From assembly GCF_011758645.1 (NCBI RefSeq), contig NZ_JAAMOZ010000002.1, positions 62,001-126,000 of the forward strand: a stretch of DNA of 64,000 nt. Reading direction: 5' to 3'. Origin of the DNA: Brooklawnia cerclae. Its GTDB lineage: Bacteria; Actinomycetota; Actinomycetes; Propionibacteriales; Propionibacteriaceae. Each line of letters starts with the position of its first letter. The stretch's first letter is position 1. The notes beneath the pieces are model-generated. The model saw only the letters and a list, made by a program, of their open reading frames with translations, did not search any database and was not told where the DNA came from. A program made the translations under genes and the position numbers. Below are positions 1 through 64,000 of the stretch, one piece after another.

Positions 1-372
1 TGCGGTGGAGCTGACCACCGCGTCGAAGGGGCCGGGCGCCGAGGCGGCCCAGGCGGCCTCGTCGAGATCGGCGTTCGCGATCATGACCTGCGGGTCGTCC
101 GCGAAGACGTCGCGGGCGACGGCCAGCAGCAGGGGATCCTTGTCCACCGCGACGACGCTCGACCCGGGGAACCGATCACGGATGAACCGGGTCAGCGATC
201 CCGGCCCGCAGGCCAGGTCGAGCACTCGTGGCGTGGACCGGCCGAGGAGCCCGACGACTCGTGCCATCGTGTCGAACCGTAGATCGCGGTGGCGGATGTA
301 CGCGGCCTGCTGGGCGTCCCAGCGGGCGAGCAGATCGTCCGGTCGTGCGGAGGTGGGTTCGGGCTCGGTCAT
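1..372 (-). CDS. Class I SAM-dependent methyltransferase (partial, C-terminus outside window)
   Basis: About 124 N-terminal residues are visible. The glycine-rich SAM-binding motif VLDLACGPGSLTRFI lies near residue 55 and is followed by an acidic VAVDKDP strand end, the usual motif I / motif II arrangement of class I methyltransferases. The ATG (370-372) overlaps by one base the TGA of the upstream gene (372-374), so it is probably translationally coupled as third gene of the leftward esterase/aminoacyl-PG-synthase operon. The substrate cannot be told from the fragment. The fold is clear and the function is open. Confidence 0.8.
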   Translation of the reverse strand, partial: MTEPEPTSARPDDLLARWDAQQAAYIRHRDLRFDTMARVVGLLGRSTPRVLDLACGPGSLTRFIRDRFPGSSVVAVDKDPLLLAVARDVFADDPQVMIANADLDEAAWAASAPGPFDAVVSSTA

Positions 373-2909
373 CAATTGCCTTCCTGGTTGTGGGTGGACG
401 CCGAACGGTCGCCGAGTTCGCGGATCGCCCGCAGCGCCTGTGCGACCGACAGGTGCGGGAGATACGACCGGACGACCGCCAGCCCGATCGCGGGGAGGTT
501 CATCGTCGAGGAGAAGACCATCAGCCAGGGGCGCACCTCGGGTTGGAACTTCTGCTTGAAGTGATGCAGCGACGAGAACCCGTACACGGGCTCCAGTGTG
601 TTGCCGAGGTAGTCGAGCAGGTCGTACAGGTCGCCGGCACGATCCGTGGGGGACGCGTCGTCCACCGTCTGCCCGCGGTCGTCATGGGCCAGGGGTGCGC
701 CGCTCAGCGACATGAACTCCATCCCGTCGTCCTTCATCCTCATCGCCGACCGGGCGATGAGGAACTCCATGATCCCGGGCATCGCATCGTGACGCTTGCG
801 CATCACATCGAGCGTCCAGCCGATCACGCGTCCGTCACGCCAGCTGGGCAGCCAGCTGAGCACCCCCTGGACATGCCGTTTGGGGCCGTAGGCCACCATG
901 AGGCGCACCTCCGGATCGCGCAACTCGTCCAGGCCGCCGAGGGTGAACCCCATCTCGGGCAGCGGGTGGCCCGAGACCCAGTCCTGGGACAGGTCGACGA
1001 TCTGCGCATAGGCACCGGCCGTCAGGTCGGCCCAGGTCGTCCACTCCGCGGTCACATCCTCGCGCTCGGCGCGCGACAACGCGCTGCGGACGTCCTGCCA
1101 CTTGCGTCCCCGGGTCTGCCACTGCCGGACGTCGACGATGCTCTCGCGGGCGACCTCGACCGACTGCCACTCGAGCTCGCGTGCCACGGGGCCGAAGGCG
1201 CTGGCCGTCACGGCATACCAGACCGGTATCAATCCTTGTGAATCGGCGAACAGGTTGAACCGGCGGACCACCGGCAGGAGCTCGGCCTGGGGTGCCCCGA
1301 AAGGCTCCGACAGTGTCAGCGCCACGCCCGCGACGTCGCGGTAGGCCACGATCGCCCCGGTGAGCGAATCCTGCCAGTGCCGGTTGCCGGGCCACGTGGC
1401 CATGAAGGCGAGTGTCGAGCCCCCACCCAGACGCAGCCGCGCCCGAACCTCGCCGTCACCGGGTTCACGCCGGTGCAGCGGACGGACGGTCAGGATCCGC
1501 CACACCAGCAGGATCAGGGCCAACCACATCACGGCCTCGATCGACTCGGTCGTCAGCTTGGTGATCAGCGTCTGCGGGTGAACCTTGCCGCCCAGCGTGG
1601 TGCGGGCCGCGGGGGGAAGGATGAGCTCCAGCCCCGCGAGAACCGTCTTCAGAATGCTGGGCGGGCCGGCGAAGGACGAGCGCAGCGCGAACACGAATCC
1701 GGCCATCGCCACCCCGGCCGCGATCAGCACCACCGCGACCGACCGCAGGGCGGCCCTGTCCTCGTCCCGGCTGAGTGTGATCTGGAACCTGCGGCGCTGG
1801 ACGATCAGCCAGGCCGCGGCCGCCATGTGGACGAGCAGAACGGCCGCCACCTGGACGATGAGCTCCACCTGTTCCACGGGGGAGGCGGCGGCAATGGCGT
1901 CCAGGCGGTGTGCCGGAAGCATCGCGAAAGACGCGGCGACGCTGACGACCGTCCGTGCGATGAGCACGACAGCGACCCACACCGCAGCCCGGCGTCCGCG
2001 CATCAAACCCCACGCGGCCAGCGCCAGCGGCACCAGTGCGAGCAACTGAACCCACACCCAGGGGCCCTGACTGGACGACTGCCCGAGTATGAGCGAGTCC
2101 CAGCACTGCTCGCCGATCTTGAACACCGAGCACATGGGTACATCGGATTGAGAAGTGGTGTCGTCGACCAGCAGCACCGACGGTGACAGGAGCCCGAGCC
2201 GGATTCTCGACACCACGGCGACCAGCGGGCCGACGGCGAGGGCGAGGACGAGTGCCGACGCGGTGACCCGCACCTCGTGTGCGGTGACCGCCCGGGGAAC
2301 CCGTGCCCGGATGATCGCGGCGCCGAGGCAGAACGCCACGAGCCGGTACAGGTCGCCGGGCTGGCCGGAGTACAGGAAAAGCACGAGGGACGCGAAGGCG
2401 GTCGCCACCAGCGTGCGGCGACGCCAGACCGGTGACATCGCGCCCGCCGCGTACGCCAGGGCCGCCACCACCCCGATGGTCGGGTCGCCGGTCAGCAGGC
2501 CTGCCGAGACCGACGCCCACGGCTCGTGCACGGCGGCGAGCAGCCCCATGAAGCCCGCCCCCAGGGCCGCGGACACGGCGCCCAGCGCGAAATACCCGAC
2601 GAGCACCCGCCGCGTCCCGACCGCGCGTTCCACCTGTGGGAGGACGAGCGTCAACGCGAATGCGGGCAGCACCAGCCCGTCGACGCGGCCGGGGAGGAGG
2701 AGTGCGGTGAGCGGAGTCCAGATCCGTCCCTTCGCGAGTTGCCCCCAGGTGAGTGCGAACCACTGGTGCATCGTGTCGGCGGTGGCGGGCATGCGGGCGA
2801 ACACGGCGACCACGATCACCACCGCCAGGATGACGTAGCTGGCGGGCGCCCGGCGCGGTTCGGTCCACAGCCGGCGCCAGGGAAGCGACGTCCTGCTCGG
2901 CGGGGTCAT
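372..2909 (-). CDS. MprF-like aminoacyl-phosphatidylglycerol synthase (DUF2156) with polytopic N-terminus
   Basis: This 845-residue protein has about twelve hydrophobic segments over residues 25-470, the first ones rhomboid-like, followed by a soluble C-terminal domain (about 500-820). That domain has features of the DUF2156/LPG-synthase GNAT-like fold, such as WPGNRHWQD and DGMEFMSLSGAPL. The family moves an amino acid from aminoacyl-tRNA to phosphatidylglycerol (or diacylglycerol), which reduces negative surface charge and sensitivity to cationic peptides. Its ATG overlaps the stop of the esterase gene by four bases. In Corynebacterium an aminoacyl-lipid synthase is also paired with a lipase/esterase. 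Which amino acid is used cannot be read from the sequence. Confidence 0.85.
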   Translation of the reverse strand: MTPPSRTSLPWRRLWTEPRRAPASYVILAVVIVVAVFARMPATADTMHQWFALTWGQLAKGRIWTPLTALLLPGRVDGLVLPAFALTLVLPQVERAVGTRRVLVGYFALGAVSAALGAGFMGLLAAVHEPWASVSAGLLTGDPTIGVVAALAYAAGAMSPVWRRRTLVATAFASLVLFLYSGQPGDLYRLVAFCLGAAIIRARVPRAVTAHEVRVTASALVLALAVGPLVAVVSRIRLGLLSPSVLLVDDTTSQSDVPMCSVFKIGEQCWDSLILGQSSSQGPWVWVQLLALVPLALAAWGLMRGRRAAVWVAVVLIARTVVSVAASFAMLPAHRLDAIAAASPVEQVELIVQVAAVLLVHMAAAAWLIVQRRRFQITLSRDEDRAALRSVAVVLIAAGVAMAGFVFALRSSFAGPPSILKTVLAGLELILPPAARTTLGGKVHPQTLITKLTTESIEAVMWLALILLVWRILTVRPLHRREPGDGEVRARLRLGGGSTLAFMATWPGNRHWQDSLTGAIVAYRDVAGVALTLSEPFGAPQAELLPVVRRFNLFADSQGLIPVWYAVTASAFGPVARELEWQSVEVARESIVDVRQWQTRGRKWQDVRSALSRAEREDVTAEWTTWADLTAGAYAQIVDLSQDWVSGHPLPEMGFTLGGLDELRDPEVRLMVAYGPKRHVQGVLSWLPSWRDGRVIGWTLDVMRKRHDAMPGIMEFLIARSAMRMKDDGMEFMSLSGAPLAHDDRGQTVDDASPTDRAGDLYDLLDYLGNTLEPVYGFSSLHHFKQKFQPEVRPWLMVFSSTMNLPAIGLAVVRSYLPHLSVAQALRAIRELGDRSASTHNQEGN

Positions 2910-4237
2910 GCCGGCAACCCGAATCGGCTGATCAGCTGGGGGAACGAACTCGTCACCGCGAACTGGACCGTGTAGTAGTCGTGAGCGGTCCCCGGTGACA
3001 ACGTCGTGGTGACGTGCACGTTCTGCGCGGTGGCCGCGGCCGACAACGTGCTCGTCGCCGGGACGTAGTCGGCGTCGTCCTCACCGACGTAGAAGTCCGC
3101 GTAGAGATCCTGGTACGGCCCGTGCGCGGCCAGCCGGGTGAGGGGCTGGATGGCCTGATAGGCGGCTTCGTCACCGTGAAAGGCAGCGTCCACGGTGTCG
3201 TCGCCCATGGTCGGGACCTCCTCCGGTGAGATCGGCACCAGGTTCCCGAACACGTCCGGATGACCGAAGCCGAGCTGCGTGACGCAGGTGCCCCCCTGGG
3301 AGAAGCCGATCAACGCCGTGTGCGCGGCATCCGTGTCCACCGGAAGGGTGCCGTGGATCCAGTCGAGCACGTCGGTGACCAGGTAGGTCTCGTTTTCTCC
3401 CAGATCGCTGTCGGCGCACATCGGGTTGTCGTCCGGGCTGCCCAGTTGATCGGCCGAGACGACGATCGGAGCCAGGCCGTCGTGCGTGCTCTGGTACGCC
3501 TCGACGATGTCGAGCAGACCCCCCGAGATGAACATGTCGACGGTGGTGCCCGGCTGCCCGCTCAGGGCGATGATCACGGGTAGCTGCGGTGGGTCGGTCA
3601 CCAGCGCCGCCGGCGGCAGGTACACCATCGCCTGACGTGCCTTGAAGCCGGACACCGTGGCCGGGATCGTCACCCGGCTGAAGGTCCCGGTGGCCGGCAT
3701 GTCCGCGGGGGCCGACCATCCCGTCGACAGGTCGACCTCCTGGATCGAGTCGTACGCGGGGACGCTCAGCGTGGGGTAGGCCGTGCTCCGGCCGTAGTCC
3801 GCCACGCCCTTGGGAGTGAGGAAGAAGGCGTACTCGCGGTTGATCCCCACGGCCCCCATGAACACCGCGGCGGCAACGGCCAACACCGTGAGCCCGTGGT
3901 GCCACCAGTGCGTCCCCGGGTGGCCGCGCGTCAGGCTGGCCGTGATCGCGAAGCCGATGACCGCACCGGCGCAGCCGGCCCACCCGATGACGCGCTGACT
4001 CAGCGTCACGTCGCCGAACACCTGGAAGACGTTGCCGAGGAGCCATCCCATCACGCAGAGCGCTGCCAGGCCGATCACGCCGCCGATCGCGAGCCGGGGA
4101 ACGTAGCTGTTGCGCGCGATCCGAGGACGACGAAGAAGGATGAGCGCGGTCAGCGGAACCGCGACGAGCACGAAGGCCACCGCAAGGGTCCGTCTGGCGA
4201 GGAGTGGGAAACTCCAGAACCATTCCACGCGGTCCAT
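2906..4237 (-). CDS. Membrane-anchored alpha/beta-hydrolase (esterase), probable aminoacyl-PG hydrolase partner
   Basis: The protein has 443 residues. Four hydrophobic segments occupy about residues 8-150, followed by an esterase-D/S-formylglutathione-hydrolase-like domain facing outward. The nucleophile elbow is GFSQGG and the likely catalytic His is in GTAHDYY near the C-terminus. The ATG at 4237 was chosen because a possible -10 (GATTGT) ends 7 nt upstream and the next gene diverges at 4283; longer reading would run through that gene. The stop overlaps the MprF-like start (ATGA). By analogy with corynebacterial and enterococcal pairs it may remove amino acids from modified lipids. That role is inference; the hydrolase fold is solid. 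Confidence 0.8.
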   Translation of the reverse strand: MDRVEWFWSFPLLARRTLAVAFVLVAVPLTALILLRRPRIARNSYVPRLAIGGVIGLAALCVMGWLLGNVFQVFGDVTLSQRVIGWAGCAGAVIGFAITASLTRGHPGTHWWHHGLTVLAVAAAVFMGAVGINREYAFFLTPKGVADYGRSTAYPTLSVPAYDSIQEVDLSTGWSAPADMPATGTFSRVTIPATVSGFKARQAMVYLPPAALVTDPPQLPVIIALSGQPGTTVDMFISGGLLDIVEAYQSTHDGLAPIVVSADQLGSPDDNPMCADSDLGENETYLVTDVLDWIHGTLPVDTDAAHTALIGFSQGGTCVTQLGFGHPDVFGNLVPISPEEVPTMGDDTVDAAFHGDEAAYQAIQPLTRLAAHGPYQDLYADFYVGEDDADYVPATSTLSAAATAQNVHVTTTLSPGTAHDYYTVQFAVTSSFPQLISRFGLPA

Positions 4238-4282
4238 GGATACCACAATCGCCTGTGGAAAGGGGGGACTAGGGTTTCTCCC

Positions 4283-5422
4283 ATGCCTACGATCGCCTCG
4301 ACCATGCGGGCGATCCCCGCCTCCGGGATCCGCCGGATCTTCGAACTTTCCGCCGAACTCGACGATGTCATCTCGCTGGCCGTCGGAGAGCCCGATCAGC
4401 CGATCGCCCGTCACATTCTCGACGCGGGCGCCGAGGCCTGGAACCGCAGCCTGATGTCGTACACGCCGAACAGCGGGATCGATCCCCTCTGCGCGGCCAT
4501 CGTCGGCAAGCTCGCGCGCCACAACGGATACACGGTCGATCAGGATCAGGTCCACGTCACGACCGGCGGCGCCCAGGCCCTCCATATGGCGATGAGCTTC
4601 ACCCTGCAGGCGGGCGACGAGATACTCATCCCCGACCCGGGCTACACCACCTTCTCGATGACACCACGGCTGCTCGGCGCCGTGCCGGTGCCCTACACCC
4701 TGCGCGCGGAGTACGGCTTCGTCCCCGACGTCGACGACCTGGAGGCGCTGGTGACCCCGCGCACCCGGGTGCTGCTGGTCAACAGCCCGTCCAACCCGCT
4801 CGGCGTCGTCTTCGATCGCCGCGCCGCGACCGCGCTGGTGGAATTCGCCGCTCGTCATGACCTGTGGGTGATCAGCGACGAGGTGTACGAGTACATCACC
4901 TTCGTCCCGGGGTTCACCAGCTTCGCCGCGATCGACACCGGCAATCGCGTGTTCAGCGTCTACTCCCTGTCCAAGACCTACGGGCTCACCGGCGCTCGCG
5001 TCGGATACCTGGTCACCCCCGTCGGCCTGGCCGAACGGTTCCGCGCGGCTCAGGAGGCAGTCGTCAGCTGCGTCAACACTCCTGTGCAGTACGCCGCCCT
5101 GGCTGCCATCGAGGGAAGCCAGGACCATGTCGCGGCGGCACTGGAGCACTATCGCGCGAATCTCCATGCGGCAACGGCGGTGCTCGACGACCTCGGCATT
5201 CGCTACCAGCGCCCGAGCGGGGCGTTCTACCTGTGGATCGACGTCTCCCATGCGTCAGGCGGCGACGTCGCCGCCTGGGCGGAACGCTTCCTGCTCACCC
5301 AACGCGTCGCCGTCGCCCCCGGGACCGCGTTCGGTGCCTCGGGACAGGGCTGGGTGAGGATCTGTTTCGCGGGTGAGCGGGAGTCCCTCGTCGAGGCGCT
5401 CGGGCGGTTCCCGCGTCCCTGA
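4283..5422 (+). CDS. Class I/II PLP-dependent aminotransferase
   Basis: The protein has 379 residues, a typical length. Fold-type I landmarks are present: NSPSNPLG (substrate and PLP contacts), SDEVYEY (Asp contacting the pyridine nitrogen and the Tyr), and SLSKTYGLTGARVGY, which holds the Schiff-base lysine. The closest groups are aspartate/LL-diaminopimelate/alanine-type aminotransferases, and the amino acid specificity is not resolvable. The start is set by TAGGGT at 4270-4275, a -10-like box ending 7 nt before the ATG with no good Shine-Dalgarno, so the mRNA is probably leaderless. It diverges from the esterase operon across a 45-bp gap. Confidence 0.88.
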   Translation: MPTIASTMRAIPASGIRRIFELSAELDDVISLAVGEPDQPIARHILDAGAEAWNRSLMSYTPNSGIDPLCAAIVGKLARHNGYTVDQDQVHVTTGGAQALHMAMSFTLQAGDEILIPDPGYTTFSMTPRLLGAVPVPYTLRAEYGFVPDVDDLEALVTPRTRVLLVNSPSNPLGVVFDRRAATALVEFAARHDLWVISDEVYEYITFVPGFTSFAAIDTGNRVFSVYSLSKTYGLTGARVGYLVTPVGLAERFRAAQEAVVSCVNTPVQYAALAAIEGSQDHVAAALEHYRANLHAATAVLDDLGIRYQRPSGAFYLWIDVSHASGGDVAAWAERFLLTQRVAVAPGTAFGASGQGWVRICFAGERESLVEALGRFPRP

Positions 5423-5639
5423 CCCTGGGTCTCAGGCTGCCCGGCTACCACGTGGGTTTCAGTGATCGGTCCACGGGTTGCAGATGGTGATCAGGGTTTC
5501 GATGGCTGCAAGCAGGCCGCCACGCCGTCGTCCGGCCGATAGTCGCATCACCCCGTACAGGAGTTCGCCCACCGCTATCCTCGTCGAGGATGTCCCGTAT
5601 CTCTTGCTCCATGGACTGGTTGTGGCGCGCTGCCGGATC

Positions 5640-6956
5640 TCATGCGACGAGCGGCTGTTCTCGTCCGTTGTCAGCTGCCCGAGCGGCCGCTTCGATGACT
5701 GGATGCTCGCGCGGAAGGGGCGGGGGCAGACTGGCGTATCGGTGCCCGGTGGGCGTGGTGATGGTGACGGCGCCATCGGGACCGGGTGCCGCCCGCCAGC
5801 CGGGGGCCTGTTTGGCCTGATTGCAGTGGACGCACAGTCCCTGCCCGTTGGCGGCGGTGGTCGGGCCGCCGGCCTGAACGGCAACGATGTGGTCGATGTG
5901 GCCGATCGGGGCGCCACACCAGGGGGTGCGGCAGGTGCCGGCGTCGCGGGCGGCGATGTAGCGGCGCAACCCCGCGGGAAACAGCCGGCGGGTCGATTCC
6001 ATGGCGACGAGCCGGCCGTCCTCGGGACGTGCGTACAACCGGCGGATCCACTGGGCGGTCTCCGTGTCGCCGGCACCGTTCCGGACGAGGATCGCTCGGG
6101 CAACGCCGGCCGGGATCGGGCCGAACCCACCGATGCGGGCCGGGGTGTCGGATTCGCCGAGCAGCGCTTCGTCGGTGATGACCAGTTGCACCTCGACCGG
6201 CACCTGGTCGGCCACCGCCTGCCCTGTGACGCGGGCGACCAGCGTGTCGGCCATGACCTGGCCGCGGCCCCGGCTGTCGCCGGTGGCGCGCACGCTGTCG
6301 GCTTCCCGCACCAGTGCGGCGTACACCGCGACCCCCTGCGCAACGGGCAGAAGGGCCGAGACCGTCGCCATGCAGTCGGGGGCGGGACGAATCGTCACCC
6401 GCCGGTCGGCTTGCGCACGGGCGGCACGTGCCACCACGCTGTGCGGGTCGCGGGCATAGGCGGCGTTGCGGGCAGTGGCTGCAATTTCCCGGTCTGACAA
6501 CGTCGCGAGACGCCCGGAGATCTCGGCATCGACGGCCAACCTGTCGTCCCGCGAGATACAGGCTGTCTCCCGGCAGACCAGTGTGGCCCGCCACTCGCTG
6601 ATCTGCCCGGCGGTGAGCGCTGCCATCGTGTGCGGTAGCTCGTTCGTCAGGGCGGAGGCCAGGCCGACGAGCATCCCGGCCCGGTGCGGTGACTCGTGAC
6701 GCGCCAACGCCACTTCGCTCACCACGCTGCGATGGGCGTCCCGGCGTTGCGCGGGTGTGCTGGCCGCTTCATCGCGGAGCGTCCTGAGTGCGACGGTGGC
6801 CCGGGCCTGCGCGGCCGAGCAGGCGTGCTTCACCTGCTCAAGTGCGCCGATGAGCCCCACCAGCTCCCGGTCGTCCCCAACCGCCGTCGGCAGATCAGCC
6901 AGCCCCTCGACGAGCGCGGTCAGATCCGCGACGGTGGGCTGGCGAAGCGGTTCCAT
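5640..6956 (-). CDS. DUF222 / 13E12-repeat-type HNH endonuclease protein
   Basis: The protein has 438 residues with an alpha-helical DUF222 region over about 1-300 and a C-terminal HNH nuclease motif. The latter comprises CRTPWCGAPIGHIDHI, a central Asn (TAANGQGL) and CVHCNQAK, with two Cys pairs for structural zinc. These proteins are multi-copy in many actinobacteria and their job is unsettled; they are often linked to repeats or DNA damage. The promoter carries a perfect LexA box (6970-6985) directly upstream of a TACAAT -10 (6963-6968) that ends 6 nt before the ATG, so the gene should be leaderless and SOS-inducible. Confidence 0.9.
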   Translation of the reverse strand: MEPLRQPTVADLTALVEGLADLPTAVGDDRELVGLIGALEQVKHACSAAQARATVALRTLRDEAASTPAQRRDAHRSVVSEVALARHESPHRAGMLVGLASALTNELPHTMAALTAGQISEWRATLVCRETACISRDDRLAVDAEISGRLATLSDREIAATARNAAYARDPHSVVARAARAQADRRVTIRPAPDCMATVSALLPVAQGVAVYAALVREADSVRATGDSRGRGQVMADTLVARVTGQAVADQVPVEVQLVITDEALLGESDTPARIGGFGPIPAGVARAILVRNGAGDTETAQWIRRLYARPEDGRLVAMESTRRLFPAGLRRYIAARDAGTCRTPWCGAPIGHIDHIVAVQAGGPTTAANGQGLCVHCNQAKQAPGWRAAPGPDGAVTITTPTGHRYASLPPPLPREHPVIEAAARAADNGREQPLVA

Positions 6957-6964
6957 ACCCTTAT

Positions 6965-6990
6965 TGTATTCGAACGTATGTTCGAATACA
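6965..6990 (-). promoter_or_regulatory. LexA (SOS) operator in promoter of the HNH gene
   Basis: An 11-bp perfect inverted repeat (TGTATTCGAAC - GTAT - GTTCGAATACA) contains TCGAAC-N4-GTTCGA at 6970-6985, which equals the known actinobacterial/Bacillus-type SOS box. On the minus strand the end of the palindrome overlaps the -10 TACAAT, 6 nt upstream of the HNH start codon. LexA bound here would block RNA polymerase. Mycobacterial 13E12-family genes are known LexA targets. Confidence 0.88.
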
Positions 6991-7055
6991 AGTCGACTTC
7001 GATATCCCCGGACATCCGTCCGGTTGGAGTCATCCGGCAGTCGCGGCCACCGCCG

Positions 7056-7292
7056 TCAGTACCTGCCTAGTCGTTCGATCGTGACCGAGAGCGACGAGAA
7101 CGCTCTCGCGGCCTGTGCAGAATCGCCGGGCTGTGACGGTGCATCCGTGTCGGCGAGCGATGTGTGGACCCGGCCATGGAGGTCGACCATCAGCAGCGTG
7201 AAGGCGCCGAAGCCGATCGTCCACGCGATCAGCCCGAAGGGGAGCAGCGGTTCATGGTTCGATTGTCGGCCACCGCAGGTGACGGCGTCAGG
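7056..7292 (-). pseudogene. Possible gene remnant: fragment with one hydrophobic segment
   Basis: An open minus-strand frame of 78 codons reads like protein: a hydrophobic stretch LLPFGLIAWTIGFGAFTLL, then MVDLHGRVHTSLADTD and a polar tail ending IERLGRY. It has no ATG or GTG before the hydrophobic stretch and a stop just upstream (7293-7295). Either it is the 3' remnant of a membrane-protein gene or only the short part from the internal Met is translated. No family is recognised. The rest of the 6957-7329 gap holds only the HNH promoter. Confidence 0.3.
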
Positions 7293-7329
7293 TCACTCGA
7301 AGAAGTCCTCGTCGACAGGGGACCCGGAT

Positions 7330-7806
7330 TCAGTCGGTCCCCGGCACGGCACCTTCGGCGATCGCCTTGATGCGCTGGAGTGTCACAGGGATTCCCGCGG
7401 CCGCGGCGTCGCGGCGCTTGGCGATCTCGTCGTCCGCCCGGTCGCCGTAGCGCTCGGTGAAGACCGCTTCTGTGGTCGGCCCGAAGACGGTGTATTCGGT
7501 AAGTTCGGTCGCTCCGTCGGGTGCGGCGGCGATGCGGTAGCCCCAGCGGGCGCGTCCGGCGCCGACCTCCCAGGCGAACTCCTCGTCCGGTGTGTTCGCC
7601 ACGACCGTCGAGACGGTCGACCATTCCCGTTCCGGATTGCGGTTGTGCCCGGTGAATGTCGCGCCGACGCCGCGGCCGTCGCTGTTCCACTCGCAGGCGT
7701 AGCACACCGGGCTCCACTCACCGGTGCGGGTGACGTCGCTCACCAGGCCGAACACCTCCCGGGGAGAGGCTTGCACAAGAACGGATTCGGCGAGTTCGTA
7801 GCCCAT
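7330..7806 (-). CDS. SRPBCC (polyketide cyclase/START-like) family protein
   Basis: The protein has 158 residues. It begins with the strand-helix pattern of SRPBCC ligand-binding proteins (ESVLVQASPREVFGLVSDV, then GEWSP), continues with beta strands that would form the hydrophobic cavity, and ends with a long helix (GIPVTLQRIKAIAEG). The ligand is unknown. The ATG at 7806 is preferred over upstream in-frame starts because TAGCGT (7814-7819, minus strand) ends 7 nt upstream, a leaderless arrangement, and because the fold begins here. It diverges from the pyruvate oxidase gene. Confidence 0.75.
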   Translation of the reverse strand: MGYELAESVLVQASPREVFGLVSDVTRTGEWSPVCYACEWNSDGRGVGATFTGHNRNPEREWSTVSTVVANTPDEEFAWEVGAGRARWGYRIAAAPDGATELTEYTVFGPTTEAVFTERYGDRADDEIAKRRDAAAAGIPVTLQRIKAIAEGAVPGTD

Positions 7807-8052
7807 GGCCGGGACGCTAGCACCTCGCCAGCCTCCCGGGGCCGGGCATCGCGATGCCGTTCCCTGCCCGGTTGAAAGGGTTGCGGGGTGACAGGTTGCG
7901 GCAACACGTGGCAACAGAAATGTTTAGCGTTCAATCATCGTTCTACCCCTGGGTCCGGTGCCGAGCCTGATAGACGGTATTGGGCGGCGGCGTCGCTGGG
8001 ACCCGGCGATGTCCGGGCCGGACCGAGATTGATTTGGGAAGAGGCGATCAGC

Positions 8053-9798
8053 ATGTCTGGCAGGGCTCAGGCGGGACAACTCGTACTGAAGGTCATCGAG
8101 AGTTGGGGCGTCAAGCGCATCTACGGGCTTCCTGGCGGGTCATTCGACTCGATGATGAATGCGCTGTACCTGGAGCGCGACAACATCGAGTTCATCCAGG
8201 TGCGGCATGAGGAGGCGGGAGCGCTCGCCGCCGCGGCCGAGGCGAAGCTGACCGGACGCATCGGCGTCACCTTCGGATCGTCCGGCCCGGGAGCCGTGCA
8301 CCTCATCAACGGCATGTACGACGCCCGCGAGGACCATGTGCCGATGCTCGCTCTGGTCGGCCAGGTGCCCACCCGCTTCATGAACACCGACTACTTCCAG
8401 GCCATGGACGAGGAGCCGATCTTCGCCGACGTCGCCGTCTTCAACCGCACCGCGACCACGGCCGAAGGCCTGCCGAAGCTGATCGACGAGGCCATCCGCC
8501 AGGCGTACACGCACAAGGGCGTGTCGGTCGTCACCATCCCCAAGGATCTGGCGTGGACCGAGATCGACGACGCCGTCCCGACGTCCGCCCCGTACTGGCG
8601 CACCCCGCTGCTGCCACAGCCCGATCCGGCCGCGATCCGCGACGCCCTCGACGTGCTCTCGACCGCGAAGGCTCCGCTGCTGTACTTCGGCGTCGGCGCG
8701 AAGCATGCCCGCGAGGAACTCATCGAACTGTCCGACAAGCTGAAGCTCCCGATGGTCTCGACCCACCCCGCCAAGGGCATCGTCGAGGACTCCCACCCCG
8801 CGTTCCTGGGCTCGGCCGGGCGCGTCGCCACCAAGCCTGCCGTCGAGGCCGGCGCCAATGCCGACGTCATCCTGTGGGTCGGCAACGACATCCCGTTCGC
8901 CCAAGTGGTCGCGAACCCCGAGGCGAAGATCATCCAGGTCGACATCGATCCCGCGAAGTTCGGCAAGCGGCTGCCGCTGGTCGTCCCGATCCAGGCGGAC
9001 GCGAAGGCGACCCTGCGCGCGCTCATCGATGCCAGCGAGGAGGCCGTGCCGACCGCGTTCTACCGCGCGAGCCTGGCCAACAAGCGCAACTGGGAGGAGT
9101 GGATCGCCTCCTTCAGCTCCGATGCACGCACCCCGCTGCGTCCCGAGCCGATCTTCGACATCGTCAACGAGCAGGCCGGCCCCGACGACGTGTTCCTCGT
9201 GGACGTCGGCAACGTGAACATCAACTTCGCCCGGCTCGCCCACCTGCTGCCGACCAACAAGTGGTCGACCTCCGGCAAGCACGCGACCATGGGCTACGCG
9301 GTTCCCGCCTCGCTCGCGGCCAAGCGGGAGTATCCCGACGCGACCGTGTACAGCCTCAGCGGCGACGGTGGTTTCGCGATGCTGAACGAGGAGATCCTCA
9401 CGCAGGTGAAGTACCACCTGCCGGTCATCAACGTCGTGTTCTCGAACCGGACGCTCGGCTTCATCGAGGCCGAGCAGCGCGACGACTCCCACCAGCCGCT
9501 GTCGGGCGTCGACCTCATCGACGCCGATTGGGCCAAGGTCGGCGAGGGCATGGGCGCGCTCGGGTTCACCGTCAACACCCTCGACGAGGCGCGGGAGGCC
9601 TTCGCTGCCGCCAAGGCTGCCGATCGTCCGAGCGTCATCGACGTGAACCTGACCGGCGACATGCCGCTGACCACGATGTACATGCACCTGTCGGAGCACG
9701 ACGACCCCGCGGCGGTGGCTGAGTTCCAGGCCAAGTACGAGGCCCAGCCGCTCAAGGCGCTCGACTACTGGCTGGAGCAGGAGTCGGCGGCCGAATAA
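8053..9798 (+). CDS. Pyruvate oxidase (ThDP/FAD-dependent)
   Basis: The protein has 581 residues, the normal size for pyruvate oxidase. The N-terminal PYR domain begins with the YGLPGGSFDS motif and carries the cofactor-activating Glu in RHEEAGA. The FAD-binding middle domain follows, and the C-terminal PP domain has GDGGFAML (G437-D438-G439) with Asn465, the ThDP/Mg motif. Such enzymes turn pyruvate, phosphate and O2 into acetyl-phosphate, CO2 and H2O2, or feed electrons to quinone. The motif YLERDNIEFIQVRHEEAGAL favours the SpxB/Pox type over acetolactate synthase. A GGGAAGAGG ribosome site lies 5' of the ATG, and a stem-loop follows the stop. Quinone versus oxygen as acceptor is undecided. 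Confidence 0.85.
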   Translation: MSGRAQAGQLVLKVIESWGVKRIYGLPGGSFDSMMNALYLERDNIEFIQVRHEEAGALAAAAEAKLTGRIGVTFGSSGPGAVHLINGMYDAREDHVPMLALVGQVPTRFMNTDYFQAMDEEPIFADVAVFNRTATTAEGLPKLIDEAIRQAYTHKGVSVVTIPKDLAWTEIDDAVPTSAPYWRTPLLPQPDPAAIRDALDVLSTAKAPLLYFGVGAKHAREELIELSDKLKLPMVSTHPAKGIVEDSHPAFLGSAGRVATKPAVEAGANADVILWVGNDIPFAQVVANPEAKIIQVDIDPAKFGKRLPLVVPIQADAKATLRALIDASEEAVPTAFYRASLANKRNWEEWIASFSSDARTPLRPEPIFDIVNEQAGPDDVFLVDVGNVNINFARLAHLLPTNKWSTSGKHATMGYAVPASLAAKREYPDATVYSLSGDGGFAMLNEEILTQVKYHLPVINVVFSNRTLGFIEAEQRDDSHQPLSGVDLIDADWAKVGEGMGALGFTVNTLDEAREAFAAAKAADRPSVIDVNLTGDMPLTTMYMHLSEHDDPAAVAEFQAKYEAQPLKALDYWLEQESAAE

Positions 9799-9810
9799 CG
9801 CTGACCAGGG

Positions 9811-9867
9811 ACGCCGCGTCCACCGGTGGGAGCCCATTTCCGTGGGGCCCGCAGGCGGACGCGGCGT
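9811..9867 (+). terminator. Long inverted repeat after pyruvate oxidase, possible terminator
   Basis: ACGCCGCGTCC (9811-9821) pairs perfectly with GGACGCGGCGT (9857-9867), which is followed by TTTC. A small inner hairpin CCACCGGTGG sits in the loop. Its position 12 bp after the stop suggests termination, but the T-tract is short and the loop is long (35 nt). Confidence 0.45.
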
Positions 9868-9905
9868 TTCTGCACGGCCAGCAGCACAACAACTTCGCGC
9901 TGCAG

Positions 9906-10142
9906 GTGGTCTCCTCCGGTGACCTGACGCCCGGAGTGGACTCGCCGACCGAATCGACGGACTCCACCGGCCGTCACATCTACCGCTACCTGGGTACCGG
10001 CATCACCACCGACGTGTTCCGGAAGGTGTCGGGCAACGACACCGTCCGGGTGGTCATCTCCAACATGCCGAGTGGGGTCATCAACTCGCTGGACGCGGAC
10101 TACGCCACCGCCGCGATCAAGGTGAAGAAGAACGGGAAGTAG
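9906..10142 (+). pseudogene. Short open frame / C-terminal gene remnant, unknown function
   Basis: From a GTG at 9906 there are 78 residues, but the same frame stays open and protein-like upstream into the pyruvate oxidase stop (about from 9808: SPFPWG, AFLHGQQHNNFALQ). No start codon with a ribosome site precedes it. The predicted chain (TGRHIYRYLGTGITTDVF, VRVVISNMPSG, ending KVKKNGK) is polar and beta-rich, as in exported proteins. I do not recognise the family. The most economical reading is the 3' end of a truncated gene; a short expressed protein is the alternative. Confidence 0.35.
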
Positions 10143-10248
10143 CTCTTCGTTCGACCTGAGTGGCCCCCGGCGGCTCGTGCCGTCCGGGGACCACCCGGCG
10201 CTTCGGAGAATGCCCGCAACAGCGCGGCTGCCGGATCACGGCCTCGTC

Positions 10249-11136
10249 TCAGGCCTCCGGGATGTCCCGGCCCCAGGCGGCGAGCGTGATCGTGTCGGGG
10301 TCGGGGCCGCCGCGCACACCGGTGTCGAGGGCGTCGATCGCGGCCAGTTCCTCGCTGGTGAGGTCGAAGTCGAACACGTCGTAGTTCTCCGCGATGCGGG
10401 TCGGCGTGACGGACTTCGGGATGGCTGAACGACCTTGTTGCAGATGCCACCGCAGCATCACCTGCGCCGGGCTCTTCCCGTGCGCCTGCCCAATTCCGGC
10501 AAGCACCGGGTCGGCAAGGGTGCTCCGGCGCTCGCCGCCCCAGCCCGGGTAGAAGGTGATACCTCCGATGGGCGACCACGCCTGCGACACGATGCCCAGT
10601 TCGGCGTTCTTGTCGAGCAACTCGGTGTTGCGGAAGTACGGGTGGATCTCGATCTGATTCACGGCCGGCACGACCGACGTCGCGTCCAACAGCCTGTCGA
10701 GGTGGGCGGGCAGAAAATTGCTCACCCCGATCGCTCGGACCCTGCCATCGGCGAGCAGAGCCTCCAGGGCCTTGTAGGCGTCGATGACGAGCTGGAACTC
10801 GGACGGGAGCGGCTGGTGCAGGATCAGCAGGTCGAGGTGGTCGACGCCGAGTTTTCCGGTGGCCTTCTCGAACGCGTGCAGGGTCGATTCGTAGCCGTAG
10901 TCGCTGATCCAGACCTTGGTCTCGATGAACACGTCCTCCCGAGCGAGTCCGGAACGGCGGATGCCCTCGCCGACCTCCCGTTCGTTCAGGTAGGCGGCGG
11001 CCGTGTCGATATGGCGGTATCCGACCCGCAGAGCGGTCTCGACGGCCGTCACGGTCTCCGCAGGCGGGGTCTGGAAGACGCCGTAGCCGAGGGCGGGAAT
11101 GACGACGCCGTTGTTGAGGGTCACAGTGAGGCTCAT
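10249..11136 (-). CDS. Aldo/keto reductase
   Basis: The protein has 295 residues with the full AKR catalytic tetrad: D44 and Y49 in HIDTAAAYLNE, Lys in ETKVW, His in LILHQPLP. The NADPH-binding end (IPKSVTPTRIAENYDVFDF) is intact. It matches the 2,5-diketo-gluconate reductase / AKR5-like bacterial group, broad NADPH-dependent carbonyl reductases. TAGCCT (11144-11149, minus strand) ends 7 nt before the ATG, which suggests a leaderless mRNA. No metabolic partner next door pins down the substrate. Confidence 0.88.
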   Translation of the reverse strand: MSLTVTLNNGVVIPALGYGVFQTPPAETVTAVETALRVGYRHIDTAAAYLNEREVGEGIRRSGLAREDVFIETKVWISDYGYESTLHAFEKATGKLGVDHLDLLILHQPLPSEFQLVIDAYKALEALLADGRVRAIGVSNFLPAHLDRLLDATSVVPAVNQIEIHPYFRNTELLDKNAELGIVSQAWSPIGGITFYPGWGGERRSTLADPVLAGIGQAHGKSPAQVMLRWHLQQGRSAIPKSVTPTRIAENYDVFDFDLTSEELAAIDALDTGVRGGPDPDTITLAAWGRDIPEA

Positions 11137-11235
11137 GCGGTTGAGGCTAGGTCGGCATCGGGAGCTTTGGGAGGCCGCGTCGTTACCCCTCTGGGATGGT
11201 GAGGCCCAGCGGTCGCGTGTTTCGTGGCGTCCTGG

Positions 11236-12639
11236 TCAGCGAGTTCGTAGTGTTTCACGATCGGCCTCCAGCAGCCGGAGCCAGAGTTCGCTCGCTGTCG
11301 GATAGGAGGGAACCGCATGCCAGAGCACGTCCACCGGGACCTTCGCGGTGACGGCGATCGTCGCGGCGTGCAGCAGCTCGGCCATGTCCGGGCCGACGAA
11401 GGTGGCGCCCAACACGGTATCGGTGTTGTCATCGATGACCAGCAGTGCTCTGCCGGTGGCGTCATCGCGCAGCAGGGCAGCACCGGCTGCGGAATCGAGC
11501 GGCACCTCGGGCGTCCGAAGCCGGTAGCCGGCCTCTCGTGCTCGCGCGGCGGTGAGCCCGACTGTGGCGACCTGCGGGTCGGTGAACACGACCTGGGGAA
11601 CCGGCGCTTGGACTGGCTCGGCCGGTGGCGTGCGTCCCTCTGCGAGCGCGGCGATGCGGTCGCCGACGAGTCGTGCCTGGTATTTGCCCCAGTGGGTGAG
11701 CGGTGCGCCGCCGCTGACGTCGCCGACGAGATACAGCCACTCCGGGAGCGGGCCGTCGAGATCGGCGGGGGAAAGCCCGGCGGTCTCCAGCCCGAGGTCG
11801 TCGCGGGCGGGTGTGCGCCCGGTCGCGACCAGTACCTCAGCATGGGTCGATTCGCGGTCGTCGGCTTCGACGAGCCGCACCGGCCCGCCGTGGACGCGTC
11901 CCAGGCCTGTGTCGCGGGTGTCCGGCCGATCGGCCGCAGTGAGTTGGACGCCGAATCGGAGCTCGACACCGTCCGATGCGAGACCGTCGGCGATCAGGTC
12001 GGAGGCGAACGGCTCGAATCGTGGGAGCAGCCGTCTGCCGCGGACCAGCATGGTGACTCGGGAACCGAGCGCGGCCAGCCAACGCGCAGCCTCGCAGGCC
12101 ACCACGCCACCGCCGACGATCGCGATCGAATCGGGAACTTCGATGATCCCGGTGGCGTCCCGCGATCCCCAGGGCAGAACCGGGCTCAGGAACTCCGGGA
12201 TCACCGGGCGCGAACCGGTGGCGAGGACCACCGCGTGCCGGGCGCGAAGCGCTCGCACCCCTTCGGGACCCGCGACCCCGACGGTCCGCTCACCGGCCAA
12301 CCGTCCGATGCCACGGACGACGGTGATTCCCGCCCCCTCGGCCCAGCGCACCTGGCCCTGGTCGGTGTAGTGGCTGACCCAGGTGTCCCGCCGGGCCAGC
12401 AGTGCAGCGGCATCCACGTCCATGCTGGCAGGCAGCCCGCCCAGCTGAACCGCGGCCGCTCGGACGTCCAGTGGCCGCAGCATCGCCTTGCTCGGCATGC
12501 ACGCGTAGTACGAGCACTCCCCGCCGACGAGCCCGGACTCCACCAGTGCCGCCGTGCGCGAGCTCCCCTTGATCGCGTAGTCCGCCGCGTTCTCGCCCGC
12601 GGGACCGGCACCGATCACCACTACATCGAAGGTCTCCAT
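11236..12639 (-). CDS. FAD-dependent pyridine nucleotide-disulfide oxidoreductase, substrate unknown
   Basis: The protein has 467 residues. The FAD fingerprint VVVIGAGPAGENAA is at the N-terminus, the redox cysteines are present as CSYYAC (C-X4-C) before MPSKA, an NAD(P) Rossmann motif is IAIVGGGVVACEAARWL, and a C-terminal dimerisation domain follows. The C-terminal motif that normally reads HxHPTxSE is HAVPSYPTASE here, with Tyr where the catalytic His of lipoamide, glutathione or mercuric reductases stands. It is therefore a disulfide-reductase-fold enzyme of altered chemistry rather than a standard dihydrolipoamide dehydrogenase. It diverges from the osmolyte ABC operon. Confidence 0.82.
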   Translation of the reverse strand: METFDVVVIGAGPAGENAADYAIKGSSRTAALVESGLVGGECSYYACMPSKAMLRPLDVRAAAVQLGGLPASMDVDAAALLARRDTWVSHYTDQGQVRWAEGAGITVVRGIGRLAGERTVGVAGPEGVRALRARHAVVLATGSRPVIPEFLSPVLPWGSRDATGIIEVPDSIAIVGGGVVACEAARWLAALGSRVTMLVRGRRLLPRFEPFASDLIADGLASDGVELRFGVQLTAADRPDTRDTGLGRVHGGPVRLVEADDRESTHAEVLVATGRTPARDDLGLETAGLSPADLDGPLPEWLYLVGDVSGGAPLTHWGKYQARLVGDRIAALAEGRTPPAEPVQAPVPQVVFTDPQVATVGLTAARAREAGYRLRTPEVPLDSAAGAALLRDDATGRALLVIDDNTDTVLGATFVGPDMAELLHAATIAVTAKVPVDVLWHAVPSYPTASELWLRLLEADRETLRTR

Positions 12640-12801
12640 GGGGTTCAGTCTTGCCGGGCGGAGCGCTTCCGGCCGGGTTTCGGTTTTCTTGCCCCCTGAT
12701 CGTAGGCGGACGGTTCCGTCGCCGATGGAGCGTGTGTGTCAGTGCAGCCGCTTAGGCTGGACGCCAGCTTGCTCACAGCATGCACGGCGAGAGGAGTCGA
12801 G

Positions 12802-13614
12802 GTGATCGAATTCGCGGCTGTGTCGAAGACGTATCCCGGCGGGTCGGTGGCCGTCGAGGGGTTCTCCCTGGTCGTGCCGTCACATCGGACGGTGGCGTTG
12901 GTGGGGTCATCGGGGTCAGGCAAGACGACGCTGCTGCGGATGGTGAACCGTATGGTCGAGCCCACCAGCGGGCGGGTGCTGATCGACGATCAGGATGTGC
13001 AGGACGGGGACGCGGTCGAACTGCGACGCTCGATCGGGTACGTGCTGCAGGCGGGTGGCCTGCTGCCGCACCGCACGGTGCTGGACAATGTCGCCACCGT
13101 GCTGCGGTTGAGCGGTATACCCCGCAAGCCTGCGCGCGAGCAGGCGCTCGGGCTGATGGCGCGGGTGGGGTTGGACGCCTCGCTCGCCGGGCGTTATCCG
13201 GGTCAGCTCTCCGGTGGCCAGCAGCAGCGGGTCGGAGTCGCACGCGCGCTGGCGCCGGATCCGAACATCCTCCTGATGGACGAGCCGTTCGGGGCTGTCG
13301 ACCCGATCGTGCGGCGCGAGCTACAGGACGAGCTGCTGCGACTGCAGGCGGAACTGGGCAAGACGATCGTGTTCGTCACTCACGACGTGGACGAGGCGTT
13401 CCGTCTGGGGGACGAGGTGGTCGTGCTCCGCGACCACGGTGTGATCGCCCAGCGCGGTACCCCGGCGGAGATCCTCGCCGCCCCCGCCGACGCTTTCGTG
13501 GCCGACTTCGTCGGTGCCGACCGGGCCGAGCGCGCTCTCCACACGCGGATCGTGGAAGGCCGCACGATCGCGGTCGACGGCAACGGGCGCCCTGTCGGGG
13601 TGATGACGCCGTGA
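12802..13614 (+). CDS. opuCA: OpuC-type osmolyte ABC transporter, ATP-binding subunit
   Basis: The protein has 270 residues with Walker A GSSGSGKTT, Q-loop, signature LSGGQQQR, Walker B ILLMDEPFGAVDP and H-loop THDVDEAF. The FGAVDP and DEAFRLGD details fit the glycine betaine/choline/carnitine (OTCN) ATPase group. The GTG at 12802 is chosen because GAGAGGAG lies at the right distance and an upstream in-frame ATG lacks one. Only a short tail follows the ATPase fold, with no full CBS pair. The stop overlaps the next start (GTGA). First gene of a four-gene importer operon. Confidence 0.9.
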   Translation: MIEFAAVSKTYPGGSVAVEGFSLVVPSHRTVALVGSSGSGKTTLLRMVNRMVEPTSGRVLIDDQDVQDGDAVELRRSIGYVLQAGGLLPHRTVLDNVATVLRLSGIPRKPAREQALGLMARVGLDASLAGRYPGQLSGGQQQRVGVARALAPDPNILLMDEPFGAVDPIVRRELQDELLRLQAELGKTIVFVTHDVDEAFRLGDEVVVLRDHGVIAQRGTPAEILAAPADAFVADFVGADRAERALHTRIVEGRTIAVDGNGRPVGVMTP

Positions 13615-14279
13615 GATGGCTGATCCTGAACTGGGCCCAGGTGACAGAGCTCGCCCGTGACCACCTCGTGCTGAGCGTGCCCGCGATCGTGCTCAGTGTC
13701 CTCATCGCCGTCCCGCTCGGGCGCCTGGCCTATCGCCGTCCCGCGATCGGAGCACCGCTGCTGGGGGTGGCGGCCCTGCTCTACGCGGTGCCGGCGCTGC
13801 CGCTGCTGATCGTCATTCCCGCAGTATTGGGCATCCCGCTACGCTCGATGGCGACGATGACCATCGCCCTGACCGTCTACGGCGTGGCCCTGCTCGTGCG
13901 CACCGCCGCCGATGCCTTCGCCACCGTCGATGCGAGCACGAGGGACGCCGCGGTCGCGATCGGTCACTCCCCGCGAGCTGTGTTCTGGCAGGTCGACCTG
14001 CCCCTGGCGGTCCCGGTCCTGTTGTCCGGGGTGCGTGTGGTGGCCGTCTCCACGATCGGGCTGGTGACCATCGGCGCGCTGATCGGCGTGTCCAGCCTGG
14101 GGACCCTTCTCACCGACGGTTTCCAGCGCGGGATCGCTGCCGAGGTCGCCACCGGCGTGGTCGCGACGGTGGTCCTCGCCCTGCTCGTCGACGCGCTGCT
14201 GCTCGCCGTGGGACGCGTCCTGACCCCGTGGACCCGCATCACCGGGCGACGCTCCCGCATGTGGGAGGTGACCGTGTGA
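13611..14279 (+). CDS. opuCB: OpuC-type osmolyte ABC transporter, permease 1
   Basis: The protein has 222 residues with five to six transmembrane helices. The EAA-type loop that contacts the ATPase reads RDAAVAIGHSPRAVFWQVDLP. The GTG overlaps the ATPase stop by four bases. Family knowledge: paired OpuCB/OpuCD permeases form the membrane channel for compatible solutes. GTG is preferred over an internal start because of the overlap and because the hydrophobic N-terminus follows directly. Confidence 0.9.
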   Translation: MRWLILNWAQVTELARDHLVLSVPAIVLSVLIAVPLGRLAYRRPAIGAPLLGVAALLYAVPALPLLIVIPAVLGIPLRSMATMTIALTVYGVALLVRTAADAFATVDASTRDAAVAIGHSPRAVFWQVDLPLAVPVLLSGVRVVAVSTIGLVTIGALIGVSSLGTLLTDGFQRGIAAEVATGVVATVVLALLVDALLLAVGRVLTPWTRITGRRSRMWEVTV

Positions 14280-14355
14280 GCAGGCCGTCGATCATGGAAG
14301 TCACCCCCGGCTCGTTCGGCAGCCACGGACGATGCGACGGACGAGGACCACGGGC

Positions 14356-15039
14356 ATGAACCTGCTCGCACAGGCCCTGTCGTGGCTGACCGACCCGGCG
14401 AACTGGAGTGGCGCAAGCGGGATCCCCGCCCGCACCGGACAGCACCTCGCGATCACCGCGATCGCCGTCGCCGCAGCGGCATTGGTCGCGTTGCCCGCGG
14501 GCGTGCTCGTCGGGCACACCCGGCGGGGCGCCGCGAGCATCGGGGCGATCACGGGCGCCGCCCGCGCCATCCCCACCCTGGGGCTGCTCACCCTGTTCGG
14601 GCTCGCCCTCGGCATCGGGGTCGAGGCACCCCTGCTCGCCCTGATCATCCTGGCGATCCCGTCCCTGCTGGCAGGTTCCTACGCCGGTGTCCAGGCCATC
14701 GACCCGGCCCTGCCCGCCGCCGCCCGGGCGATCGGCATGAGCCCCGCTCAGGTGATCGGCACCGTGGAGATCCCGCTCGCCCTGCCGGTGATCGTCGGCG
14801 GGGTGCGTGCCGCCACGCTTCAGGTCGTGGCCACCGCGACCCTGGCCGCCTACACCTCGGACACCGGGCTGGGCCGCTACCTGTTCGCGGGACTGAAATC
14901 CCGCGACTACCCCCAGATGCTCGCCGGGGCGCTGCTCGTCATCGTCCTGGCCCTGCTTCTGGAACTCGTCCTGGCCGCCGTCCAGCGGCTCGCCACCCGC
15001 ATCGCCGATCCCGCACGCCTGTCGACCCGACGCACCTGA
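14356..15039 (+). CDS. opuCD: OpuC-type osmolyte ABC transporter, permease 2
   Basis: The protein has 227 residues with about six hydrophobic segments and the permease loop AARAIGMSPAQVIGTVEIPL. A segment ARAIPTLGLLTLFGLALGI matches the pore helix region of glycine-betaine permeases. The ATG at 14356 gives the family N-terminus; an ATG at 14332 is in frame and would add eight basic residues. A 76-bp gap separates it from permease 1. Confidence 0.88.
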   Translation: MNLLAQALSWLTDPANWSGASGIPARTGQHLAITAIAVAAAALVALPAGVLVGHTRRGAASIGAITGAARAIPTLGLLTLFGLALGIGVEAPLLALIILAIPSLLAGSYAGVQAIDPALPAAARAIGMSPAQVIGTVEIPLALPVIVGGVRAATLQVVATATLAAYTSDTGLGRYLFAGLKSRDYPQMLAGALLVIVLALLLELVLAAVQRLATRIADPARLSTRRT

Positions 15040-15065
15040 TCCTCACAACCCGAAGGAGCCCACCC

Positions 15066-15995
15066 ATGTCACCGTCCCGCCACACCACGGTCGCCGCCCT
15101 CGGCGTCCTCGCCCTCGCCGGAACTCTCGCGCTGACCGGTTGCACCGGCAGTGACCCCCTGAACGATCCCGGTGCGTCCAGCAGCGCCGCCGCGTCGGGC
15201 ACCATCGTCATCGGTTCCCAGGACTACTACTCCAACGAGATCGTGGCCGAGATCTACGCCCAGGCCCTCGAAGGCGCCGGATACTCCGTCGACCGGCAGT
15301 TCCGCATCGGGCAGCGCGAGGTCTATCTGCCCGAGATCGAGGCAGGAGACATCGACCTGTTCCCCGAGTACACCGGCAACCTCCTCCAGTACTGGGAACC
15401 CGACACCACCGCGCGCCTGGCCGACGACGTGTACACCGAGCTCCAGGCGGCCACCCCGGACGGGCTGCGCGTCCTCGACCAGTCGCCGGCCGCCGACCAG
15501 GACTCCTACACCGTCACCCGTGAGTTCGCCGACGAATGGGGCCTCACCACGATCGACGACCTCGCGAGGGTCACCGTGCCGCTGACCCTCGGAGCCAACT
15601 CCGAAGCGGAGACCCGGCCCTACGGCCCCGAAGGCCTGCTGGCCACCTACGGCATCGAGATTGGTTTCACCCCGATCGAGGACGCCGGAGGCCCGCTGAC
15701 GGTCAAGGCGCTCAAGGAGGGCGACATCCAGGTCGCCAATATCTACAGCGCCGACCCGACGATCGCCGCCAACGACCTGGTCTCGCTGCAGGACACCAAG
15801 GGGCTGTTCCTCGCCTCCCACGTCGTCCCGCTCGCCAGCGACAACGTGGACGATGCGGCCGCCGCGATCATCGACGAGGTCAACGCGGCCATGAGCCCGG
15901 ACGACCTGATCGCCCTCAACGCCCGCAGCGTGGACGAGGGGCTGCCCGCCAGCACGATCGCCGCCGATTGGCTGACTGACAAGGGGCTGAACTGA
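15066..15995 (+). CDS. opuCC: Osmolyte-binding lipoprotein of the OpuC-type importer
   Basis: The protein has 309 residues. The signal peptide ends in the lipobox LTGC, with lipidated Cys26. The mature part starts with IVIGSQDYYSNEIVAEIYAQ and contains DIDLFPEYTGNLLQYW, characteristic of the OsmX/OpuCC/ProX-type betaine and choline binders, with aromatic residues likely to form the cage for the trimethylammonium group. GAAGGAG lies 8 nt before the ATG. As fourth gene it completes the importer, so osmotic-stress uptake of betaine-type solutes is a safe inference. Confidence 0.9.
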   Translation: MSPSRHTTVAALGVLALAGTLALTGCTGSDPLNDPGASSSAAASGTIVIGSQDYYSNEIVAEIYAQALEGAGYSVDRQFRIGQREVYLPEIEAGDIDLFPEYTGNLLQYWEPDTTARLADDVYTELQAATPDGLRVLDQSPAADQDSYTVTREFADEWGLTTIDDLARVTVPLTLGANSEAETRPYGPEGLLATYGIEIGFTPIEDAGGPLTVKALKEGDIQVANIYSADPTIAANDLVSLQDTKGLFLASHVVPLASDNVDDAAAAIIDEVNAAMSPDDLIALNARSVDEGLPASTIAADWLTDKGLN

Positions 15996-16071
15996 CCTGA
16001 GAGGGCGGTCCTGCTGGGTCGTGGTCTTTCGGGACGCTGGGCCGGCAGGGGTTCGACTACGTCTGAAGGTG

Positions 16072-16144
16072 TGGAGCATAGGGGGCTCGAACCCCTGACC
16101 TACGGCTTGCAAAGCCGTCGCTCTACCAACTGAGCTAATGCCCC
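16072..16144 (-). tRNA. tRNA-Ala (anticodon TGC)
   Basis: A full cloverleaf can be drawn on the minus strand. The acceptor stem GGGGCAT/ATGCTCC has one G-U pair, the D arm contains AGCTCAGTTGGTAGAGC, the anticodon stem-loop CGGCTTTGCAAGCCG shows TGC at 16109-16111, and the T arm is GGGGTTCGAGCCCC. The discriminator base is A and the CCA end is not encoded. Confidence 0.97.
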
Positions 16145-16262
16145 TCGTCCTTCGCGCATCCGACGACGCGTCGCGCCACCCACGAAGGCCTGCTCATCCT
16201 ACTCGGGCCGGTTCCCCACCGCCAAGCCGCCGGCAGTCGCGCGGAGCCGTCGTCCGGACGCT

Positions 16263-16328
16263 TCCCGCGCGCCAAATTGTCTCCCGCGGTCGAACTGTTG
16301 CGCGCGGAAGACAATTTGGCGCGCGGGA
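16263..16328. repeat. Long palindromic element in the tRNA-Ala / DUF5318 divergent spacer
   Basis: A 20-bp perfect inverted repeat (TCCCGCGCGCCAAATTGTCT at 16263-16282, its complement at 16309-16328) has a 26-nt centre that itself pairs partly (CCCGCG/CGCGCGG). It lies between two divergently read genes, so it is not placed like a terminator. It resembles REP-type mobile palindromes or a cruciform. A similar-sized palindrome occurs at 43457-43508. Confidence 0.75.
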
Positions 16329-16428
16329 GCGGGGCCAGATACGTCCGGCAAGGTCATTCGCTCCAGGGAGCGCCGGTCGGCCCGAGGGCCGGGGTTGGCA
16401 GGTTGCCAAACGGCTCTAGTCTTGGTGC

Positions 16429-16863
16429 GTGGTTTCCCAGCCGTACCTAACCCGACGCGAATGGGTCAGCCATGCCCTCAAGCGCCGGGCGACGCTGGAG
16501 GCGATGCATCGTCCCCAGGCGTTGCTGGCCGGCCTCGATCCCTGTGACGCCGATCCACTGCTGATCCGTTCGGCCCTGCACCACGGTGCGCTGGCCGGGC
16601 GCGACTGCCCCGTGTGCGCGAGTTCGCGGCTGACCCTGCTCAACTATGTGTTCGGCGAACAGCTGGGGCAGTACTCGGGACGCATCAAGTCGGTGGACGA
16701 GCTCGTCGAGATGGAGGGGGAGTTCGGGGAGTTCAAGGTGTACGTGGTCGAGGTGTGCCCCGACTGCGGCTGGAACCACATGATCGAGACATTCCTGCTG
16801 GGTGACGGACGCCGCCGTCGTCCGCCACGACGCCAACAGACAGTTGAGGACATCTATGGGTGA
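16429..16863 (+). CDS. DUF5318 family zinc-ribbon-like protein
   Basis: The protein has 144 residues. Two CxxC pairs (CPVC near residue 64, CPDC near 111) flank a beta-rich middle (EFKVYVVEVCPDCGWNH), consistent with one bound metal. In mycobacteria the same gene (Rv0049) precedes ponA1 (Rv0050) and a GT87-type membrane protein (Rv0051), exactly the order here, so a role with wall synthesis is likely but unproven. TAGTCT (16417-16422) ends 6 nt before the GTG, so it is probably leaderless. The stop overlaps the PBP start by 8 bases. Confidence 0.85.
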   Translation: MVSQPYLTRREWVSHALKRRATLEAMHRPQALLAGLDPCDADPLLIRSALHHGALAGRDCPVCASSRLTLLNYVFGEQLGQYSGRIKSVDELVEMEGEFGEFKVYVVEVCPDCGWNHMIETFLLGDGRRRRPPRRQQTVEDIYG

Positions 16864-19504
16864 AACCGGTTCGTACGGCGGACCCAGGCGGGCTGCCCGC
16901 CCGACCGACGCCAACCGATCGGCGCCGCGTCGTGCAGCGCAGAGCGATGCGACCTCCTCGATGCCGAGGGGCTCGTACGGCGACAGGGATCCGTACGGTG
17001 ACAGGGGCAGGGATGCGACGACGAGGGCGTCGTCCGGCTCGCGTGGCTCCTCCGGCACACAGGGGAACGCTCAGGCGTCGAGAGGGACGCAGGCCTCACA
17101 GGGCGGCAAGCGGCGCACGACCGCGACCGGTGCCGGGCGCTCCACCGATTCGACGAGGAACGCTGCCAGTGCAAGCACCTCCAGGAGTGCCGCGCGCGGC
17201 TCGTCCAAGGGCACCTCGAAGGGTTCGAAGCGCGGCGGCAGGGGAGGACGCAAGAAACGCGGCCTGCTGAGGCGCATCCTCCGCGTCGGGTTGATCGTTG
17301 CCCTGGTCATGGCCCTGCTCGGTGTGGGAGGGGCGTTCGTCTTCTACCAACGGGCAGAGCTGCCCGACCCGAACGCCGAGTTCCTGACGCAGACCACCCA
17401 CCTCTACTTCCGTGACGGAACCACCGAGCTCGGCTCGCTGGCGATCCAGAACCGCACCGAGATCTCGTACGACGAAATACCCCAGGTGCTCAAGGACGCC
17501 GTCGTCGCAGCCGAGGACCGCACCTTCTGGACCAACCAGGGCGTCGACATCAAGGGCATGGCGCGTGCCTTCTGGCGTATCGCCCGTGGCCAGGACGTCC
17601 AGGGCGGGTCGACCATCACCCAGCAGTACATCAAGATCCGTTACCTCACCAGCGATCAGACGGTGACCCGCAAGCTCAACGAGGTGGCGCTGGCGGTCAA
17701 GATGAACAAGGGCGCCTCCAAGGAGGAGGTGCTCGGGGGCTACCTCAACACCATCTATTTCGGCCGCGGTGCCTACGGCGTGCAGGCCGCCGCACAGGCC
17801 TATTTCGGCGTGGACGCGAAAGATCTCACCGTCGCGCAGTCGGTGGTGCTGGCGTCCGTGCTGAACAACCCGTCGATGTACGACCCGGCCAACGGCGACG
17901 AGGAGCGGGCCGCGCTGCTCGAGCGCTACAACTGGGTGCTCGACAGCATGGTCGACCCGATGGGGACGCTCACCCAGGCGGACCGCGACGCCAACTACGG
18001 CCAACTGCCCGACTTCCCCGACATCCAGACCGACGACGTCTACGGCGGGACGAACGGCTTCCTCATCCGCATGGCCGAGGACGAACTCGAGGCCAACGGG
18101 TTCACCGCCGACCAGATCAACGGCGGCGGCCTGACCATCGTCACGACGTTCGACTCCCGCATGCAGCAGGCCGCGGTCGACTCTGCCCAGTCCAACGTGG
18201 CCGAGGCCGCGGCGAGCGCCAGCCCGCTGCGCGACGAGAACGGCGACTACGTGCTGGACGAGAACGGCAACACGGTGCAACCCGATGCGAGCGACCTGCA
18301 CGTCGGACTGGCGTCCGTCGAGGTCGGCACCGGCGAGGTGCTGGCGCTGTACGGCGGGGAGGACTTCGTCTCGGACTCCCGCAACTGGGCCACGACCCCG
18401 CGCTACGCGGCCTCCACGTTCAAGGTGTGGGGCGCGGTGGCCGGTCTGCGCCACGGTTTCGGCCTGAGCTCGCTGCTACAGGGCAACACCTACACCCCCG
18501 AGGGCGACCTGTCGTCGGTGCAGAACGACTCGGGCGCCCAGTACGGGTCGGTGACGCTGAAGAAGGCTATCGAGGACTCGATCAACACGGCATTCGTCGA
18601 TCTGGTCTCGCAGGTGCCCAACGGTGAGAGCGAACTGATCCGCGCCGCGAACGACGCCGGCATCCCCGAGGACGACAGCTGGGCGGCACAGCTCAACCGC
18701 CTGGTGCTCGGTGAGGGCGAGGTCACCCCGCTCGACAACGCGTCCGGCTACGCCACGCTGGCCAACAACGGCGTCCGCAACGTGACCCACGTGGTGCGCG
18801 AGGTGCGGGACGCCAGCGGCAACGTGATCTACAGCGGCGACACCGAGGGCACCCAGGCCATCGAGAACACCGTGGCCCGCGACCTGACCTCCGCGCTGCA
18901 ATCCGCGGTCGCCTCGTCCACGGTGAACGCGGTGGACGGACGCGACGTCGCGGGCAAGACCGGCACCGAAGGCGTCGCGGCCGGTCAGGAGGACGCGTCG
19001 GGCGACTCGGTCTCCCAGAGCCAGGTGACCCGTGCGGCGTGGCTCGTCGGCTACACCAAGCAGATCGCCACCTCCGTGATGATGGTCGCGGGGGATTCCG
19101 GCGAGGAGAACCTGGACGTGTACAAGAAACCGGGCAACTCCGCGTTCTACGGTGCCGGATATCCGACGTCGGTGTGGAACGACTACATGGCCGTGGCCAC
19201 CGAGGGCATGGAGGATGTCAGTTTCGACCCGGCGGCGAACATCCAGCCGACGGTGCGCAGCACGTTGACGGCGTCCGCCACTCCGAGCGCGTCGGCCTCG
19301 TCGAGCGAGCCACAGCGGACGACGCAGGCCCCACAGACGACGACGCAGGCGCCCACCACCTATGAGCCGCCTGAGACGACGGCCGAGGAGACGACCAGTG
19401 AGCCGCCGCCGGAGACCACCGATCCGGTGACGACGGCGCCGACGACGACACCGACGAACGGGAACGGCGGTGGCAGGGGAGGCGGCGGCCAGGGGGAGGG
19501 CTGA
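16856..19504 (+). CDS. Bifunctional class A penicillin-binding protein (ponA1-like)
   Basis: The protein has 882 residues. A disordered Ser/Arg/Thr-rich cytoplasmic tail (about 1-135) precedes one membrane helix (ILRVGLIVALVMALLGVGG). The glycosyltransferase-51 domain follows, with the catalytic Glu in AAEDRTFW and the GGSTITQQY motif, and then the transpeptidase domain with STFK (SxxK), SIN (SxN) and KTGT. A Thr/Pro/Glu-rich extracellular tail (about 810-882) ends in a Gly-rich stretch. It polymerises and cross-links peptidoglycan. The ATG at 16856 follows TTGAGGA and overlaps the DUF5318 stop; an in-frame start at 16802 would lie deep inside that gene. Confidence 0.93.
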   Translation: MGETGSYGGPRRAARPTDANRSAPRRAAQSDATSSMPRGSYGDRDPYGDRGRDATTRASSGSRGSSGTQGNAQASRGTQASQGGKRRTTATGAGRSTDSTRNAASASTSRSAARGSSKGTSKGSKRGGRGGRKKRGLLRRILRVGLIVALVMALLGVGGAFVFYQRAELPDPNAEFLTQTTHLYFRDGTTELGSLAIQNRTEISYDEIPQVLKDAVVAAEDRTFWTNQGVDIKGMARAFWRIARGQDVQGGSTITQQYIKIRYLTSDQTVTRKLNEVALAVKMNKGASKEEVLGGYLNTIYFGRGAYGVQAAAQAYFGVDAKDLTVAQSVVLASVLNNPSMYDPANGDEERAALLERYNWVLDSMVDPMGTLTQADRDANYGQLPDFPDIQTDDVYGGTNGFLIRMAEDELEANGFTADQINGGGLTIVTTFDSRMQQAAVDSAQSNVAEAAASASPLRDENGDYVLDENGNTVQPDASDLHVGLASVEVGTGEVLALYGGEDFVSDSRNWATTPRYAASTFKVWGAVAGLRHGFGLSSLLQGNTYTPEGDLSSVQNDSGAQYGSVTLKKAIEDSINTAFVDLVSQVPNGESELIRAANDAGIPEDDSWAAQLNRLVLGEGEVTPLDNASGYATLANNGVRNVTHVVREVRDASGNVIYSGDTEGTQAIENTVARDLTSALQSAVASSTVNAVDGRDVAGKTGTEGVAAGQEDASGDSVSQSQVTRAAWLVGYTKQIATSVMMVAGDSGEENLDVYKKPGNSAFYGAGYPTSVWNDYMAVATEGMEDVSFDPAANIQPTVRSTLTASATPSASASSSEPQRTTQAPQTTTQAPTTYEPPETTAEETTSEPPPETTDPVTTAPTTTPTNGNGGGRGGGGQGEG

Positions 19505-19516
19505 CCCGGGCTCGAT

Positions 19517-19667
19517 CCCTGAGCTTGTCGAAGGGACGTGGTCGTTTCGACAAGCTCAACGGGCGTTTCGACGGGCTAGGCAGCGTTTCGACAAGCTCAA
19601 CGGGCGTTTCGACGGGCTCAACGGTCGTTTCGACAGGCTCGACAGCGTTTCGACAAGCTCAACGGGC
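19517..19667. repeat. Array of TTCGACA(A/G)GCTCAACGG-type short repeats
   Basis: Six direct units of the form GTTTCGACAAGCTCAACGGG start at 19544, 19565, 19585, 19606, 19627 and 19647, a period of 20-21 bp. One inverted unit (CCCTGAGCTTGTCGAAGGG, 19517-19535) precedes them. Unit ends vary (GACAAGCTCAACG, GACGGGCTCAACG, GACAGGCTCGAC). The array fills the spacer between the PBP and the glycosyltransferase. The same core occurs at 36122-36231. Confidence 0.85.
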
Positions 19668-19724
19668 ATCGGTCAGCCTCAGGTTCGCTGACCGCGTCCC
19701 AGCTTGGTGCGGCACAATGGCGAG

Positions 19725-21251
19725 GTGAGTGAACCAGCCGAGCTGACGCTACGTGTGGGTGGCCCTGTCGGACGATACGCCCGGCGCGTGAGTCTCTGGT
19801 TCGACCCCGCCACCTGGTCGTTCGTGGCCGCGTCGGTGACTTGGCTGATCGTGATGGTCCGGCAGGTGCCGTGCCGCCCGCTGCCGGGCGACTACTTCCC
19901 CAACCCGTTCCTACGGTTGTGCTACACCGACATCTCGACCCTCTACCTGGGCCGCGACATCAGCCTGGGCGCCGGCTTCTACACCGACGTCCCGCTGGAA
20001 TATCCCGTACTCATCGGCTACTTCATGGGCATCGCCAGGGCGATCACGTCCCTTTTCGCCGTGGTGGGTGCGAATGCCACCTTCGACGAGCAGGTGGCGG
20101 CGTCCCAGATCTTCTTCCAGATGTGTGCGATCGGACTGTTCGTCTGCTTCCTGGTCACCGTGCTGGCCCACCTGCGCATGGCACGGAACTCGCCCACAAG
20201 CCCTTACGGCGGGCCCGCGCGGGCGTGGGACGTGCTGCTCATCGCCGCGTCCCCCACGGTGATGGCAGCCGGGCTCATCAACTGGGATCTGCTGGCGGTG
20301 ATGCTGACATCGGTGGGCCTGCTCCTGTGGGCGCGCGGGCGGCCTGCGATGGCGGGCGCGCTGCTGGGGCTGGCCTTCGCGGCGAAGTTCTATCCGATAC
20401 TGGTCCTCATCGCCATCACCGTGCTGTGCGTGCGCTCCGACAAGATGAAGGCGATCGTCCAGCTGTGGTCGGGGGCGCTGATCGCCTGGCTGGTCGTCAA
20501 CCTGCCCGTCATGCTGATCGCCCCCGATGGCTGGATGGTGTTCTGGACGAAGAACGCCGACCGCGGTGCCGATCTCGGCTCGGTCTGGTACGTGCTGTCG
20601 CTCCTGGGCATCCAGGTGCCGGCACTGTCGGCCGTGGCGTTCGTGTGCATGGCGATCTGCGGCATCGCCGTCGTCCGGCTCGTGCTCAAGGCCCCCCGGC
20701 GGCCTCGTCTCGGCCAAGTGGCGCTGCTGCTGCTCGTGGCCTTCCTCGTGTTCAACAAGGTGTACTCACCCCAGTACGTGCTGTGGCTGCTTCCGTTCGT
20801 GGTGCTGGCGCGTCCGAAGCTGTTCGACGTCGCGGTGTGGACGGGCGCCGAACTCGTCTACTTCGTGTGCATCTGGGGTTTCCTCGAGGGGATCCTCGGG
20901 CCCGGCAGCGGGACGGACTGGGTGTACATGGCCTCGGTGCTGCTGCGGGTGTTCGTCCAGGCCTGGTTCGCGATGCGGGTCGTGGACGACATCATGCACC
21001 CGTGGGCCGATCCGATACGCCAGCCGCTGGTGGACGACCCGATCGGGGGCGTCCTCGATCACAGCGTGGACGCCCGGTGGCTTCTCGCCCTGGGCTCGCG
21101 TCCACGCCATGCGCCGACCGAGCCCGAGGACTTCGCCGAGCCCGACGATTTCCCCGAGTCACACGATCTCCCCGAGTCGCACGATCTCGCCGAGCTACAG
21201 GGTCTTCCCGAGCCGCAGGGCCTGGGCAAGCTCCGGGACGTGGACGAGTGA
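19725..21251 (+). CDS. GT87-like polytopic glycosyltransferase (Rv0051-type)
   Basis: The protein has 508 residues with about ten to eleven membrane helices. An early extracytoplasmic loop carries CYTDISTLYLGRDI and PLEYPVL, the acidic loop expected of GT-C enzymes that use polyprenyl-phosphate sugars. Position after a class A PBP matches mycobacterial Rv0051. The cytoplasmic C-terminus (about 465-508) is a run of degenerate units of the type EPEDFAE, EPDDFPE, ESHDLPE, ESHDLAE. CACAAT (19713-19718) ends 6 nt before the GTG, fitting a leaderless start; a TTG at 19704 is in frame. The stop overlaps the next gene. Sugar and acceptor are unknown. Confidence 0.8.
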   Translation: MSEPAELTLRVGGPVGRYARRVSLWFDPATWSFVAASVTWLIVMVRQVPCRPLPGDYFPNPFLRLCYTDISTLYLGRDISLGAGFYTDVPLEYPVLIGYFMGIARAITSLFAVVGANATFDEQVAASQIFFQMCAIGLFVCFLVTVLAHLRMARNSPTSPYGGPARAWDVLLIAASPTVMAAGLINWDLLAVMLTSVGLLLWARGRPAMAGALLGLAFAAKFYPILVLIAITVLCVRSDKMKAIVQLWSGALIAWLVVNLPVMLIAPDGWMVFWTKNADRGADLGSVWYVLSLLGIQVPALSAVAFVCMAICGIAVVRLVLKAPRRPRLGQVALLLLVAFLVFNKVYSPQYVLWLLPFVVLARPKLFDVAVWTGAELVYFVCIWGFLEGILGPGSGTDWVYMASVLLRVFVQAWFAMRVVDDIMHPWADPIRQPLVDDPIGGVLDHSVDARWLLALGSRPRHAPTEPEDFAEPDDFPESHDLPESHDLAELQGLPEPQGLGKLRDVDE

Positions 21252-22345
21252 GCGCCACCGCGACCCGGGACGCGCGCCCGGTGGTCGTCGCCTGGCTGGT
21301 CACCCGCGCGCTCCTGCTCGCCGTTGCCTGGTGGATCACGAGGACGACGGGGACCACGTTCACCCAGGTGCTGTCCAACTGGGACGTCCAGCACTACCTG
21401 ACGATCGCCCAGAGCGGTTACCGCGATCCGCTCGACGTCGCGTTCTTCCCCGGCCTGCCGATGGTCATGCGTGCGATCGACCTCGTCGGGGTGCCGATGG
21501 TGATCGGTGCGACGGTTCTGGCGCAGATCGGGTCAGGGCTGGCTGCCTGGGCGATCCACCGCATGTACGGCCCGGGAGCCGCCGTGGTGTGGTTGCTGTT
21601 GCCCATGACGGTCTTCACCGCCGTGCCCTACACCGAGCCTTTGTTCTGTGCGGCCGCCTTCTGGGCGTGGGAGCGGGCGCAGGCCCGCAGCTGGGGGCCG
21701 GCGATCGCGCTGGCGTGCGTGGCGTGCTCGTTGCGCATCTCGGGGCTGTTCCTCGTGTTCTCCCTCGGTGTGCTCGTGCTCACGCAGGCCGGGCGCAGCT
21801 TCCGCCGGCGGCTCGTCGACTGCCTGTGGCTGGTCTTCCCCATGGCTGTGCTGGGGGCGTACGTGTTCTTCCTCCACTCCCTGTCGGGCCGCTGGGACAC
21901 CTGGTACACCGCGCAGGGTTCGGGCTGGCAACGTCACCTGTCCTGGCCCTGGGACGCGTTCTCGGCCACGTGGCCGCTGACCGCCGACTCCGCGTGGCCG
22001 GGGCGTGCCGAGGTGCCGATCATGTTCCGCTTCGAGATCGCGTCCGTGGTGATCGGCTACCTCGGCACCCTGGCGCTCGCGTTCCGGCGACGATGGGGTG
22101 AGGCCGGCTGGGTGGGGTCGAACGTGGTGGCGCTGAGTTCGTCCGCCTGGTTCATGTCGGTCAACCGTGCCGTGCTGCTCTGGTTCCCGCTGTGCCCGTT
22201 CATCGCGTCGGCGGCGCAGTGGCGTCCGCACAACCCGGGTGCGAGGGCTGCCTACCGGGTCGGCCTCGGTCTGCTGCTGGCCGCCGACCTGTTCGTCATG
22301 GCGTGGTGGGCGTGGTGCTTCGGGACGGGGCGCTGGGCGTCCTGA
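21248..22345 (+). CDS. PIG-V-like (GT-C) membrane mannosyltransferase
   Basis: The protein has 365 residues with about eight membrane helices. The early loop SNWDVQHYLTIAQSGY and the following VAFFPGLPMVMR match the WD-x-x-HYLxIA-GY / FFP-lP pattern of the PIG-V (GPI mannosyltransferase 2) family, whose bacterial members use polyprenyl-phosphate mannose. The GTG overlaps the GT87-like stop by four bases, so the two are co-translated and probably act on the same envelope glycan or lipoglycan. The 3' end overlaps the convergent PfkB gene by 50 bp. Confidence 0.78.
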   Translation: MSATATRDARPVVVAWLVTRALLLAVAWWITRTTGTTFTQVLSNWDVQHYLTIAQSGYRDPLDVAFFPGLPMVMRAIDLVGVPMVIGATVLAQIGSGLAAWAIHRMYGPGAAVVWLLLPMTVFTAVPYTEPLFCAAAFWAWERAQARSWGPAIALACVACSLRISGLFLVFSLGVLVLTQAGRSFRRRLVDCLWLVFPMAVLGAYVFFLHSLSGRWDTWYTAQGSGWQRHLSWPWDAFSATWPLTADSAWPGRAEVPIMFRFEIASVVIGYLGTLALAFRRRWGEAGWVGSNVVALSSSAWFMSVNRAVLLWFPLCPFIASAAQWRPHNPGARAAYRVGLGLLLAADLFVMAWWAWCFGTGRWAS

Positions 22346-23177
22346 CGGGGTGCCAGGCGAGCACGCCGCGTCCGGTGACCGATCGGGACGCCAGGTCGAT
22401 CGCCTGCCGCAGCGCCTCGACGAAGCCGAGCCCCTCGGCGAGGTGGGCGGCCAGCGCACCGTGCAGCACGTCGCCGGCCCCGGTGGTGTCCACTGCCTTC
22501 ACATCGGGCACGGGCAGTTCGCCGGGCCTCTCCGCCACGGCGTAGACCACGGGCTGGGCGCCGTGGGTGCGGGCGAGCCGGGGGATGCCGTAGCCGGCCA
22601 GATCGTCCAGGGCCTGCTCGGGGCTGTGCCCGGGCAGGGCGAAGTCGGCCGAGACGACGGCGACGTCCAGGCTGGGGAGCAGCATCTGCAGCCCGGGCTT
22701 CCACGACCCGCCGTCCAGCAGGTGGATGGGGGACGCCGAGAGCGCGGCCAGTGCCGTCGAGGCGTCGACCAGGTGGCCGTCGTGCAGGACGACGTCGGCG
22801 TCCCGCACGATCTCGGACGACGGCAGCGTCTGTTGCGTCAGGCCGGTCGCGTTGCGGGAAACGACGGCGCGTGCCCCGTCGGGGGTGACCAGCACCGTGG
22901 ACACCGGCACCTGGTGGTCGGCCGGCGCGACGTCGACGATCTCGATCCCGTCCAGGCGGTTGCGAGCGAGGTCCGCGAGGTCGGAGCCCCCCAGCGCGGT
23001 CACGAGGCGGACCTGGCATCCCAACGCCGCGGCGACGCGGGCCGCGTTGGCCGCCGGGCCACCGACGTCCACCCGTAGACCGTGCGCGACGATCTTCGCG
23101 TTGGCCCTGGGTAGCTCGACGACCTGCTGGACGACGTCGATCGTGGTCAACCCGACACAGACGACTAGGGGTGCCAT
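22296..23177 (-). CDS. PfkB-family carbohydrate kinase
   Basis: The protein has 293 residues. The N-terminal PfkB signature region VDVGGPAANAARVAAALG binds sugar, and the C-terminal signature DTTGAGDVLHGALAAHL contains the anion hole and catalytic Asp. The substrate (ribose, fructose, 2-keto-3-deoxygluconate or nucleoside) cannot be assigned. TAGCAT (23185-23190, minus strand) ends 7 nt before the ATG at 23177, which fits a leaderless start; an ATG at 23186 is possible. Its last 17 codons overlap the convergent mannosyltransferase and form a low-complexity PSAPSRSTTPTTP tail. Confidence 0.85.
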   Translation of the reverse strand: MAPLVVCVGLTTIDVVQQVVELPRANAKIVAHGLRVDVGGPAANAARVAAALGCQVRLVTALGGSDLADLARNRLDGIEIVDVAPADHQVPVSTVLVTPDGARAVVSRNATGLTQQTLPSSEIVRDADVVLHDGHLVDASTALAALSASPIHLLDGGSWKPGLQMLLPSLDVAVVSADFALPGHSPEQALDDLAGYGIPRLARTHGAQPVVYAVAERPGELPVPDVKAVDTTGAGDVLHGALAAHLAEGLGFVEALRQAIDLASRSVTGRGVLAWHPVRTPSAPSRSTTPTTP

Positions 23178-23187
23178 GGCCCCCATG

Positions 23188-23805
23188 CTAGGTGCCGCGA
23201 CGGCGCAGCGCACCGAAGAGCGCATCCGAGGCGGTCTCGACGAGAGCGCGCCGGTCCTGATCGGGGCAGCCCCGTGCCACCCAGGCGAGACAGGCAGCGT
23301 CCAGGAAGCCGAGGAAGCCGAGGAGCGCGTAGTCGTCCCGCCCCGCGGTCTCCTCGGGCAGGTGGAGGAGCGAGCGCAGCCCGGAGGCTGCCTCCTCCCG
23401 CATCCGCCGCCGCGCGACGACAGCCGGTGAGGGGTCGTTGCCGGGCAGGAGGAACGGCTCCGGTGGGTCGTCCCGCTCGCCGCTGAGGTGGTCGAGCAGC
23501 ACCTCGATGCGGACGCGGATGCGGTCGCGCGCATCCGCGGAGGCCGGGAGCGCGTCCGTCGCGGCGTCCTGCTCCCGCCCGAGGCGAGCCATGGACGCGC
23601 CGATGACCTCGACGTACAGGTCTGCCTTCGAGTCGAAGTAGTGGTAGACGAGGGCCTCGGACGTGCCCGCCTGATCGGCGACGGCCGTCACGGCGACCTT
23701 CTCATAGGAGTCGTGGGCGAACAACAGCCGCGCGGCCTCGACAATGGCCGACCGGCGCGCGTCGGGGTCGAGGCGGGTGCGCCTGCGGCGATCGATGCGG
23801 GCCAT
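23188..23805 (-). CDS. TetR/AcrR family transcriptional regulator
   Basis: The protein has 205 residues. The helix-turn-helix lies at about 35-70 (VTAVADQAGTSEALVYHYFD), the typical TetR DNA-binding domain, followed by an all-helical ligand domain. Its start and that of the GH13 amylase diverge with only 23 bp between them, and PfkB follows 10 bp downstream on the same strand, so it may control either. The ATG at 23805 is preferred; a GTG two codons upstream is in frame. No clear palindromic operator was found in the tiny spacer. Confidence 0.88.
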   Translation of the reverse strand: MARIDRRRRTRLDPDARRSAIVEAARLLFAHDSYEKVAVTAVADQAGTSEALVYHYFDSKADLYVEVIGASMARLGREQDAATDALPASADARDRIRVRIEVLLDHLSGERDDPPEPFLLPGNDPSPAVVARRRMREEAASGLRSLLHLPEETAGRDDYALLGFLGFLDAACLAWVARGCPDQDRRALVETASDALFGALRRRGT

Positions 23806-23828
23806 GGCCACAGCGTAGGCTCACGGGC

Positions 23829-25088
23829 ATGACTCCACCGGCATGGACCGACGACGCCATCTGGTACACCGTCTATCCGCTCGGCTTCGTCGGGGCGCCG
23901 ATCCGCGATGTCGCCCCCCCGGGGAATGGTGGCGCCCCTGTCGTCGTGCATCGGCTGGATCGCCTGATCGCCTGGCTCGACCATCTCGTCGCGCTGGGCT
24001 GCAACGGGCTGCTGCTCGGGCCGATCTTCTCGTCGGTGAGCCACGGCTACGACACCCTCGACCACTACGCGATCGACCCCAGGCTGGGCGACGACGCCGA
24101 CTTCGACCGGCTCGTCGAGCAGTGCCGTGCCCGTGGTGTGCGGCTGGTGCTCGACGGCGTGTTCAACCATGTCAGCGACCGGCATCCCGCCCTGGCACGC
24201 GCCTTGGCGGATCCGGGCTCGCCGGAAGCCGGCTGGTTCCACATCGACTACGACGCCCAGCCGCCCACCTGGCGCGACTTCGAGGGCCACAGCGATCTGG
24301 TGCGGCTCAACCACGCCAATCCGGAGGTCGTCGACTTCGTGGCGGACGTGATGCGCCACTGGCTGCGCCGCGGCATCGACGGCTGGCGGCTCGATGCCGC
24401 CTACTCCGTCGATCCCGGGTTCTGGGCCGACGTGCTGCCGCGGGTGCGCGACGAGTTCCCCGAGGCGCTCTTCGTCGGCGAGGTGATCCACACCCACGAG
24501 GACCGGCTCGCCGCGTCCACGATCGAGTCGATCACCGCCTATGAGCTGTGGAAGGCCACGTGGGGCTCGATCCGCGACCGCAACATGTTCGAGCTCAACT
24601 GGACCCTCGGCCGCCACGATCATCTGCTCGACATCGATCGTCCCCTGACGTTCGTCGGCAACCACGACGTCACCCGCATCGCCACGCAGGTGGGCCCGGC
24701 CGGCTCGGTGCTGGCGCTGGTCGTCATGGCGACGGTCGGTGGTATGCCGTCGATCTACTACGGCGATGAGGGCGGCACGACCGGCACCAAGTACGACCGG
24801 CTCGGCGGGGACGACGAGGTGCGCCCCGAGATGCCTGCGAGCCCCGGCCAGTGGCGGCCGCCCGAGCCCTGGCTCGTCCCCCTTCATCAGGAGTTGCTCG
24901 GGCTCCGTCGGCGGAACCCCTGGCTCGTGGACGCGCGTGTGGCGATCACCACCCTGGAGAATCAGCGGATCGTCTACCGTTCGTCGTCCCAGGACTCGTG
25001 GCTGGACGTCGAACTGGACGTCCGCGGCGGCCACCGCGCGACCGTCACCGGGCCCGAGGGGGAGCTGTTCCGGTACGAGCAGGCCTGA
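23829..25088 (+). CDS. GH13 alpha-amylase-family glycoside hydrolase (short form)
   Basis: The protein has 419 residues, shorter than most amylases, with no signal peptide, so a cytoplasmic enzyme. The (beta/alpha)8 barrel motifs are present: DGVFNHVS (region I), GWRLDAAY with the nucleophile Asp near 189 (II), FVGEVI with the acid/base Glu near 218 (III), and FVGNHD with the transition-state Asp near 279 (IV). It likely acts on maltodextrin, trehalose or sucrose-type alpha-glucosides inside the cell. TAGGCT (23816-23821) ends 7 nt before the ATG and there is no ribosome site, so it is leaderless. The 3' end overlaps the convergent glycerate kinase by 44 bp. Confidence 0.88.
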   Translation: MTPPAWTDDAIWYTVYPLGFVGAPIRDVAPPGNGGAPVVVHRLDRLIAWLDHLVALGCNGLLLGPIFSSVSHGYDTLDHYAIDPRLGDDADFDRLVEQCRARGVRLVLDGVFNHVSDRHPALARALADPGSPEAGWFHIDYDAQPPTWRDFEGHSDLVRLNHANPEVVDFVADVMRHWLRRGIDGWRLDAAYSVDPGFWADVLPRVRDEFPEALFVGEVIHTHEDRLAASTIESITAYELWKATWGSIRDRNMFELNWTLGRHDHLLDIDRPLTFVGNHDVTRIATQVGPAGSVLALVVMATVGGMPSIYYGDEGGTTGTKYDRLGGDDEVRPEMPASPGQWRPPEPWLVPLHQELLGLRRRNPWLVDARVAITTLENQRIVYRSSSQDSWLDVELDVRGGHRATVTGPEGELFRYEQA

Positions 25089-26238
25089 GCGACAGTTCCT
25101 CCGCCAGGACGCCCAGCGCGCCCGTCACCGCGAGGCGCAGGTTCTCCGGCCCCCGGCGCAGGGCGTCGTCCAGCGGCATGCCGGACGGGGTGATCTGCAC
25201 GAGGGTGACGTCGCCGGGCAGGAGGCCGGCATCGATGCCGACGCGCCCGGCGAAGACGAGCACAGGCACCCCAGCCTTCGAGGCGTGCTCGCACAGACGG
25301 TGAATCGCCTTGCCATGGCAGGTCTGGGCGTCCACAGAGCCTTCGCCGGTGAGCAACAGCCCGGCATCGCGCAGGTGCTCGTCCAGCCCGGCGAGTTCGG
25401 CCACCAGCTCCAGGCCCGGACGCAGACGCCCGCCGAGGAACAGCTGGAGCGCCCATCCGATGCCGCCCGCGGCGCCCGCCCCCGGCCACTGCGCGACCAG
25501 GGTGGCGTCCCGCCCGCCGGGCGCTGCCGACCGGCAGACCTCGACGAGGTGGGCGAGGATGCGGTCGAGTTCGGCCACCTGCTCGTCGTCGGCCCCCTTC
25601 TGCGGCCCGTACACGGCGCTGGCCCCCTGCGGCCCGAGCAGCGGGTTGGTGACGTCGCTGGCCACCTCAACCTCGACGTCGGCCAGCCTCGGGTCGATAC
25701 CGGACGCGTCCACCTCTGCGAGCCCGCGCAGCCCGTCGGGTGTCGGCTCGATGTCCTGCCCGTCGGCGTCGAAGAACCGGACGCCCAGGGCAGCGAGCAT
25801 GCCCGCGCCGGCCTCGTTGGTGGAACTGCCGCCGATGCCTATCACCAGGCGCTTCGCCCCGGTGTCGAGCGCCGCGCCGATCAGTTCGCCCAGCCCGCGG
25901 GAGCTGTAGGCTATCACGTGGCGCTGGCCTGCGGGGACGAGTTCCAGACCGCTGGTGGACGCGACGTCCAGCAACGCGACTCGTCCGTCGGCGGTGTCGA
26001 CGAGCCCGAAGGCGGTGTCGTGCGGGCGTCCTTCCTGGTCGTGTGTCCTGGTGGGGACGATCCGGGCGTCGAGCGCCGAGGAGACCGCCTCCGTGAAGCC
26101 CTCGCCGCCGTCGGCGATGGGCAGTTCGACCGTCCGGGCGTCCGGCAGGCACGCTCGCGCGGCCCTCGCCATGATGGACGCCGCCTCCGGTGCGGTCATC
26201 GAACCCTTGAACGAATCGGGGGCGCAGATGATGCGCAT
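25045..26238 (-). CDS. Glycerate 2-kinase (GarK/GlxK family)
   Basis: The protein has 397 residues, close to the family norm. The family landmarks are APDSFKGSMTA at the N-terminus, PIADGGEG, and GGSSTNEAGAGMLAALG. It phosphorylates D-glycerate (normally at position 2 in this family), feeding glycolysis from glyoxylate, serine or sugar-acid breakdown. A strong ribosome site (AAGGAGGG) precedes the ATG. The lone CBM48-type gene ends 24 bp upstream on the same strand, so the two are probably co-transcribed. Confidence 0.92.
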   Translation of the reverse strand: MRIICAPDSFKGSMTAPEAASIMARAARACLPDARTVELPIADGGEGFTEAVSSALDARIVPTRTHDQEGRPHDTAFGLVDTADGRVALLDVASTSGLELVPAGQRHVIAYSSRGLGELIGAALDTGAKRLVIGIGGSSTNEAGAGMLAALGVRFFDADGQDIEPTPDGLRGLAEVDASGIDPRLADVEVEVASDVTNPLLGPQGASAVYGPQKGADDEQVAELDRILAHLVEVCRSAAPGGRDATLVAQWPGAGAAGGIGWALQLFLGGRLRPGLELVAELAGLDEHLRDAGLLLTGEGSVDAQTCHGKAIHRLCEHASKAGVPVLVFAGRVGIDAGLLPGDVTLVQITPSGMPLDDALRRGPENLRLAVTGALGVLAEELSLRPARTGTAPPRAR

Positions 26239-26261
26239 GTGGACCCTCCTTGGTCACATGG

Positions 26262-26537
26262 TCATACGAACAGCATGCCGCCTTCGGTGTCGATGCGGTC
26301 GGCGTCCTGATCATCGAACCAGACGCCTTGGGCACCCAGATAGCGGAAGCGCAATGTGGTACCGGCGTGGGTCGTGACGGTCGTCTGGAGCGAGCCATCC
26401 GGACGACGCCTCATCGGGTTTCGATAGGGCTGCCAGTCGTTGAAGCTGCCGACGACGCTGACAGGGGCGTTCGGGTGGTCCGCCGGTAGGACGAAGGTCA
26501 CCGCCACGCCCCCGTCACGGGGCTGTCTGCGGATCAC
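26262..26537 (-). CDS. Stand-alone CBM48 / isoamylase-N-terminal-like domain protein
   Basis: The protein has 91 residues, the whole being one immunoglobulin-like carbohydrate-binding module. VAVTFVLPADHPNAPVSVVG, FNDWQPYRNPMRR and LRFRYLGAQGVWFDDQDAD correspond to the strands of the early-set domain of glycogen-branching and debranching enzymes and AMPK-beta. The GTG at 26537 has GGAGG upstream. No catalytic domain is attached. Such small proteins probably bind glycogen or maltodextrin or act as scaffolds; this is inference. Confidence 0.78.
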   Translation of the reverse strand: MIRRQPRDGGVAVTFVLPADHPNAPVSVVGSFNDWQPYRNPMRRRPDGSLQTTVTTHAGTTLRFRYLGAQGVWFDDQDADRIDTEGGMLFV

Positions 26538-26753
26538 GTCTCGACCTCCGATGGCCTGCTGTGTTTGGATTCTCAACCTAGTCGATGCGGGCAGGCGGCT
26601 CGCCGGATCAGTCAAACACGCAGGGATCGGCTGGTGTGGGGCGGCACCGGTCTCGTCCCGGACCTGTAACAAGGCTGAAAAAGTCGACAGTTAGCCTGCT
26701 CACACATGCTCGGCCGCAGATCGGCCACGTTCCACCACAGAAGGAGACCCCCC

Positions 26754-26975
26754 ATGTCCAAGGCCGAGGTTGAACGCCTGCTCACCGCTGGCGGCTCGGA
26801 CAAGACCATCAGGTTGAAGTACGACTTCATCGACGGGATGGAGGATTTCACGGCGGCCGCGGCCGAGGACGGGTACGAGTTCAGCGTGCCCGAGCTGAAG
26901 CAGGTGCTGGCGGAGTCGGGTGACTCGTTCGAGGTGATGGGCAACCCCCGCCGGCGCGAGATCTGGTGGTTCTGA
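26754..26975 (+). CDS. Nif11-like small protein (leader-peptide-type domain)
   Basis: The protein has 73 residues behind a strong ribosome site (AAGGAG, 26741-26746) and an ATG. The pattern MSKAEVERLL, then FIDGMEDFTAAAAEDGYEF and SVPELKQVL, matches the Nif11 / nitrile-hydratase-like leader domain found on many ribosomal natural-product precursors and on free-standing small proteins. The C-terminal 22 residues are polar and basic and end NPRRREIWWF; no double-Gly cleavage site and no Cys is present. No modifying enzyme is visible within the window, so a precursor role is only a possibility. It is convergent with the AAA ATPase gene 15 bp away. Confidence 0.65.
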   Translation: MSKAEVERLLTAGGSDKTIRLKYDFIDGMEDFTAAAAEDGYEFSVPELKQVLAESGDSFEVMGNPRRREIWWF

Positions 26976-26990
26976 GCCGTATCGCGCCAG

Positions 26991-28175
26991 TCAGGCGGCC
27001 TGCGAACGCAGATACCGCCCGAAGTGCGGCACGGTGAACGCCACCAGTCCCCGCTCGGACGAATAGACGAGCCCCTTCTTGAGCAGGGCGTCCCGGGCGG
27101 GTGACAGCGATTGCGGGGTCCGGCCCAGATGCTCGGCCACCGCGCTGGTCGCCACCCCGGCGCTCGGGTCCTCGGGATCGGCGAGTTCCGCCATCGCCCG
27201 CAGGTACTCGCGTTCGGCCGGGGTGGCTCGTTCGTAGCGGCTCCCGAAGAAGCCCACCGCCAGTTCGGCCTCGGCCTCGGGTGTCGCGACCGCCACGTCG
27301 TCCGCGGTGATAGGGCTTGTCGGGGCGAGGTCCCAGGCCACCTTGCCGTAGGCCTGGATGAAGTACGGGTAGCCCCCGGTCGCTCGGTACATCGCGTCGA
27401 GCGCCTCGGTGGTGTAACCGGCATCCTCCTCCTCGGCGGGCGCCCGGAGCGCGTGATCGGCCGCCGAGCGGTCGAGCCGGTCGATGCGCTGGTAGCTGAA
27501 CAGGCGTTCCGAATAGCTCTTGGCGGCCGAGAGCACCGTGGGCAGGTGCGGCAGGCCCGCACCCACGACGATGAGCGGCAGGCGTTGCTGACTGATCTCG
27601 TGGGCGGCGGCGCACAGGGCCGAGACGTCGGCCGCGTTGAGATCCTGCATCTCGTCGATGAAGATCCCGACACCGACGCCCTTGTCGGCGGCGAGCCCGC
27701 CGACGTCGGTGAACAACTCGACCAGGTCGATCTCGATGTCGCCGGAGTCCGCGCGTCCGGGAGTGGGCGGCACCTGGATGCCGGGGTTCCAGCGTTCGGC
27801 GAGCCTGGCTCTCGGGCCGGCGTCCCGCTCGATGAACGACCGGATGGTGCCCAGGACGATCGTCGCGTCCGGATGCGACAGCTCACGCACCGCGGTGTGC
27901 AGCGCGGCCCCGAGGGGACGCCGGATGCCCTGCTCCGGCCGGGCCTCGAACTTGCCCGTCCCCCAGCCGGCGCGCACGGCCTGCGAGCGCAGGGCGTTGA
28001 GCAGGACGGTCTTGCCCACCCCGCGCAGACCGGTCAGGATGACGGACCGTTCGGGCCGTTCGCGTGCCACTCGTTCGAGGACGACGTCGAAGCCACGCAG
28101 CTGTTCGTCGCGCCCGGCGAGCTCCGGCGGACGCTGCCCCGCCCCGGGGGCGTAGGGGTTGCGAATGGGGTCCAT
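26991..28175 (-). CDS. AAA/STAND-like ATPase with C-terminal winged helix
   Basis: The protein has 394 residues. Walker A is GLRGVGKT (about 49-56), Walker B GIFIDEMQD, sensor-1 IVVGAGLP, followed by the helical lid and a C-terminal winged-helix-like region (VAEHLGRTPQSLSPARDALLKKGLV). The layout resembles Orc1/Cdc6-like and archaeal-type ATPases encoded singly in actinobacteria. It may be a DNA-associated or stress-responsive switch; no partner is evident besides the neighbouring small Nif11-like gene. The family assignment is firm and the function unknown. Confidence 0.82.
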   Translation of the reverse strand: MDPIRNPYAPGAGQRPPELAGRDEQLRGFDVVLERVARERPERSVILTGLRGVGKTVLLNALRSQAVRAGWGTGKFEARPEQGIRRPLGAALHTAVRELSHPDATIVLGTIRSFIERDAGPRARLAERWNPGIQVPPTPGRADSGDIEIDLVELFTDVGGLAADKGVGVGIFIDEMQDLNAADVSALCAAAHEISQQRLPLIVVGAGLPHLPTVLSAAKSYSERLFSYQRIDRLDRSAADHALRAPAEEEDAGYTTEALDAMYRATGGYPYFIQAYGKVAWDLAPTSPITADDVAVATPEAEAELAVGFFGSRYERATPAEREYLRAMAELADPEDPSAGVATSAVAEHLGRTPQSLSPARDALLKKGLVYSSERGLVAFTVPHFGRYLRSQAA

Positions 28176-28262
28176 GCAAGGACTCTATTCGGCTCTCTAG
28201 GGAAAACCTCAGAGGCGCGCATAGAAGGCGATCGAAGTTGCCTATCGCTCCCCGGCCGACGC

Positions 28263-30494
28263 TCAGGCGCCCGGTTCCTCGGCCACGGCCCGCACCACGG
28301 GTCGCAACTGCATCCACCACTGCTGCTTGGGACGACGCCGTCGGGTGCTCACATGGTCGAGCATGTGCCCCATCGGCGAGGTGACGATCTGCGCCTGCTG
28401 CAACCCGACGTACCAGCTGTTGTCGGAGCCCGCGCGCAGTTCCTCGTCCAGCTGGCCGAGCGCCCGGCTCACCATGCGCGTGGCGAGCAACCGGTCGGAC
28501 GGGGTGGGCTCGCCGCCTTGCTGAATGTGGCCGATGATGCTCGTCCGGACGTCGTAGTCGCCGTTGCTGGCTCCCTCGAGCAGCTGCCCGATGAACTCCG
28601 TGGTGTACGACTCGGACGCCTTCTCGTTGCGCACCGCGAGGAAGAGGCGGCGGCCCTTCTCGAAACTGCCGCGCAGCCACTCCACGTCGGCGGCGAGATC
28701 GCCCAGCGCCACGCCTTCCTCGTTGAGGTAGATCCGCTCGGCGCCGCCGGCCAGGCCGCTCATGAGGGCCAGGAACCCGCAGTAGCGGCCCATGGTCTCG
28801 ACGACGAAACAGCGGGTGGTTGCCGCACCGCTCATCTTGACCATGTCGATGGCCGACACGTTGACGTTCAGCGCGGTGTCCGAGCCGATGGACAGCTCGG
28901 TGCCGGGCAGGTTGTTGTCGATGGACGCGGGCACCGCCACGATCGGGATCTGGAAGGCCGGATACCGGTCGCGTTCGGTGTGCATGAGGTACGCGGCCTG
29001 GTAGGCGTTCCAGCCGCCGATCACCATGAGGCCGTCGATCGCGTGATCCTCCATGGCGCGGCTGATCTTGTACAGGTCCTCCATCGCGGGCACGGCCCGG
29101 CGAAGCCCCAGCTCCGCGCCTCCCGTGCCCGTCCAGCCCTCGACGTCGTCCCAACCGAGTTCGGTGACGTTGCCCTTCCGGAGGCCGGCGAAGCCGTTCA
29201 TGACGCCCAGCATGTGGTAGCCGCGTGAGACGCCGAGCCTGACCGCGGCGCGGGCCGCGTTGTTCATACCCGGGGCCAGGCCGCCGGCGTGGACGATGGC
29301 GATGCGCTTGCCCTCCGCCGGTGCGGTGAACGACGCCGGGTGCGAGAGCTCGGAGAAGGTGGTGACCAACTCGGTGAACGACGGGCCACGGGCCTGCATC
29401 GCCGCGCTGTAGTCACCCGAGCGGATCAGCTCGGGGACGCGCTGGGTGTCCTTGACGGCCCTCATCAGCGGAATCCGGACGACACCGTTGCCGAGGATGC
29501 CGATGACCTTCGCCTCGGCGTCCGGCGAGGCGGTGAGCACCTCGTCCACCGCCTCGTAGCCGAGCCAGGTCGATGCCCATCGGTCGTAGGCGCTGGGGGT
29601 ACCACCGCGCTGTACGTGGCCCAGGATGGTGACGCGCGTGTCCTCGCCGAGCCGCTCCTCGATGACGCCGCGTACGTAATCGCTGGAGATCCGGTTGCCC
29701 TGCTGGTCGGTCGCGCCCTCCGCCAGGACCACGATGGAGTCCCGGCGGCCGCGCGCACGCCCGGCGCGCAGCGTGGCGCACATCTCGTCCTCCCACCCCT
29801 CGGTGGGCGGCAGTTCGGGAATGAGGACGTAGTCACAGCCGCCCGCGATCGCCGCGGCCAGGGCGAGGTAGCCGCAATGGCGGCCCATCACCTCGAGGAC
29901 GAAGCTGCGCTGGTGGCTCGCCGCGGTGCTGGAGATGGCGTCGATGGCTTCCAGGATGCGATGCAGGGCGGTGTCCGCGCCGATGGTCGAGTCGACCCCG
30001 ACGAGGTCGTTGTCAATCGAGCCGACGAGCCCCGCGATGATCAGGCGTTCGTGCGCCGCGACGAGCCCGGCGTCCACCTGACCCGACGCGACCAGCTCGG
30101 CCAGCAGGCCGGGCCACTCCTGACGGAAGGTGTCGAGTCCCGTGAGGCTCCCGTCGCCGCCGATGACGACGAGCCGGTCGATGCCCCGCTCGAGCAGGTT
30201 GCGGGCCGCCTTGAGCCGACCCTCGCGTGTGCGGAACTCCTTGCTGCGGAAGGTACCGATCACGGTGCCGCCGCGGCCGAGGATGCCGGCCACGTCGTCC
30301 CATTCGAACCGGCGGATGCCCTCGCCGCCGTCGATCATGCCCTGGTAGCCCTCGAAGATCGCGTAGACCTCGGCTCCACGGCTGATCGCGGTGCGCACGA
30401 CGGCACGGACGGCTGCATTCATTCCCTGCGCGTCGCCGCCGCTGGTGAGGACGCCGATGCGGATGGGGGATTCGAGGCTGGGGTCGTTGGTCAT
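28263..30494 (-). CDS. Double-domain (eukaryote-like) 6-phosphofructokinase
   Basis: The protein has 743 residues, twice the bacterial PFK length, made of two tandem PFK domains (about 10-370 and 395-720). The N-half keeps the catalytic set: GGDGS, SIDNDL with the catalytic Asp, and MGRHCG, with Gly at the positions that mark ATP rather than PPi use. In the C-half GGDGS has become GGWNA and SIDND has become SIDNN (PASIDNNLPG), so that half cannot catalyse and is presumably regulatory. This catalytic-N / degenerate-C arrangement is the hallmark of animal and fungal PFK-1. The ATG at 30494 is chosen because the domain begins at once. Confidence 0.9.
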   Translation of the reverse strand: MTNDPSLESPIRIGVLTSGGDAQGMNAAVRAVVRTAISRGAEVYAIFEGYQGMIDGGEGIRRFEWDDVAGILGRGGTVIGTFRSKEFRTREGRLKAARNLLERGIDRLVVIGGDGSLTGLDTFRQEWPGLLAELVASGQVDAGLVAAHERLIIAGLVGSIDNDLVGVDSTIGADTALHRILEAIDAISSTAASHQRSFVLEVMGRHCGYLALAAAIAGGCDYVLIPELPPTEGWEDEMCATLRAGRARGRRDSIVVLAEGATDQQGNRISSDYVRGVIEERLGEDTRVTILGHVQRGGTPSAYDRWASTWLGYEAVDEVLTASPDAEAKVIGILGNGVVRIPLMRAVKDTQRVPELIRSGDYSAAMQARGPSFTELVTTFSELSHPASFTAPAEGKRIAIVHAGGLAPGMNNAARAAVRLGVSRGYHMLGVMNGFAGLRKGNVTELGWDDVEGWTGTGGAELGLRRAVPAMEDLYKISRAMEDHAIDGLMVIGGWNAYQAAYLMHTERDRYPAFQIPIVAVPASIDNNLPGTELSIGSDTALNVNVSAIDMVKMSGAATTRCFVVETMGRYCGFLALMSGLAGGAERIYLNEEGVALGDLAADVEWLRGSFEKGRRLFLAVRNEKASESYTTEFIGQLLEGASNGDYDVRTSIIGHIQQGGEPTPSDRLLATRMVSRALGQLDEELRAGSDNSWYVGLQQAQIVTSPMGHMLDHVSTRRRRPKQQWWMQLRPVVRAVAEEPGA

Positions 30495-30594
30495 CGTGTC
30501 CAATCGTGACTGGCCGGCGCCTTCCGGCGCCACCCGGGCCGGCGACGGTTGCCGCAAGTTGCCCTTGTGCGGGTGATGGCGTCCATTCGCAGCA

Positions 30595-31671
30595 TCACGC
30601 GACCGGGCGGAGCCACCCGAACGCGTCGGGCAGGGTTCCGAACTGAATGCCGGTCAGGTGCGAGCGAAGCTCGAGGGTCCGTGGTCCCGGCGTGCCGTCG
30701 CCGATCGTCAGTTCGAAATCGGGCGACTTGAGCCCGACGACGGGGCTGATCACCGCGGCGGTACCGCAGGCGAGGGCCTCGGTGATGTGCCCGGACCTGA
30801 TGCCGTCGAGCAACTCGGTCAGCTCCAGGGGCCGCTCCACCGGGGTCAGCCCGTGCGAGGAAGCGAGCTGGAGCAGCGAGTCACGCGTGATCCCGGCCAG
30901 GATGGTGCCGGTCAGCGCAGGGGTGAGGAGCTCGTCGTCGGCGGTGACGACGAAGAAGTTCATCGTCCCGCCCTCCTCGACCAGGGTCCTGGTCGCCGAG
31001 TCGAGCCACAGCACCTGGCCGCAGCCCTGCGCGTGGGCCTCGACCTCGGCGGCCATGGCGGACGCGTAGTTGCCGCCGCACTTGGCCATGCCGGTGCCGC
31101 CCACCATCGACCGGCTGAAGTTCGGGGTGACCCACAGGGTCAGCGGATCGGCGTAGTACGGGCCGGCGGGGCTGGCGAGGCACATGTAGGTGTGCTCCTG
31201 CGCGGTGCGCACGCCGATCAGGGTCTCGGAGCCGAACATGAACGGACGCACGTACAGGCTCTGCTCGCCCTGCCCCGCGGGCACCCAGTCCTTGTTGAGC
31301 GAGACGACCTGGTGGACGCTGTCGAGGAAGTCGTCGACCGGGAGCTGGGGCATGGCCATGCGCTCGGCGGAACTGGCGAAGCGCCGGGCGTTGAGCTCGG
31401 GGCGGAACAGCCACACCGAGCCGTCGGGGTGACGGTATGCCTTGAGTCCCTCGAAGATCTCCTGGCCGTAGTGCAGCGCGGCCAGCCCGGGATGCATCGG
31501 GATCGGGCCGGCGCCGATCAGTCGCCGGCCGTGCCAGCCCTCATCGGGGTTCCATACCGCGCGCGCGATGTGGTCGACGAAGTAGCGTCCGAACCCCGGA
31601 TCGGCCAGGGCCGTTGCGATCTGGTCGGGGGACGTGCGGACGACATCGGAGTCGACGGTGAACTGCGCCAT
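30595..31671 (-). CDS. ilvE: Branched-chain amino acid aminotransferase
   Basis: The protein has 358 residues, fold-type IV. Hallmarks are YGQEIFEGLKAYR, the Schiff-base lysine in GTGMAKCGGNYA, and the phosphate-binding end ITEALACGTAAVISPV. It interconverts leucine, isoleucine and valine with their 2-oxo acids in the cytoplasm. There is no ribosome site; AGTCTTCCTTCC precedes the ATG on the minus strand, with a -10-like TAGTCT (31679-31684) ending 7 nt upstream, so the mRNA is likely leaderless. It is probably a single gene; no ilv partners adjoin. Confidence 0.93.
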   Translation of the reverse strand: MAQFTVDSDVVRTSPDQIATALADPGFGRYFVDHIARAVWNPDEGWHGRRLIGAGPIPMHPGLAALHYGQEIFEGLKAYRHPDGSVWLFRPELNARRFASSAERMAMPQLPVDDFLDSVHQVVSLNKDWVPAGQGEQSLYVRPFMFGSETLIGVRTAQEHTYMCLASPAGPYYADPLTLWVTPNFSRSMVGGTGMAKCGGNYASAMAAEVEAHAQGCGQVLWLDSATRTLVEEGGTMNFFVVTADDELLTPALTGTILAGITRDSLLQLASSHGLTPVERPLELTELLDGIRSGHITEALACGTAAVISPVVGLKSPDFELTIGDGTPGPRTLELRSHLTGIQFGTLPDAFGWLRPVA

Positions 31672-31817
31672 GGAAGGAAGACTAGTTCGCCCGCCCGGCG
31701 CGCTGATCGCGGTCTCGGGTGCTGACGAGTCGCGGGTGGCGCAGGCACGGTCATGGTGCCCTCGACCGGGTATGAACTACCTTGTCAGACCGCCGAAGAT
31801 TTTCTTTCGAAAGACCC

Positions 31818-31847
31818 TTGACACCCGTGGCGTGACAGGGTTATAAA
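31818..31847 (+). promoter_or_regulatory. Near-consensus housekeeping promoter for the ncRNA
   Basis: TTGACA (31818-31823), an 18-bp spacer, then TATAAA (31842-31847). This is the best sigma-70-type match in the window and stands out against the GC-rich background. It points rightward into a region without a gene start, predicting transcription from about 31854. Confidence 0.7.
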
Positions 31848-31853
31848 TATCGA

Positions 31854-32075
31854 ACCGAGATTCCTTCGGGAACTCGGGACCGAGATGGAAACGACAGTCG
31901 AGTCCCCTTTCCCGGCAGCGATCGAAGCGATTCGAGACGGCTGGTCGAGAATGAGGGGCCGCCCGAAGGACGGGGTCGGCGACCGATCGTCCATAGCGGT
32001 GATTGCAGGAAGGTCCGACCTGGAATCAGTGAGGCCCGAGCCAACCCATACTTGGCTCGGGCCTCACACGTTTGA
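31854..32075 (+). ncRNA. Candidate structured small RNA (about 220 nt)
   Basis: The stretch between the strong promoter and a 16-bp perfect terminal hairpin has no convincing gene but several stable helices. At the 5' end, CCGAG-a-TTCC-ttcg-GGAA-CTCGG has a UUCG-type tetraloop (about 31856-31878). In the middle, GGACG-ggg-TCGG-cga-CCGA-t-CGTCC (about 31969-31993) follows. The transcript would run convergently toward the reductase gene that ends at 32184. tmRNA, RNase P RNA and T-box signatures were looked for and not seen. A 6S/Ms1-like or other trans-acting RNA is possible; no Rfam family is claimed. Confidence 0.55.
32029..32067 (+). terminator. Strong hairpin terminator after the ncRNA
   Basis: GTGAGGCCCGAGCCAA (32029-32044) and its exact complement (32052-32067) form a 16-bp stem with a 7-nt loop, followed by ACGTTTGATT. 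The T-run is modest, but stem strength and placement between convergent transcripts support termination, perhaps in both directions. Confidence 0.7.
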
Positions 32076-32183
32076 TTCTCGATGGCGCGGTTGCCGTCGT
32101 GATGACGACACGCCGGGCGCCGTCGAAGACGATAACAGGTACCTGGCCCTCACCCAAATCGTGCGCGCCCGCGTCCCGGCTGC

Positions 32184-33593
32184 TCAGTGCTCCAGCAGCC
32201 CGCCGACGGTGTGAAGCCGTCGTCCAGCCTCGGCTATCGAGCCGCTCAACGACGGGTACACGGTGAACGCCTGTGCGGCCTGGTCGACGGTGAGCCTGGC
32301 CGACACACACAGCGACAGGGCGTAGATGAGTTCGCTCGCCCCCGGCGCCACGACGACCCCGCCGACGATGATGCCGGTGGCCGGAAGGCAGAACAGCTTG
32401 ACGAAGCCGTGTTGGTTGCCCTGCATCTTCGCCCGTGCGTTGCCGCGCAGTTCGAGCACGACCGAGCGCACGGCGATCTGCTCGGCGTCCACCTGTCTCT
32501 GCGTCACGCCGACCGTGGCGATCTCGGGCGAGGTGAACACGTTGGAGGCCACCGAGGTCAGATCGAGCGGCGTCACGGAGTCGCCGAGCGCGTGCCACAT
32601 GGCGATGCGGCCCTGCATGGCGGCGACCGACGCCAGCGGGAACACGCCGGTGCAGTCGCCGGCCGCGTAAATGCCGGGGACGCTCGTCCGCGAGACGCCG
32701 TCGACCTCGATGTGCCCGGACGGTTTGAGGGTCACCCCGCACGACTCGAGCCCGATGTCCCGGGTGTTGGGGATCGACCCGACGGCCATCAGCACGTGAC
32801 TGCCGTGCACCTCGCTGCCGTCGGCCAGGCCCACCACGACCCCGTCGCCCTCCCGGCGGGCGGACACGGCGCGGGCCCCCGACCGGATGGCCATGCCCGA
32901 CGCCTCGAACACCTCCTGCAGGACGCGGGCCGCGTCCGGGTCCTCGCCGGGCAGTACCTGGGCCCGCGAGGAGACCAGCGTCACCCCGACGCCCAGACGG
33001 TTGTAGGCGCTGGCGAACTCGGCGCCCGTCACGCCCGAACCGACGACGATGAGATGGCTGGGCGGGGTGGACAGGCCGTACAACTGGGTCCAGTTGAGGA
33101 TGCGCTGCCCGTCCGGGGTCGCGTCCGGCAGTTCGCGCGGCCGCGTCCCCGTGGCGATCAGCACGATGTCGGCCGGCAGCCGGCGTTCGCCGTCGGGGGT
33201 CTCGACGACGACGGCGTGCGGATCCTCCAGCCGCCCGTTGCCGTGGACGATCTCGACGCCCTCGGACGCGAGCCTCGCCTCGATGTCGCGGCTCTGGGCG
33301 GCAGCCAGATCGAGAAGGCGCCGGTTGACCGCGGCGAGGTCGACGCGGATCGCGTCCGCGGGATGACCGAGCGCGGAGTCGACGGGACGCAGGCCGAGGG
33401 CGGCGCTGTCGCGCAGGCGTGTCATGGCGTCCGAGGTCGCGATGAGTGATTTCGACGGGACGACATCGGTGAGTACGGCCGAGCCTCCGAGCCCGCGAGG
33501 ATCGATCAGGGCGACCCGGCCGCCCAGCTGGGACGCCACCAGCGCCGCCTCGTAGCCGCCGGGCCCGCCACCGAGGATCACCACACTTGTCAT
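32184..33593 (-). CDS. Disulfide-less lipoamide-dehydrogenase homologue (LpdA / NAD(P)H-quinone reductase type)
   Basis: The protein has 469 residues. FAD motif [17 protein letters not shown] and NAD(P) motif [20 protein letters not shown] are intact, but the redox-cysteine motif reads [13 protein letters not shown], both Cys being replaced (Ala, Val), and the C-terminal catalytic His motif is YPSLSGS. This matches mycobacterial Rv3303c-type LpdA, which reduces quinones with NAD(P)H rather than lipoamide. GACAAT ending 6 nt before the ATG suggests a leaderless start. It diverges from the NUDIX gene across 58 bp. Confidence 0.85.
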
Positions 33594-33651
33594 GGGCCTA
33601 TTGTCTCAGGTCGCCCGACCTCGCCCGACCACGCGAGGCGATACTGAAGAG

Positions 33652-34047
33652 GTGCCTAACCCGATCCTGTCCGCCAGCGTCGTGATCATCGACCAGGAGC
33701 GCATCCTGCTCGTCCAGCGTGGCCACGAGCCCTCGAAGGGGCTGTGGAGCGTGCCCGGGGGACGCGTCGAGGCCGGTGAGACCCTTCAGGAGGCCGCCGC
33801 CAGGGAGGCCCTCGAAGAGACCGGGCTGGTCGTCCGCGTGGGCGAGCAGCTGTGGGAGCTCGTCCTGAACGCGGGGGCCGCGTCCTTCGAACTGCACGAC
33901 TTCCGTGCGACACCGGTGGGCGGCACGCTGCGAGCCGGGGACGACGCCGCCGATGTCCGCTGGGTCCGGCTGGACCAACTGGGTCTGCTTCCCGTGACGC
34001 CCGAACTCGTCGAGTGGCTCGCGCGGGTGGGGCTGCTGCCCAGCTGA
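33652..34047 (+). CDS. NUDIX hydrolase
   Basis: The protein has 131 residues. The Nudix box is complete: [24 protein letters not shown] fits GX5EX7REUXEEXGU. The length and a short N-terminal beta strand ([11 protein letters not shown]) match ADP-ribose/NADH-type or MutT-like sanitising enzymes. GATACT (33640-33645) ends 6 nt before the GTG, so a leaderless start is favoured over longer in-frame readings that enter the reductase promoter. It converges with nadE, leaving 3 bp between stops. Confidence 0.88.
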
Positions 34048-34050
34048 GGC

Positions 34051-36087
<2,037 letters not shown>

Positions 36088-36121
36088 GTGTCCGATTTTT
36101 TCACACCACCGAGGCGGTGGT

Positions 36122-36231
36122 CCCTTCGACAGGCTCAGGGGGCCCTTCGACAGGCTCAGGGGTCGCAGGCGGGGTCCCTTCGACAGGCTCAGGGGGCCTT
36201 CGAGAAGCGGACCCCTGAGCCTGTCGAAGGG
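36122..36231. repeat. CCCTTCGACAGGCTCAGGG repeat cluster with hairpin
   Basis: Three direct copies of a 19-mer (36122-36140, 36143-36161, 36176-36194) and one inverted copy (36213-36231) lie between nadE and the mutarotase gene. The last direct and the inverted copy can form a 19-bp perfect hairpin that may act as a terminator downstream of the mutarotase. The core TTCGACA-GCTCA is shared with the 19517-19667 array. Confidence 0.85.
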
Positions 36232-36253
36232 TAACGACCGCGCCGCCGAGGCG

Positions 36254-37126
36254 TCACAGAATGCTGATCGTCTGGCTCATGAGGTGACGCTGCCCCGGGG
36301 CCAGTGTGATCGACTGCTCACGGGAGTTGACCGTCTCGACGCACAGCATGCCGGGCCACTCGTCGTCGCCGAAGTCGGTCATCGTCCGGGACTTGTCCAC
36401 CCACGGGTTCCAGACCACGGTCTGTGCCGATCCGACCTTCTCGATCTGGATGGTGCGGCCCCAGGCCTCGTCCACGATCCGGGTGTTGGAGGCCGACTCG
36501 TAGATGCGGTCGGTCTCGGCCGTGATCGTCACCAGCCCCTCCTGCGTGGCGCAGGAGCCGGTGACCTTGTCGAAGTACGCCTCCCCCTCGAGACCCTCCA
36601 CATGCGTGTGACGCACGTCACCGACGGCGAAGTAGGTGTGCAGGCCCTCCTCGAAGGCCAGCTCCTCGTCGCCGGCGACCACCACGAGCTGCTGCAGCAG
36701 CGTCTCGCCCAGCGACACGTGCATCTCCAGCCCGTAGTCGTGGGTGAACGAGTCGGCCACCGCGTCGGTGACCTGTGGCCCGTCGAGCCCGAACCTCAGG
36801 GTGGCGGTGCCCTTCGGGCTGACCGCCGCGCTGATCAGATGCCAGGTGGCCAGGCGGGCGAACCCGTGGGCGGGAACCCGGTCTCCTTCCGGGCCCCCGC
36901 CGAACCACGGGAACACGAGGGGCACGCCACCGCGAACGGCTCGTCCCGGCTGATAGTCCGATGAGCCGCTCATCCACAAGACGGGCTTGTGGCCGGCGGG
37001 AGTCCATTCCGCGACATGCGCCCCATTGAGGTAGACAACGCCGGTCGCCGCAGCGGTTTCGACCCTGAAACCCGGCAGCGGGCCCTCAATCGGCACTATG
37101 CCCTCAGGCAGTGCTTCTTCCGTCAT
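36254..37126 (-). CDS. D-hexose-6-phosphate mutarotase / aldose-1-epimerase-like protein (YeaD type)
   Basis: The protein has 290 residues of beta-sandwich galactose-mutarotase fold. GVPLVFPWFG, the catalytic His in PAHGFARL, the second His in HTYF and the catalytic Glu in CVETVN follow the YeaD order. It speeds interconversion of alpha and beta anomers of glucose-6-phosphate or a related sugar. The ATG at 37126 (MTEEALPEG) is preferred to an upstream GTG. It is 51 bp downstream of the IlvD/Edd dehydratase on the same strand, so a shared transcript is possible. Confidence 0.82.
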   Translation of the reverse strand: MTEEALPEGIVPIEGPLPGFRVETAAATGVVYLNGAHVAEWTPAGHKPVLWMSGSSDYQPGRAVRGGVPLVFPWFGGGPEGDRVPAHGFARLATWHLISAAVSPKGTATLRFGLDGPQVTDAVADSFTHDYGLEMHVSLGETLLQQLVVVAGDEELAFEEGLHTYFAVGDVRHTHVEGLEGEAYFDKVTGSCATQEGLVTITAETDRIYESASNTRIVDEAWGRTIQIEKVGSAQTVVWNPWVDKSRTMTDFGDDEWPGMLCVETVNSREQSITLAPGQRHLMSQTISIL

Positions 37127-37177
37127 GAGACCCAAACCTACGACGTTCCAGGAGGTTGTCACCAGCCGGGGCCGCAC

Positions 37178-38893
37178 TCAGTGCGATTCCCGCCCGACGG
37201 CCGAGCCGGACGACCCCACGAGGAAGTCGAGATCGGCCCCGGTGTCGGCCTGGGTCACGTGGTCGATGTAGAGCCGCTCGTAGCCGCGTGCGGGCCGGGC
37301 GAAGGTCGCCTCGGTCTCGGGAAGCACCTCGCGGGCGTTGAGGTCGTCGTCGGGCATGTCGACGTAGAGACGGCGTCCGGGCACGTCGAGGACGATGTAG
37401 TCGCCGTTGCGCACCTTGCCGAGCGGACCACCGGCAGCGGCCTCGGGAGACACGTGCAGCACGACCGTGCCGTACGCGGTGCCCGACATACGGCCGTCGC
37501 ACACGCGGACCATGTCGCGCACGCCCTTTTCGAGCAGCTTGGTGGGCAGAGGTGTGTTCGACACCTCGGGCATGCCCGGGTAGCCCTTGGGGCCGGCGCC
37601 GCGCAGGACGATGATGCAGGTCTCGTCGATGTCGAGGTCGGGGTCGTCGATGCGGGCGTGCAGGTCCTCGATGTTCTCGAAGACGACGGCGCGTCCGCGG
37701 TGCTGCAGGAGCTCGGGGGACGCGGCCGCGGGCTTGATGATCGCGCCGGTCGGGGCCAGGTTGCCGTGCAGCACGGCGATGCCCGCCTCCTTCTGGACGG
37801 GGTTGTCGCGAGTGTGGATGACGTCGGTGTCGAAGATCTCGGCGCCGTCGAGGTGGGCCGACAGGGGCTTGCCGCTGACGGTGATGGCCTCGTCCGACAG
37901 CAGGTCGCGCACCTGGTTGAGTGCGGCGAGCAGGCCGCCCGCCCGGAAGAGGTCCTCCATGAGGTAGGTGCCCGCGGGCTGCAGGTTGGCGAGCAGGGGC
38001 AGGTGCGAACCGTGCTCGTCGAAGTCGGTGAGCTTCAGGTCGGCACCGACGCGCCCGGCGATGGCGAGCAGGTGGGGCACGGCGTTGGTGGAGCCGCCGA
38101 CGGTCGCCAGCGCCACGATCGCGTTGAGGAAGGCCTCGCGCTTGAGGATGTCGGAGGGCTTCAGGTCCTCCTCCACCATCTCGACGATGCGCTGGCCGGT
38201 GGCGTGCGCGAACTTGAGCAGCCGGGCGTCGGGTGCGGGGACGCCGGCGCTGCCGGGCAGCGTCATGCCCAGTGCCTCGGCCATGATGCCCATGGTGGAC
38301 GCGGTGCCCATGGTGTTGCAGTGGCCCGCCGAGCGGATCATCGCCTGCTGGGACGCCGCGAACTCCTCGTTGGTCACCTTGCCCGCGCGCGCCTCCTCCG
38401 ACCAGCGCCACACATCGGTGCCGCAGCCGAGCGGGTGTCCACGGAAGGTGCCGGTGAGCATCGGGCCGCCGTTGAGCATGATCGCGGGCAGGTTGACACT
38501 GGCCGCGCCCATGATCAGCGAGGGGACGGTCTTGTCGCAGCCACCCAGCAGGACGACGCCGTCGATCGGGTTGGCCCGGATGAGCTCCTCGGCCGCCATC
38601 GCCGCCAGGTTGCGGAAGAGCATCGCGGTCGGACGCATCTGGGTCTCGCCGAGCGAGATGACCGGCATGTCGAGCGGGACGCCGCCGGCCGCCCAGATGC
38701 CCTGCTTCACCGCGGCGCTCACCTGGGTGAGGTGTGCGTTGCAGGGGGATATCTCGGAGGCGGTGTTACAGATCGCGATCATGGGCTTGCCGGTGAAGGC
38801 GTCGTCCGGCAGTCCCCGCCGCATCCATGCGGTGTGGATGTAGGTGTCCCGGCTCGTTCCTTCGTACCAGGCCGCTGTGCGTCGTGCGGGCAT
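37178..38893 (-). CDS. IlvD/Edd-family dehydratase (probable sugar-acid dehydratase)
   Basis: The protein has 571 residues. The three cluster-ligand cysteines are in SPCNAH, GGCDKT and GHCNTMG, as in Fe-S dehydratases of the IlvD/Edd family. The catalytic Ser region RMSGTAYGT is present. Details such as AWYEGTSRDTYIHTAWMRRGL at the N-terminus look like the arabinonate/xylonate or other sugar-acid dehydratase branch rather than IlvD of valine synthesis. The linked mutarotase and the absence of ilv genes agree. AAGGAG precedes the ATG at 38893. The substrate is undecided. Confidence 0.83.
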   Translation of the reverse strand: MPARRTAAWYEGTSRDTYIHTAWMRRGLPDDAFTGKPMIAICNTASEISPCNAHLTQVSAAVKQGIWAAGGVPLDMPVISLGETQMRPTAMLFRNLAAMAAEELIRANPIDGVVLLGGCDKTVPSLIMGAASVNLPAIMLNGGPMLTGTFRGHPLGCGTDVWRWSEEARAGKVTNEEFAASQQAMIRSAGHCNTMGTASTMGIMAEALGMTLPGSAGVPAPDARLLKFAHATGQRIVEMVEEDLKPSDILKREAFLNAIVALATVGGSTNAVPHLLAIAGRVGADLKLTDFDEHGSHLPLLANLQPAGTYLMEDLFRAGGLLAALNQVRDLLSDEAITVSGKPLSAHLDGAEIFDTDVIHTRDNPVQKEAGIAVLHGNLAPTGAIIKPAAASPELLQHRGRAVVFENIEDLHARIDDPDLDIDETCIIVLRGAGPKGYPGMPEVSNTPLPTKLLEKGVRDMVRVCDGRMSGTAYGTVVLHVSPEAAAGGPLGKVRNGDYIVLDVPGRRLYVDMPDDDLNAREVLPETEATFARPARGYERLYIDHVTQADTGADLDFLVGSSGSAVGRESH

Positions 38894-39027
38894 GCGTGAA
38901 CTCCTTTGTCTCAGGTCCCGAGCCTCCAGCCTATAGGGCTTCACCGCTTCGTGAGTGGGGGGTTCGCGGTCTGGCTACCGCTTTCCGTCGCGATACGGCA
39001 ATGGCTGCCAATCGGCTCCGAGCGTCC

Positions 39028-40602
39028 CTACAGCTCCAGGCCCATGGGCTCGTCACGGAAGATCCGGGCGTCCATGAGCTTGAGATCGTCGGCCACTGCG
39101 AGCGGGATCGCGGACCGGTCGAGCACGTCACGCTGCAGGTCGACCCCGGGAGCGATCTCGACGACGACCAGGCTGCCCTCGCGCAGTTCCAGGACGGCGC
39201 GCTCGGTGACGTAGACCACCTTCTGGCCCCGCTCGGCACCGACGCGTCCCGACCAGGTGATCTGGGCCACCTCGGGCACGAACTTCGGGATGTCGCCGTC
39301 GCTGCGGATCTCGATGCGGCCGTCGCCGATCACGAGGTCTTTCCTACCGGCCGTGAACTGCCCGCTGAACACCAGGTGCGCCGCATGTGCCGTGATGTCG
39401 GCGAAGCCGCCCACGCCCGCGGTCACGTGAGTGGCCGACGGCATGAGCGAGACGTTGACGTCGCCCGACGAGCTGACCTCCATGAAGCTCAGCAGCGCGA
39501 TGTCGATGCCGCCGCCCTGCAACAAGGTGAACTGGTCGGGGGAGGGGACGATGGCGTCCGGGTTGTACGCGGCACCGAACGGCTTGCCGGTGACGGGGAA
39601 ACCGCCGACGGCACCCTGCTCGATCACCCAGGTGACCGCGTCGCCGTGTCCCTCCTCCAGGAGGATGCGGGGCACGTTGGCGGAGATCCCGAACCCCAGG
39701 TTGGCGATGTCGTCCCGCGACAGCTCCATCGCGGCGCGCCGGGCGATCACCTTCTGGATGCCGAACTCGACGTGGTCGATCTCGTCGAGCGACATGGCCT
39801 GCTCGCCCGACAGGGCCGGGTCGTAGGTGATGCCCGCCACCTGCTTCTGGTCGGGGGCCACCACGATCGCGTCCACGAGCGCGCCGGGAACGTGCACGAT
39901 GCGCGCCGGGCGGTGCTCCTCGCTCATGCGCTCGACCTGGGCGATGACGACCCCGCCGTTGTTGTGCGCGGCGTAGGCGGTGTCGAGGGTGCCGAGGACG
40001 GCGGCCTCGTGCTCGAAGGTCAGGTTGCCGTACGGGTCGGCGGTGGTCGCGCGGATGATCGCGACGTCGACCGGGATCGCGGGCAGGAACAGCCACTCGC
40101 GTCCGTCGACCTCCATGATGCGGACGAGGTCGGGGCTGACGTCGTTCATCTTGCCGCCCTCGACGCGGGGGTCGAGGAACGTGCCGATGCCGACGTCGCT
40201 CAGGACGCCCGGTTGCCTGGCTGCGGCCGCCCGCTGCATCTGGTACATGAGGCCCGAGGGGATCATGTAGGCCTCGATCTGGCCGGACTCCAGCATCTCG
40301 CGCACGGGGGGCTTGGCCATCTTCGACGGGCCGGCCGGGTAGGAGCCGCCGACGATGCGCTTCAGCAATCCGGGAGTGGCCAGGTGATTCGATCCCTGGA
40401 TGCCGTCGGACATGTCGCCCGCGTTGATGCAGTGCAGCGACGTGATCCCGGCCGGATGGGCCTCGGCGTCGAAGCGCTGCCGGATGCCGGCGAGCACGGC
40501 GTCCGGGCATCCGATGGCGGACGATGCGGAGACCGAGATGGTGGCCCCGTCTGGGATGAGGGCGGCCGCTTCGACGGCGGTCAGGACTGGCGGACGACGC
40601 AC
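39028..40602 (-). CDS. Propionate CoA-transferase-like acyl-CoA:carboxylate CoA-transferase
   Basis: The protein has 524 residues, the fused alpha+beta class I CoA-transferase length. The N-half has the oxyanion/GxGG-like binding segments, and PYGNLTFEHEAAVLG holds the Glu that forms the glutamyl-CoA thioester in propionate CoA-transferase (Pct). It swaps CoA between short-chain acyl-CoA and acetate, propionate, lactate or acrylate. The GTG at 40602 has an AAAGGAG site; upstream in-frame codons are inside the operator region. A cre-like palindrome lies 69 bp upstream. Carbon-source control of a fermentation step is a fair inference. Confidence 0.85.
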   Translation of the reverse strand: MRRPPVLTAVEAAALIPDGATISVSASSAIGCPDAVLAGIRQRFDAEAHPAGITSLHCINAGDMSDGIQGSNHLATPGLLKRIVGGSYPAGPSKMAKPPVREMLESGQIEAYMIPSGLMYQMQRAAAARQPGVLSDVGIGTFLDPRVEGGKMNDVSPDLVRIMEVDGREWLFLPAIPVDVAIIRATTADPYGNLTFEHEAAVLGTLDTAYAAHNNGGVVIAQVERMSEEHRPARIVHVPGALVDAIVVAPDQKQVAGITYDPALSGEQAMSLDEIDHVEFGIQKVIARRAAMELSRDDIANLGFGISANVPRILLEEGHGDAVTWVIEQGAVGGFPVTGKPFGAAYNPDAIVPSPDQFTLLQGGGIDIALLSFMEVSSSGDVNVSLMPSATHVTAGVGGFADITAHAAHLVFSGQFTAGRKDLVIGDGRIEIRSDGDIPKFVPEVAQITWSGRVGAERGQKVVYVTERAVLELREGSLVVVEIAPGVDLQRDVLDRSAIPLAVADDLKLMDARIFRDEPMGLEL

Positions 40603-40670
40603 GTGATGCTCCTTTGCGCTTGCTGCCGGCCCGCGCACGCGGCGGGCTGCGCGACCATCATGCCATGGCG

Positions 40671-40685
40671 TGAAAGCGCTTTCCA
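40671..40685. promoter_or_regulatory. cre/LacI-family-type operator
   Basis: TGAAAGCGCTTTCCA matches the LacI/GalR and CcpA-type consensus built on the AAGCGCTT centre with symmetric arms. It sits between the NIPSNAP-like stop (40702) and the CoA-transferase start (40602), where it would overlap the promoter. No LacI-family gene is in the window. Confidence 0.7.
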
Positions 40686-40701
40686 AGTGGGGCCGGGTCA
40701 C

Positions 40702-41364
40702 TCATCCCGGCAGCAGCAGCTGACGTGCGGGGTGGATCGCGTAGTCGGCCATGTAGTCGAACACCCCGCGCAGCTCGACGCGGGCAGGGTCGTGGTAGTA
40801 GGGACGCTGCGCCGCCGGAAAGTCCTCCCAGGTGCCCGCGAAGTCGAACGCCCAGGTGAACATGTCCTGGGGCTCGTCGGCCACCGCGAACAGGCAGCGG
40901 AACCCGTAGCGCTCGCGCACGGGGACGATACGCCGCCAGACGGCCAGGAACTCGTCCCACGAGCCGGTGATCGAGTAGCGGCGCATGATCGCGATGCGAT
41001 CGCCGGCGGACGCCGCGGTGGCGTGTGTGAGGCGCTCGACACGCACCGGGCGCACCCTGAGGTTGCGGAACACGTGCGGTGCCTTCAGTCCGGCCAGTTC
41101 GGCGGTGCGCGGATCGTCCCGTACGGCGCGCTCACCCGCCTGCGGGTCGGGGTGCGAGTAGAGCCAGGTGAGTTTGGGCTCGGCGTCGGTCTCCACGAAG
41201 GCCCGGTGCGAGGTGTAGCCGTGCTCGGCGCGGATCGCCAACTCGCGGGGCCACAACTCGTCCAGATAGGCGTCGAGATGGTGCGGTTTGACGGAGAAGC
41301 GGTGCAGGATCATCTGCTCGTCCGGGGGCTCGACCAGGGCCGGGGCGTCGTCCGATGTCGCCAT
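40702..41364 (-). CDS. Tandem NIPSNAP-like (dimeric alpha/beta barrel) protein
   Basis: The protein has 220 residues with two homologous halves. ILHRFSVKPHHLDAYLDEL and LTWLYSHPD in the first correspond to IMRRYSITGSWDEFLAVW and FTWAFDFAG in the second, each a ferredoxin-like NIPSNAP/ABM unit. No catalytic residues are evident; family members are of mostly unknown role. A GACACT box ends 6 nt before the ATG, suggesting a leaderless start. It lies upstream of the CoA-transferase on the same strand but is separated from it by the cre-like operator. Confidence 0.7.
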   Translation of the reverse strand: MATSDDAPALVEPPDEQMILHRFSVKPHHLDAYLDELWPRELAIRAEHGYTSHRAFVETDAEPKLTWLYSHPDPQAGERAVRDDPRTAELAGLKAPHVFRNLRVRPVRVERLTHATAASAGDRIAIMRRYSITGSWDEFLAVWRRIVPVRERYGFRCLFAVADEPQDMFTWAFDFAGTWEDFPAAQRPYYHDPARVELRGVFDYMADYAIHPARQLLLPG

Positions 41365-41450
41365 GATCCCAGTGTCGCACCCGCCGGCCGGGATGCCTCG
41401 CGTCCGGTACCAGGTGTGCGCAGGGTGCGATCTGTGCTTGAGTTGGGCGG

Positions 41451-42686
41451 GTGATCAGCCCGGACGTCCCGGCGCCAAGCGCGCCGTTGCGCATCGTCAT
41501 GGTGTCGCTGCACACCTCCCCGACAGCCTCGCCCGGCTCGGCCGACGCCGGGGGGATGAACGTCGTCGAGCTCAACTCCGCCGTGGCACTGGGGGCGGCC
41601 GGCCATCGCGTCGACCTGCTGACCCGCAAGGACGAGACCCACCTGCCCGAGGTCGTGGAGCTCGCGCCCGGCGTGCGCATGTTCAACCTGGACGCGGGCC
41701 CGGCCGTCTCCGTGGCCAAGAGCCGGCAGGAGGCGTTGATCGAGCCGTTCCGCGACGCGATGTCGCGCTGGTGGGACGCCCACGGCGCCGGAGCCGACGT
41801 CGTCCACTCGCATCACTGGTTCTCGGGGGTCGCGGCGATCCCCGTGGCGCGGCGGGTCGGCGTCCCGCACGTGCAGAGCTATCACTCGGTCGCCGCTCCG
41901 GAGGGCGCCGGGCTGGACGACGGGGAGGCACCCGAATCGCCCGGCAGGCGTCACGGGGAGCGGCTGGCCGCCACGCAGTCGGATCACATCGTCGCGGTGA
42001 GCCAGTACGAGGCGCGGACGATCATCCAGCGCTACGAACCCGCCGCCGACCGGCTCAGCGTCGTGCGTCCCGGCGTCGACCTCCGGCAGTTCCGGCCGTT
42101 GCGCCCGGGCGAGACCAACTGGGCGTGGCGCGGCAACTACGTGCTGTTCGCCGCCCGGCTGCAGCCCCTCAAGGCACCCGATCTGGCTTTGCGGACGCTG
42201 GCGGCGCTTCCGCGGGGTGATCGCCCGCGCCTGGTGGTGGCGGGCCAGACGTCGGTGGACTTCTCCTGGTACGCACGCGAGCTCCGGGAACTGGCTGCAG
42301 ACCTCGGCATCACCGACGAGGTCCTCTACATCGGCTCGCAGGACCGCGACCAGCTCGCGACGATGATGCGGGGAGCCAGCCTGCTGCTGAACCCCAGCCA
42401 CTCCGAGACGTTCGGGCTGGTCAACCTGGAGGCCTCCGCCAGCGGAGTGCCCGTCGTGGCCAGCCGCGCGGGTGGCATGCCGGAGTCTGTGGTCGACGGG
42501 GTGACAGGTGTGCTCATGGACTCGCGGGACCCGGCGAACTGGGCGCGGGCGGTGCACGCGTTCACCAGCGACACCGGCCACCGCATCTCCACCGGGCGAG
42601 CGGGGCGCGCTTTCGCCGAGACCCGGGGCTGGCCCGTCGTCGCGGGCGAACTCACCGACGTCTACCGAAAGGTGCTGGGACGATGA
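41451..42686 (+). CDS. mshA: GT4 glycosyltransferase, MshA-like (D-inositol-3-phosphate GlcNAc transferase)
   Basis: The protein has 411 residues. The N-terminal HTSPTASPGSADAGGMNVV loop is the MshA signature that binds inositol phosphate, FAARLQPLKAPDLALR is the GT-B linker, and SHSETFGLVNLEASASG holds the E-x7-E nucleotide-sugar motif. MshA makes GlcNAc-inositol-phosphate, the first step of mycothiol synthesis. The next gene is MshB-like and overlaps it by ATGA, which strengthens the call. The start is GTG at 41451; no strong ribosome site is visible. Confidence 0.8.
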   Translation: MISPDVPAPSAPLRIVMVSLHTSPTASPGSADAGGMNVVELNSAVALGAAGHRVDLLTRKDETHLPEVVELAPGVRMFNLDAGPAVSVAKSRQEALIEPFRDAMSRWWDAHGAGADVVHSHHWFSGVAAIPVARRVGVPHVQSYHSVAAPEGAGLDDGEAPESPGRRHGERLAATQSDHIVAVSQYEARTIIQRYEPAADRLSVVRPGVDLRQFRPLRPGETNWAWRGNYVLFAARLQPLKAPDLALRTLAALPRGDRPRLVVAGQTSVDFSWYARELRELAADLGITDEVLYIGSQDRDQLATMMRGASLLLNPSHSETFGLVNLEASASGVPVVASRAGGMPESVVDGVTGVLMDSRDPANWARAVHAFTSDTGHRISTGRAGRAFAETRGWPVVAGELTDVYRKVLGR

Positions 42687-43456
42687 CCGATCTGCTCGAC
42701 CTGCTCTCCGCGGGCCGGGGAGGCACCGTGTGGCCGCTGTTCGTGCACGCGCATCCGGACGACGAGACCCTGCAGTCCGGCCTGCTCATCGCGTGGCTCG
42801 CCGCCCGCCAGGTGGCCTGCGACGTGGTGACCTGCACGCGCGGCGAGCAGGGCGAGGTGGTCGACGGTGTGCTGCCACCCACGATCACGCCCGACGACCT
42901 CGTGCGCGTGCGGATGCGCGAGCTCACCGGCGCCCTCGACAAGCTCGGGGTGGCCGGGCGGTTCATGCTCGGCACACCGCCGGCGCGAGCCGGGGGCCTG
43001 GAGGCCAGGCACTACCACGACTCGGGCATGCGCTGGGTCGCCCCCGGGCTGGCTGGGCCGGCCGATGTCGACGACCCGCTCGCGTTCACGGCCGCGCCCC
43101 TCGAGGAGGCGGTGGACGACCTGCTCGCCCTGATCGCCGAGACGCAGCCGTCGGTGCTCGTCGGCTACGACCGGCACGGCAGCTACGGGCATCCCGACCA
43201 TCGGCGTGCGCATGAGGTGGCGGTGGCCGCGGCGCGTTCCTCCGGGGTGCCGATGATCGAGGTGGCGTCCGCCGAGGATGCCGAGGGCTTCGAGTGGTTC
43301 GACCTGTCCGCGCAGTTGCCCGTGGTGATCGACGCCCTGCGCTGTCACGCCACCCAGCTCACCGTTGTGGACGGGGATCACATCGTCCACGTGGGCGGGC
43401 AGCGCCAGGAACTGCCCCGGAAGGTGGGGTTGCGGCCGCTGGGGGACGAAAACTGA
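42683..43456 (+). CDS. mshB: PIG-L family deacetylase, MshB-like (GlcNAc-Ins deacetylase)
   Basis: The protein has 257 residues. Zinc ligands occur in HAHPDDETLQSG (H-x-x-D-D) and in GYDRHGSYGHPDHRRAH, and the VTCTRGEQGEVV strand is typical of MshB/Mca. MshB removes acetate from GlcNAc-inositol; Mca cleaves mycothiol S-conjugates and is the main alternative. Immediate coupling to an MshA-like gene favours MshB. These two genes lie far apart in mycobacteria. Two big palindromes follow the stop. Confidence 0.8.
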   Translation: MTDLLDLLSAGRGGTVWPLFVHAHPDDETLQSGLLIAWLAARQVACDVVTCTRGEQGEVVDGVLPPTITPDDLVRVRMRELTGALDKLGVAGRFMLGTPPARAGGLEARHYHDSGMRWVAPGLAGPADVDDPLAFTAAPLEEAVDDLLALIAETQPSVLVGYDRHGSYGHPDHRRAHEVAVAAARSSGVPMIEVASAEDAEGFEWFDLSAQLPVVIDALRCHATQLTVVDGDHIVHVGGQRQELPRKVGLRPLGDEN

Positions 43457-43508
43457 ATCAGCGTGGAAAGTTGTGGTGCGTACTCGCACCACAACTTTCC
43501 ACGCTGAT
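43457..43508. repeat. 24-bp perfect palindrome, possible bidirectional terminator
   Basis: ATCAGCGTGGAAAGTTGTGG plus TGCG (43457-43480) is repeated exactly inverted at 43485-43508 around TACT. It begins 1 nt after the mshB stop and lies between convergent genes, so termination is plausible. Unlike an ordinary terminator it has no T-tract and has a less GC-rich core. Compare 16263-16328. Confidence 0.75.
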
Positions 43509-43509
43509 C

Positions 43510-43541
43510 GCGATGCCGTGGTGGCGTCGCCACGGCATCGC
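43510..43541. terminator. Second hairpin between convergent mshB and SDR genes
   Basis: GCGATGCCGTGG (43510-43521) pairs with CCACGGCATCGC (43530-43541), a 12-bp perfect stem with an 8-nt loop directly after the larger palindrome. It is the likely terminator for one or both convergent transcripts. Confidence 0.6.
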
Positions 43542-43594
43542 ACAGGACCTGTGAGCTGACCTTGCGGTGCGTCCCGGTCTCGCGCGGTGTCACC

Positions 43595-44626
43595 TCAGAC
43601 TGCGGACCATCCGCCGTCGGACGCGACGATCGCGCCGTTGATGTTGACCGAGTCGCGGGAGAGCAGGAACGTGATGGATGCGGCGAGTTCTTCGGCCATG
43701 GCCAGCGTCGGGATGTTGTGCTGATAGGTGCCGAGCACGGGCGCGCCGAGTTGGGCCTGGCCGGGCACGTGGATGCCGGTCGCGACGCCGCCGGGCGCGA
43801 CGGCGTTGGCACGGATGCCACTCCTGGAATACATCACGGCTGTCGACTTCGTCAGGCCGATGACCGCATGCTTGGACGCGGTGTAGGCCACGCCCGCGGC
43901 TGAGCCGCGCAGGCCGGCCTCCGAGGCGACGTTGACGATGCGGCCCTGGGAGGCCTTCAGCATGATCGGGACGACCGCGCGGGTCAACCGCATGGTGCCT
44001 TCGAGGTTGACGCGCAGGACGCGGGACCACATCTGGTCGGTGACCTCGTGGATCGCCGACATGTCGTCCATGATGCCGGCGACGTTCGCCAGCGCGTCTA
44101 TCCGCCCCTGTGCTGCGGCCACGATCCGGGCGATGTCGTCCTCGTCGGCGATGTCGCCGGCGACGGCCACGATCTCGGCTCCGGTCGGGAGCGCGCCGCG
44201 GATCCCGTTGACGAACTCGTCGAGCTTGTCGCTGGAGATGTCGGCCGCGATGACGCGACCACCCTCGCGTGCCACTCGCGAAGCGACGGCACGCCCTATG
44301 CCGGACGCGGCGCCGGTGACGATGACCGTTTGGCCGGTGAAGCGGCCCGGGGTGATCACCTCGACCCAGCCGGCGGCCTCCTGAGACTCCCTGGCTTCGG
44401 CAGCTTCTTCCGGTGCTGCTTCGTGGTAGGCGGCCAACATGGCGTCCAGCGCCTCGGCGGGGAACTGCCCGCCCGAGATCGCGACCAGTTGCGCCAGCGG
44501 TAGGCCGCGTGCCGGGCCGAGGGCGTCCGGGGTGGCGCCGCCCCGCGCGAGCAGCTCGGTGAGAATGGGTCCGCCGATCGGATGATCGAGCCATTGGCCG
44601 ACGGTGGAATGGGCGGTCAGTGCCAT
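43595..44626 (-). CDS. Short-chain dehydrogenase/reductase with extra N-terminal helical domain
   Basis: The protein has 343 residues. The C-terminal 245 form a classical SDR: cofactor motif TGAASGIG, NVAG strand motif, catalytic Ser in NVASEAG, and YTASK. Before it, about 95 residues (TVGQWLDHPIGGPILTELLA, then GLPLAQLVAISGGQFPAEAL) make a helical domain like that found at the ends of some glycosidases, unusual on an SDR. The ATG at 44626 is followed by a normal N-terminus. A perfect palindromic operator (44650-44675) lies 24 bp upstream, so repressor control is likely. The substrate is unknown. Confidence 0.85.
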   Translation of the reverse strand: MALTAHSTVGQWLDHPIGGPILTELLARGGATPDALGPARGLPLAQLVAISGGQFPAEALDAMLAAYHEAAPEEAAEARESQEAAGWVEVITPGRFTGQTVIVTGAASGIGRAVASRVAREGGRVIAADISSDKLDEFVNGIRGALPTGAEIVAVAGDIADEDDIARIVAAAQGRIDALANVAGIMDDMSAIHEVTDQMWSRVLRVNLEGTMRLTRAVVPIMLKASQGRIVNVASEAGLRGSAAGVAYTASKHAVIGLTKSTAVMYSRSGIRANAVAPGGVATGIHVPGQAQLGAPVLGTYQHNIPTLAMAEELAASITFLLSRDSVNINGAIVASDGGWSAV

Positions 44627-44649
44627 GGTGTGCTCCTTTGCAGGGCCTG

Positions 44650-44675
44650 GCATCCGGACAGTTTTGTCCGGATGC
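44650..44675. promoter_or_regulatory. Palindromic operator upstream of the SDR gene
   Basis: GCATCCGGACA - GTTT - TGTCCGGATGC, perfect 11-bp arms, is located 24-49 bp before the SDR start codon. The symmetric GGACA-N4-TGTCC core is of the size bound by TetR-family dimers. The cognate regulator is not identified; none adjoins. Confidence 0.65.
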
Positions 44676-44726
44676 TCAGCTTAGCTCAGGCCCGGACGCC
44701 GCCCCCGCTTCGTGACGAACCGCCGC

Positions 44727-45704
44727 TCAGAACAGGCCGGCAGGTGCCTCCGGTGGCGCGTAGGCGGGGTCGACTCCCTTGAACATCTTGCTGACCGAGC
44801 GTCCCCGGTGGATGCGGTCGATGGCCTCGGCGAACAGCGGTGCCACGCTGAGGGTGGTCAGCTCCGGCCACTCGGGCGGCGGCACGGTGTTCGTCGCGAC
44901 GACCTCGGTGATGAAGTGGTCCGCTCGCAGGCGCTCGACCGCGCGGCCGGCAAACAGGCCGTGCGTACAGGCAACGGACGCCGACAGGCAGCCGTAGTCC
45001 CTGAGCCTTTGGGTCAGTTCGAGGATCGACCCACCAGTGGCGATCTCGTCGTCCAGGACGATCGCCCGCATGCCCTCGACGTCACCCACGATGGCGTCGA
45101 TGACCACCTTGTCGTCGGCCAGCCGGCGCTTGCTGCCCGCGGCCACCGGCAGGCCCAGCAGCCGGGAGAACTGTGTGGCGTTCTTCGCGTTGCCCAGGTC
45201 GGGGCTGACGACCACCGTGTTCGACAGGTCGGCGTCGCGGAAGTGGTCGGCGAGCACGCCGAGCGCGGTGAGCTGGTCGACCGGGCAGCTGAAGAAGCCC
45301 TGCACCTGCGGGGAGTGCAACTGCATGGTGAGGATGCGCGACACCCCGGCGGTCACCAGCAGGTCGGCCACCAACCGCCCTCCCAGCGAGATGCGCGACG
45401 CGTCCTTCTTGTCGGAGCGGGCGTACGAGTAGTGCGGGATCACCGCCGTGATCTGGGCCGCCGATGCCCCGCGTGCCGCGTCGATCATGAGCAGGAGCTC
45501 CATCAGGTGCTCCTGGGTCGGGGGGACGAGCGGTTGGATGATGTAGACGTCGCGCTGGCGCACATTGACGAGAAGCTGCACCTGGAGGCAGTCGTTGCTG
45601 AAACGGCTGATCCGCGTCCCAGCGAGTTGTGTACCGATGTGCTCACAGATTTCTTCGGCCATCTGCTGATGGGCGGAGCCCGAGAACACGACGATGTCCT
45701 TCAC
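44727..45704 (-). CDS. prs: Ribose-phosphate pyrophosphokinase (PRPP synthetase)
   Basis: The protein has 325 residues, the family norm. IVVFSGSAHQQMAEEI opens the N-terminal domain, HYSYARSDKK carries ATP-loop residues, VSPDLGNAKNA is the ribose-5-phosphate region, and AIVLDDEIATGGSI is the PRPP-binding motif. It makes PRPP for nucleotides, His, Trp and NAD. The GTG at 45704 has GGAAGG upstream; longer frames lack family sequence. The usual Lys in VSPDxG(N)A-K/R is kept. It is probably essential, and glmU, its usual neighbour, is absent. Confidence 0.92.
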   Translation of the reverse strand: MKDIVVFSGSAHQQMAEEICEHIGTQLAGTRISRFSNDCLQVQLLVNVRQRDVYIIQPLVPPTQEHLMELLLMIDAARGASAAQITAVIPHYSYARSDKKDASRISLGGRLVADLLVTAGVSRILTMQLHSPQVQGFFSCPVDQLTALGVLADHFRDADLSNTVVVSPDLGNAKNATQFSRLLGLPVAAGSKRRLADDKVVIDAIVGDVEGMRAIVLDDEIATGGSILELTQRLRDYGCLSASVACTHGLFAGRAVERLRADHFITEVVATNTVPPPEWPELTTLSVAPLFAEAIDRIHRGRSVSKMFKGVDPAYAPPEAPAGLF

Positions 45705-45843
45705 GTCGGTGACCTTCCAGTCAGGGATCCTGTAGGAGTCAGAATAGTGCGTCCGTGCCCGTCGCGGGCACGTCGGGCGTCGGCGTGGGCGCATCGGCCC
45801 GTAGCAACCTACCGGACCGTAACCCATGTGCGAGAATGCCGCC

Positions 45844-47628
45844 ATGGACGAACAGCAGCACGGCGCCGACCTTCCTCCCTGGCGGCGGACATTGGAAGAC
45901 GGAGCGCCGTACTGGACGAAGAACTACCAGCCGGGCGTCCCGACTGAGATCGAGCTCCCCACGGAGTCCCTCGTCTCCCTCCTGGAGACCGCCGTTCGCG
46001 AGGGCGGCAGCCATGTGGCGACCGAGTTCTTCGGTGCCGAGATGACCTATCGGGAGCTCGGGGAAGCGGTGGCCCGCGCGGCCGAGGGGCTGCGCCAGCT
46101 GGGGGTGCACGCCGGTGACCGAGTGGCGCTCGTGCTGCCCAACTGCCCCCAGCACCTGATCGCGTTCTACGCCGTGCTGCGGCTGGGTGCGATCGTCGTC
46201 GAGCACAACCCGCTGTACACCGCTCCGGAACTCGAGCACATGTTCACCGACCACGGAGCACGGGTCGCGATCGCGATGGACACGACGATCGACAAGCTCA
46301 CCCAGATGCCCACCTACGTTCGTCCGACCGCGATCGTGTCGGTGAACCTGCTGAAGGCGTTTCCCCGGGTGAAGCAGGTGCTGTTGGGCCTTCCGGTCGC
46401 CTCGCTGCGGGCGAAGCGGGCGGCCCTGACGAGCGGGACGAAGGGCACCACCAGCTGGGAGCGGCTCCTCAAGCACCGGCCGATCAGCCGTCGTCACCCC
46501 AAGCCGTCGGTGGACGACATCGCGGCCATCCAGTACACGTCGGGCACCACCGGCCGGGCCAAGGGCGCCATGCTCAGCCACTTCAACCTCTACTCCAACG
46601 CGCGGCAGGGCGAGGCCTGGATGCTCGGGGCGCAGCCCCGCAAGGAGACCAGCTACGCGGCCCTGCCGATGTTCCATTCGTTCGGGGTGACGATGCACCT
46701 GACGTTCGGCGTGCTCAAGCAGGCCCGGCAGGTGCTGTTCCCCAAGCCGGACGTCGAGATGATCGTCGCCGAGGCCAAGCGGCGTCCGCCGAGCATCTAC
46801 TGCGTCGTCCCGGCGCTCTACCAGCGCACCGCGGAGCTGGCCAAGAAACGCCACATCAGCCTCGCGTCCGCTCGCTGGTGCATCTCGGGGGCGATGGCCC
46901 TGGTCGAGGACACCCGCGAGCTGTGGGAGTCGGTCTCCGGTGGCCTGCTCGTCGAGGGCTACGGCCTGACGGAGGCCTCGCCGGTGGCGCTCGGCAACCC
47001 GTTCTTCCCCTCGCGGCGTTCGGGGACGATCGGCATGCCCTTCCCATCCACGCTCATGAAGGTCGTCGACGTGGACGACCCGACCCGTGAGGTGGGCATG
47101 AACGAGCCCGGTGAGCTGCTCATCAAGGGGCCGCAGGTGTTCCAGGGCTACTGGCGCAACCCGGAGGAGACCGCTCGCACGCTGATCGACGGCTGGCTGC
47201 GCACCGGTGACGTGGTCACCGTCGACGAGGACGGGTTCACCACGATCGTCGACCGCAAGAAGGAGATCATCATCACCGGCGGGTTCAACGTGAGCCCGAC
47301 CGAGGTGGAGACCGAGCTGTTGCACCACGACGACATCGCCGACGTGGCCGTCGTGGGCATGCCCACGGGCAAGGGGGACGAACGCGTGGTCGCGGCCGTG
47401 GTGCTGCACCCGGGTGCGAGTCTCAACAACGATGCCATGCGCGCGTGGGCGAAGCAGCGCCTGGCCGCCTACAAGGTGCCACGCCGTTTCGTCGAGGTGG
47501 ACGATCTGCCCCGCTCGATGCTGGGCAAGGTGCTGCGCGGGCAGGTCAAGGCCCAGCTGGTCGCGCTGGCCCCCGAGGGAGGCTGGGACGGGCCCGCTCA
47601 TCAGGCGGACGCCCACCAGGAGCGATGA
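45844..47628 (+). CDS. Long-chain acyl-CoA synthetase (AMP-forming, FadD-like)
   Basis: The protein has 594 residues. AMP-binding P-loop YTSGTTGRAKGAM, A5 motif YGLTEASP, GWLRTGDVV, DRKKEIIITGGFNVSP and the C-terminal catalytic Lys in RSMLGKVLRG are all present. It activates fatty acids to acyl-CoA via acyl-AMP. GAGAAT ends 6 nt before the ATG at 45844, supporting a leaderless start over the in-frame GTG at 45826. The stop overlaps the KstD-like start by ATGA, so the two form an operon. Confidence 0.92.
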   Translation: MDEQQHGADLPPWRRTLEDGAPYWTKNYQPGVPTEIELPTESLVSLLETAVREGGSHVATEFFGAEMTYRELGEAVARAAEGLRQLGVHAGDRVALVLPNCPQHLIAFYAVLRLGAIVVEHNPLYTAPELEHMFTDHGARVAIAMDTTIDKLTQMPTYVRPTAIVSVNLLKAFPRVKQVLLGLPVASLRAKRAALTSGTKGTTSWERLLKHRPISRRHPKPSVDDIAAIQYTSGTTGRAKGAMLSHFNLYSNARQGEAWMLGAQPRKETSYAALPMFHSFGVTMHLTFGVLKQARQVLFPKPDVEMIVAEAKRRPPSIYCVVPALYQRTAELAKKRHISLASARWCISGAMALVEDTRELWESVSGGLLVEGYGLTEASPVALGNPFFPSRRSGTIGMPFPSTLMKVVDVDDPTREVGMNEPGELLIKGPQVFQGYWRNPEETARTLIDGWLRTGDVVTVDEDGFTTIVDRKKEIIITGGFNVSPTEVETELLHHDDIADVAVVGMPTGKGDERVVAAVVLHPGASLNNDAMRAWAKQRLAAYKVPRRFVEVDDLPRSMLGKVLRGQVKAQLVALAPEGGWDGPAHQADAHQER

Positions 47629-49364
47629 GCCGGCGGTCCCGCTCGCGCCGTGAGCGTTCCGGCGACGAGGTTTTCCTGCCGGTTGCGACATCGGCGCGTC
47701 CCCGCACTGATCTCATGACCGACGTGGTCGTCGTCGGGAGCGATCCCGGGGCGCTCGCCGCCGCGCTGGCCTGCAGGCAGGCGGGCTGGGAGGTGCTGGT
47801 GGCCGAGCCGACGGGGCAGTTGGGCGGGCAGGCGGCCAACGGATCCGGGCGCCTGTGGCTCCCGGGTGGTTCCGCGGCCTCCGGCGGGGTGGACGACGAC
47901 TATGCCACCGCCCGTGACTACTTCGACCGGGTGGTCGGCGACCCCGACGCGGCGACCAGCGCGCCGCGTCGGCACGCGTTCCTCACAGGGACGGCCGCGC
48001 TTCACGAGTGGCTGACGAGGCTGGGGGTGGAACTACGGCCGGACGGCGTCGGCGACAACTATCCGCATGTGCCGGGCGGGCTGGGCGCGGGGCGGGTCTT
48101 CGTCCCGGGCGATCACGATGCCACCGCCATCGGCATGCTGGGCGAGCGGCTGCCCGGTGGGGTCGCCCCGGAGCCGGGAGGTGTTGTCGACCGCATCGAG
48201 CAGGGGGCTCGGGCGGTGGGCGGCGCGGCACGGGGACGCCGCCTCGTGCACGGCGGCGCGGGGCTGGTGGCCGCTCTGCTGGCCGCCTGCCAGCGGCTCC
48301 AGGTGACGGTCTGGTGGGACGCGCCGGTGCAGCGCCTCATCACCGTCTCCCGCGACGAGGCGGGTGGAAACGGATCGGACGATCCCGGGGCGGTGACCGG
48401 TGAGGGAACCGGCGGCGCCGAGGTCGGCGTCGCGGGCGTGGTGATCGAGCGGGCCGGTCGTCCGGTGCGCGTGCTGGCGGGGCGTGGTGTCGTCCTGGCC
48501 CAGGGTGGCTTCGGTGCGGACGCGAGGTTGCGCCGCGAGTATCTGCCGGTGCCGTCGCGCCCGGCCTGGACGATCGGTGCGGCGGCTGACGCCGGGATCC
48601 GGCAGCTCGCCTGGGCGCAGCACCTGGGGCTGGAACTCGCCGGGCTCGGCAACGCGTGGTGGCGTCCGGCCTTGTGGATGGCCGGGGCCGGTGCGGTCGA
48701 CCCGGCGGGGGCGCTGGCTGCGCCACATGGATTCGTGGTCGACGCGACGGGACGCAGATTCGCCGACGAGGCGGCTGCGGGCGTCGACTTCTGCCGTGCC
48801 CTGTTCGCGCGAGCCCGCCAGTTCGGCCCCGAGACCGTGCCCGCGTGGTTGATCGTGGACGCCGATCACCGTCGTCGCTACAGGCTGGGCGACATACAGC
48901 CCGGGCATCTGCCCCGGTCGGCTGCCCGTTCGGGTGCGGTGATCAGCGCCCGAACCCTGCCCGAGCTCGCCTGGCGCATCCATGTGGACGCGGCCGGGCT
49001 TCAGGCCACGGCCGAGCGGTTCGACATGTTCGTGGAGACGGGCAGCGACGACGACTTCGGACGCGGATCGTCGGTTGCCGACCGCGCCCGTGGCGACGCG
49101 GGGAATCGTCCCAATCCCTGCCTGGGGGCGGTCGCCAGGCCCCCGTTCCACGCCGTGAGGGTGGTCCCGGGCGACCGGGGCACGAAGGGCGGCCTGCTGA
49201 CCGACGAGCATGCCCGCGTCCTGTGCGCCGGTGGGCCGGTGCCGGGGCTGTGGGCGATCGGGACCGCGGCGGCCTCGGTCACGGGAGCCGCCGATCCGGC
49301 TCCCGGCACAGGGCTGGCCGAGGCCATGGTCATGGGACGCGTGTGCGCCCGCTCGATCACCTGA
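47625..49364 (+). CDS. KstD-like FAD-binding dehydrogenase, altered active site
   Basis: The protein has 579 residues. The FAD motif is VVVVGSDPGALAAALACRQAG, and the C-terminal FAD end GTKGGLLTDEHARVL and VPGLWAIGTAAASV closely follows 3-ketosteroid-delta1-dehydrogenases. However, the YPGPG segment that supplies a catalytic Tyr there reads DPAPG, so ordinary steroid dehydrogenation is doubtful. It may be a flavoprotein reductase or dehydrogenase for another cyclic or unsaturated substrate. The ATG at 47625 has an AGGAG site; the fold itself begins about residue 31 (internal ATG 47715). Coupled to FadD. Confidence 0.78.
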   Translation: MSRRSRSRRERSGDEVFLPVATSARPRTDLMTDVVVVGSDPGALAAALACRQAGWEVLVAEPTGQLGGQAANGSGRLWLPGGSAASGGVDDDYATARDYFDRVVGDPDAATSAPRRHAFLTGTAALHEWLTRLGVELRPDGVGDNYPHVPGGLGAGRVFVPGDHDATAIGMLGERLPGGVAPEPGGVVDRIEQGARAVGGAARGRRLVHGGAGLVAALLAACQRLQVTVWWDAPVQRLITVSRDEAGGNGSDDPGAVTGEGTGGAEVGVAGVVIERAGRPVRVLAGRGVVLAQGGFGADARLRREYLPVPSRPAWTIGAAADAGIRQLAWAQHLGLELAGLGNAWWRPALWMAGAGAVDPAGALAAPHGFVVDATGRRFADEAAAGVDFCRALFARARQFGPETVPAWLIVDADHRRRYRLGDIQPGHLPRSAARSGAVISARTLPELAWRIHVDAAGLQATAERFDMFVETGSDDDFGRGSSVADRARGDAGNRPNPCLGAVARPPFHAVRVVPGDRGTKGGLLTDEHARVLCAGGPVPGLWAIGTAAASVTGAADPAPGTGLAEAMVMGRVCARSIT

Positions 49365-50535
49365 CGCGGACGCGGACCAGCCTGTCGCCGCCGTCGTCGG
49401 CCGTGACCACGTAGAGCGCCCCGCTCGCGCACAGGGCGATCGCGCCGGTGGCGCCCACGTTTTCGAGCGACTCGAGGGTCTCCGACTGGGCGGCGACCTC
49501 GCCGGTGAGGCGCATCGCCTGGACGCCGGCCGAGCTGGTGATTATGAGCAGCCCGCTTCCGGCCGACCATGTGTCGCCCGACAGGAACGTCGCCCCCGAC
49601 ACGCCGGGTGCACCGCTGGTTCCTGAGGACCACACTGCCGGGCGTGCCTGCGGCAGCGAGAGGTCGGTCATCGCGACACCGTCCGTGTCGTAGTCGGAGG
49701 TGGACGCCGAGGCCGGGTTCCACCCGTAGTTGCCGCCCGACACGATCAGGTTCACCTCGTCCTCGCGGCCGGGGCCGCGGTCGAGCGCGTAGAGGGCGTC
49801 GGTCGTCGGGTGCCAGGCGAGCCCGACCACGTCGCGGAGGCCGTAACTGTAGATGAGCTGCGAGTGCGGATCGGCACGGGTGATGAACGGGTTGTCGTCG
49901 GGTGCGCCGCGGGTCTCGACGTCGATCCGCAGGATCTTCCCGCCCAGCGAGGCCAGGCTCTGTGAGGCGGTGGGGTCGCCGCCGTCCGAGGTGCCGACGT
50001 AGAGGTAGCCGTCGGGGCCGAACGCGATCCGGCAGCCGCCGGTGGTCTCGGTGGGAGTGGGGATCCCCGTCACTATCGGCCCCTGCTGCCGGGCCCAGCG
50101 GAGCTTGCTCTCGGTCTGCAGCTGGGTGACGCGGACTCCGTCGTTGGTGCGGTGGCAGACGTAGAGGGTGTGGTCAGTGGAGAAGTCCGGGCTGACGGCG
50201 ATGTCGAGCAGCGCGTTGCCGGAGTCGGGCAGGTCACCGATGTCGTGCTTCAGCGTCGAGGTGCGCCCCTGCGCGTCCAGGACGATGATGTCGTCCCCCG
50301 CGACGATCAGGGTGTCACCGGCCGGAGTGAAGGCCATGCCGGACGGCGAGTCGAGGCCGTCGAGGACGGTGTCGAGCTTCGTCGCGGGGACGGCCGTGGC
50401 CGAGACGCCGGCGGCGTTGCGCGACGTGCCCGCGAGCACGAGATCGGACGCGGACGAACAGCCGACGGCGGAGACCGCGAGTGCGATCGTGAGCGACAGT
50501 GCTCCGATCGCCCGTATCAACGAAGCTGCGGCCAT
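49357..50535 (-). CDS. Glucose/sorbosone dehydrogenase-type (PQQ, sGDH-like) lipoprotein
   Basis: The protein has 392 residues. A signal peptide ends in the lipobox AVGC (Cys26), so it is membrane-anchored outside the cell. The beta-propeller carries GLDSPSGMAFTPAGDTLIV, FGPDGYLYVGTSDGGDP, GKILRIDVE, and SYGLRDVVGLAWHP with GPGREDEVN, all hallmark strands of the GSDH family. Actinobacterial members oxidise aldoses with PQQ; whether this strain has PQQ is unknown. It overlaps the convergent KstD-like gene by 8 bp. CACACT lies 7 nt before the ATG. Confidence 0.85.
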   Translation of the reverse strand: MAAASLIRAIGALSLTIALAVSAVGCSSASDLVLAGTSRNAAGVSATAVPATKLDTVLDGLDSPSGMAFTPAGDTLIVAGDDIIVLDAQGRTSTLKHDIGDLPDSGNALLDIAVSPDFSTDHTLYVCHRTNDGVRVTQLQTESKLRWARQQGPIVTGIPTPTETTGGCRIAFGPDGYLYVGTSDGGDPTASQSLASLGGKILRIDVETRGAPDDNPFITRADPHSQLIYSYGLRDVVGLAWHPTTDALYALDRGPGREDEVNLIVSGGNYGWNPASASTSDYDTDGVAMTDLSLPQARPAVWSSGTSGAPGVSGATFLSGDTWSAGSGLLIITSSAGVQAMRLTGEVAAQSETLESLENVGATGAIALCASGALYVVTADDGGDRLVRVRVR

Positions 50536-50710
50536 GGGTAACAGTGTGGCCCACGCAGCGGGTCGCCTGCCACTGCGGGGGCCGGGGCTCCGGTACGTGA
50601 GCGACTCTCCAAGGAACGCGACGACGGTGACAGCCACAGACTCTTTGGGTATGGCTGTCACCGTCAGCGACCAGCTTTTCCATCACTGGAATGTCAGTGG
50701 GGAACGACGA

Positions 50711-50908
50711 CTACTGGCTGAGCTTGGCGTAGTCGTCAACCCACACTTGCCCGTAGAATTGAGTGCCAGGCATTTCTGCTTGCTGGAACCTAGTGACTGC
50801 GTCCGCAGTCGGCTGCTCGAAGATCCCATCCGCCCACGATGAATTGACATCTTGAACTCCGAGGACGTACCCCTTGGCGATCAAGCGTTGCTGGATGATC
50901 TTGATCAC
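50711..50908 (-). pseudogene. Truncated peptidoglycan-binding (PG_binding_1) domain
   Basis: The fragment has 65 residues: VIKIIQQRLIAKGYVLGVQD, WADGIFEQPTADAVTRFQQ and ending DDYAKLSQ. This is the C-terminal three-helix wall-binding domain found on endolysins and amidases. No catalytic domain precedes it: a stop lies about 20 codons upstream and the neighbouring DNA does not extend it. It is probably the tail of a decayed lysin or amidase gene, marking the edge of an acquired or deleted segment. Start codon (GTG) and translation are doubtful. Confidence 0.5.
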
Positions 50909-51078
50909 ATAGTGTTCTTCGCCGTTCGGACCCGACGATGGGCGCTCGACTCTGCTGCGCTAACTTGCTTGCGATCACCCACTTTGCGCGGATTGACGCT
51001 CAGAGGAAAAAGGAAAACCACCCCGATGTACAATGACCGATAAAAGTAGGCTACGGAGCGGCCCTTATCGTTCTCGCA

Positions 51079-51606
51079 TTGGCTACAACCATCCTCGGGT
51101 TCGTCGTCGCCACGACCCGTTCGTCCTCAACTGCGCTTACTGATGATCAAGGAACTAGTACTTTTCCAACTGGTCGCGAGGTGGAAGACTACATCTTCGA
51201 TTATCAAGGTGTTAATGATGACTATCATCGCGCCAATTGGTCGGTGGCGGACCCGACCAGCTCGGTTGTTTGCGCGGAATCTGTTTCCGGTGACGTGCTA
51301 TGTTCAACGGCGTCGCCTGTCGCTTCGGAGAAGCATTGCAACTGGGGAGAACTGCCAGATGGCACCCAGACTCTTATCACTGCGACAAACGAAGTCGGGT
51401 GGTGGGCGAACGAAGGGCTCTCGATTTCTTGTACGAATCAGCCGCCTGTCGGCACATCTGATACATCCGTGCAGCTTCCATATGGATTCATGGTCCGCCA
51501 CGGTGGATACACATTTACTTCGCTCCCGGAAGGCGTGTACGCACGACAAGATGAGACAGATGAATGGTTCCAGATCAATCAGGTATCCATCGATCTGCAT
51601 AGATGA
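51079..51606 (+). CDS. Exported cysteine-containing protein, DUF6636-like, probable 5' frameshift
   Basis: About 175 residues are given from TTG; the same frame reads GYGAALIVLALATTILGFVV just before, a membrane anchor or signal. The domain has four Cys (VVCAES, VLCSTA, HCNWG, SISCTN) and LPYGFMVRHGGYTFTS with GVYARQDETDEWFQI. The order of those strands resembles the secreted actinobacterial DUF6636-type domain. No in-frame start with a ribosome site exists: ATG at 51026 and 51033, behind AGGAAAAAGGAAAA, are out of frame, so a 1-2 nt shift at about 51040 or a TTG start must be assumed. The region is AT-richer than its surroundings. Confidence 0.5.
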   Translation: MATTILGFVVATTRSSSTALTDDQGTSTFPTGREVEDYIFDYQGVNDDYHRANWSVADPTSSVVCAESVSGDVLCSTASPVASEKHCNWGELPDGTQTLITATNEVGWWANEGLSISCTNQPPVGTSDTSVQLPYGFMVRHGGYTFTSLPEGVYARQDETDEWFQINQVSIDLHR

Positions 51607-52119
51607 GAACATGCACCTATGTCACAGGCCCGAACAGGTTGTACAACCGCGGTTCCGCGCGCCAGAGGCTCTCTGAATCATCTAACTAGCCCATTCCAGA
51701 CAAGTGAACCGAAAGGGGTGATCATCAGAGATTGTGGCGACTTTCATGTTGGCTCCAATTCTACGAAGGAGTAGGTAAGCTAGTTGAGGATGAAGTTGGC
51801 CAGTGTTTGGCAACTCGTCTCAATCGTGCCACACATGTTTGGGCGCGAGCGGATGGATAGCAGCTACCTAATCGCGTTTGATGGAAGAGTCACGGTTGCG
51901 AGCGCGGAGTGCCATAACAGTAGGAGTGCCACGACAATGTGTAGAGCACTGGCTGGATCGCTACCAGGTATAGAGAGATGATATGGATTGGGTGGTCGGC
52001 CGTCACGGCCGTAGTTGGCACCGATCGGTACCAACTATCGTTCCTGTTTTGAGCAGCGCGTACCGTTATCTGAGATCACTGCGGCGAACGACAATCAGCT
52101 TGGAGTTGAATCGTAACGT
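51607..52119. other. 513-bp AT-richer spacer without a recognisable gene
   Basis: No frame here has family resemblance or a ribosome site. Short frames (such as 51784-51981) have unnatural composition. The sequence may be decayed coding DNA or an unrecognised regulatory stretch. Confidence 0.5.
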
Positions 52120-52836
52120 ATGGATATAGATAGGGTCCACTACCGAACGCGCAGCGGTACCGTCAGACAGACGCGCCGGCTTTCGCGTTGGCGGGTGCCG
52201 ACGCCACGGCGACGCATTTTCTGGTGGTTGGGGTGGGCCCTTTCTTGGCCGGTTGTGGTTGAGCTGGTATCCGAGGCCGGATTCGACTCTTTGCTGGAGA
52301 TTCCCCCGTTGCTTGTTAGTCGCCATGTTCTTCAATTTTCGAACATGATGCTGATTTCACTCACAGCCGGTGTTATATGTTGGTTGGTGCACCTAGCTTT
52401 TTGGCTGGACGGTACGAAATTCAAGCCGGGGTTGCCGGGGTGGCTGCCTTTCGCTAAGGCGGTCTCCCTGGCTTCGGCTGCATTTGTTATGTCTATTTTG
52501 TCTGCTCTGACTGGGTTTACTATTCTAGTGGCGATGGACTCCTACACCATCTTGTCGCCTGCTAGCGATGGGGGATGTCGTGTTGTGGTGTCAGAGGGAA
52601 TTGGTACGATGCCTGGGTATGCAGGGAAAGTCTTCGTAGCATCGTCAGGTCCGACCATTCTGCACGACACAGGAGGTCGTTGGAGCACTGGTGAACTTGC
52701 GTACGATCCCTTTGAGGAAGGTGCCTGGACCCTTGCTTGGAATGGGCCGACGGCTGATCTCAACATGTCAAGTGCAGAAGGTCATGTTGATAATAGAGTG
52801 ATCTACGGTGCGCAACCCATTCTTTGTCCGGATTAG
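52120..52836 (+). CDS. Membrane protein of unknown function (3 helices, exported C-terminus)
   Basis: The protein has 238 residues. A basic N-terminus (RTRSGTVRQTRRLSRWRVPTP) precedes three hydrophobic segments at about 33-55, 75-95 and 105-135, then about 100 residues without helices, including CRVVVSEGIGTMPGYAGKVF, which end CPD. No family is recognised. The start is ATG 52120 without a good ribosome site. Codon use is AT-richer than the flanking chromosome, as for the other genes in 50.7-53.1 kb, suggesting horizontal origin. Confidence 0.5.
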   Translation: MDIDRVHYRTRSGTVRQTRRLSRWRVPTPRRRIFWWLGWALSWPVVVELVSEAGFDSLLEIPPLLVSRHVLQFSNMMLISLTAGVICWLVHLAFWLDGTKFKPGLPGWLPFAKAVSLASAAFVMSILSALTGFTILVAMDSYTILSPASDGGCRVVVSEGIGTMPGYAGKVFVASSGPTILHDTGGRWSTGELAYDPFEEGAWTLAWNGPTADLNMSSAEGHVDNRVIYGAQPILCPD

Positions 52837-53104
52837 CGAGAGGATCAACGGTAAGGAGCTGCCAAGAAGGTGGCGTAAGTACTTTCAGCGCTTCGCCTTC
52901 AGCTTCCGTAGTGCGCCAAGGAAGTGTCATCACGATGCGCCCGCGGGTCAGTGCTCTTTGCGCCGGTTGAGAAGTTTCGCTGCCGGGGTGAAGCAACTCG
53001 GTCCAGGGTTGAGATGCCGACGCACGCGAATTGCACAACGCCGGCTATATGGAGACATAATCCGTACAAGCGACCCTAGGCATCCGCGGTGAGCGGCATG
53101 AAAA
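52837..53104. other. Gene-poor segment at the end of the AT-richer island
   Basis: Only short overlapping frames with arginine-rich, non-protein-like composition are found (for example 52808-53092 +, 52760-53038 -). Base composition returns to chromosomal values from about 53100. A further 190 bp between the terminator and the protease stop also shows no gene. Confidence 0.45.
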
Positions 53105-53128
53105 GAGGAGGACACGACTGTCCTCCTC
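53105..53128 (-). terminator. Rho-independent terminator downstream of the HtrA-like gene
   Basis: Read leftward: GAGGAGGACA - GTCG - TGTCCTCCTC followed by TTTTC. A 10-bp perfect stem and a T-tract form a classic intrinsic terminator about 190 bp after the protease stop. Confidence 0.75.
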
Positions 53129-53318
53129 CGTCCGGCTCAACAACGGCGCTGGCGGAGTGCCAGGGGACGCCCTACGCGGCGGACAGGCGGTTCGTGGCCA
53201 GTGGGGTACATCATTTGCGGCCCGCAGAGACTCGACCGGAGCGGAACTGGGGCACGAAGCCTCTCCCTCCGTGGGAACGGCTCCGCACCGTGGCTCTTTG
53301 GCAGGGAGGCTGACCGGC

Positions 53319-54533
53319 TCAGTTGATCGAGCTGGTCTCCAGCGTGACCTGCACGTGACGCGTCCCGGTCGAGCCGACGACGGTGACGGTGACGGTGTCA
53401 CCGGGCTGGTACTCGAGGAGCGCCTCCGACAGCGAGGTCGGATCCGTGATCTGCGTGCCGTCCACCGCCACGATGGTGTCGCCGGAGACGATGCCGGCCT
53501 GCGCCGCGGGGCCCTCGGTCGAGACGACCGTGGCGCCCGACGTGGTCGTCGTCCCGCGTCCGCCCGGGCCGGAGTTGCGCACCTCGGAGGCGCTGATCAC
53601 CGAGACACCGAGCCACGGACGCGGCCCGATCACGACGCCGTTGCCCTCATCCCCGTCGAGGACGCTGGTGACCACCGACATGGCGTGGGCGATCGGGATC
53701 ACGTAGGTGGTCGATTCCTGGCCGGTCCGCGAGCTCGTGGTCTGGTTGGACGAGGCGCCCGCCGTGGTGATGCCGATCACCTCTCCGTCCGCGTCGACCG
53801 TGGGGCCGCCCGAGTCGCCGGGCACGGCGGCCGTGGAGGTGACGATCATGCCGCTGAGCGTTTCGGACGATCCGCCCGTGGAGTCGTCGACCGTCACGGT
53901 GCGGTCGGTGGCGACGATCTCACCGGCGGAGCTGGACAGGTAACCCTGCCCGTTCGCGTTGCCGATGGTGGTGACGTCCTCGCCGGTGGTCACGCCGTCC
54001 TCGTCGAGAGCCACAGTCTCGAGCCCCGAGGCATCGTCGAGCTGGAGCACCGCGACGTCCTCGGACGCGTCGAATCCCAGCACGGTGGCGTCGGAGGTGG
54101 TGCCGTCGGTGAGCGTCACCTGGACGCTGGTCGTCCCCTCGACCACGTGATAGTTCGTGAGCACGATCCCCGAGGAGTCGATGATCATGCCGGTGCCGGC
54201 ACCCGTGCCCCCGGTGAGCGTCGTGTTCACGAGGACGATCGCGTCGGTGCTGACGTCGGCCGCGGCGGCGGCCGAGGAGGATGCCCCCGAGGACGAGGAC
54301 GTCCCCGACGACGGTGACGACGATGCGGACGGGGTGGGCGAGGCGGTGACCACCTGGGGCAGCGCCTCGATGATGGCCGACGACCAGGTCGGCGCGGTCC
54401 ATACCGCTACTTGGCCGGCGATGCCGATGACGGCGGCGGCCGCGATGAGGGCCTTGCGGAGCGGGGAGAGCCGCGGCGGCCGCGGCGAAACCGGTGTGCC
54501 GGTGGTTCCGGTAGCGGAGGTCTGGTTGGACAT
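53319..54533 (-). CDS. HtrA/DegP-type serine protease with PDZ domain
   Basis: The protein has 404 residues. One membrane helix (about 27-45) and a Ser/Thr-rich linker precede a trypsin-like domain with the His in TNYHVVEG, the Asp in ASEDVAVLQL and the Ser in VPGDSGGP, then a PDZ domain (about 310-400: GPAAQAGIVSGDTIVAVDG). It is a membrane-anchored extracytoplasmic quality-control protease of the S1C family. The ATG at 54533 lies two codons after an in-frame GTG. It diverges from the TetR gene of the next cassette and has its own terminator at 53105. Confidence 0.92.
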   Translation of the reverse strand: MSNQTSATGTTGTPVSPRPPRLSPLRKALIAAAAVIGIAGQVAVWTAPTWSSAIIEALPQVVTASPTPSASSSPSSGTSSSSGASSSAAAAADVSTDAIVLVNTTLTGGTGAGTGMIIDSSGIVLTNYHVVEGTTSVQVTLTDGTTSDATVLGFDASEDVAVLQLDDASGLETVALDEDGVTTGEDVTTIGNANGQGYLSSSAGEIVATDRTVTVDDSTGGSSETLSGMIVTSTAAVPGDSGGPTVDADGEVIGITTAGASSNQTTSSRTGQESTTYVIPIAHAMSVVTSVLDGDEGNGVVIGPRPWLGVSVISASEVRNSGPGGRGTTTTSGATVVSTEGPAAQAGIVSGDTIVAVDGTQITDPTSLSEALLEYQPGDTVTVTVVGSTGTRHVQVTLETSSIN

Positions 54534-54645
54534 GTCCACAGCACACGTCCGCAGGCTGTCGGGTCGCTTGGGGAAACCTGTGGGGTCCCTGTGGATCGTG
54601 CGGCTGTCCGCATGGGTAGCTGAGTCGACGCTAAGGCGGAGCGGA

Positions 54646-54684
54646 TTCGTAACAAATGCGAAGTGGATCTGTTACACATACGAA
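54646..54684. promoter_or_regulatory. Putative operator of the M20/permease/CapA cassette regulator
   Basis: Two related inverted elements lie upstream of the TetR start. TTCGTAACAAATGCGAA (54646-54662) is a TTCG-N9-CGAA palindrome, and TTCGTATGTGTAAC occurs as reverse complement at 54671-54684. They lie just in front of TATCGT (54698-54703), the likely -10 of the TetR gene. Confidence 0.5.
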
Positions 54685-54709
54685 ACGGAACGAGCCGTAT
54701 CGTTACTCC

Positions 54710-55336
54710 ATGACGACCGAGGCCTTCACCACCACTGGCTCCCGACGGGATCGCGGTGGTCGCCCGACCGATGAGGAACTCACGACACGGATTCTTGAGA
54801 TCGGGGCGGACCTGTTGCACGAGCAGGGCTTCGCGGCACTGAGCGTGGGGCAGGTTGCGCGCGATGCCGGATGTGGAAAGGCTGCGATCTACCGGCGGTA
54901 CCCGGGGAAGGCGGCGCTGGTGGCGGCGATCATCGAGTCGCGTGCGCGGTTGGGTGAGGCTCCCGACACCGGTTCGGTGAGGGAGGACCTGCTCGCCCAC
55001 GTCCTGCAGAACCAGAGCAACCAGGAAGGCCTCGGCTTCGCCACTGGTCGCGGCATGCAGGCGATGTTTGAGCCCGAGGTGTACCCGATCCTGTGGGACT
55101 CGATCTTTCGTCTGCGTCGCGAGCGCGGCGTGGCGATCATTGCTCGCGGCGTCGCGCGGGGCGAGCTTCCGGACGACGTCGATGCGGATGTGATCCTCGA
55201 CGCGCTCGCAGGGCTCACCCTGTACCGGCAGGCCGTCAAAGGCATTCGTGTCGATCGGCAGCACTTCCTGAACGTGATCGACGCGCTGCTCGTCCATCCA
55301 CCACGCCTGCTGACCGGCGACATCGAGGGGGACTGA
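54710..55336 (+). CDS. TetR/AcrR family regulator of the amidohydrolase cassette
   Basis: The protein has 208 residues. The N-terminal HTH is SVGQVARDAGCGKAAIYRRY, and the ligand domain belongs to the TetR_C_16/TM_1030-like type. TATCGT ends 6 nt before the ATG, pointing to a leaderless mRNA with the operator just upstream, so autoregulation is likely. The stop is 1 bp before the GTG of the M20 amidohydrolase, so it is the first gene of a four-gene rightward set. Confidence 0.87.
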   Translation: MTTEAFTTTGSRRDRGGRPTDEELTTRILEIGADLLHEQGFAALSVGQVARDAGCGKAAIYRRYPGKAALVAAIIESRARLGEAPDTGSVREDLLAHVLQNQSNQEGLGFATGRGMQAMFEPEVYPILWDSIFRLRRERGVAIIARGVARGELPDDVDADVILDALAGLTLYRQAVKGIRVDRQHFLNVIDALLVHPPRLLTGDIEGD

Positions 55337-55337
55337 G

Positions 55338-56546
55338 GTGGGCGTCCCCAGCTTCCCTCCTGTTTTCCCCGTTGACGCCGAAGCCCTTCTGCCCGACCTG
55401 ATTGCGCTGCGTCGTTCGTTGCACGCCGACCCAGAGATCGGCCTCCATCTGCCCCGCACTCAGCAGAAAGTGCTCGACGCCCTCGCCGGGCTCCCGCTGG
55501 AGATCACCACGGGTAGCCGCACGTCCTCCATCGTCGCAGTCCTGCGGGGCGCGGTGCCCGGGCCCGTTGTGTTGTTGCGCGGTGACATGGATGCGTTGCC
55601 GATCCAGGAGGAAACAGGCGTTGAATACGCCTCCATCAACGGTGCCATGCACGCCTGCGGCCACGACCTGCACACTGCGGGCCTTGTGGGGGCCGCACGG
55701 CTGTTGTCCGCGTGCCGGGACCGACTGCATGGCTCCGTGATCTTCATGTTCCAGCCCGGAGAGGAGGGGTACGACGGCGCGAGGATCATGCTGGACGAAG
55801 GCCTGCTCGATGCGGCAGGGGAACGCCCGAGCGCCGCGTACGCGATCCACGTCGCCCCAGGCCCGCGCGGTGTGTTCGCCACTCGTCCCGGCACCGCTAC
55901 CGCCGGGTCGAATCAACTCCATGTCACCGTTACCGGTCGCGGCGGGCACGGCGCGCAACCGCACCAGACGCTCGACCCGGTGACGGTGGCCGCAGAGATC
56001 GTGCTGGCACTGCAGAGCTTCGTCACCCGTCGCTTCGACGTCTTCGACCCGGTCGTGCTCTCGGTCACGTGCCTCGACACCGGCGACGGCGCCATCAACG
56101 TCATCCCTGACCAGACGCGCCTTGCGGCCACGGTTCGCACCATGTCGGCAACATCGCTCGCTGTCTTGCAGGAGGGACTTCCCCGCCTTGTCAAGGGCAT
56201 CGCCGCCGCACACGGGTTGGACGCCGAGGTCGAGTTCACCGTGATGTATCCCGCTACCCTCAACGATCCCGCCGAGACCGCGCGCACCCTCACGACCCTC
56301 CGCCAGACATTCGGTGCACAGCGGGTGCAGACCGCGCCGGCCCCCACCATGGGATCAGAAGACTTCGCGCACGTACTCGATGAGATCCCTGGCACCTTCT
56401 TCGGACTGCTGGCCTCGCCTCCCGGCATCGATCCTCGTCGCACGGAATGGAACCACTCGCCGCGGGTGGTGTTCGACGACGCAGTGCTCGCAGACCAGGC
56501 CGCAGCGCTCGCCAGCCTCGCGTTCGCCCGCACCCGCACGAGCTGA
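55338..56546 (+). CDS. M20 family amidohydrolase (N-acyl/gamma-glutamyl amino acid hydrolase type)
   Basis: The protein has 402 residues. Metal ligands occur in HACGHDLHTA and in the FQPGEEGYDGAR Glu pair, and GDMDALPIQEETG is the family strand. The lid domain follows NQLHVTVTGRGGHGAQPHQT. It matches hippurate hydrolase / aminoacylase / amidohydrolase (IAA-amino-acid hydrolase-like) enzymes that cleave N-acyl or peptide-like amides. The start is GTG directly after the TetR stop. With a permease and a CapA-like protein following, the substrate may be an imported amide; that is inference. Confidence 0.9.
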   Translation: MGVPSFPPVFPVDAEALLPDLIALRRSLHADPEIGLHLPRTQQKVLDALAGLPLEITTGSRTSSIVAVLRGAVPGPVVLLRGDMDALPIQEETGVEYASINGAMHACGHDLHTAGLVGAARLLSACRDRLHGSVIFMFQPGEEGYDGARIMLDEGLLDAAGERPSAAYAIHVAPGPRGVFATRPGTATAGSNQLHVTVTGRGGHGAQPHQTLDPVTVAAEIVLALQSFVTRRFDVFDPVVLSVTCLDTGDGAINVIPDQTRLAATVRTMSATSLAVLQEGLPRLVKGIAAAHGLDAEVEFTVMYPATLNDPAETARTLTTLRQTFGAQRVQTAPAPTMGSEDFAHVLDEIPGTFFGLLASPPGIDPRRTEWNHSPRVVFDDAVLADQAAALASLAFARTRTS

Positions 56547-56628
56547 GCGCTGACCAACTCGTCCAAACGACGCATCTTTGCGTCCCTGATCGCTCTCTAC
56601 CAGTTCGTACCCACGACGGAGGACCCCG

Positions 56629-58083
56629 ATGCGTACCGACACGGCTCCCATCACCAACCGAACGTCCCAGCAACCCTGGTATCAGCCCGCGAGGTTGATC
56701 AGGATCGTCGTTGCTGCCTCGGGAATCGTCCTCGCGCTGGCAGTTTCTTCTGCGGTACGCGCAGCCACCGATGCCGGCGGGAGCGACCCGGCCAGCCTGT
56801 GGGGGCTGCTGCCCATCGGCCTGTACGCCGTCCTCGCGATCTCGGGACTGGGAATCCTCGCCTCGACCCTGGTCGCGCTGGCCGCCGCATTGGTGCTGAA
56901 CCTGCCGTCGTTGCCCGAGATCGGGACCATGCTCCTGAGCTCGCTGACCAACCAGGTCACGATCATCGGACTCATCATCGTCTTGGGCGCCGGTGTCGGT
57001 GGTGTGCTACGAGAAACCGGGGTCGCCCAGATGATCGTCGCCGGAGTGCTGCGACTGGCGGGCAGTCGCGGCCCGCGGGCGGTAGCCGTAGGCGTCATGC
57101 TCGCCTGTCTCGTCCTCGTGGCAGCACTCGGAACGCTGGCCGGAGCGCTGGCGATCGCAGCTCCGCTTCTCATCCCTGTCGCTGCGCGTCTGGGGTATAC
57201 ACGCACCGCCACTGCGACGCTCATGTTCGTGGGTGGCTGTGCGGGTCTCGCGTTGGCCCCGTTCGCCGGCAGCAACGTCGCCATCATGGACGCGGCCGGA
57301 GTCGGCTACGGGGAGTACATCCTGTACGGGGCAGGGCCGCTGGCTTTGCTGACGCTGATCGTGGGCATGGTCTGGGTGCCGTTCGTGCAGCGCCGAAGCG
57401 TGAGCAGCGGCGACTTCTACACGGCGACCGAAGCCGCAGAGGTGCGCAGCGCGGTGACCGGCTCGACGCGAGTGGCCACCGTGGTGTTCCTCATCGTCCT
57501 GGCGACGCTCGTCGTCATTGCCGTCGTCACGGCGATCGGGATCGTCTTTCCCCTCATCGCGCTCCCGTTGCTCGCTGTCGTCACCGGGAGCGCCGCACGG
57601 ACGCCGTTGCGCGCATGGCTAGCTGCGACGGGCCGAGGCATGTGGAGCATGGCAGGCACCTTCCTGCTGTTCTGGCTCTTGGCCGTGCTGTTCATCGTCA
57701 TCGACCGGCTGCAACCGTTCGAAGCGGTGCTCGAGCTTCTCGGCCCCCAACTGGAAGCAAGCTCCCCGTTCGTGTTCTCCATCATCGTGGCGCTCATCGG
57801 GTGGGTAGGCGTTCCCGGTGCGACGGCGGCGCAGGTCGTGCTCATCGACAAGGTCTTCGGTCCGCTCGCCGGCCAGATCGGCGTCGGTGCCGGCTCATGG
57901 GTCGTCGTCCTGCTGTTCGCGTCGAAAGCCGACACCTACGGCCCGTTCCCGAACCCCAACATGGTGAGCACCATGGGGCTGGCGCATTCGAAGAACCTGC
58001 GCACCATGCTGCTGACCGGCTGGGTTCTGCTGGTGCCGGTCGTGGTCATGTACATGGCGATCCTGCTTTTCGAGACGAGGTAG
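56629..58083 (+). CDS. Ion-transporter superfamily permease, substrate unknown
   Basis: The protein has 484 residues with about twelve membrane helices and re-entrant-type segments. LGAGVGGVLRETGVAQMIV and FVGGCAGLALAPFAGSNVAI recall the gluconate/citrate/NhaC-like ion-transporter (IT) superfamily; a duplicated half is suggested by ALIGWVGVPGATAAQVVLID in the second part. It could be an importer for the product or substrate of the M20 enzyme, or a Na+/H+-type antiporter. It lies 82 bp after the M20 stop. Family placement is moderate and substrate unassigned. Confidence 0.65.
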   Translation: MRTDTAPITNRTSQQPWYQPARLIRIVVAASGIVLALAVSSAVRAATDAGGSDPASLWGLLPIGLYAVLAISGLGILASTLVALAAALVLNLPSLPEIGTMLLSSLTNQVTIIGLIIVLGAGVGGVLRETGVAQMIVAGVLRLAGSRGPRAVAVGVMLACLVLVAALGTLAGALAIAAPLLIPVAARLGYTRTATATLMFVGGCAGLALAPFAGSNVAIMDAAGVGYGEYILYGAGPLALLTLIVGMVWVPFVQRRSVSSGDFYTATEAAEVRSAVTGSTRVATVVFLIVLATLVVIAVVTAIGIVFPLIALPLLAVVTGSAARTPLRAWLAATGRGMWSMAGTFLLFWLLAVLFIVIDRLQPFEAVLELLGPQLEASSPFVFSIIVALIGWVGVPGATAAQVVLIDKVFGPLAGQIGVGAGSWVVVLLFASKADTYGPFPNPNMVSTMGLAHSKNLRTMLLTGWVLLVPVVVMYMAILLFETR

Positions 58084-58134
58084 CCGTGTTCGATCCGATC
58101 TCGACAACCACAACACGATCGAAAGGGAACCGGC

Positions 58135-59880
58135 ATGGAGATCACTCCCGATGACCTGGCTGGAGCCGTTGCGCTGAACGATGTCATCACGCGGTATATC
58201 GCCACGCACGAAAGTGAGGTGACTGACACGCTGCACCGGGTTTCCACCGGAGAACTCGACATGGTCGAGACTCTCAGCGACACCGAGAAGGATATCGCCC
58301 GCAGGCTTTTTGCCTGGATGATCGAGGTCGGTCCCGCAAATGCCTGGGCAGTACTCGGGGCAGCGGCCACAGCAGCGGCATCGTTGCTGGTGGACGACGA
58401 GGGACACGGCGTGAGTCCCGCGTTCCTCGTCGAGGCCGCGCTTCGAGCGGCCCGCGACGCCTACATGGCGCTGGACCCGGAGTTCGGTACGCGTCCCCCG
58501 TTCTCCGACATCGAGGGGATCCTCCGCGAAGCCTCGGAGGGGTACGAGCGTCATGGCCTGCTTGGGCTCGCGCTCATCATGTTGAGCTACATCTTCTACG
58601 AGAGTTTTCATTACCCCCAGCCGGAAACCGGTGTCTACGACATTGCGGACAACACCTTCGACAAGGTGAAGTGGGTATACCGCTACTGGTACAACCAGCT
58701 CGAGGTCGCCGAGCGCGGCTCCGGCCTGGAGGCCTTCTTCCGGGCGCAGATTCTGGGGAATCCCTTCGGTATCGACGACAGTGCAATCGGTCCAGTTCAG
58801 CGGCTGTCACTCTCCTGCGCAGGGGATCTTCTCGCAGTCGACAGGTTGACAGAGGCCAACACCGCGCACCTGTTCGATGACATCGTCGACTTCTACAGCT
58901 CGGCAGACATCGTCAGTGCGAACCTCGAGTCCACCGTCTACGAAGGAGCGATTCCTGGCCGCGATGAAGATCCTGGGAAGCCCTACCGGATGAACACCTC
59001 GCGGGCAATGTTCGACAAGTTCCGCGACGAGGCCGGCATCAACTACTTCAGCACGGCCACCAATCATGCAAACGACTGGGGCACCGAGGGACTTCTCGGC
59101 ACATTGGACGTGCTCCGGGAATCGGGCGCTTACCACTCCGGCACTGCGGACAGCGAGGAACAGCAGGAGGGGGTCGTCGTCGTGGAGCAGAACGGCATCA
59201 AAGTCGCCCTGTTGTCATACACGTTCGATCTGAACGGTCGCGCGGTGCCGGCAGACATGCCCTATCTGGTCAACGAGGTGCGCTTCAACGACGTGAACCC
59301 CGCCCCGGACTACTCGCTCATCCGGCGACAGATCACTGCCGCACGAGACAAAGGCGCGGAGTTCATCGTCGCGTACTGCCATTGGGGGTGGGAGTTCGAG
59401 ATGTACCCCCACGTCAACATCACCGAGGCAGCGCACGACATCGTCGCGCTTGGCGTCGACGTCATTCTTGGCAACCATCCGCACGTCAGCCAGCCCGCAC
59501 AGGTCATCGAGCGCGGATCAGGCCAGCCGAACGCCCTGGTGTTCTACGCTTTCGGTGATTTTGTGAGCTATCACCCGCAGAGCCGCAACTCCAAGCTCGC
59601 CTACGCGGTGAAGTTCGACATCGCCAAGGTTCAGACAGCATCGCGCACATACGTCTCCTGGGATCACCTGGAGGCGCTGCCGATGTACATCGTGAACGCA
59701 CATCTCGGTGGCGATTCCTACGACTGCCGGATCGTCAAGTTCGAGAGCGTCCTGGCAGACCCCGATGATTACGGTCTCACCGATTGGGAGAAGTCGGAAC
59801 TGCCTCACCTCCGTGACGTGGTGTGGGATCAGATCCTCTCGCCGTTGTCTCATATCCCCGCTGGTGGCTGGTCCGACTGA
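58135..59880 (+). CDS. CapA-family (PGA_cap) metallophosphatase-like protein with N-terminal extension
   Basis: The protein has 581 residues. Residues about 220-560 are the CapA/PgsA domain: CAGDLLAVD, NLESTVY, ATNHANDWG, HWGWEFEM and LGNHPHVSQ give the expected metal-site Asp, Asn and His residues. The first 210 residues are an unrecognised, mostly helical extension with a hydrophobic patch (WAVLGAAATAAASLL). There is no signal peptide, so the protein may be cytoplasmic, unlike the capsule CapA. Family members act in poly-gamma-glutamate synthesis or have unknown phosphoesterase roles. No capB or capC neighbours exist. Confidence 0.8.
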   Translation: MEITPDDLAGAVALNDVITRYIATHESEVTDTLHRVSTGELDMVETLSDTEKDIARRLFAWMIEVGPANAWAVLGAAATAAASLLVDDEGHGVSPAFLVEAALRAARDAYMALDPEFGTRPPFSDIEGILREASEGYERHGLLGLALIMLSYIFYESFHYPQPETGVYDIADNTFDKVKWVYRYWYNQLEVAERGSGLEAFFRAQILGNPFGIDDSAIGPVQRLSLSCAGDLLAVDRLTEANTAHLFDDIVDFYSSADIVSANLESTVYEGAIPGRDEDPGKPYRMNTSRAMFDKFRDEAGINYFSTATNHANDWGTEGLLGTLDVLRESGAYHSGTADSEEQQEGVVVVEQNGIKVALLSYTFDLNGRAVPADMPYLVNEVRFNDVNPAPDYSLIRRQITAARDKGAEFIVAYCHWGWEFEMYPHVNITEAAHDIVALGVDVILGNHPHVSQPAQVIERGSGQPNALVFYAFGDFVSYHPQSRNSKLAYAVKFDIAKVQTASRTYVSWDHLEALPMYIVNAHLGGDSYDCRIVKFESVLADPDDYGLTDWEKSELPHLRDVVWDQILSPLSHIPAGGWSD

Positions 59881-59928
59881 TGCCGGGACACGCGCGGAGC
59901 GCTCGTGCACGATCTGGGTACCCCCGAC

Positions 59929-60501
59929 TCAGCCCTCGGCCTGGGGCAGGGCCATCAGCCGAACCGCCTGGGCGGCGTAGCTCTGCTCGTCGAAGTTGCT
60001 GACCAGTCTGCGTTGCGAGACGAAGCCGAGGGTCAGGCCGATCAGGAGCTGGCTGTAGCCCTGCACCCGCCCGTGGGGGACGCCGTTCGCCATCGCCCAG
60101 GCCAGCATCGTCTCCTCGACGGAGTCGCGCAGCCGCCCGACCTCGTCGCGCAGCTGCTGGCCCAGGTCGTCGTCGGTGGCGGCGCCGGCACCCAGGGCGA
60201 TCAGCAGGTCGCCGAGCTCGGGGGCGTCGGTGAGCGCGGTCATGGCGTAGGAGAGCAGGTCCGAGGGGGACGCCGGCCGGTCGCGATACTCCGCCAACGC
60301 GGCCATCGGCCAGGCCATGGCCTCGCGGGCGACCTCGACCACGATGGCGTTCTTGCTCGGGAAGTGGTGGTAGATCGCCCCCGCGGACGTCCCCGACGCG
60401 GCGATGAGGTCCGAGATCGAGGTTCCCTGGACGCCGCTGGCCCGGATGAGCTGTGCTGCGGCATCGACGATGGCCTGGCGGCTACTCGCTTTCACAGTCA
60501 C
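59929..60501 (-). CDS. TetR/AcrR family regulator of the dehydratase-activase gene
   Basis: The protein has 190 residues. The HTH is TSISDLIAASGTSAGAIYHHFPSK, followed by a helical ligand domain of the QacR/YcdC-like sort. It diverges from the giant activase gene, and a perfect 16-bp palindrome (60574-60589) lies between, so repression of itself and that gene is likely. GTG 60501 is used; a GTG two codons further in is an alternative, and ribosome sites are weak for both. Confidence 0.85.
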   Translation of the reverse strand: MTVKASSRQAIVDAAAQLIRASGVQGTSISDLIAASGTSAGAIYHHFPSKNAIVVEVAREAMAWPMAALAEYRDRPASPSDLLSYAMTALTDAPELGDLLIALGAGAATDDDLGQQLRDEVGRLRDSVEETMLAWAMANGVPHGRVQGYSQLLIGLTLGFVSQRRLVSNFDEQSYAAQAVRLMALPQAEG

Positions 60502-60573
60502 CGGCCCATCGTAGGCGTCAACCACCGGCTCGGTTACGGCGGGGACGATTGTCGGGTACCGTTGAGCATGAAA

Positions 60574-60589
60574 CAGAACGATCGTTCTG
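60574..60589. promoter_or_regulatory. Perfect palindromic TetR-type operator (CAGAACGA-TCGTTCTG)
   Basis: CAGAACGATCGTTCTG is a 16-bp perfect palindrome lying 29-44 bp before the activase start and about 73 bp from the TetR start. The AGAACGATCGTTCT form is typical of QacR/AcrR-type operators. Its placement should control the divergent promoters. Confidence 0.75.
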
Positions 60590-60617
60590 GCGCTGCCGGA
60601 TGAGTGGAGCGGACGAC

Positions 60618-63600
60618 ATGGACAGTTCACTTTCCCTCGGTTTGGACGTCGGGTCCACCACGGTCAAGGCCGTGGTCACGCGAGGCGATCGGATCCTGTT
60701 CAGCGACTACCGCCGTCACAACGCCGATGTTCGCGGTGAGTTGGCCAAACTTCTGCGCGACGTGCAGGCCGAGTTTCCCGACGACGTGGTGCGCGTCGCC
60801 ATGACCGGGTCGGGCGGGCTCGGGGTGGCGAAGATCATGGGCGTCCAGTTCGTCCAGGAGGTCATCGCGTCCACCGCCGCGATCGAGCGGCTCAACCCCG
60901 ACGTCGACGTGATCATCGAGCTGGGCGGCGAGGACGCCAAGATCACCTACCTGCACCCCGTGCCCGAGCAGCGCATGAACGGCACGTGTGCGGGCGGCAC
61001 GGGTGCCTTCATCGACCAGATGGCGACCCTGCTCAAGGTGGACGCGTCCGGGCTGAACGAGCTGGCGTCCCGTTACGAGAACCTGTACCCGATCGCGTCA
61101 CGATGCGGCGTCTTCGCGAAGACCGACGTGCAGCCCCTGCTCAACCAGGGTGCGGCGCACTCGGACATCGCCGCGTCGGTGTTCCAGGCGGTAGCCACCC
61201 AAACCGTCGCCGGACTGGCCTGCGGGCACCCGATCCGTGGCACCGTCATCTTCCTCGGCGGCCCGCTCCACTTCTTGCCGGAATTGCGCGCGGCCTTCCA
61301 GCGAGTGCTCGGTGACAACGTCGGACGCTACGTCACCCCCGACAACGGCCAGCTGTACGTCGCCCTCGGCGCGGCGTTCGGCGCTCAGGGGCCGGCGCTC
61401 AGCCTGCCCCACCTGGCCGGCGAACTGGAGGCGGCCAACCAGGTCGTCATGACCACCCACACCATGCGTCCCCTGTTCGCCGACGAGGACGAGCGCACCG
61501 AGTTCGAGGATCGCCACGCGGCCGATCAGGTGCCCCAGGGCACGCTCGACGGAGCCTTCGGGCCGCTGTGGCTGGGCATCGACGCGGGATCGACCACCAT
61601 CAAATCGGTGCTGCTGGACGCCTCCGGCACGATCGTCGCCTCGACGTACGGATCCAACGAGGGCGATCCGGTCGCGGCGGCCGTCGGCATCGCCCGGCAG
61701 GTGATCGGCGCGCTGCCCGAGGGCGCCTTCATCGGCCGCACCTGCGTCACCGGCTACGGGGAAGACCTGATCAAGGCCGCGCTCCACGCCGACGAGGGCG
61801 AGGTCGAGACCATGGCCCACTTCCGGGCGGCCGCGCAGGTGTGCCCGGGAGTCACCAGCGTCATCGATATCGGCGGGCAGGACATGAAGTTCCTCAAGAT
61901 CAGGGGCGGGGCCGTCGACTCCATCTCGGTCAACGAGGCGTGCTCGTCGGGCTGCGGCAGCTTCCTGCAGACCTTCGCCGAGACCATGGGCACCGATGTG
62001 CGGGCCTTCGCGCAGGTGGGGCTCACCTCGGCCGCGCCGGTCGACCTCGGCAGCCGCTGCACGGTCTTCATGAACTCGTCGGTCAAACAGGCCCAGAAGG
62101 AGGGCGCCTCGATCGCCGACATCTCGGCGGGCCTGTCGTACTCGGTGGTGCGCAACGCGCTGTACAAGGTGATGAAGCTGCGGGACTCCGGCGACCTCGG
62201 TGACCGGGTGGTCGTCCAGGGCGGAACCTTCCTGAACGACGCGGTGTTGCGTGCCTTCGAGCTGCAGACCGGCGTACAGGTCGTCCGGCCGAACATCGCG
62301 GGCCTCATGGGCGCCTACGGGGCGGCGCTCATCGCGAAGGCACACTACGAGCCCGGCGCGGTGAGCGCGGTGATGGAGCGCAACCTCGACGGGTTCGAGG
62401 TCACGAGTTCCCAGCGCACCTGCCAGCTGTGCCAGAACCACTGCAAGCTGACGATCACGAACTTCGACGACGGCTCGCGTCACGTGTCGGGCAACCGGTG
62501 CGAGCGCGGCGCCTCGCTGGACGTCCGGCCCAAGAAGTCCGAGGTGCCGAACCTCTACGACTACAAGTACAAGCGGATCTTCGGCTACCGCCGCCTGAAG
62601 GACTCCGACGCCACCCGCGGCGAGATCGGCATCCCCCGCGCGCTCGGCATGTACGAGGACTACCCGCTGTGGTTCACGATCCTGACCAAGCTCGGCTTCA
62701 AGGTGGTCGTCTCGGGACGGAGTTCACACGAACTGTTCGCCAGCGGCATGGAGTCGATCCCCTCCGAGAACGTGTGCTACCCGGCCAAACTCGCGCACGG
62801 CCACGTCGAATGGCTGCTCGACAAGGGAATAAAGACCATCTTCATGCCGTGCGTCAACTACGAGCTGAAACAGTTCGACGACGCCAACAACAACTACAAC
62901 TGCCCGATCGTGGCCTTCTACCCGCAGGTGCTGGAGAAGAACCTCGACCGTCTGCACGCCGACGGTGTGCGCTTCCTCGACCCGTTCCTCAACCTCGACA
63001 ACCGGCACAAGCTGCCCTCCCGTCTCGTCGAGGTCTTCGCAGACTGGGGCGTGACGCTGGACGAGGCCACCGCTGCCGCACAGGAGGGTTACGCCGAACT
63101 CGACCGGGTGCACACCGACATCCGCGCCGAGGGCGATCGGGCGCTGCAGTACATGCGTGAGCGCGGCATGCGCGGCATCGTGCTGGCCGGCCGCCCGTAC
63201 CACATCGACCCCGAGATCAACCACGGCATCCCCGAGGTCATCGCGTCGCTGGGCATGGTCGTCCTCTCGGAGGACGCGCTGACGGCCGGCATGACCACCT
63301 CCACCGTGGCCCGGCCGCTGCGGGTGCTCGACCAGTGGACCTACCACACCCGCCTGTACGAGGCCGCCGGCCAGGTGGCCACGCAGCCCGACCTCAACAT
63401 CGTCCAGTTGAACTCGTTCGGCTGCGGCGTCGATGCGATCACCACCGATCAGGTGCAGGAGATCTGCGAGCGGGCCGGCGACGTGTACACCGTGCTGAAG
63501 ATCGACGAGGTGTCGAACCTGGGCGCGGCACGCATCAGGCTGCGTTCGCTGCAGGCCGCCACGAAGGAGCGGCGCGCACCGCTCGCCTCCGCCGAGATCG

Positions 63601-64000
63601 ACACCAGCCAGGACGTGCCGGTGTTCGGCGTCGCCGAACGCGACTCGCACACCGTCTACGTGCCCCAGATGTCACCGATCCACTTCCGCATGGCCGAGCC
63701 CGTGTTCAAGTACGCGGGGCTCAACGTCGAGGTGCTGGAGCACGCGTCGCGCGAGGACGTCGAGTGCGGCCTGAAGTATGTGCACAACGACGCCTGTTAC
63801 CCGGCGATCATGGTGATCGGCCAGCTCATCAACAAGTTCGTCTCCGGTGGGGCCGACCCCGACGCCTCGACCGTCGCCATCACCCAGACCGGTGGCATGT
63901 GCCGCGCGACGAACTACGTGGGCCTGTTGCGCAAAGGCCTGCGGGACGCGGGCTACCCGCAGGTGCCGGTGCTCGCCGTGAGTGCGCAGGGCATCGAGCA
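60618..64000 (+). CDS. Giant 2-hydroxyacyl-CoA dehydratase activase-related protein (partial, 3' end outside)
   Basis: At least 1127 residues are visible with no stop. It contains two BcrAD/BadFG-type ATPase domains (LGLDVGSTTVK; LGIDAGSTTIK) with Fe-S cluster Cys motifs NGTCAGGTGAF and NEACSSGCGSF, then a Cys-rich linker (CQLCQNHC), a DUF2229-like part (GIPRALGMYEDYPLW), and the start of an HgdB-like dehydratase component (HNDACYPAIMVIG, TGGMCRATN). The family couples ATP hydrolysis to low-potential electron transfer to 2-hydroxyacyl-CoA dehydratases, oxygen-sensitive enzymes of anaerobic fermentation. ATG 60618 has GGAG upstream; ATG 60600 is in frame. Confidence 0.9.
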   Translation, partial: MDSSLSLGLDVGSTTVKAVVTRGDRILFSDYRRHNADVRGELAKLLRDVQAEFPDDVVRVAMTGSGGLGVAKIMGVQFVQEVIASTAAIERLNPDVDVIIELGGEDAKITYLHPVPEQRMNGTCAGGTGAFIDQMATLLKVDASGLNELASRYENLYPIASRCGVFAKTDVQPLLNQGAAHSDIAASVFQAVATQTVAGLACGHPIRGTVIFLGGPLHFLPELRAAFQRVLGDNVGRYVTPDNGQLYVALGAAFGAQGPALSLPHLAGELEAANQVVMTTHTMRPLFADEDERTEFEDRHAADQVPQGTLDGAFGPLWLGIDAGSTTIKSVLLDASGTIVASTYGSNEGDPVAAAVGIARQVIGALPEGAFIGRTCVTGYGEDLIKAALHADEGEVETMAHFRAAAQVCPGVTSVIDIGGQDMKFLKIRGGAVDSISVNEACSSGCGSFLQTFAETMGTDVRAFAQVGLTSAAPVDLGSRCTVFMNSSVKQAQKEGASIADISAGLSYSVVRNALYKVMKLRDSGDLGDRVVVQGGTFLNDAVLRAFELQTGVQVVRPNIAGLMGAYGAALIAKAHYEPGAVSAVMERNLDGFEVTSSQRTCQLCQNHCKLTITNFDDGSRHVSGNRCERGASLDVRPKKSEVPNLYDYKYKRIFGYRRLKDSDATRGEIGIPRALGMYEDYPLWFTILTKLGFKVVVSGRSSHELFASGMESIPSENVCYPAKLAHGHVEWLLDKGIKTIFMPCVNYELKQFDDANNNYNCPIVAFYPQVLEKNLDRLHADGVRFLDPFLNLDNRHKLPSRLVEVFADWGVTLDEATAAAQEGYAELDRVHTDIRAEGDRALQYMRERGMRGIVLAGRPYHIDPEINHGIPEVIASLGMVVLSEDALTAGMTTSTVARPLRVLDQWTYHTRLYEAAGQVATQPDLNIVQLNSFGCGVDAITTDQVQEICERAGDVYTVLKIDEVSNLGAARIRLRSLQAATKERRAPLASAEIDTSQDVPVFGVAERDSHTVYVPQMSPIHFRMAEPVFKYAGLNVEVLEHASREDVECGLKYVHNDACYPAIMVIGQLINKFVSGGADPDASTVAITQTGGMCRATNYVGLLRKGLRDAGYPQVPVLAVSAQGIE

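What the first reader, a model, noticed from the sequence alone, without database searches (positions are those of the whole stretch)
31818..32075. Unannotated structured RNA with the best promoter in the window
A near-consensus TTGACA-18-TATAAA drives a region with stable hairpins (including a UUCG-type tetraloop) and a 16-bp terminal stem, and no credible gene. The predicted length is about 220 nt. The strong promoter suggests high expression, as for 6S/Ms1-type or other housekeeping RNAs, but I cannot match a known family.
Basis: partly seen in the sequence, partly recalled or inferred. Interest (0 to 1): 0.7.

Follow-up and report, generated by a model that had tools for sequence, protein, structure and literature searches.

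The report
Actinobacterial small RNA with antisense hairpin
The window carries a real, previously uncatalogued folded RNA gene of actinobacteria whose final hairpin loop is mirrored by a second, separately started hairpin RNA, which suggests a two-RNA switch that could be tested directly at the bench.

Summary
TTGACA-18-TATAAA (31818-31847) is the only site with 10 or more of 12 matches in the 64 kb. The region folds with z = -5.4 and ends in a 16-pair terminator. No Rfam family reaches its threshold here.

Covariance-model matches occur in 67 of 198 genomes of the same family and 36 of 186 of a second family, but in only 2 of 396 across the phylum. 33 of 48 pairs show two-sided changes. A loop-loop contact covaries. 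No start codon is conserved.

Most homologues end in a terminator loop CYCAUAC. In 51 of 85 loci a second promoter-like unit (CGTGTYK, then a -10-like hexamer) stands before a hairpin with the complementary loop. In the window it lies on the minus strand and uses the same hairpin (CGTGTCG at 32112-32106).

Best reading: a structured sRNA controlled by an antisense hairpin RNA, working like the par_pAD1 RNAs but without a toxin gene. It met no Ms1 or 6S test that I could make. Transcription, targets and function are not shown.

The parts
31818..31847 (+). sRNA promoter: TTGACA (31818-31823), 18 nt, TATAAA (31842-31847)
   Evidence: AGACCCTTGACA is identical in the syntenic G001 homologue
31854..32070 (+). 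proposed sRNA, about 215 nt, start and end inferred
   Evidence: start taken as about 7 nt after the -10; not measured
31855..31877 (+). 5' hairpin with UUCG loop (sequence not conserved)
31880..31999 (+). rod: outer stem 31880-31889 with 31990-31999, two pairs with compensatory change between G000 and G001
31958..31980 (+). core hairpin (Hb); its loop holds GGAC 31968-31971, proposed kissing partner of 32013-32016
   Evidence: window; covariation in relatives
32000..32028 (+). hairpin H3; its loop holds GUCC 32013-32016
32029..32067 (+). terminator hairpin, 16 pairs, loop CCCAUAC 32045-32051; read on the minus strand it is the proposed 5' hairpin of the antisense RNA (loop GUAUGGG)
32075..32080 (-). 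weak -10-like hexamer GAGAAT (4 of 6), 7 nt before the hairpin on the minus strand
   Evidence: sequence; position by comparison with relatives
32106..32114 (-). GGCGTGTCG element; CGTGTCG begins 61 nt before the minus-strand loop
30595..31671 (-). flanking gene: class IV aminotransferase (ilvE-like)
32184..33593 (-). flanking gene: FAD-dependent pyridine nucleotide-disulphide oxidoreductase (lpdA-like), convergent with the sRNA

Best explanation
31854 to about 32070 (+) encodes a structured regulatory sRNA of a family found in Propionibacteriaceae, a second family that includes Intrasporangiaceae records, and a second family of the window's order. It folds into a 5' hairpin, a branched rod, a hairpin H3 whose loop kisses a loop of the rod, and an intrinsic terminator. 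Its level or activity is set by a second short RNA that starts at, or just before, a hairpin with the complementary loop. In the window that RNA starts on the minus strand at about 32068 and uses the same DNA hairpin, so the two RNAs begin pairing loop to loop at the terminator, as in par_pAD1. Inferred steps: both transcripts exist; they kiss through CYCAUAC:GURUGRG; pairing titrates or destabilises the sRNA; a factor binding CGTGTCG gates the antisense promoter. Shown here: homology, structure, covariation, complementary loops and fixed promoter geometry. What the sRNA body acts on is unknown; trans-acting control of mRNAs or of a protein is inference.
For: Homologues: R1 in 32 of 198 family genomes, R2 in 67 of 198, 36 of 186 of a second family, 70 of 391 of the order, 21 of these in family f3. 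R2 was trained on 21 sequences of genera g9 and g17, so hits there are expected by construction. Structure: 33 of 48 pairs with two-sided changes, 0 of 500 shuffles, slid controls 5-15 pairs. Kissing loops: mean score 10.06 over 53 genomes against 7.73, sd 0.26, maximum 8.53 in 500 re-pairings. CCAACTCATACTTGG occurs once in each of 5 of 54 relatives and its backward control nowhere. Antisense unit: among 121 distinct hairpins with loop GTATGRG, 53 have CGTGTYK 50-62 nt upstream and 0 on the other strand. Without fixing the loop, 65 of 70 strong hairpins 54-64 nt after a CGTGTYK site carry GTRTGRG. In 85 loci, 51 have such a unit; read row by row: 9 share the sRNA's own terminator, 27 lie upstream on the same strand, 2 downstream on the same strand, 9 divergent, 4 downstream on the opposite strand. 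Orientation changes while loop complementarity stays. par_pAD1 shares the convergent layout, shared terminator, loop start and U-turn (passages of PMC7472228).
Against: No transcript data. 34 of 85 loci have no unit by the strict test, among them the congener G001, g8, g18 and most of f3. In the window the -10 is weak (GAGAAT) and the loop lacks the U of the YUNR motif. Loci were fetched partly by searching for this hairpin, so counts are not from an unbiased sample. With only the two Brooklawnia-type sequences the covariation is weak (3 pairs; 60 of 500 shuffles as high) and the window's kissing pairs do not vary. The kissing null ignores relatedness; several of the 53 automatic folds gave no contact. 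Five g34 loci read (L111, L112, L115, L117, L144) have other terminator loops; of 14 second-family hits read, 10 have the CUCAUAC hairpin, 3 variants, 1 none. 6 of 8 genomes of the window's own genus gave no R2 match.
Confidence: 0.58

Rival explanations
1. The hairpins are only terminators (bidirectional where genes converge); the sRNA is real but has no antisense partner.
For: The window hairpin lies where the sRNA and the lpdA-like gene converge. Seven partner-only loci lie beyond gene ends (L157, L161, L162, L174, L185; L197, L199). 34 of 85 loci lack the unit.
Against: CGTGTYK at a narrow distance on one strand only, 53 of 121 against 0; -10-like hexamers about 8 nt before the hairpin; loop sequence kept when the two hairpins are separate.
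Confidence: 0.25
2. It is a 6S or Ms1 homologue.
For: Strong promoter, about 215 nt, no ORF; Ms1 has been predicted in other Propionibacteriaceae genera (Auraticoccus, Friedmanniella, Microlunatus; PMC9130861 section 22).
Against: No Rfam hit; no HAD-hydrolase flank; branched and kissing structure; no R2 hit in the phylum sample beyond G000 and G306.
Confidence: 0.05
3. A type I toxin-antitoxin locus of the par_pAD1 kind whose main RNA encodes a small toxin.
For: Convergent layout with shared terminator and loop complementarity.
Against: No start codon column is shared by 8 or more of 20 aligned RNAs outside the terminator stem; longest internal ORFs range from 0 to 52 codons over 26 RNAs with no common sequence.
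Confidence: 0.04
4. A plain trans-acting or 3'-antisense sRNA against the convergent lpdA-like mRNA.
For: It points at the 3' end of that gene in G000 and G001.
Against: Flanks differ between genera (aminotransferase, exchanger, glycosylase, adenosine deaminase, thioredoxin-like), so the neighbour is not the common target.
Confidence: 0.05

Closest known systems
par_pAD1 RNA I/RNA II (Fst/Ldr type I toxin-antitoxin), passages of PMC7472228
   Same: Convergent promoters, shared bidirectional terminator, pairing begun by complementary terminator loops, YUNR U-turn in the main RNA (met in relatives, not in the window).
   Different: No toxin ORF or direct repeats seen; the antisense RNA would begin at the hairpin rather than end there; in 42 of 51 loci with a unit the two hairpins are separate DNA copies.
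Ms1 RNA (PMC9130861, sections 3 and 22 read in full, passages elsewhere)
   Same: Actinobacterial intergenic sRNA.
   Different: About 300 nt with central bubble, HAD-hydrolase synteny and RNA polymerase core binding; none of the testable ones met here.
6S RNA (as described in PMC9130861 section 3)
   Same: About 200 nt and predicted to be highly expressed.
   Different: 6S is one hairpin with a promoter-like bubble; this is branched with a kissing contact.
Scr3920 (RF02828), best sub-threshold Rfam match
   Same: Long terminator-like stem, minus strand 32180-32026, E 0.0037-0.0061.
   Different: 25.9 bits against a gathering score of 88; most of the score comes from the shared hairpin; taken as chance.

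Membership tests
Ms1 RNA | HAD-hydrolase (CicA-like) gene as neighbour | tested here: not met
   Flanks are Aminotran_4 and Pyr_redox_2 proteins; synteny phrases
Ms1 RNA | about 300 nt with central bubble and two short end hairpins | tested here: not met
   about 215 nt by promoter-to-terminator distance; branched fold
Ms1 RNA | binds RNA polymerase core | not testable with these tools
   needs immunoprecipitation
6S RNA | Rfam covariance match | tested here: not met
6S RNA | single hairpin with open-promoter-like bubble | tested here: not met
   three-way branch and H3 contact
par_pAD1-type type I TA | convergent promoters sharing one terminator hairpin | tested here: inconclusive
   layout present in the window and in 8 other loci of the 85 (rows read); minus-strand -10 weak in the window; no transcript data
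par_pAD1-type type I TA | toxin ORF in the main RNA | tested here: not met
   no conserved start or peptide
par_pAD1-type type I TA | YUNR U-turn in the main RNA's terminator loop | tested here: not met
   window loop CCCAUAC; homologues mostly CUCAUAC, which fits YUNR
Any Rfam 15 family | score above gathering | tested here: not met
   only a tRNA at 16072-16144 in the window

The most novel reading that the evidence does not exclude
A widespread actinobacterial two-RNA switch: a non-coding structured RNA with a kissing-loop core, and a tiny trans-acting anti-hairpin RNA under its own CGTGTCG-controlled promoter. The anti-hairpin gene has been re-placed around the sRNA gene (same hairpin read backwards, upstream, downstream, divergent) while the seven-base loop complementarity is kept. 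The sRNA body is a new class of effector RNA.
Probability: 0.4. Interest if true: 0.8.

Novelty: new variant of a known kind. Interest (0 to 1): 0.62.

Why it matters
Actinobacteria have few characterised structured sRNAs. This one has family-level conservation, is absent from Rfam 15 at threshold, and comes with a built-in hypothesis: paired loops that swap arrangement but not sequence. That makes mechanism, targets and the CGTGTCG-binding factor directly testable in harmless soil and sludge bacteria. If right, it would be an antisense-controlled RNA of the par_pAD1 layout used for ordinary regulation rather than for a toxin.

Tried and rejected
Known families: Rfam at gathering and at E up to 10, and again on relatives: nothing credible; Scr3920 and RsmW matches rest on the terminator hairpin. 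The first DNA search also hit G011 at 1653939, a short chance-like stretch at the end of an ORF; the true G011 locus is elsewhere. Phages (47-base query), plasmids and viral contigs gave no match, so no sign of a mobile carrier. A coding reading was tested and dropped. A partner elsewhere in G000: three CCNNGTATGRGNNGG sites, one being this hairpin, one inside an ORF, one not examined. A common target from the neighbours: flanks differ. A tRNA-anticodon mimic (loop CUCAUAC) was considered and dropped because the window loop lacks U33; this is reasoning, not a test. Papers: searches showed no report of this RNA; listings only, in an open-access library, two papers opened. Of the 48 stretches, I read 19; four (Acidobacteria, Herpetosiphonaceae, two Rhodobacteraceae) look like chance. 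One search includes weak hits; of 14 read one (L236) has no such hairpin.

Label caution: one search prints 18 'shared'; nine of these (genus g34) are divergent separate hairpins, moved by reading the rows. Seven of 76 loci were dropped by the script.

Full report
Observation. The promoter is the only one with 10 or more of 12 matches in the window. The fold is far more stable than dinucleotide shuffles (z -5.38). The flanks are an Aminotran_4 protein, divergent from the RNA, and an FAD oxidoreductase, convergent with it.

Where it comes from. The window lies in G000, contig C2. By equal contig length, congener G001 is the record 'Brooklawnia sp. isolate AS27yjCOA_64', genus g9 includes Propionicimonas, g17 Micropruina (M. 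glycogenica) and g12 Propioniciclava; the second family f9 includes records titled Intrasporangiaceae.

Synteny in the genus. In G001 the same RNA lies between the same two genes, with 79% identity over the 3' half. In G004, G005, G006 and G007 the two genes are 45-157 bases apart by match ends; in G002 a 516-aa ORF lies between them; G003 had no such oxidoreductase match at E 1e-100. None of these six gave an R2 match. So it is patchy within the genus.

Homologues. A two-sequence covariance model (A3, R1) found 32 of 198 family genomes at E 0.1. A second model from 21 sequences of g9 and g17 (A7, R2) found 67 of 198 at E 0.01, 2 of 396 in a phylum sample (the own genome and G306), 36 of 186 in the family of G306 at E 0.001 and 70 of 391 in the order, 21 of them in f3. 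Searches of over 40 genomes used stricter filters, and weak hits at these thresholds include some false ones.

Structure. In A7, 91% of cells pair, 33 of 48 pairs have two-sided changes and no shuffle reaches this; sliding the partners by 1-3 columns gives 28-52% paired. The helices are an outer rod, two hairpins on a three-way branch (the first often with a GNRA loop), H3 and the terminator. In many species the loop of the second branch hairpin is complementary to the H3 loop, and the pair changes together: GGACG:CGUCC, GGAUG:CAUCC, AAGACGA:UCGUCUU, GUGACG:CGUCAC. Over 53 genomes the mean score is 10.06 against 7.73 for re-paired loops, none of 500 above 8.53; relatedness is not controlled. 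In the window the contact would be GGAC (31968-31971) with GUCC (32013-32016), unchanged in G001.

The loop. The terminator loop is CUCAUAC in most homologues, CCCAUAC in the window and in G031. The 15-mer CCAACTCATACTTGG occurs once in 5 of 54 relatives, each from a different genus, and its backward control in none. The other loops seen are told in the Against line.

The antisense unit. About 300-400 bases upstream of the RNA in Propionicimonas and Micropruina lies a second hairpin with the same stem letters but the loop GUAUGAG, the exact complement. A -10-like TAGAAAT, TAGACAT or TACAAAT stands about 8 bases before it and CGTGTCG about 34 bases before that hexamer. Over the loci held, 53 of 121 GTATGRG hairpins have CGTGTYK 50-62 bases upstream of the loop (peak 57-59) and none has it at that distance on the other strand. 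Not fixing the loop, 65 of 70 strong hairpins at that distance carry GTRTGRG. In several Propionicimonas and Micropruina loci the inner stem has a G-U pair on the GUAUGAG strand, which fits transcription of that strand; other loci have a plain mismatch there.

Arrangements. Of 85 loci, 51 have the unit: 9 on the same hairpin read backwards (G000, G161, G683, G684, G685, G765, G306, G769, G961), 27 upstream in the same direction, 2 downstream in the same direction, 9 divergent, 4 downstream and opposite (rows read; the script's own labels lump the nine divergent ones with 'shared'). In the last four the loop is GUGUGAG, which still pairs with CUCAUAC through one G-U. 34 loci show none. In the window the unit shares the hairpin; this would explain why the loop could change from CUCAUAC to CCCAUAC, since the antisense loop changes with it. 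That last step is inference.

What it works like. par_pAD1 has convergent promoters, a shared bidirectional terminator and a U-turn loop that starts pairing (passages of PMC7472228). The window layout matches in plan. It is not filed as a member: no toxin ORF is conserved and the window loop lacks the YUNR U-turn. Ms1 and 6S were tested as far as possible and not met.

Odds. A real structured RNA gene family: about 0.95. An antisense hairpin RNA as partner: about 0.6. The target of the sRNA body: open.

Noticed in passing
L241-L243, L245-L247, L250, L252 (family f3) and L118-L123 (genus g18), upstream of the RNA: DnaA-box-like TGTGGAY/RTCCACA sites cluster before the RNA: 27 in 16 upstream stretches of 350 bases (two of the 16, L240 and L244, have none) against 4 in the remaining 31.6 kb of the same loci. 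None in the window.
   Followed up: partly
L111, L112, L115, L117, L144 (genus g34): A subfamily with a similar body but a plain terminator loop, found by R2.
   Followed up: no
L248, L249, L251 (family f3), L138 (genus g7): Short CUCAUAC RNAs of two hairpins plus terminator lie just after an adenosine deaminase gene in two families.
   Followed up: partly
L109, L113, L114 (genus g34): The GUAUGAG hairpin lies in front of an ORF; in L109 it is a GNAT acetyltransferase, so here the partner may be an mRNA leader.
   Followed up: partly
upstream of the RNA in genus g9, for example L057:3890-3940: Direct repeats of TGTGAC with 9-base period (26 TGTGAC-like sites in 22 upstream stretches); recalled to resemble MtrA sites, not tested.
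   Followed up: no
upstream of the sRNA's own promoter in relatives: GACACG/GCGTGTC half-sites in 32 of 69 loci and a full inverted repeat GGCGTGTC-N-GACACGCC in 11; in divergent loci these are the partner's own element.
   Followed up: partly
window 36100-36234: The ORF translation there repeats LRQAQG, which suggests a tandem of short repeated elements.
   Followed up: no
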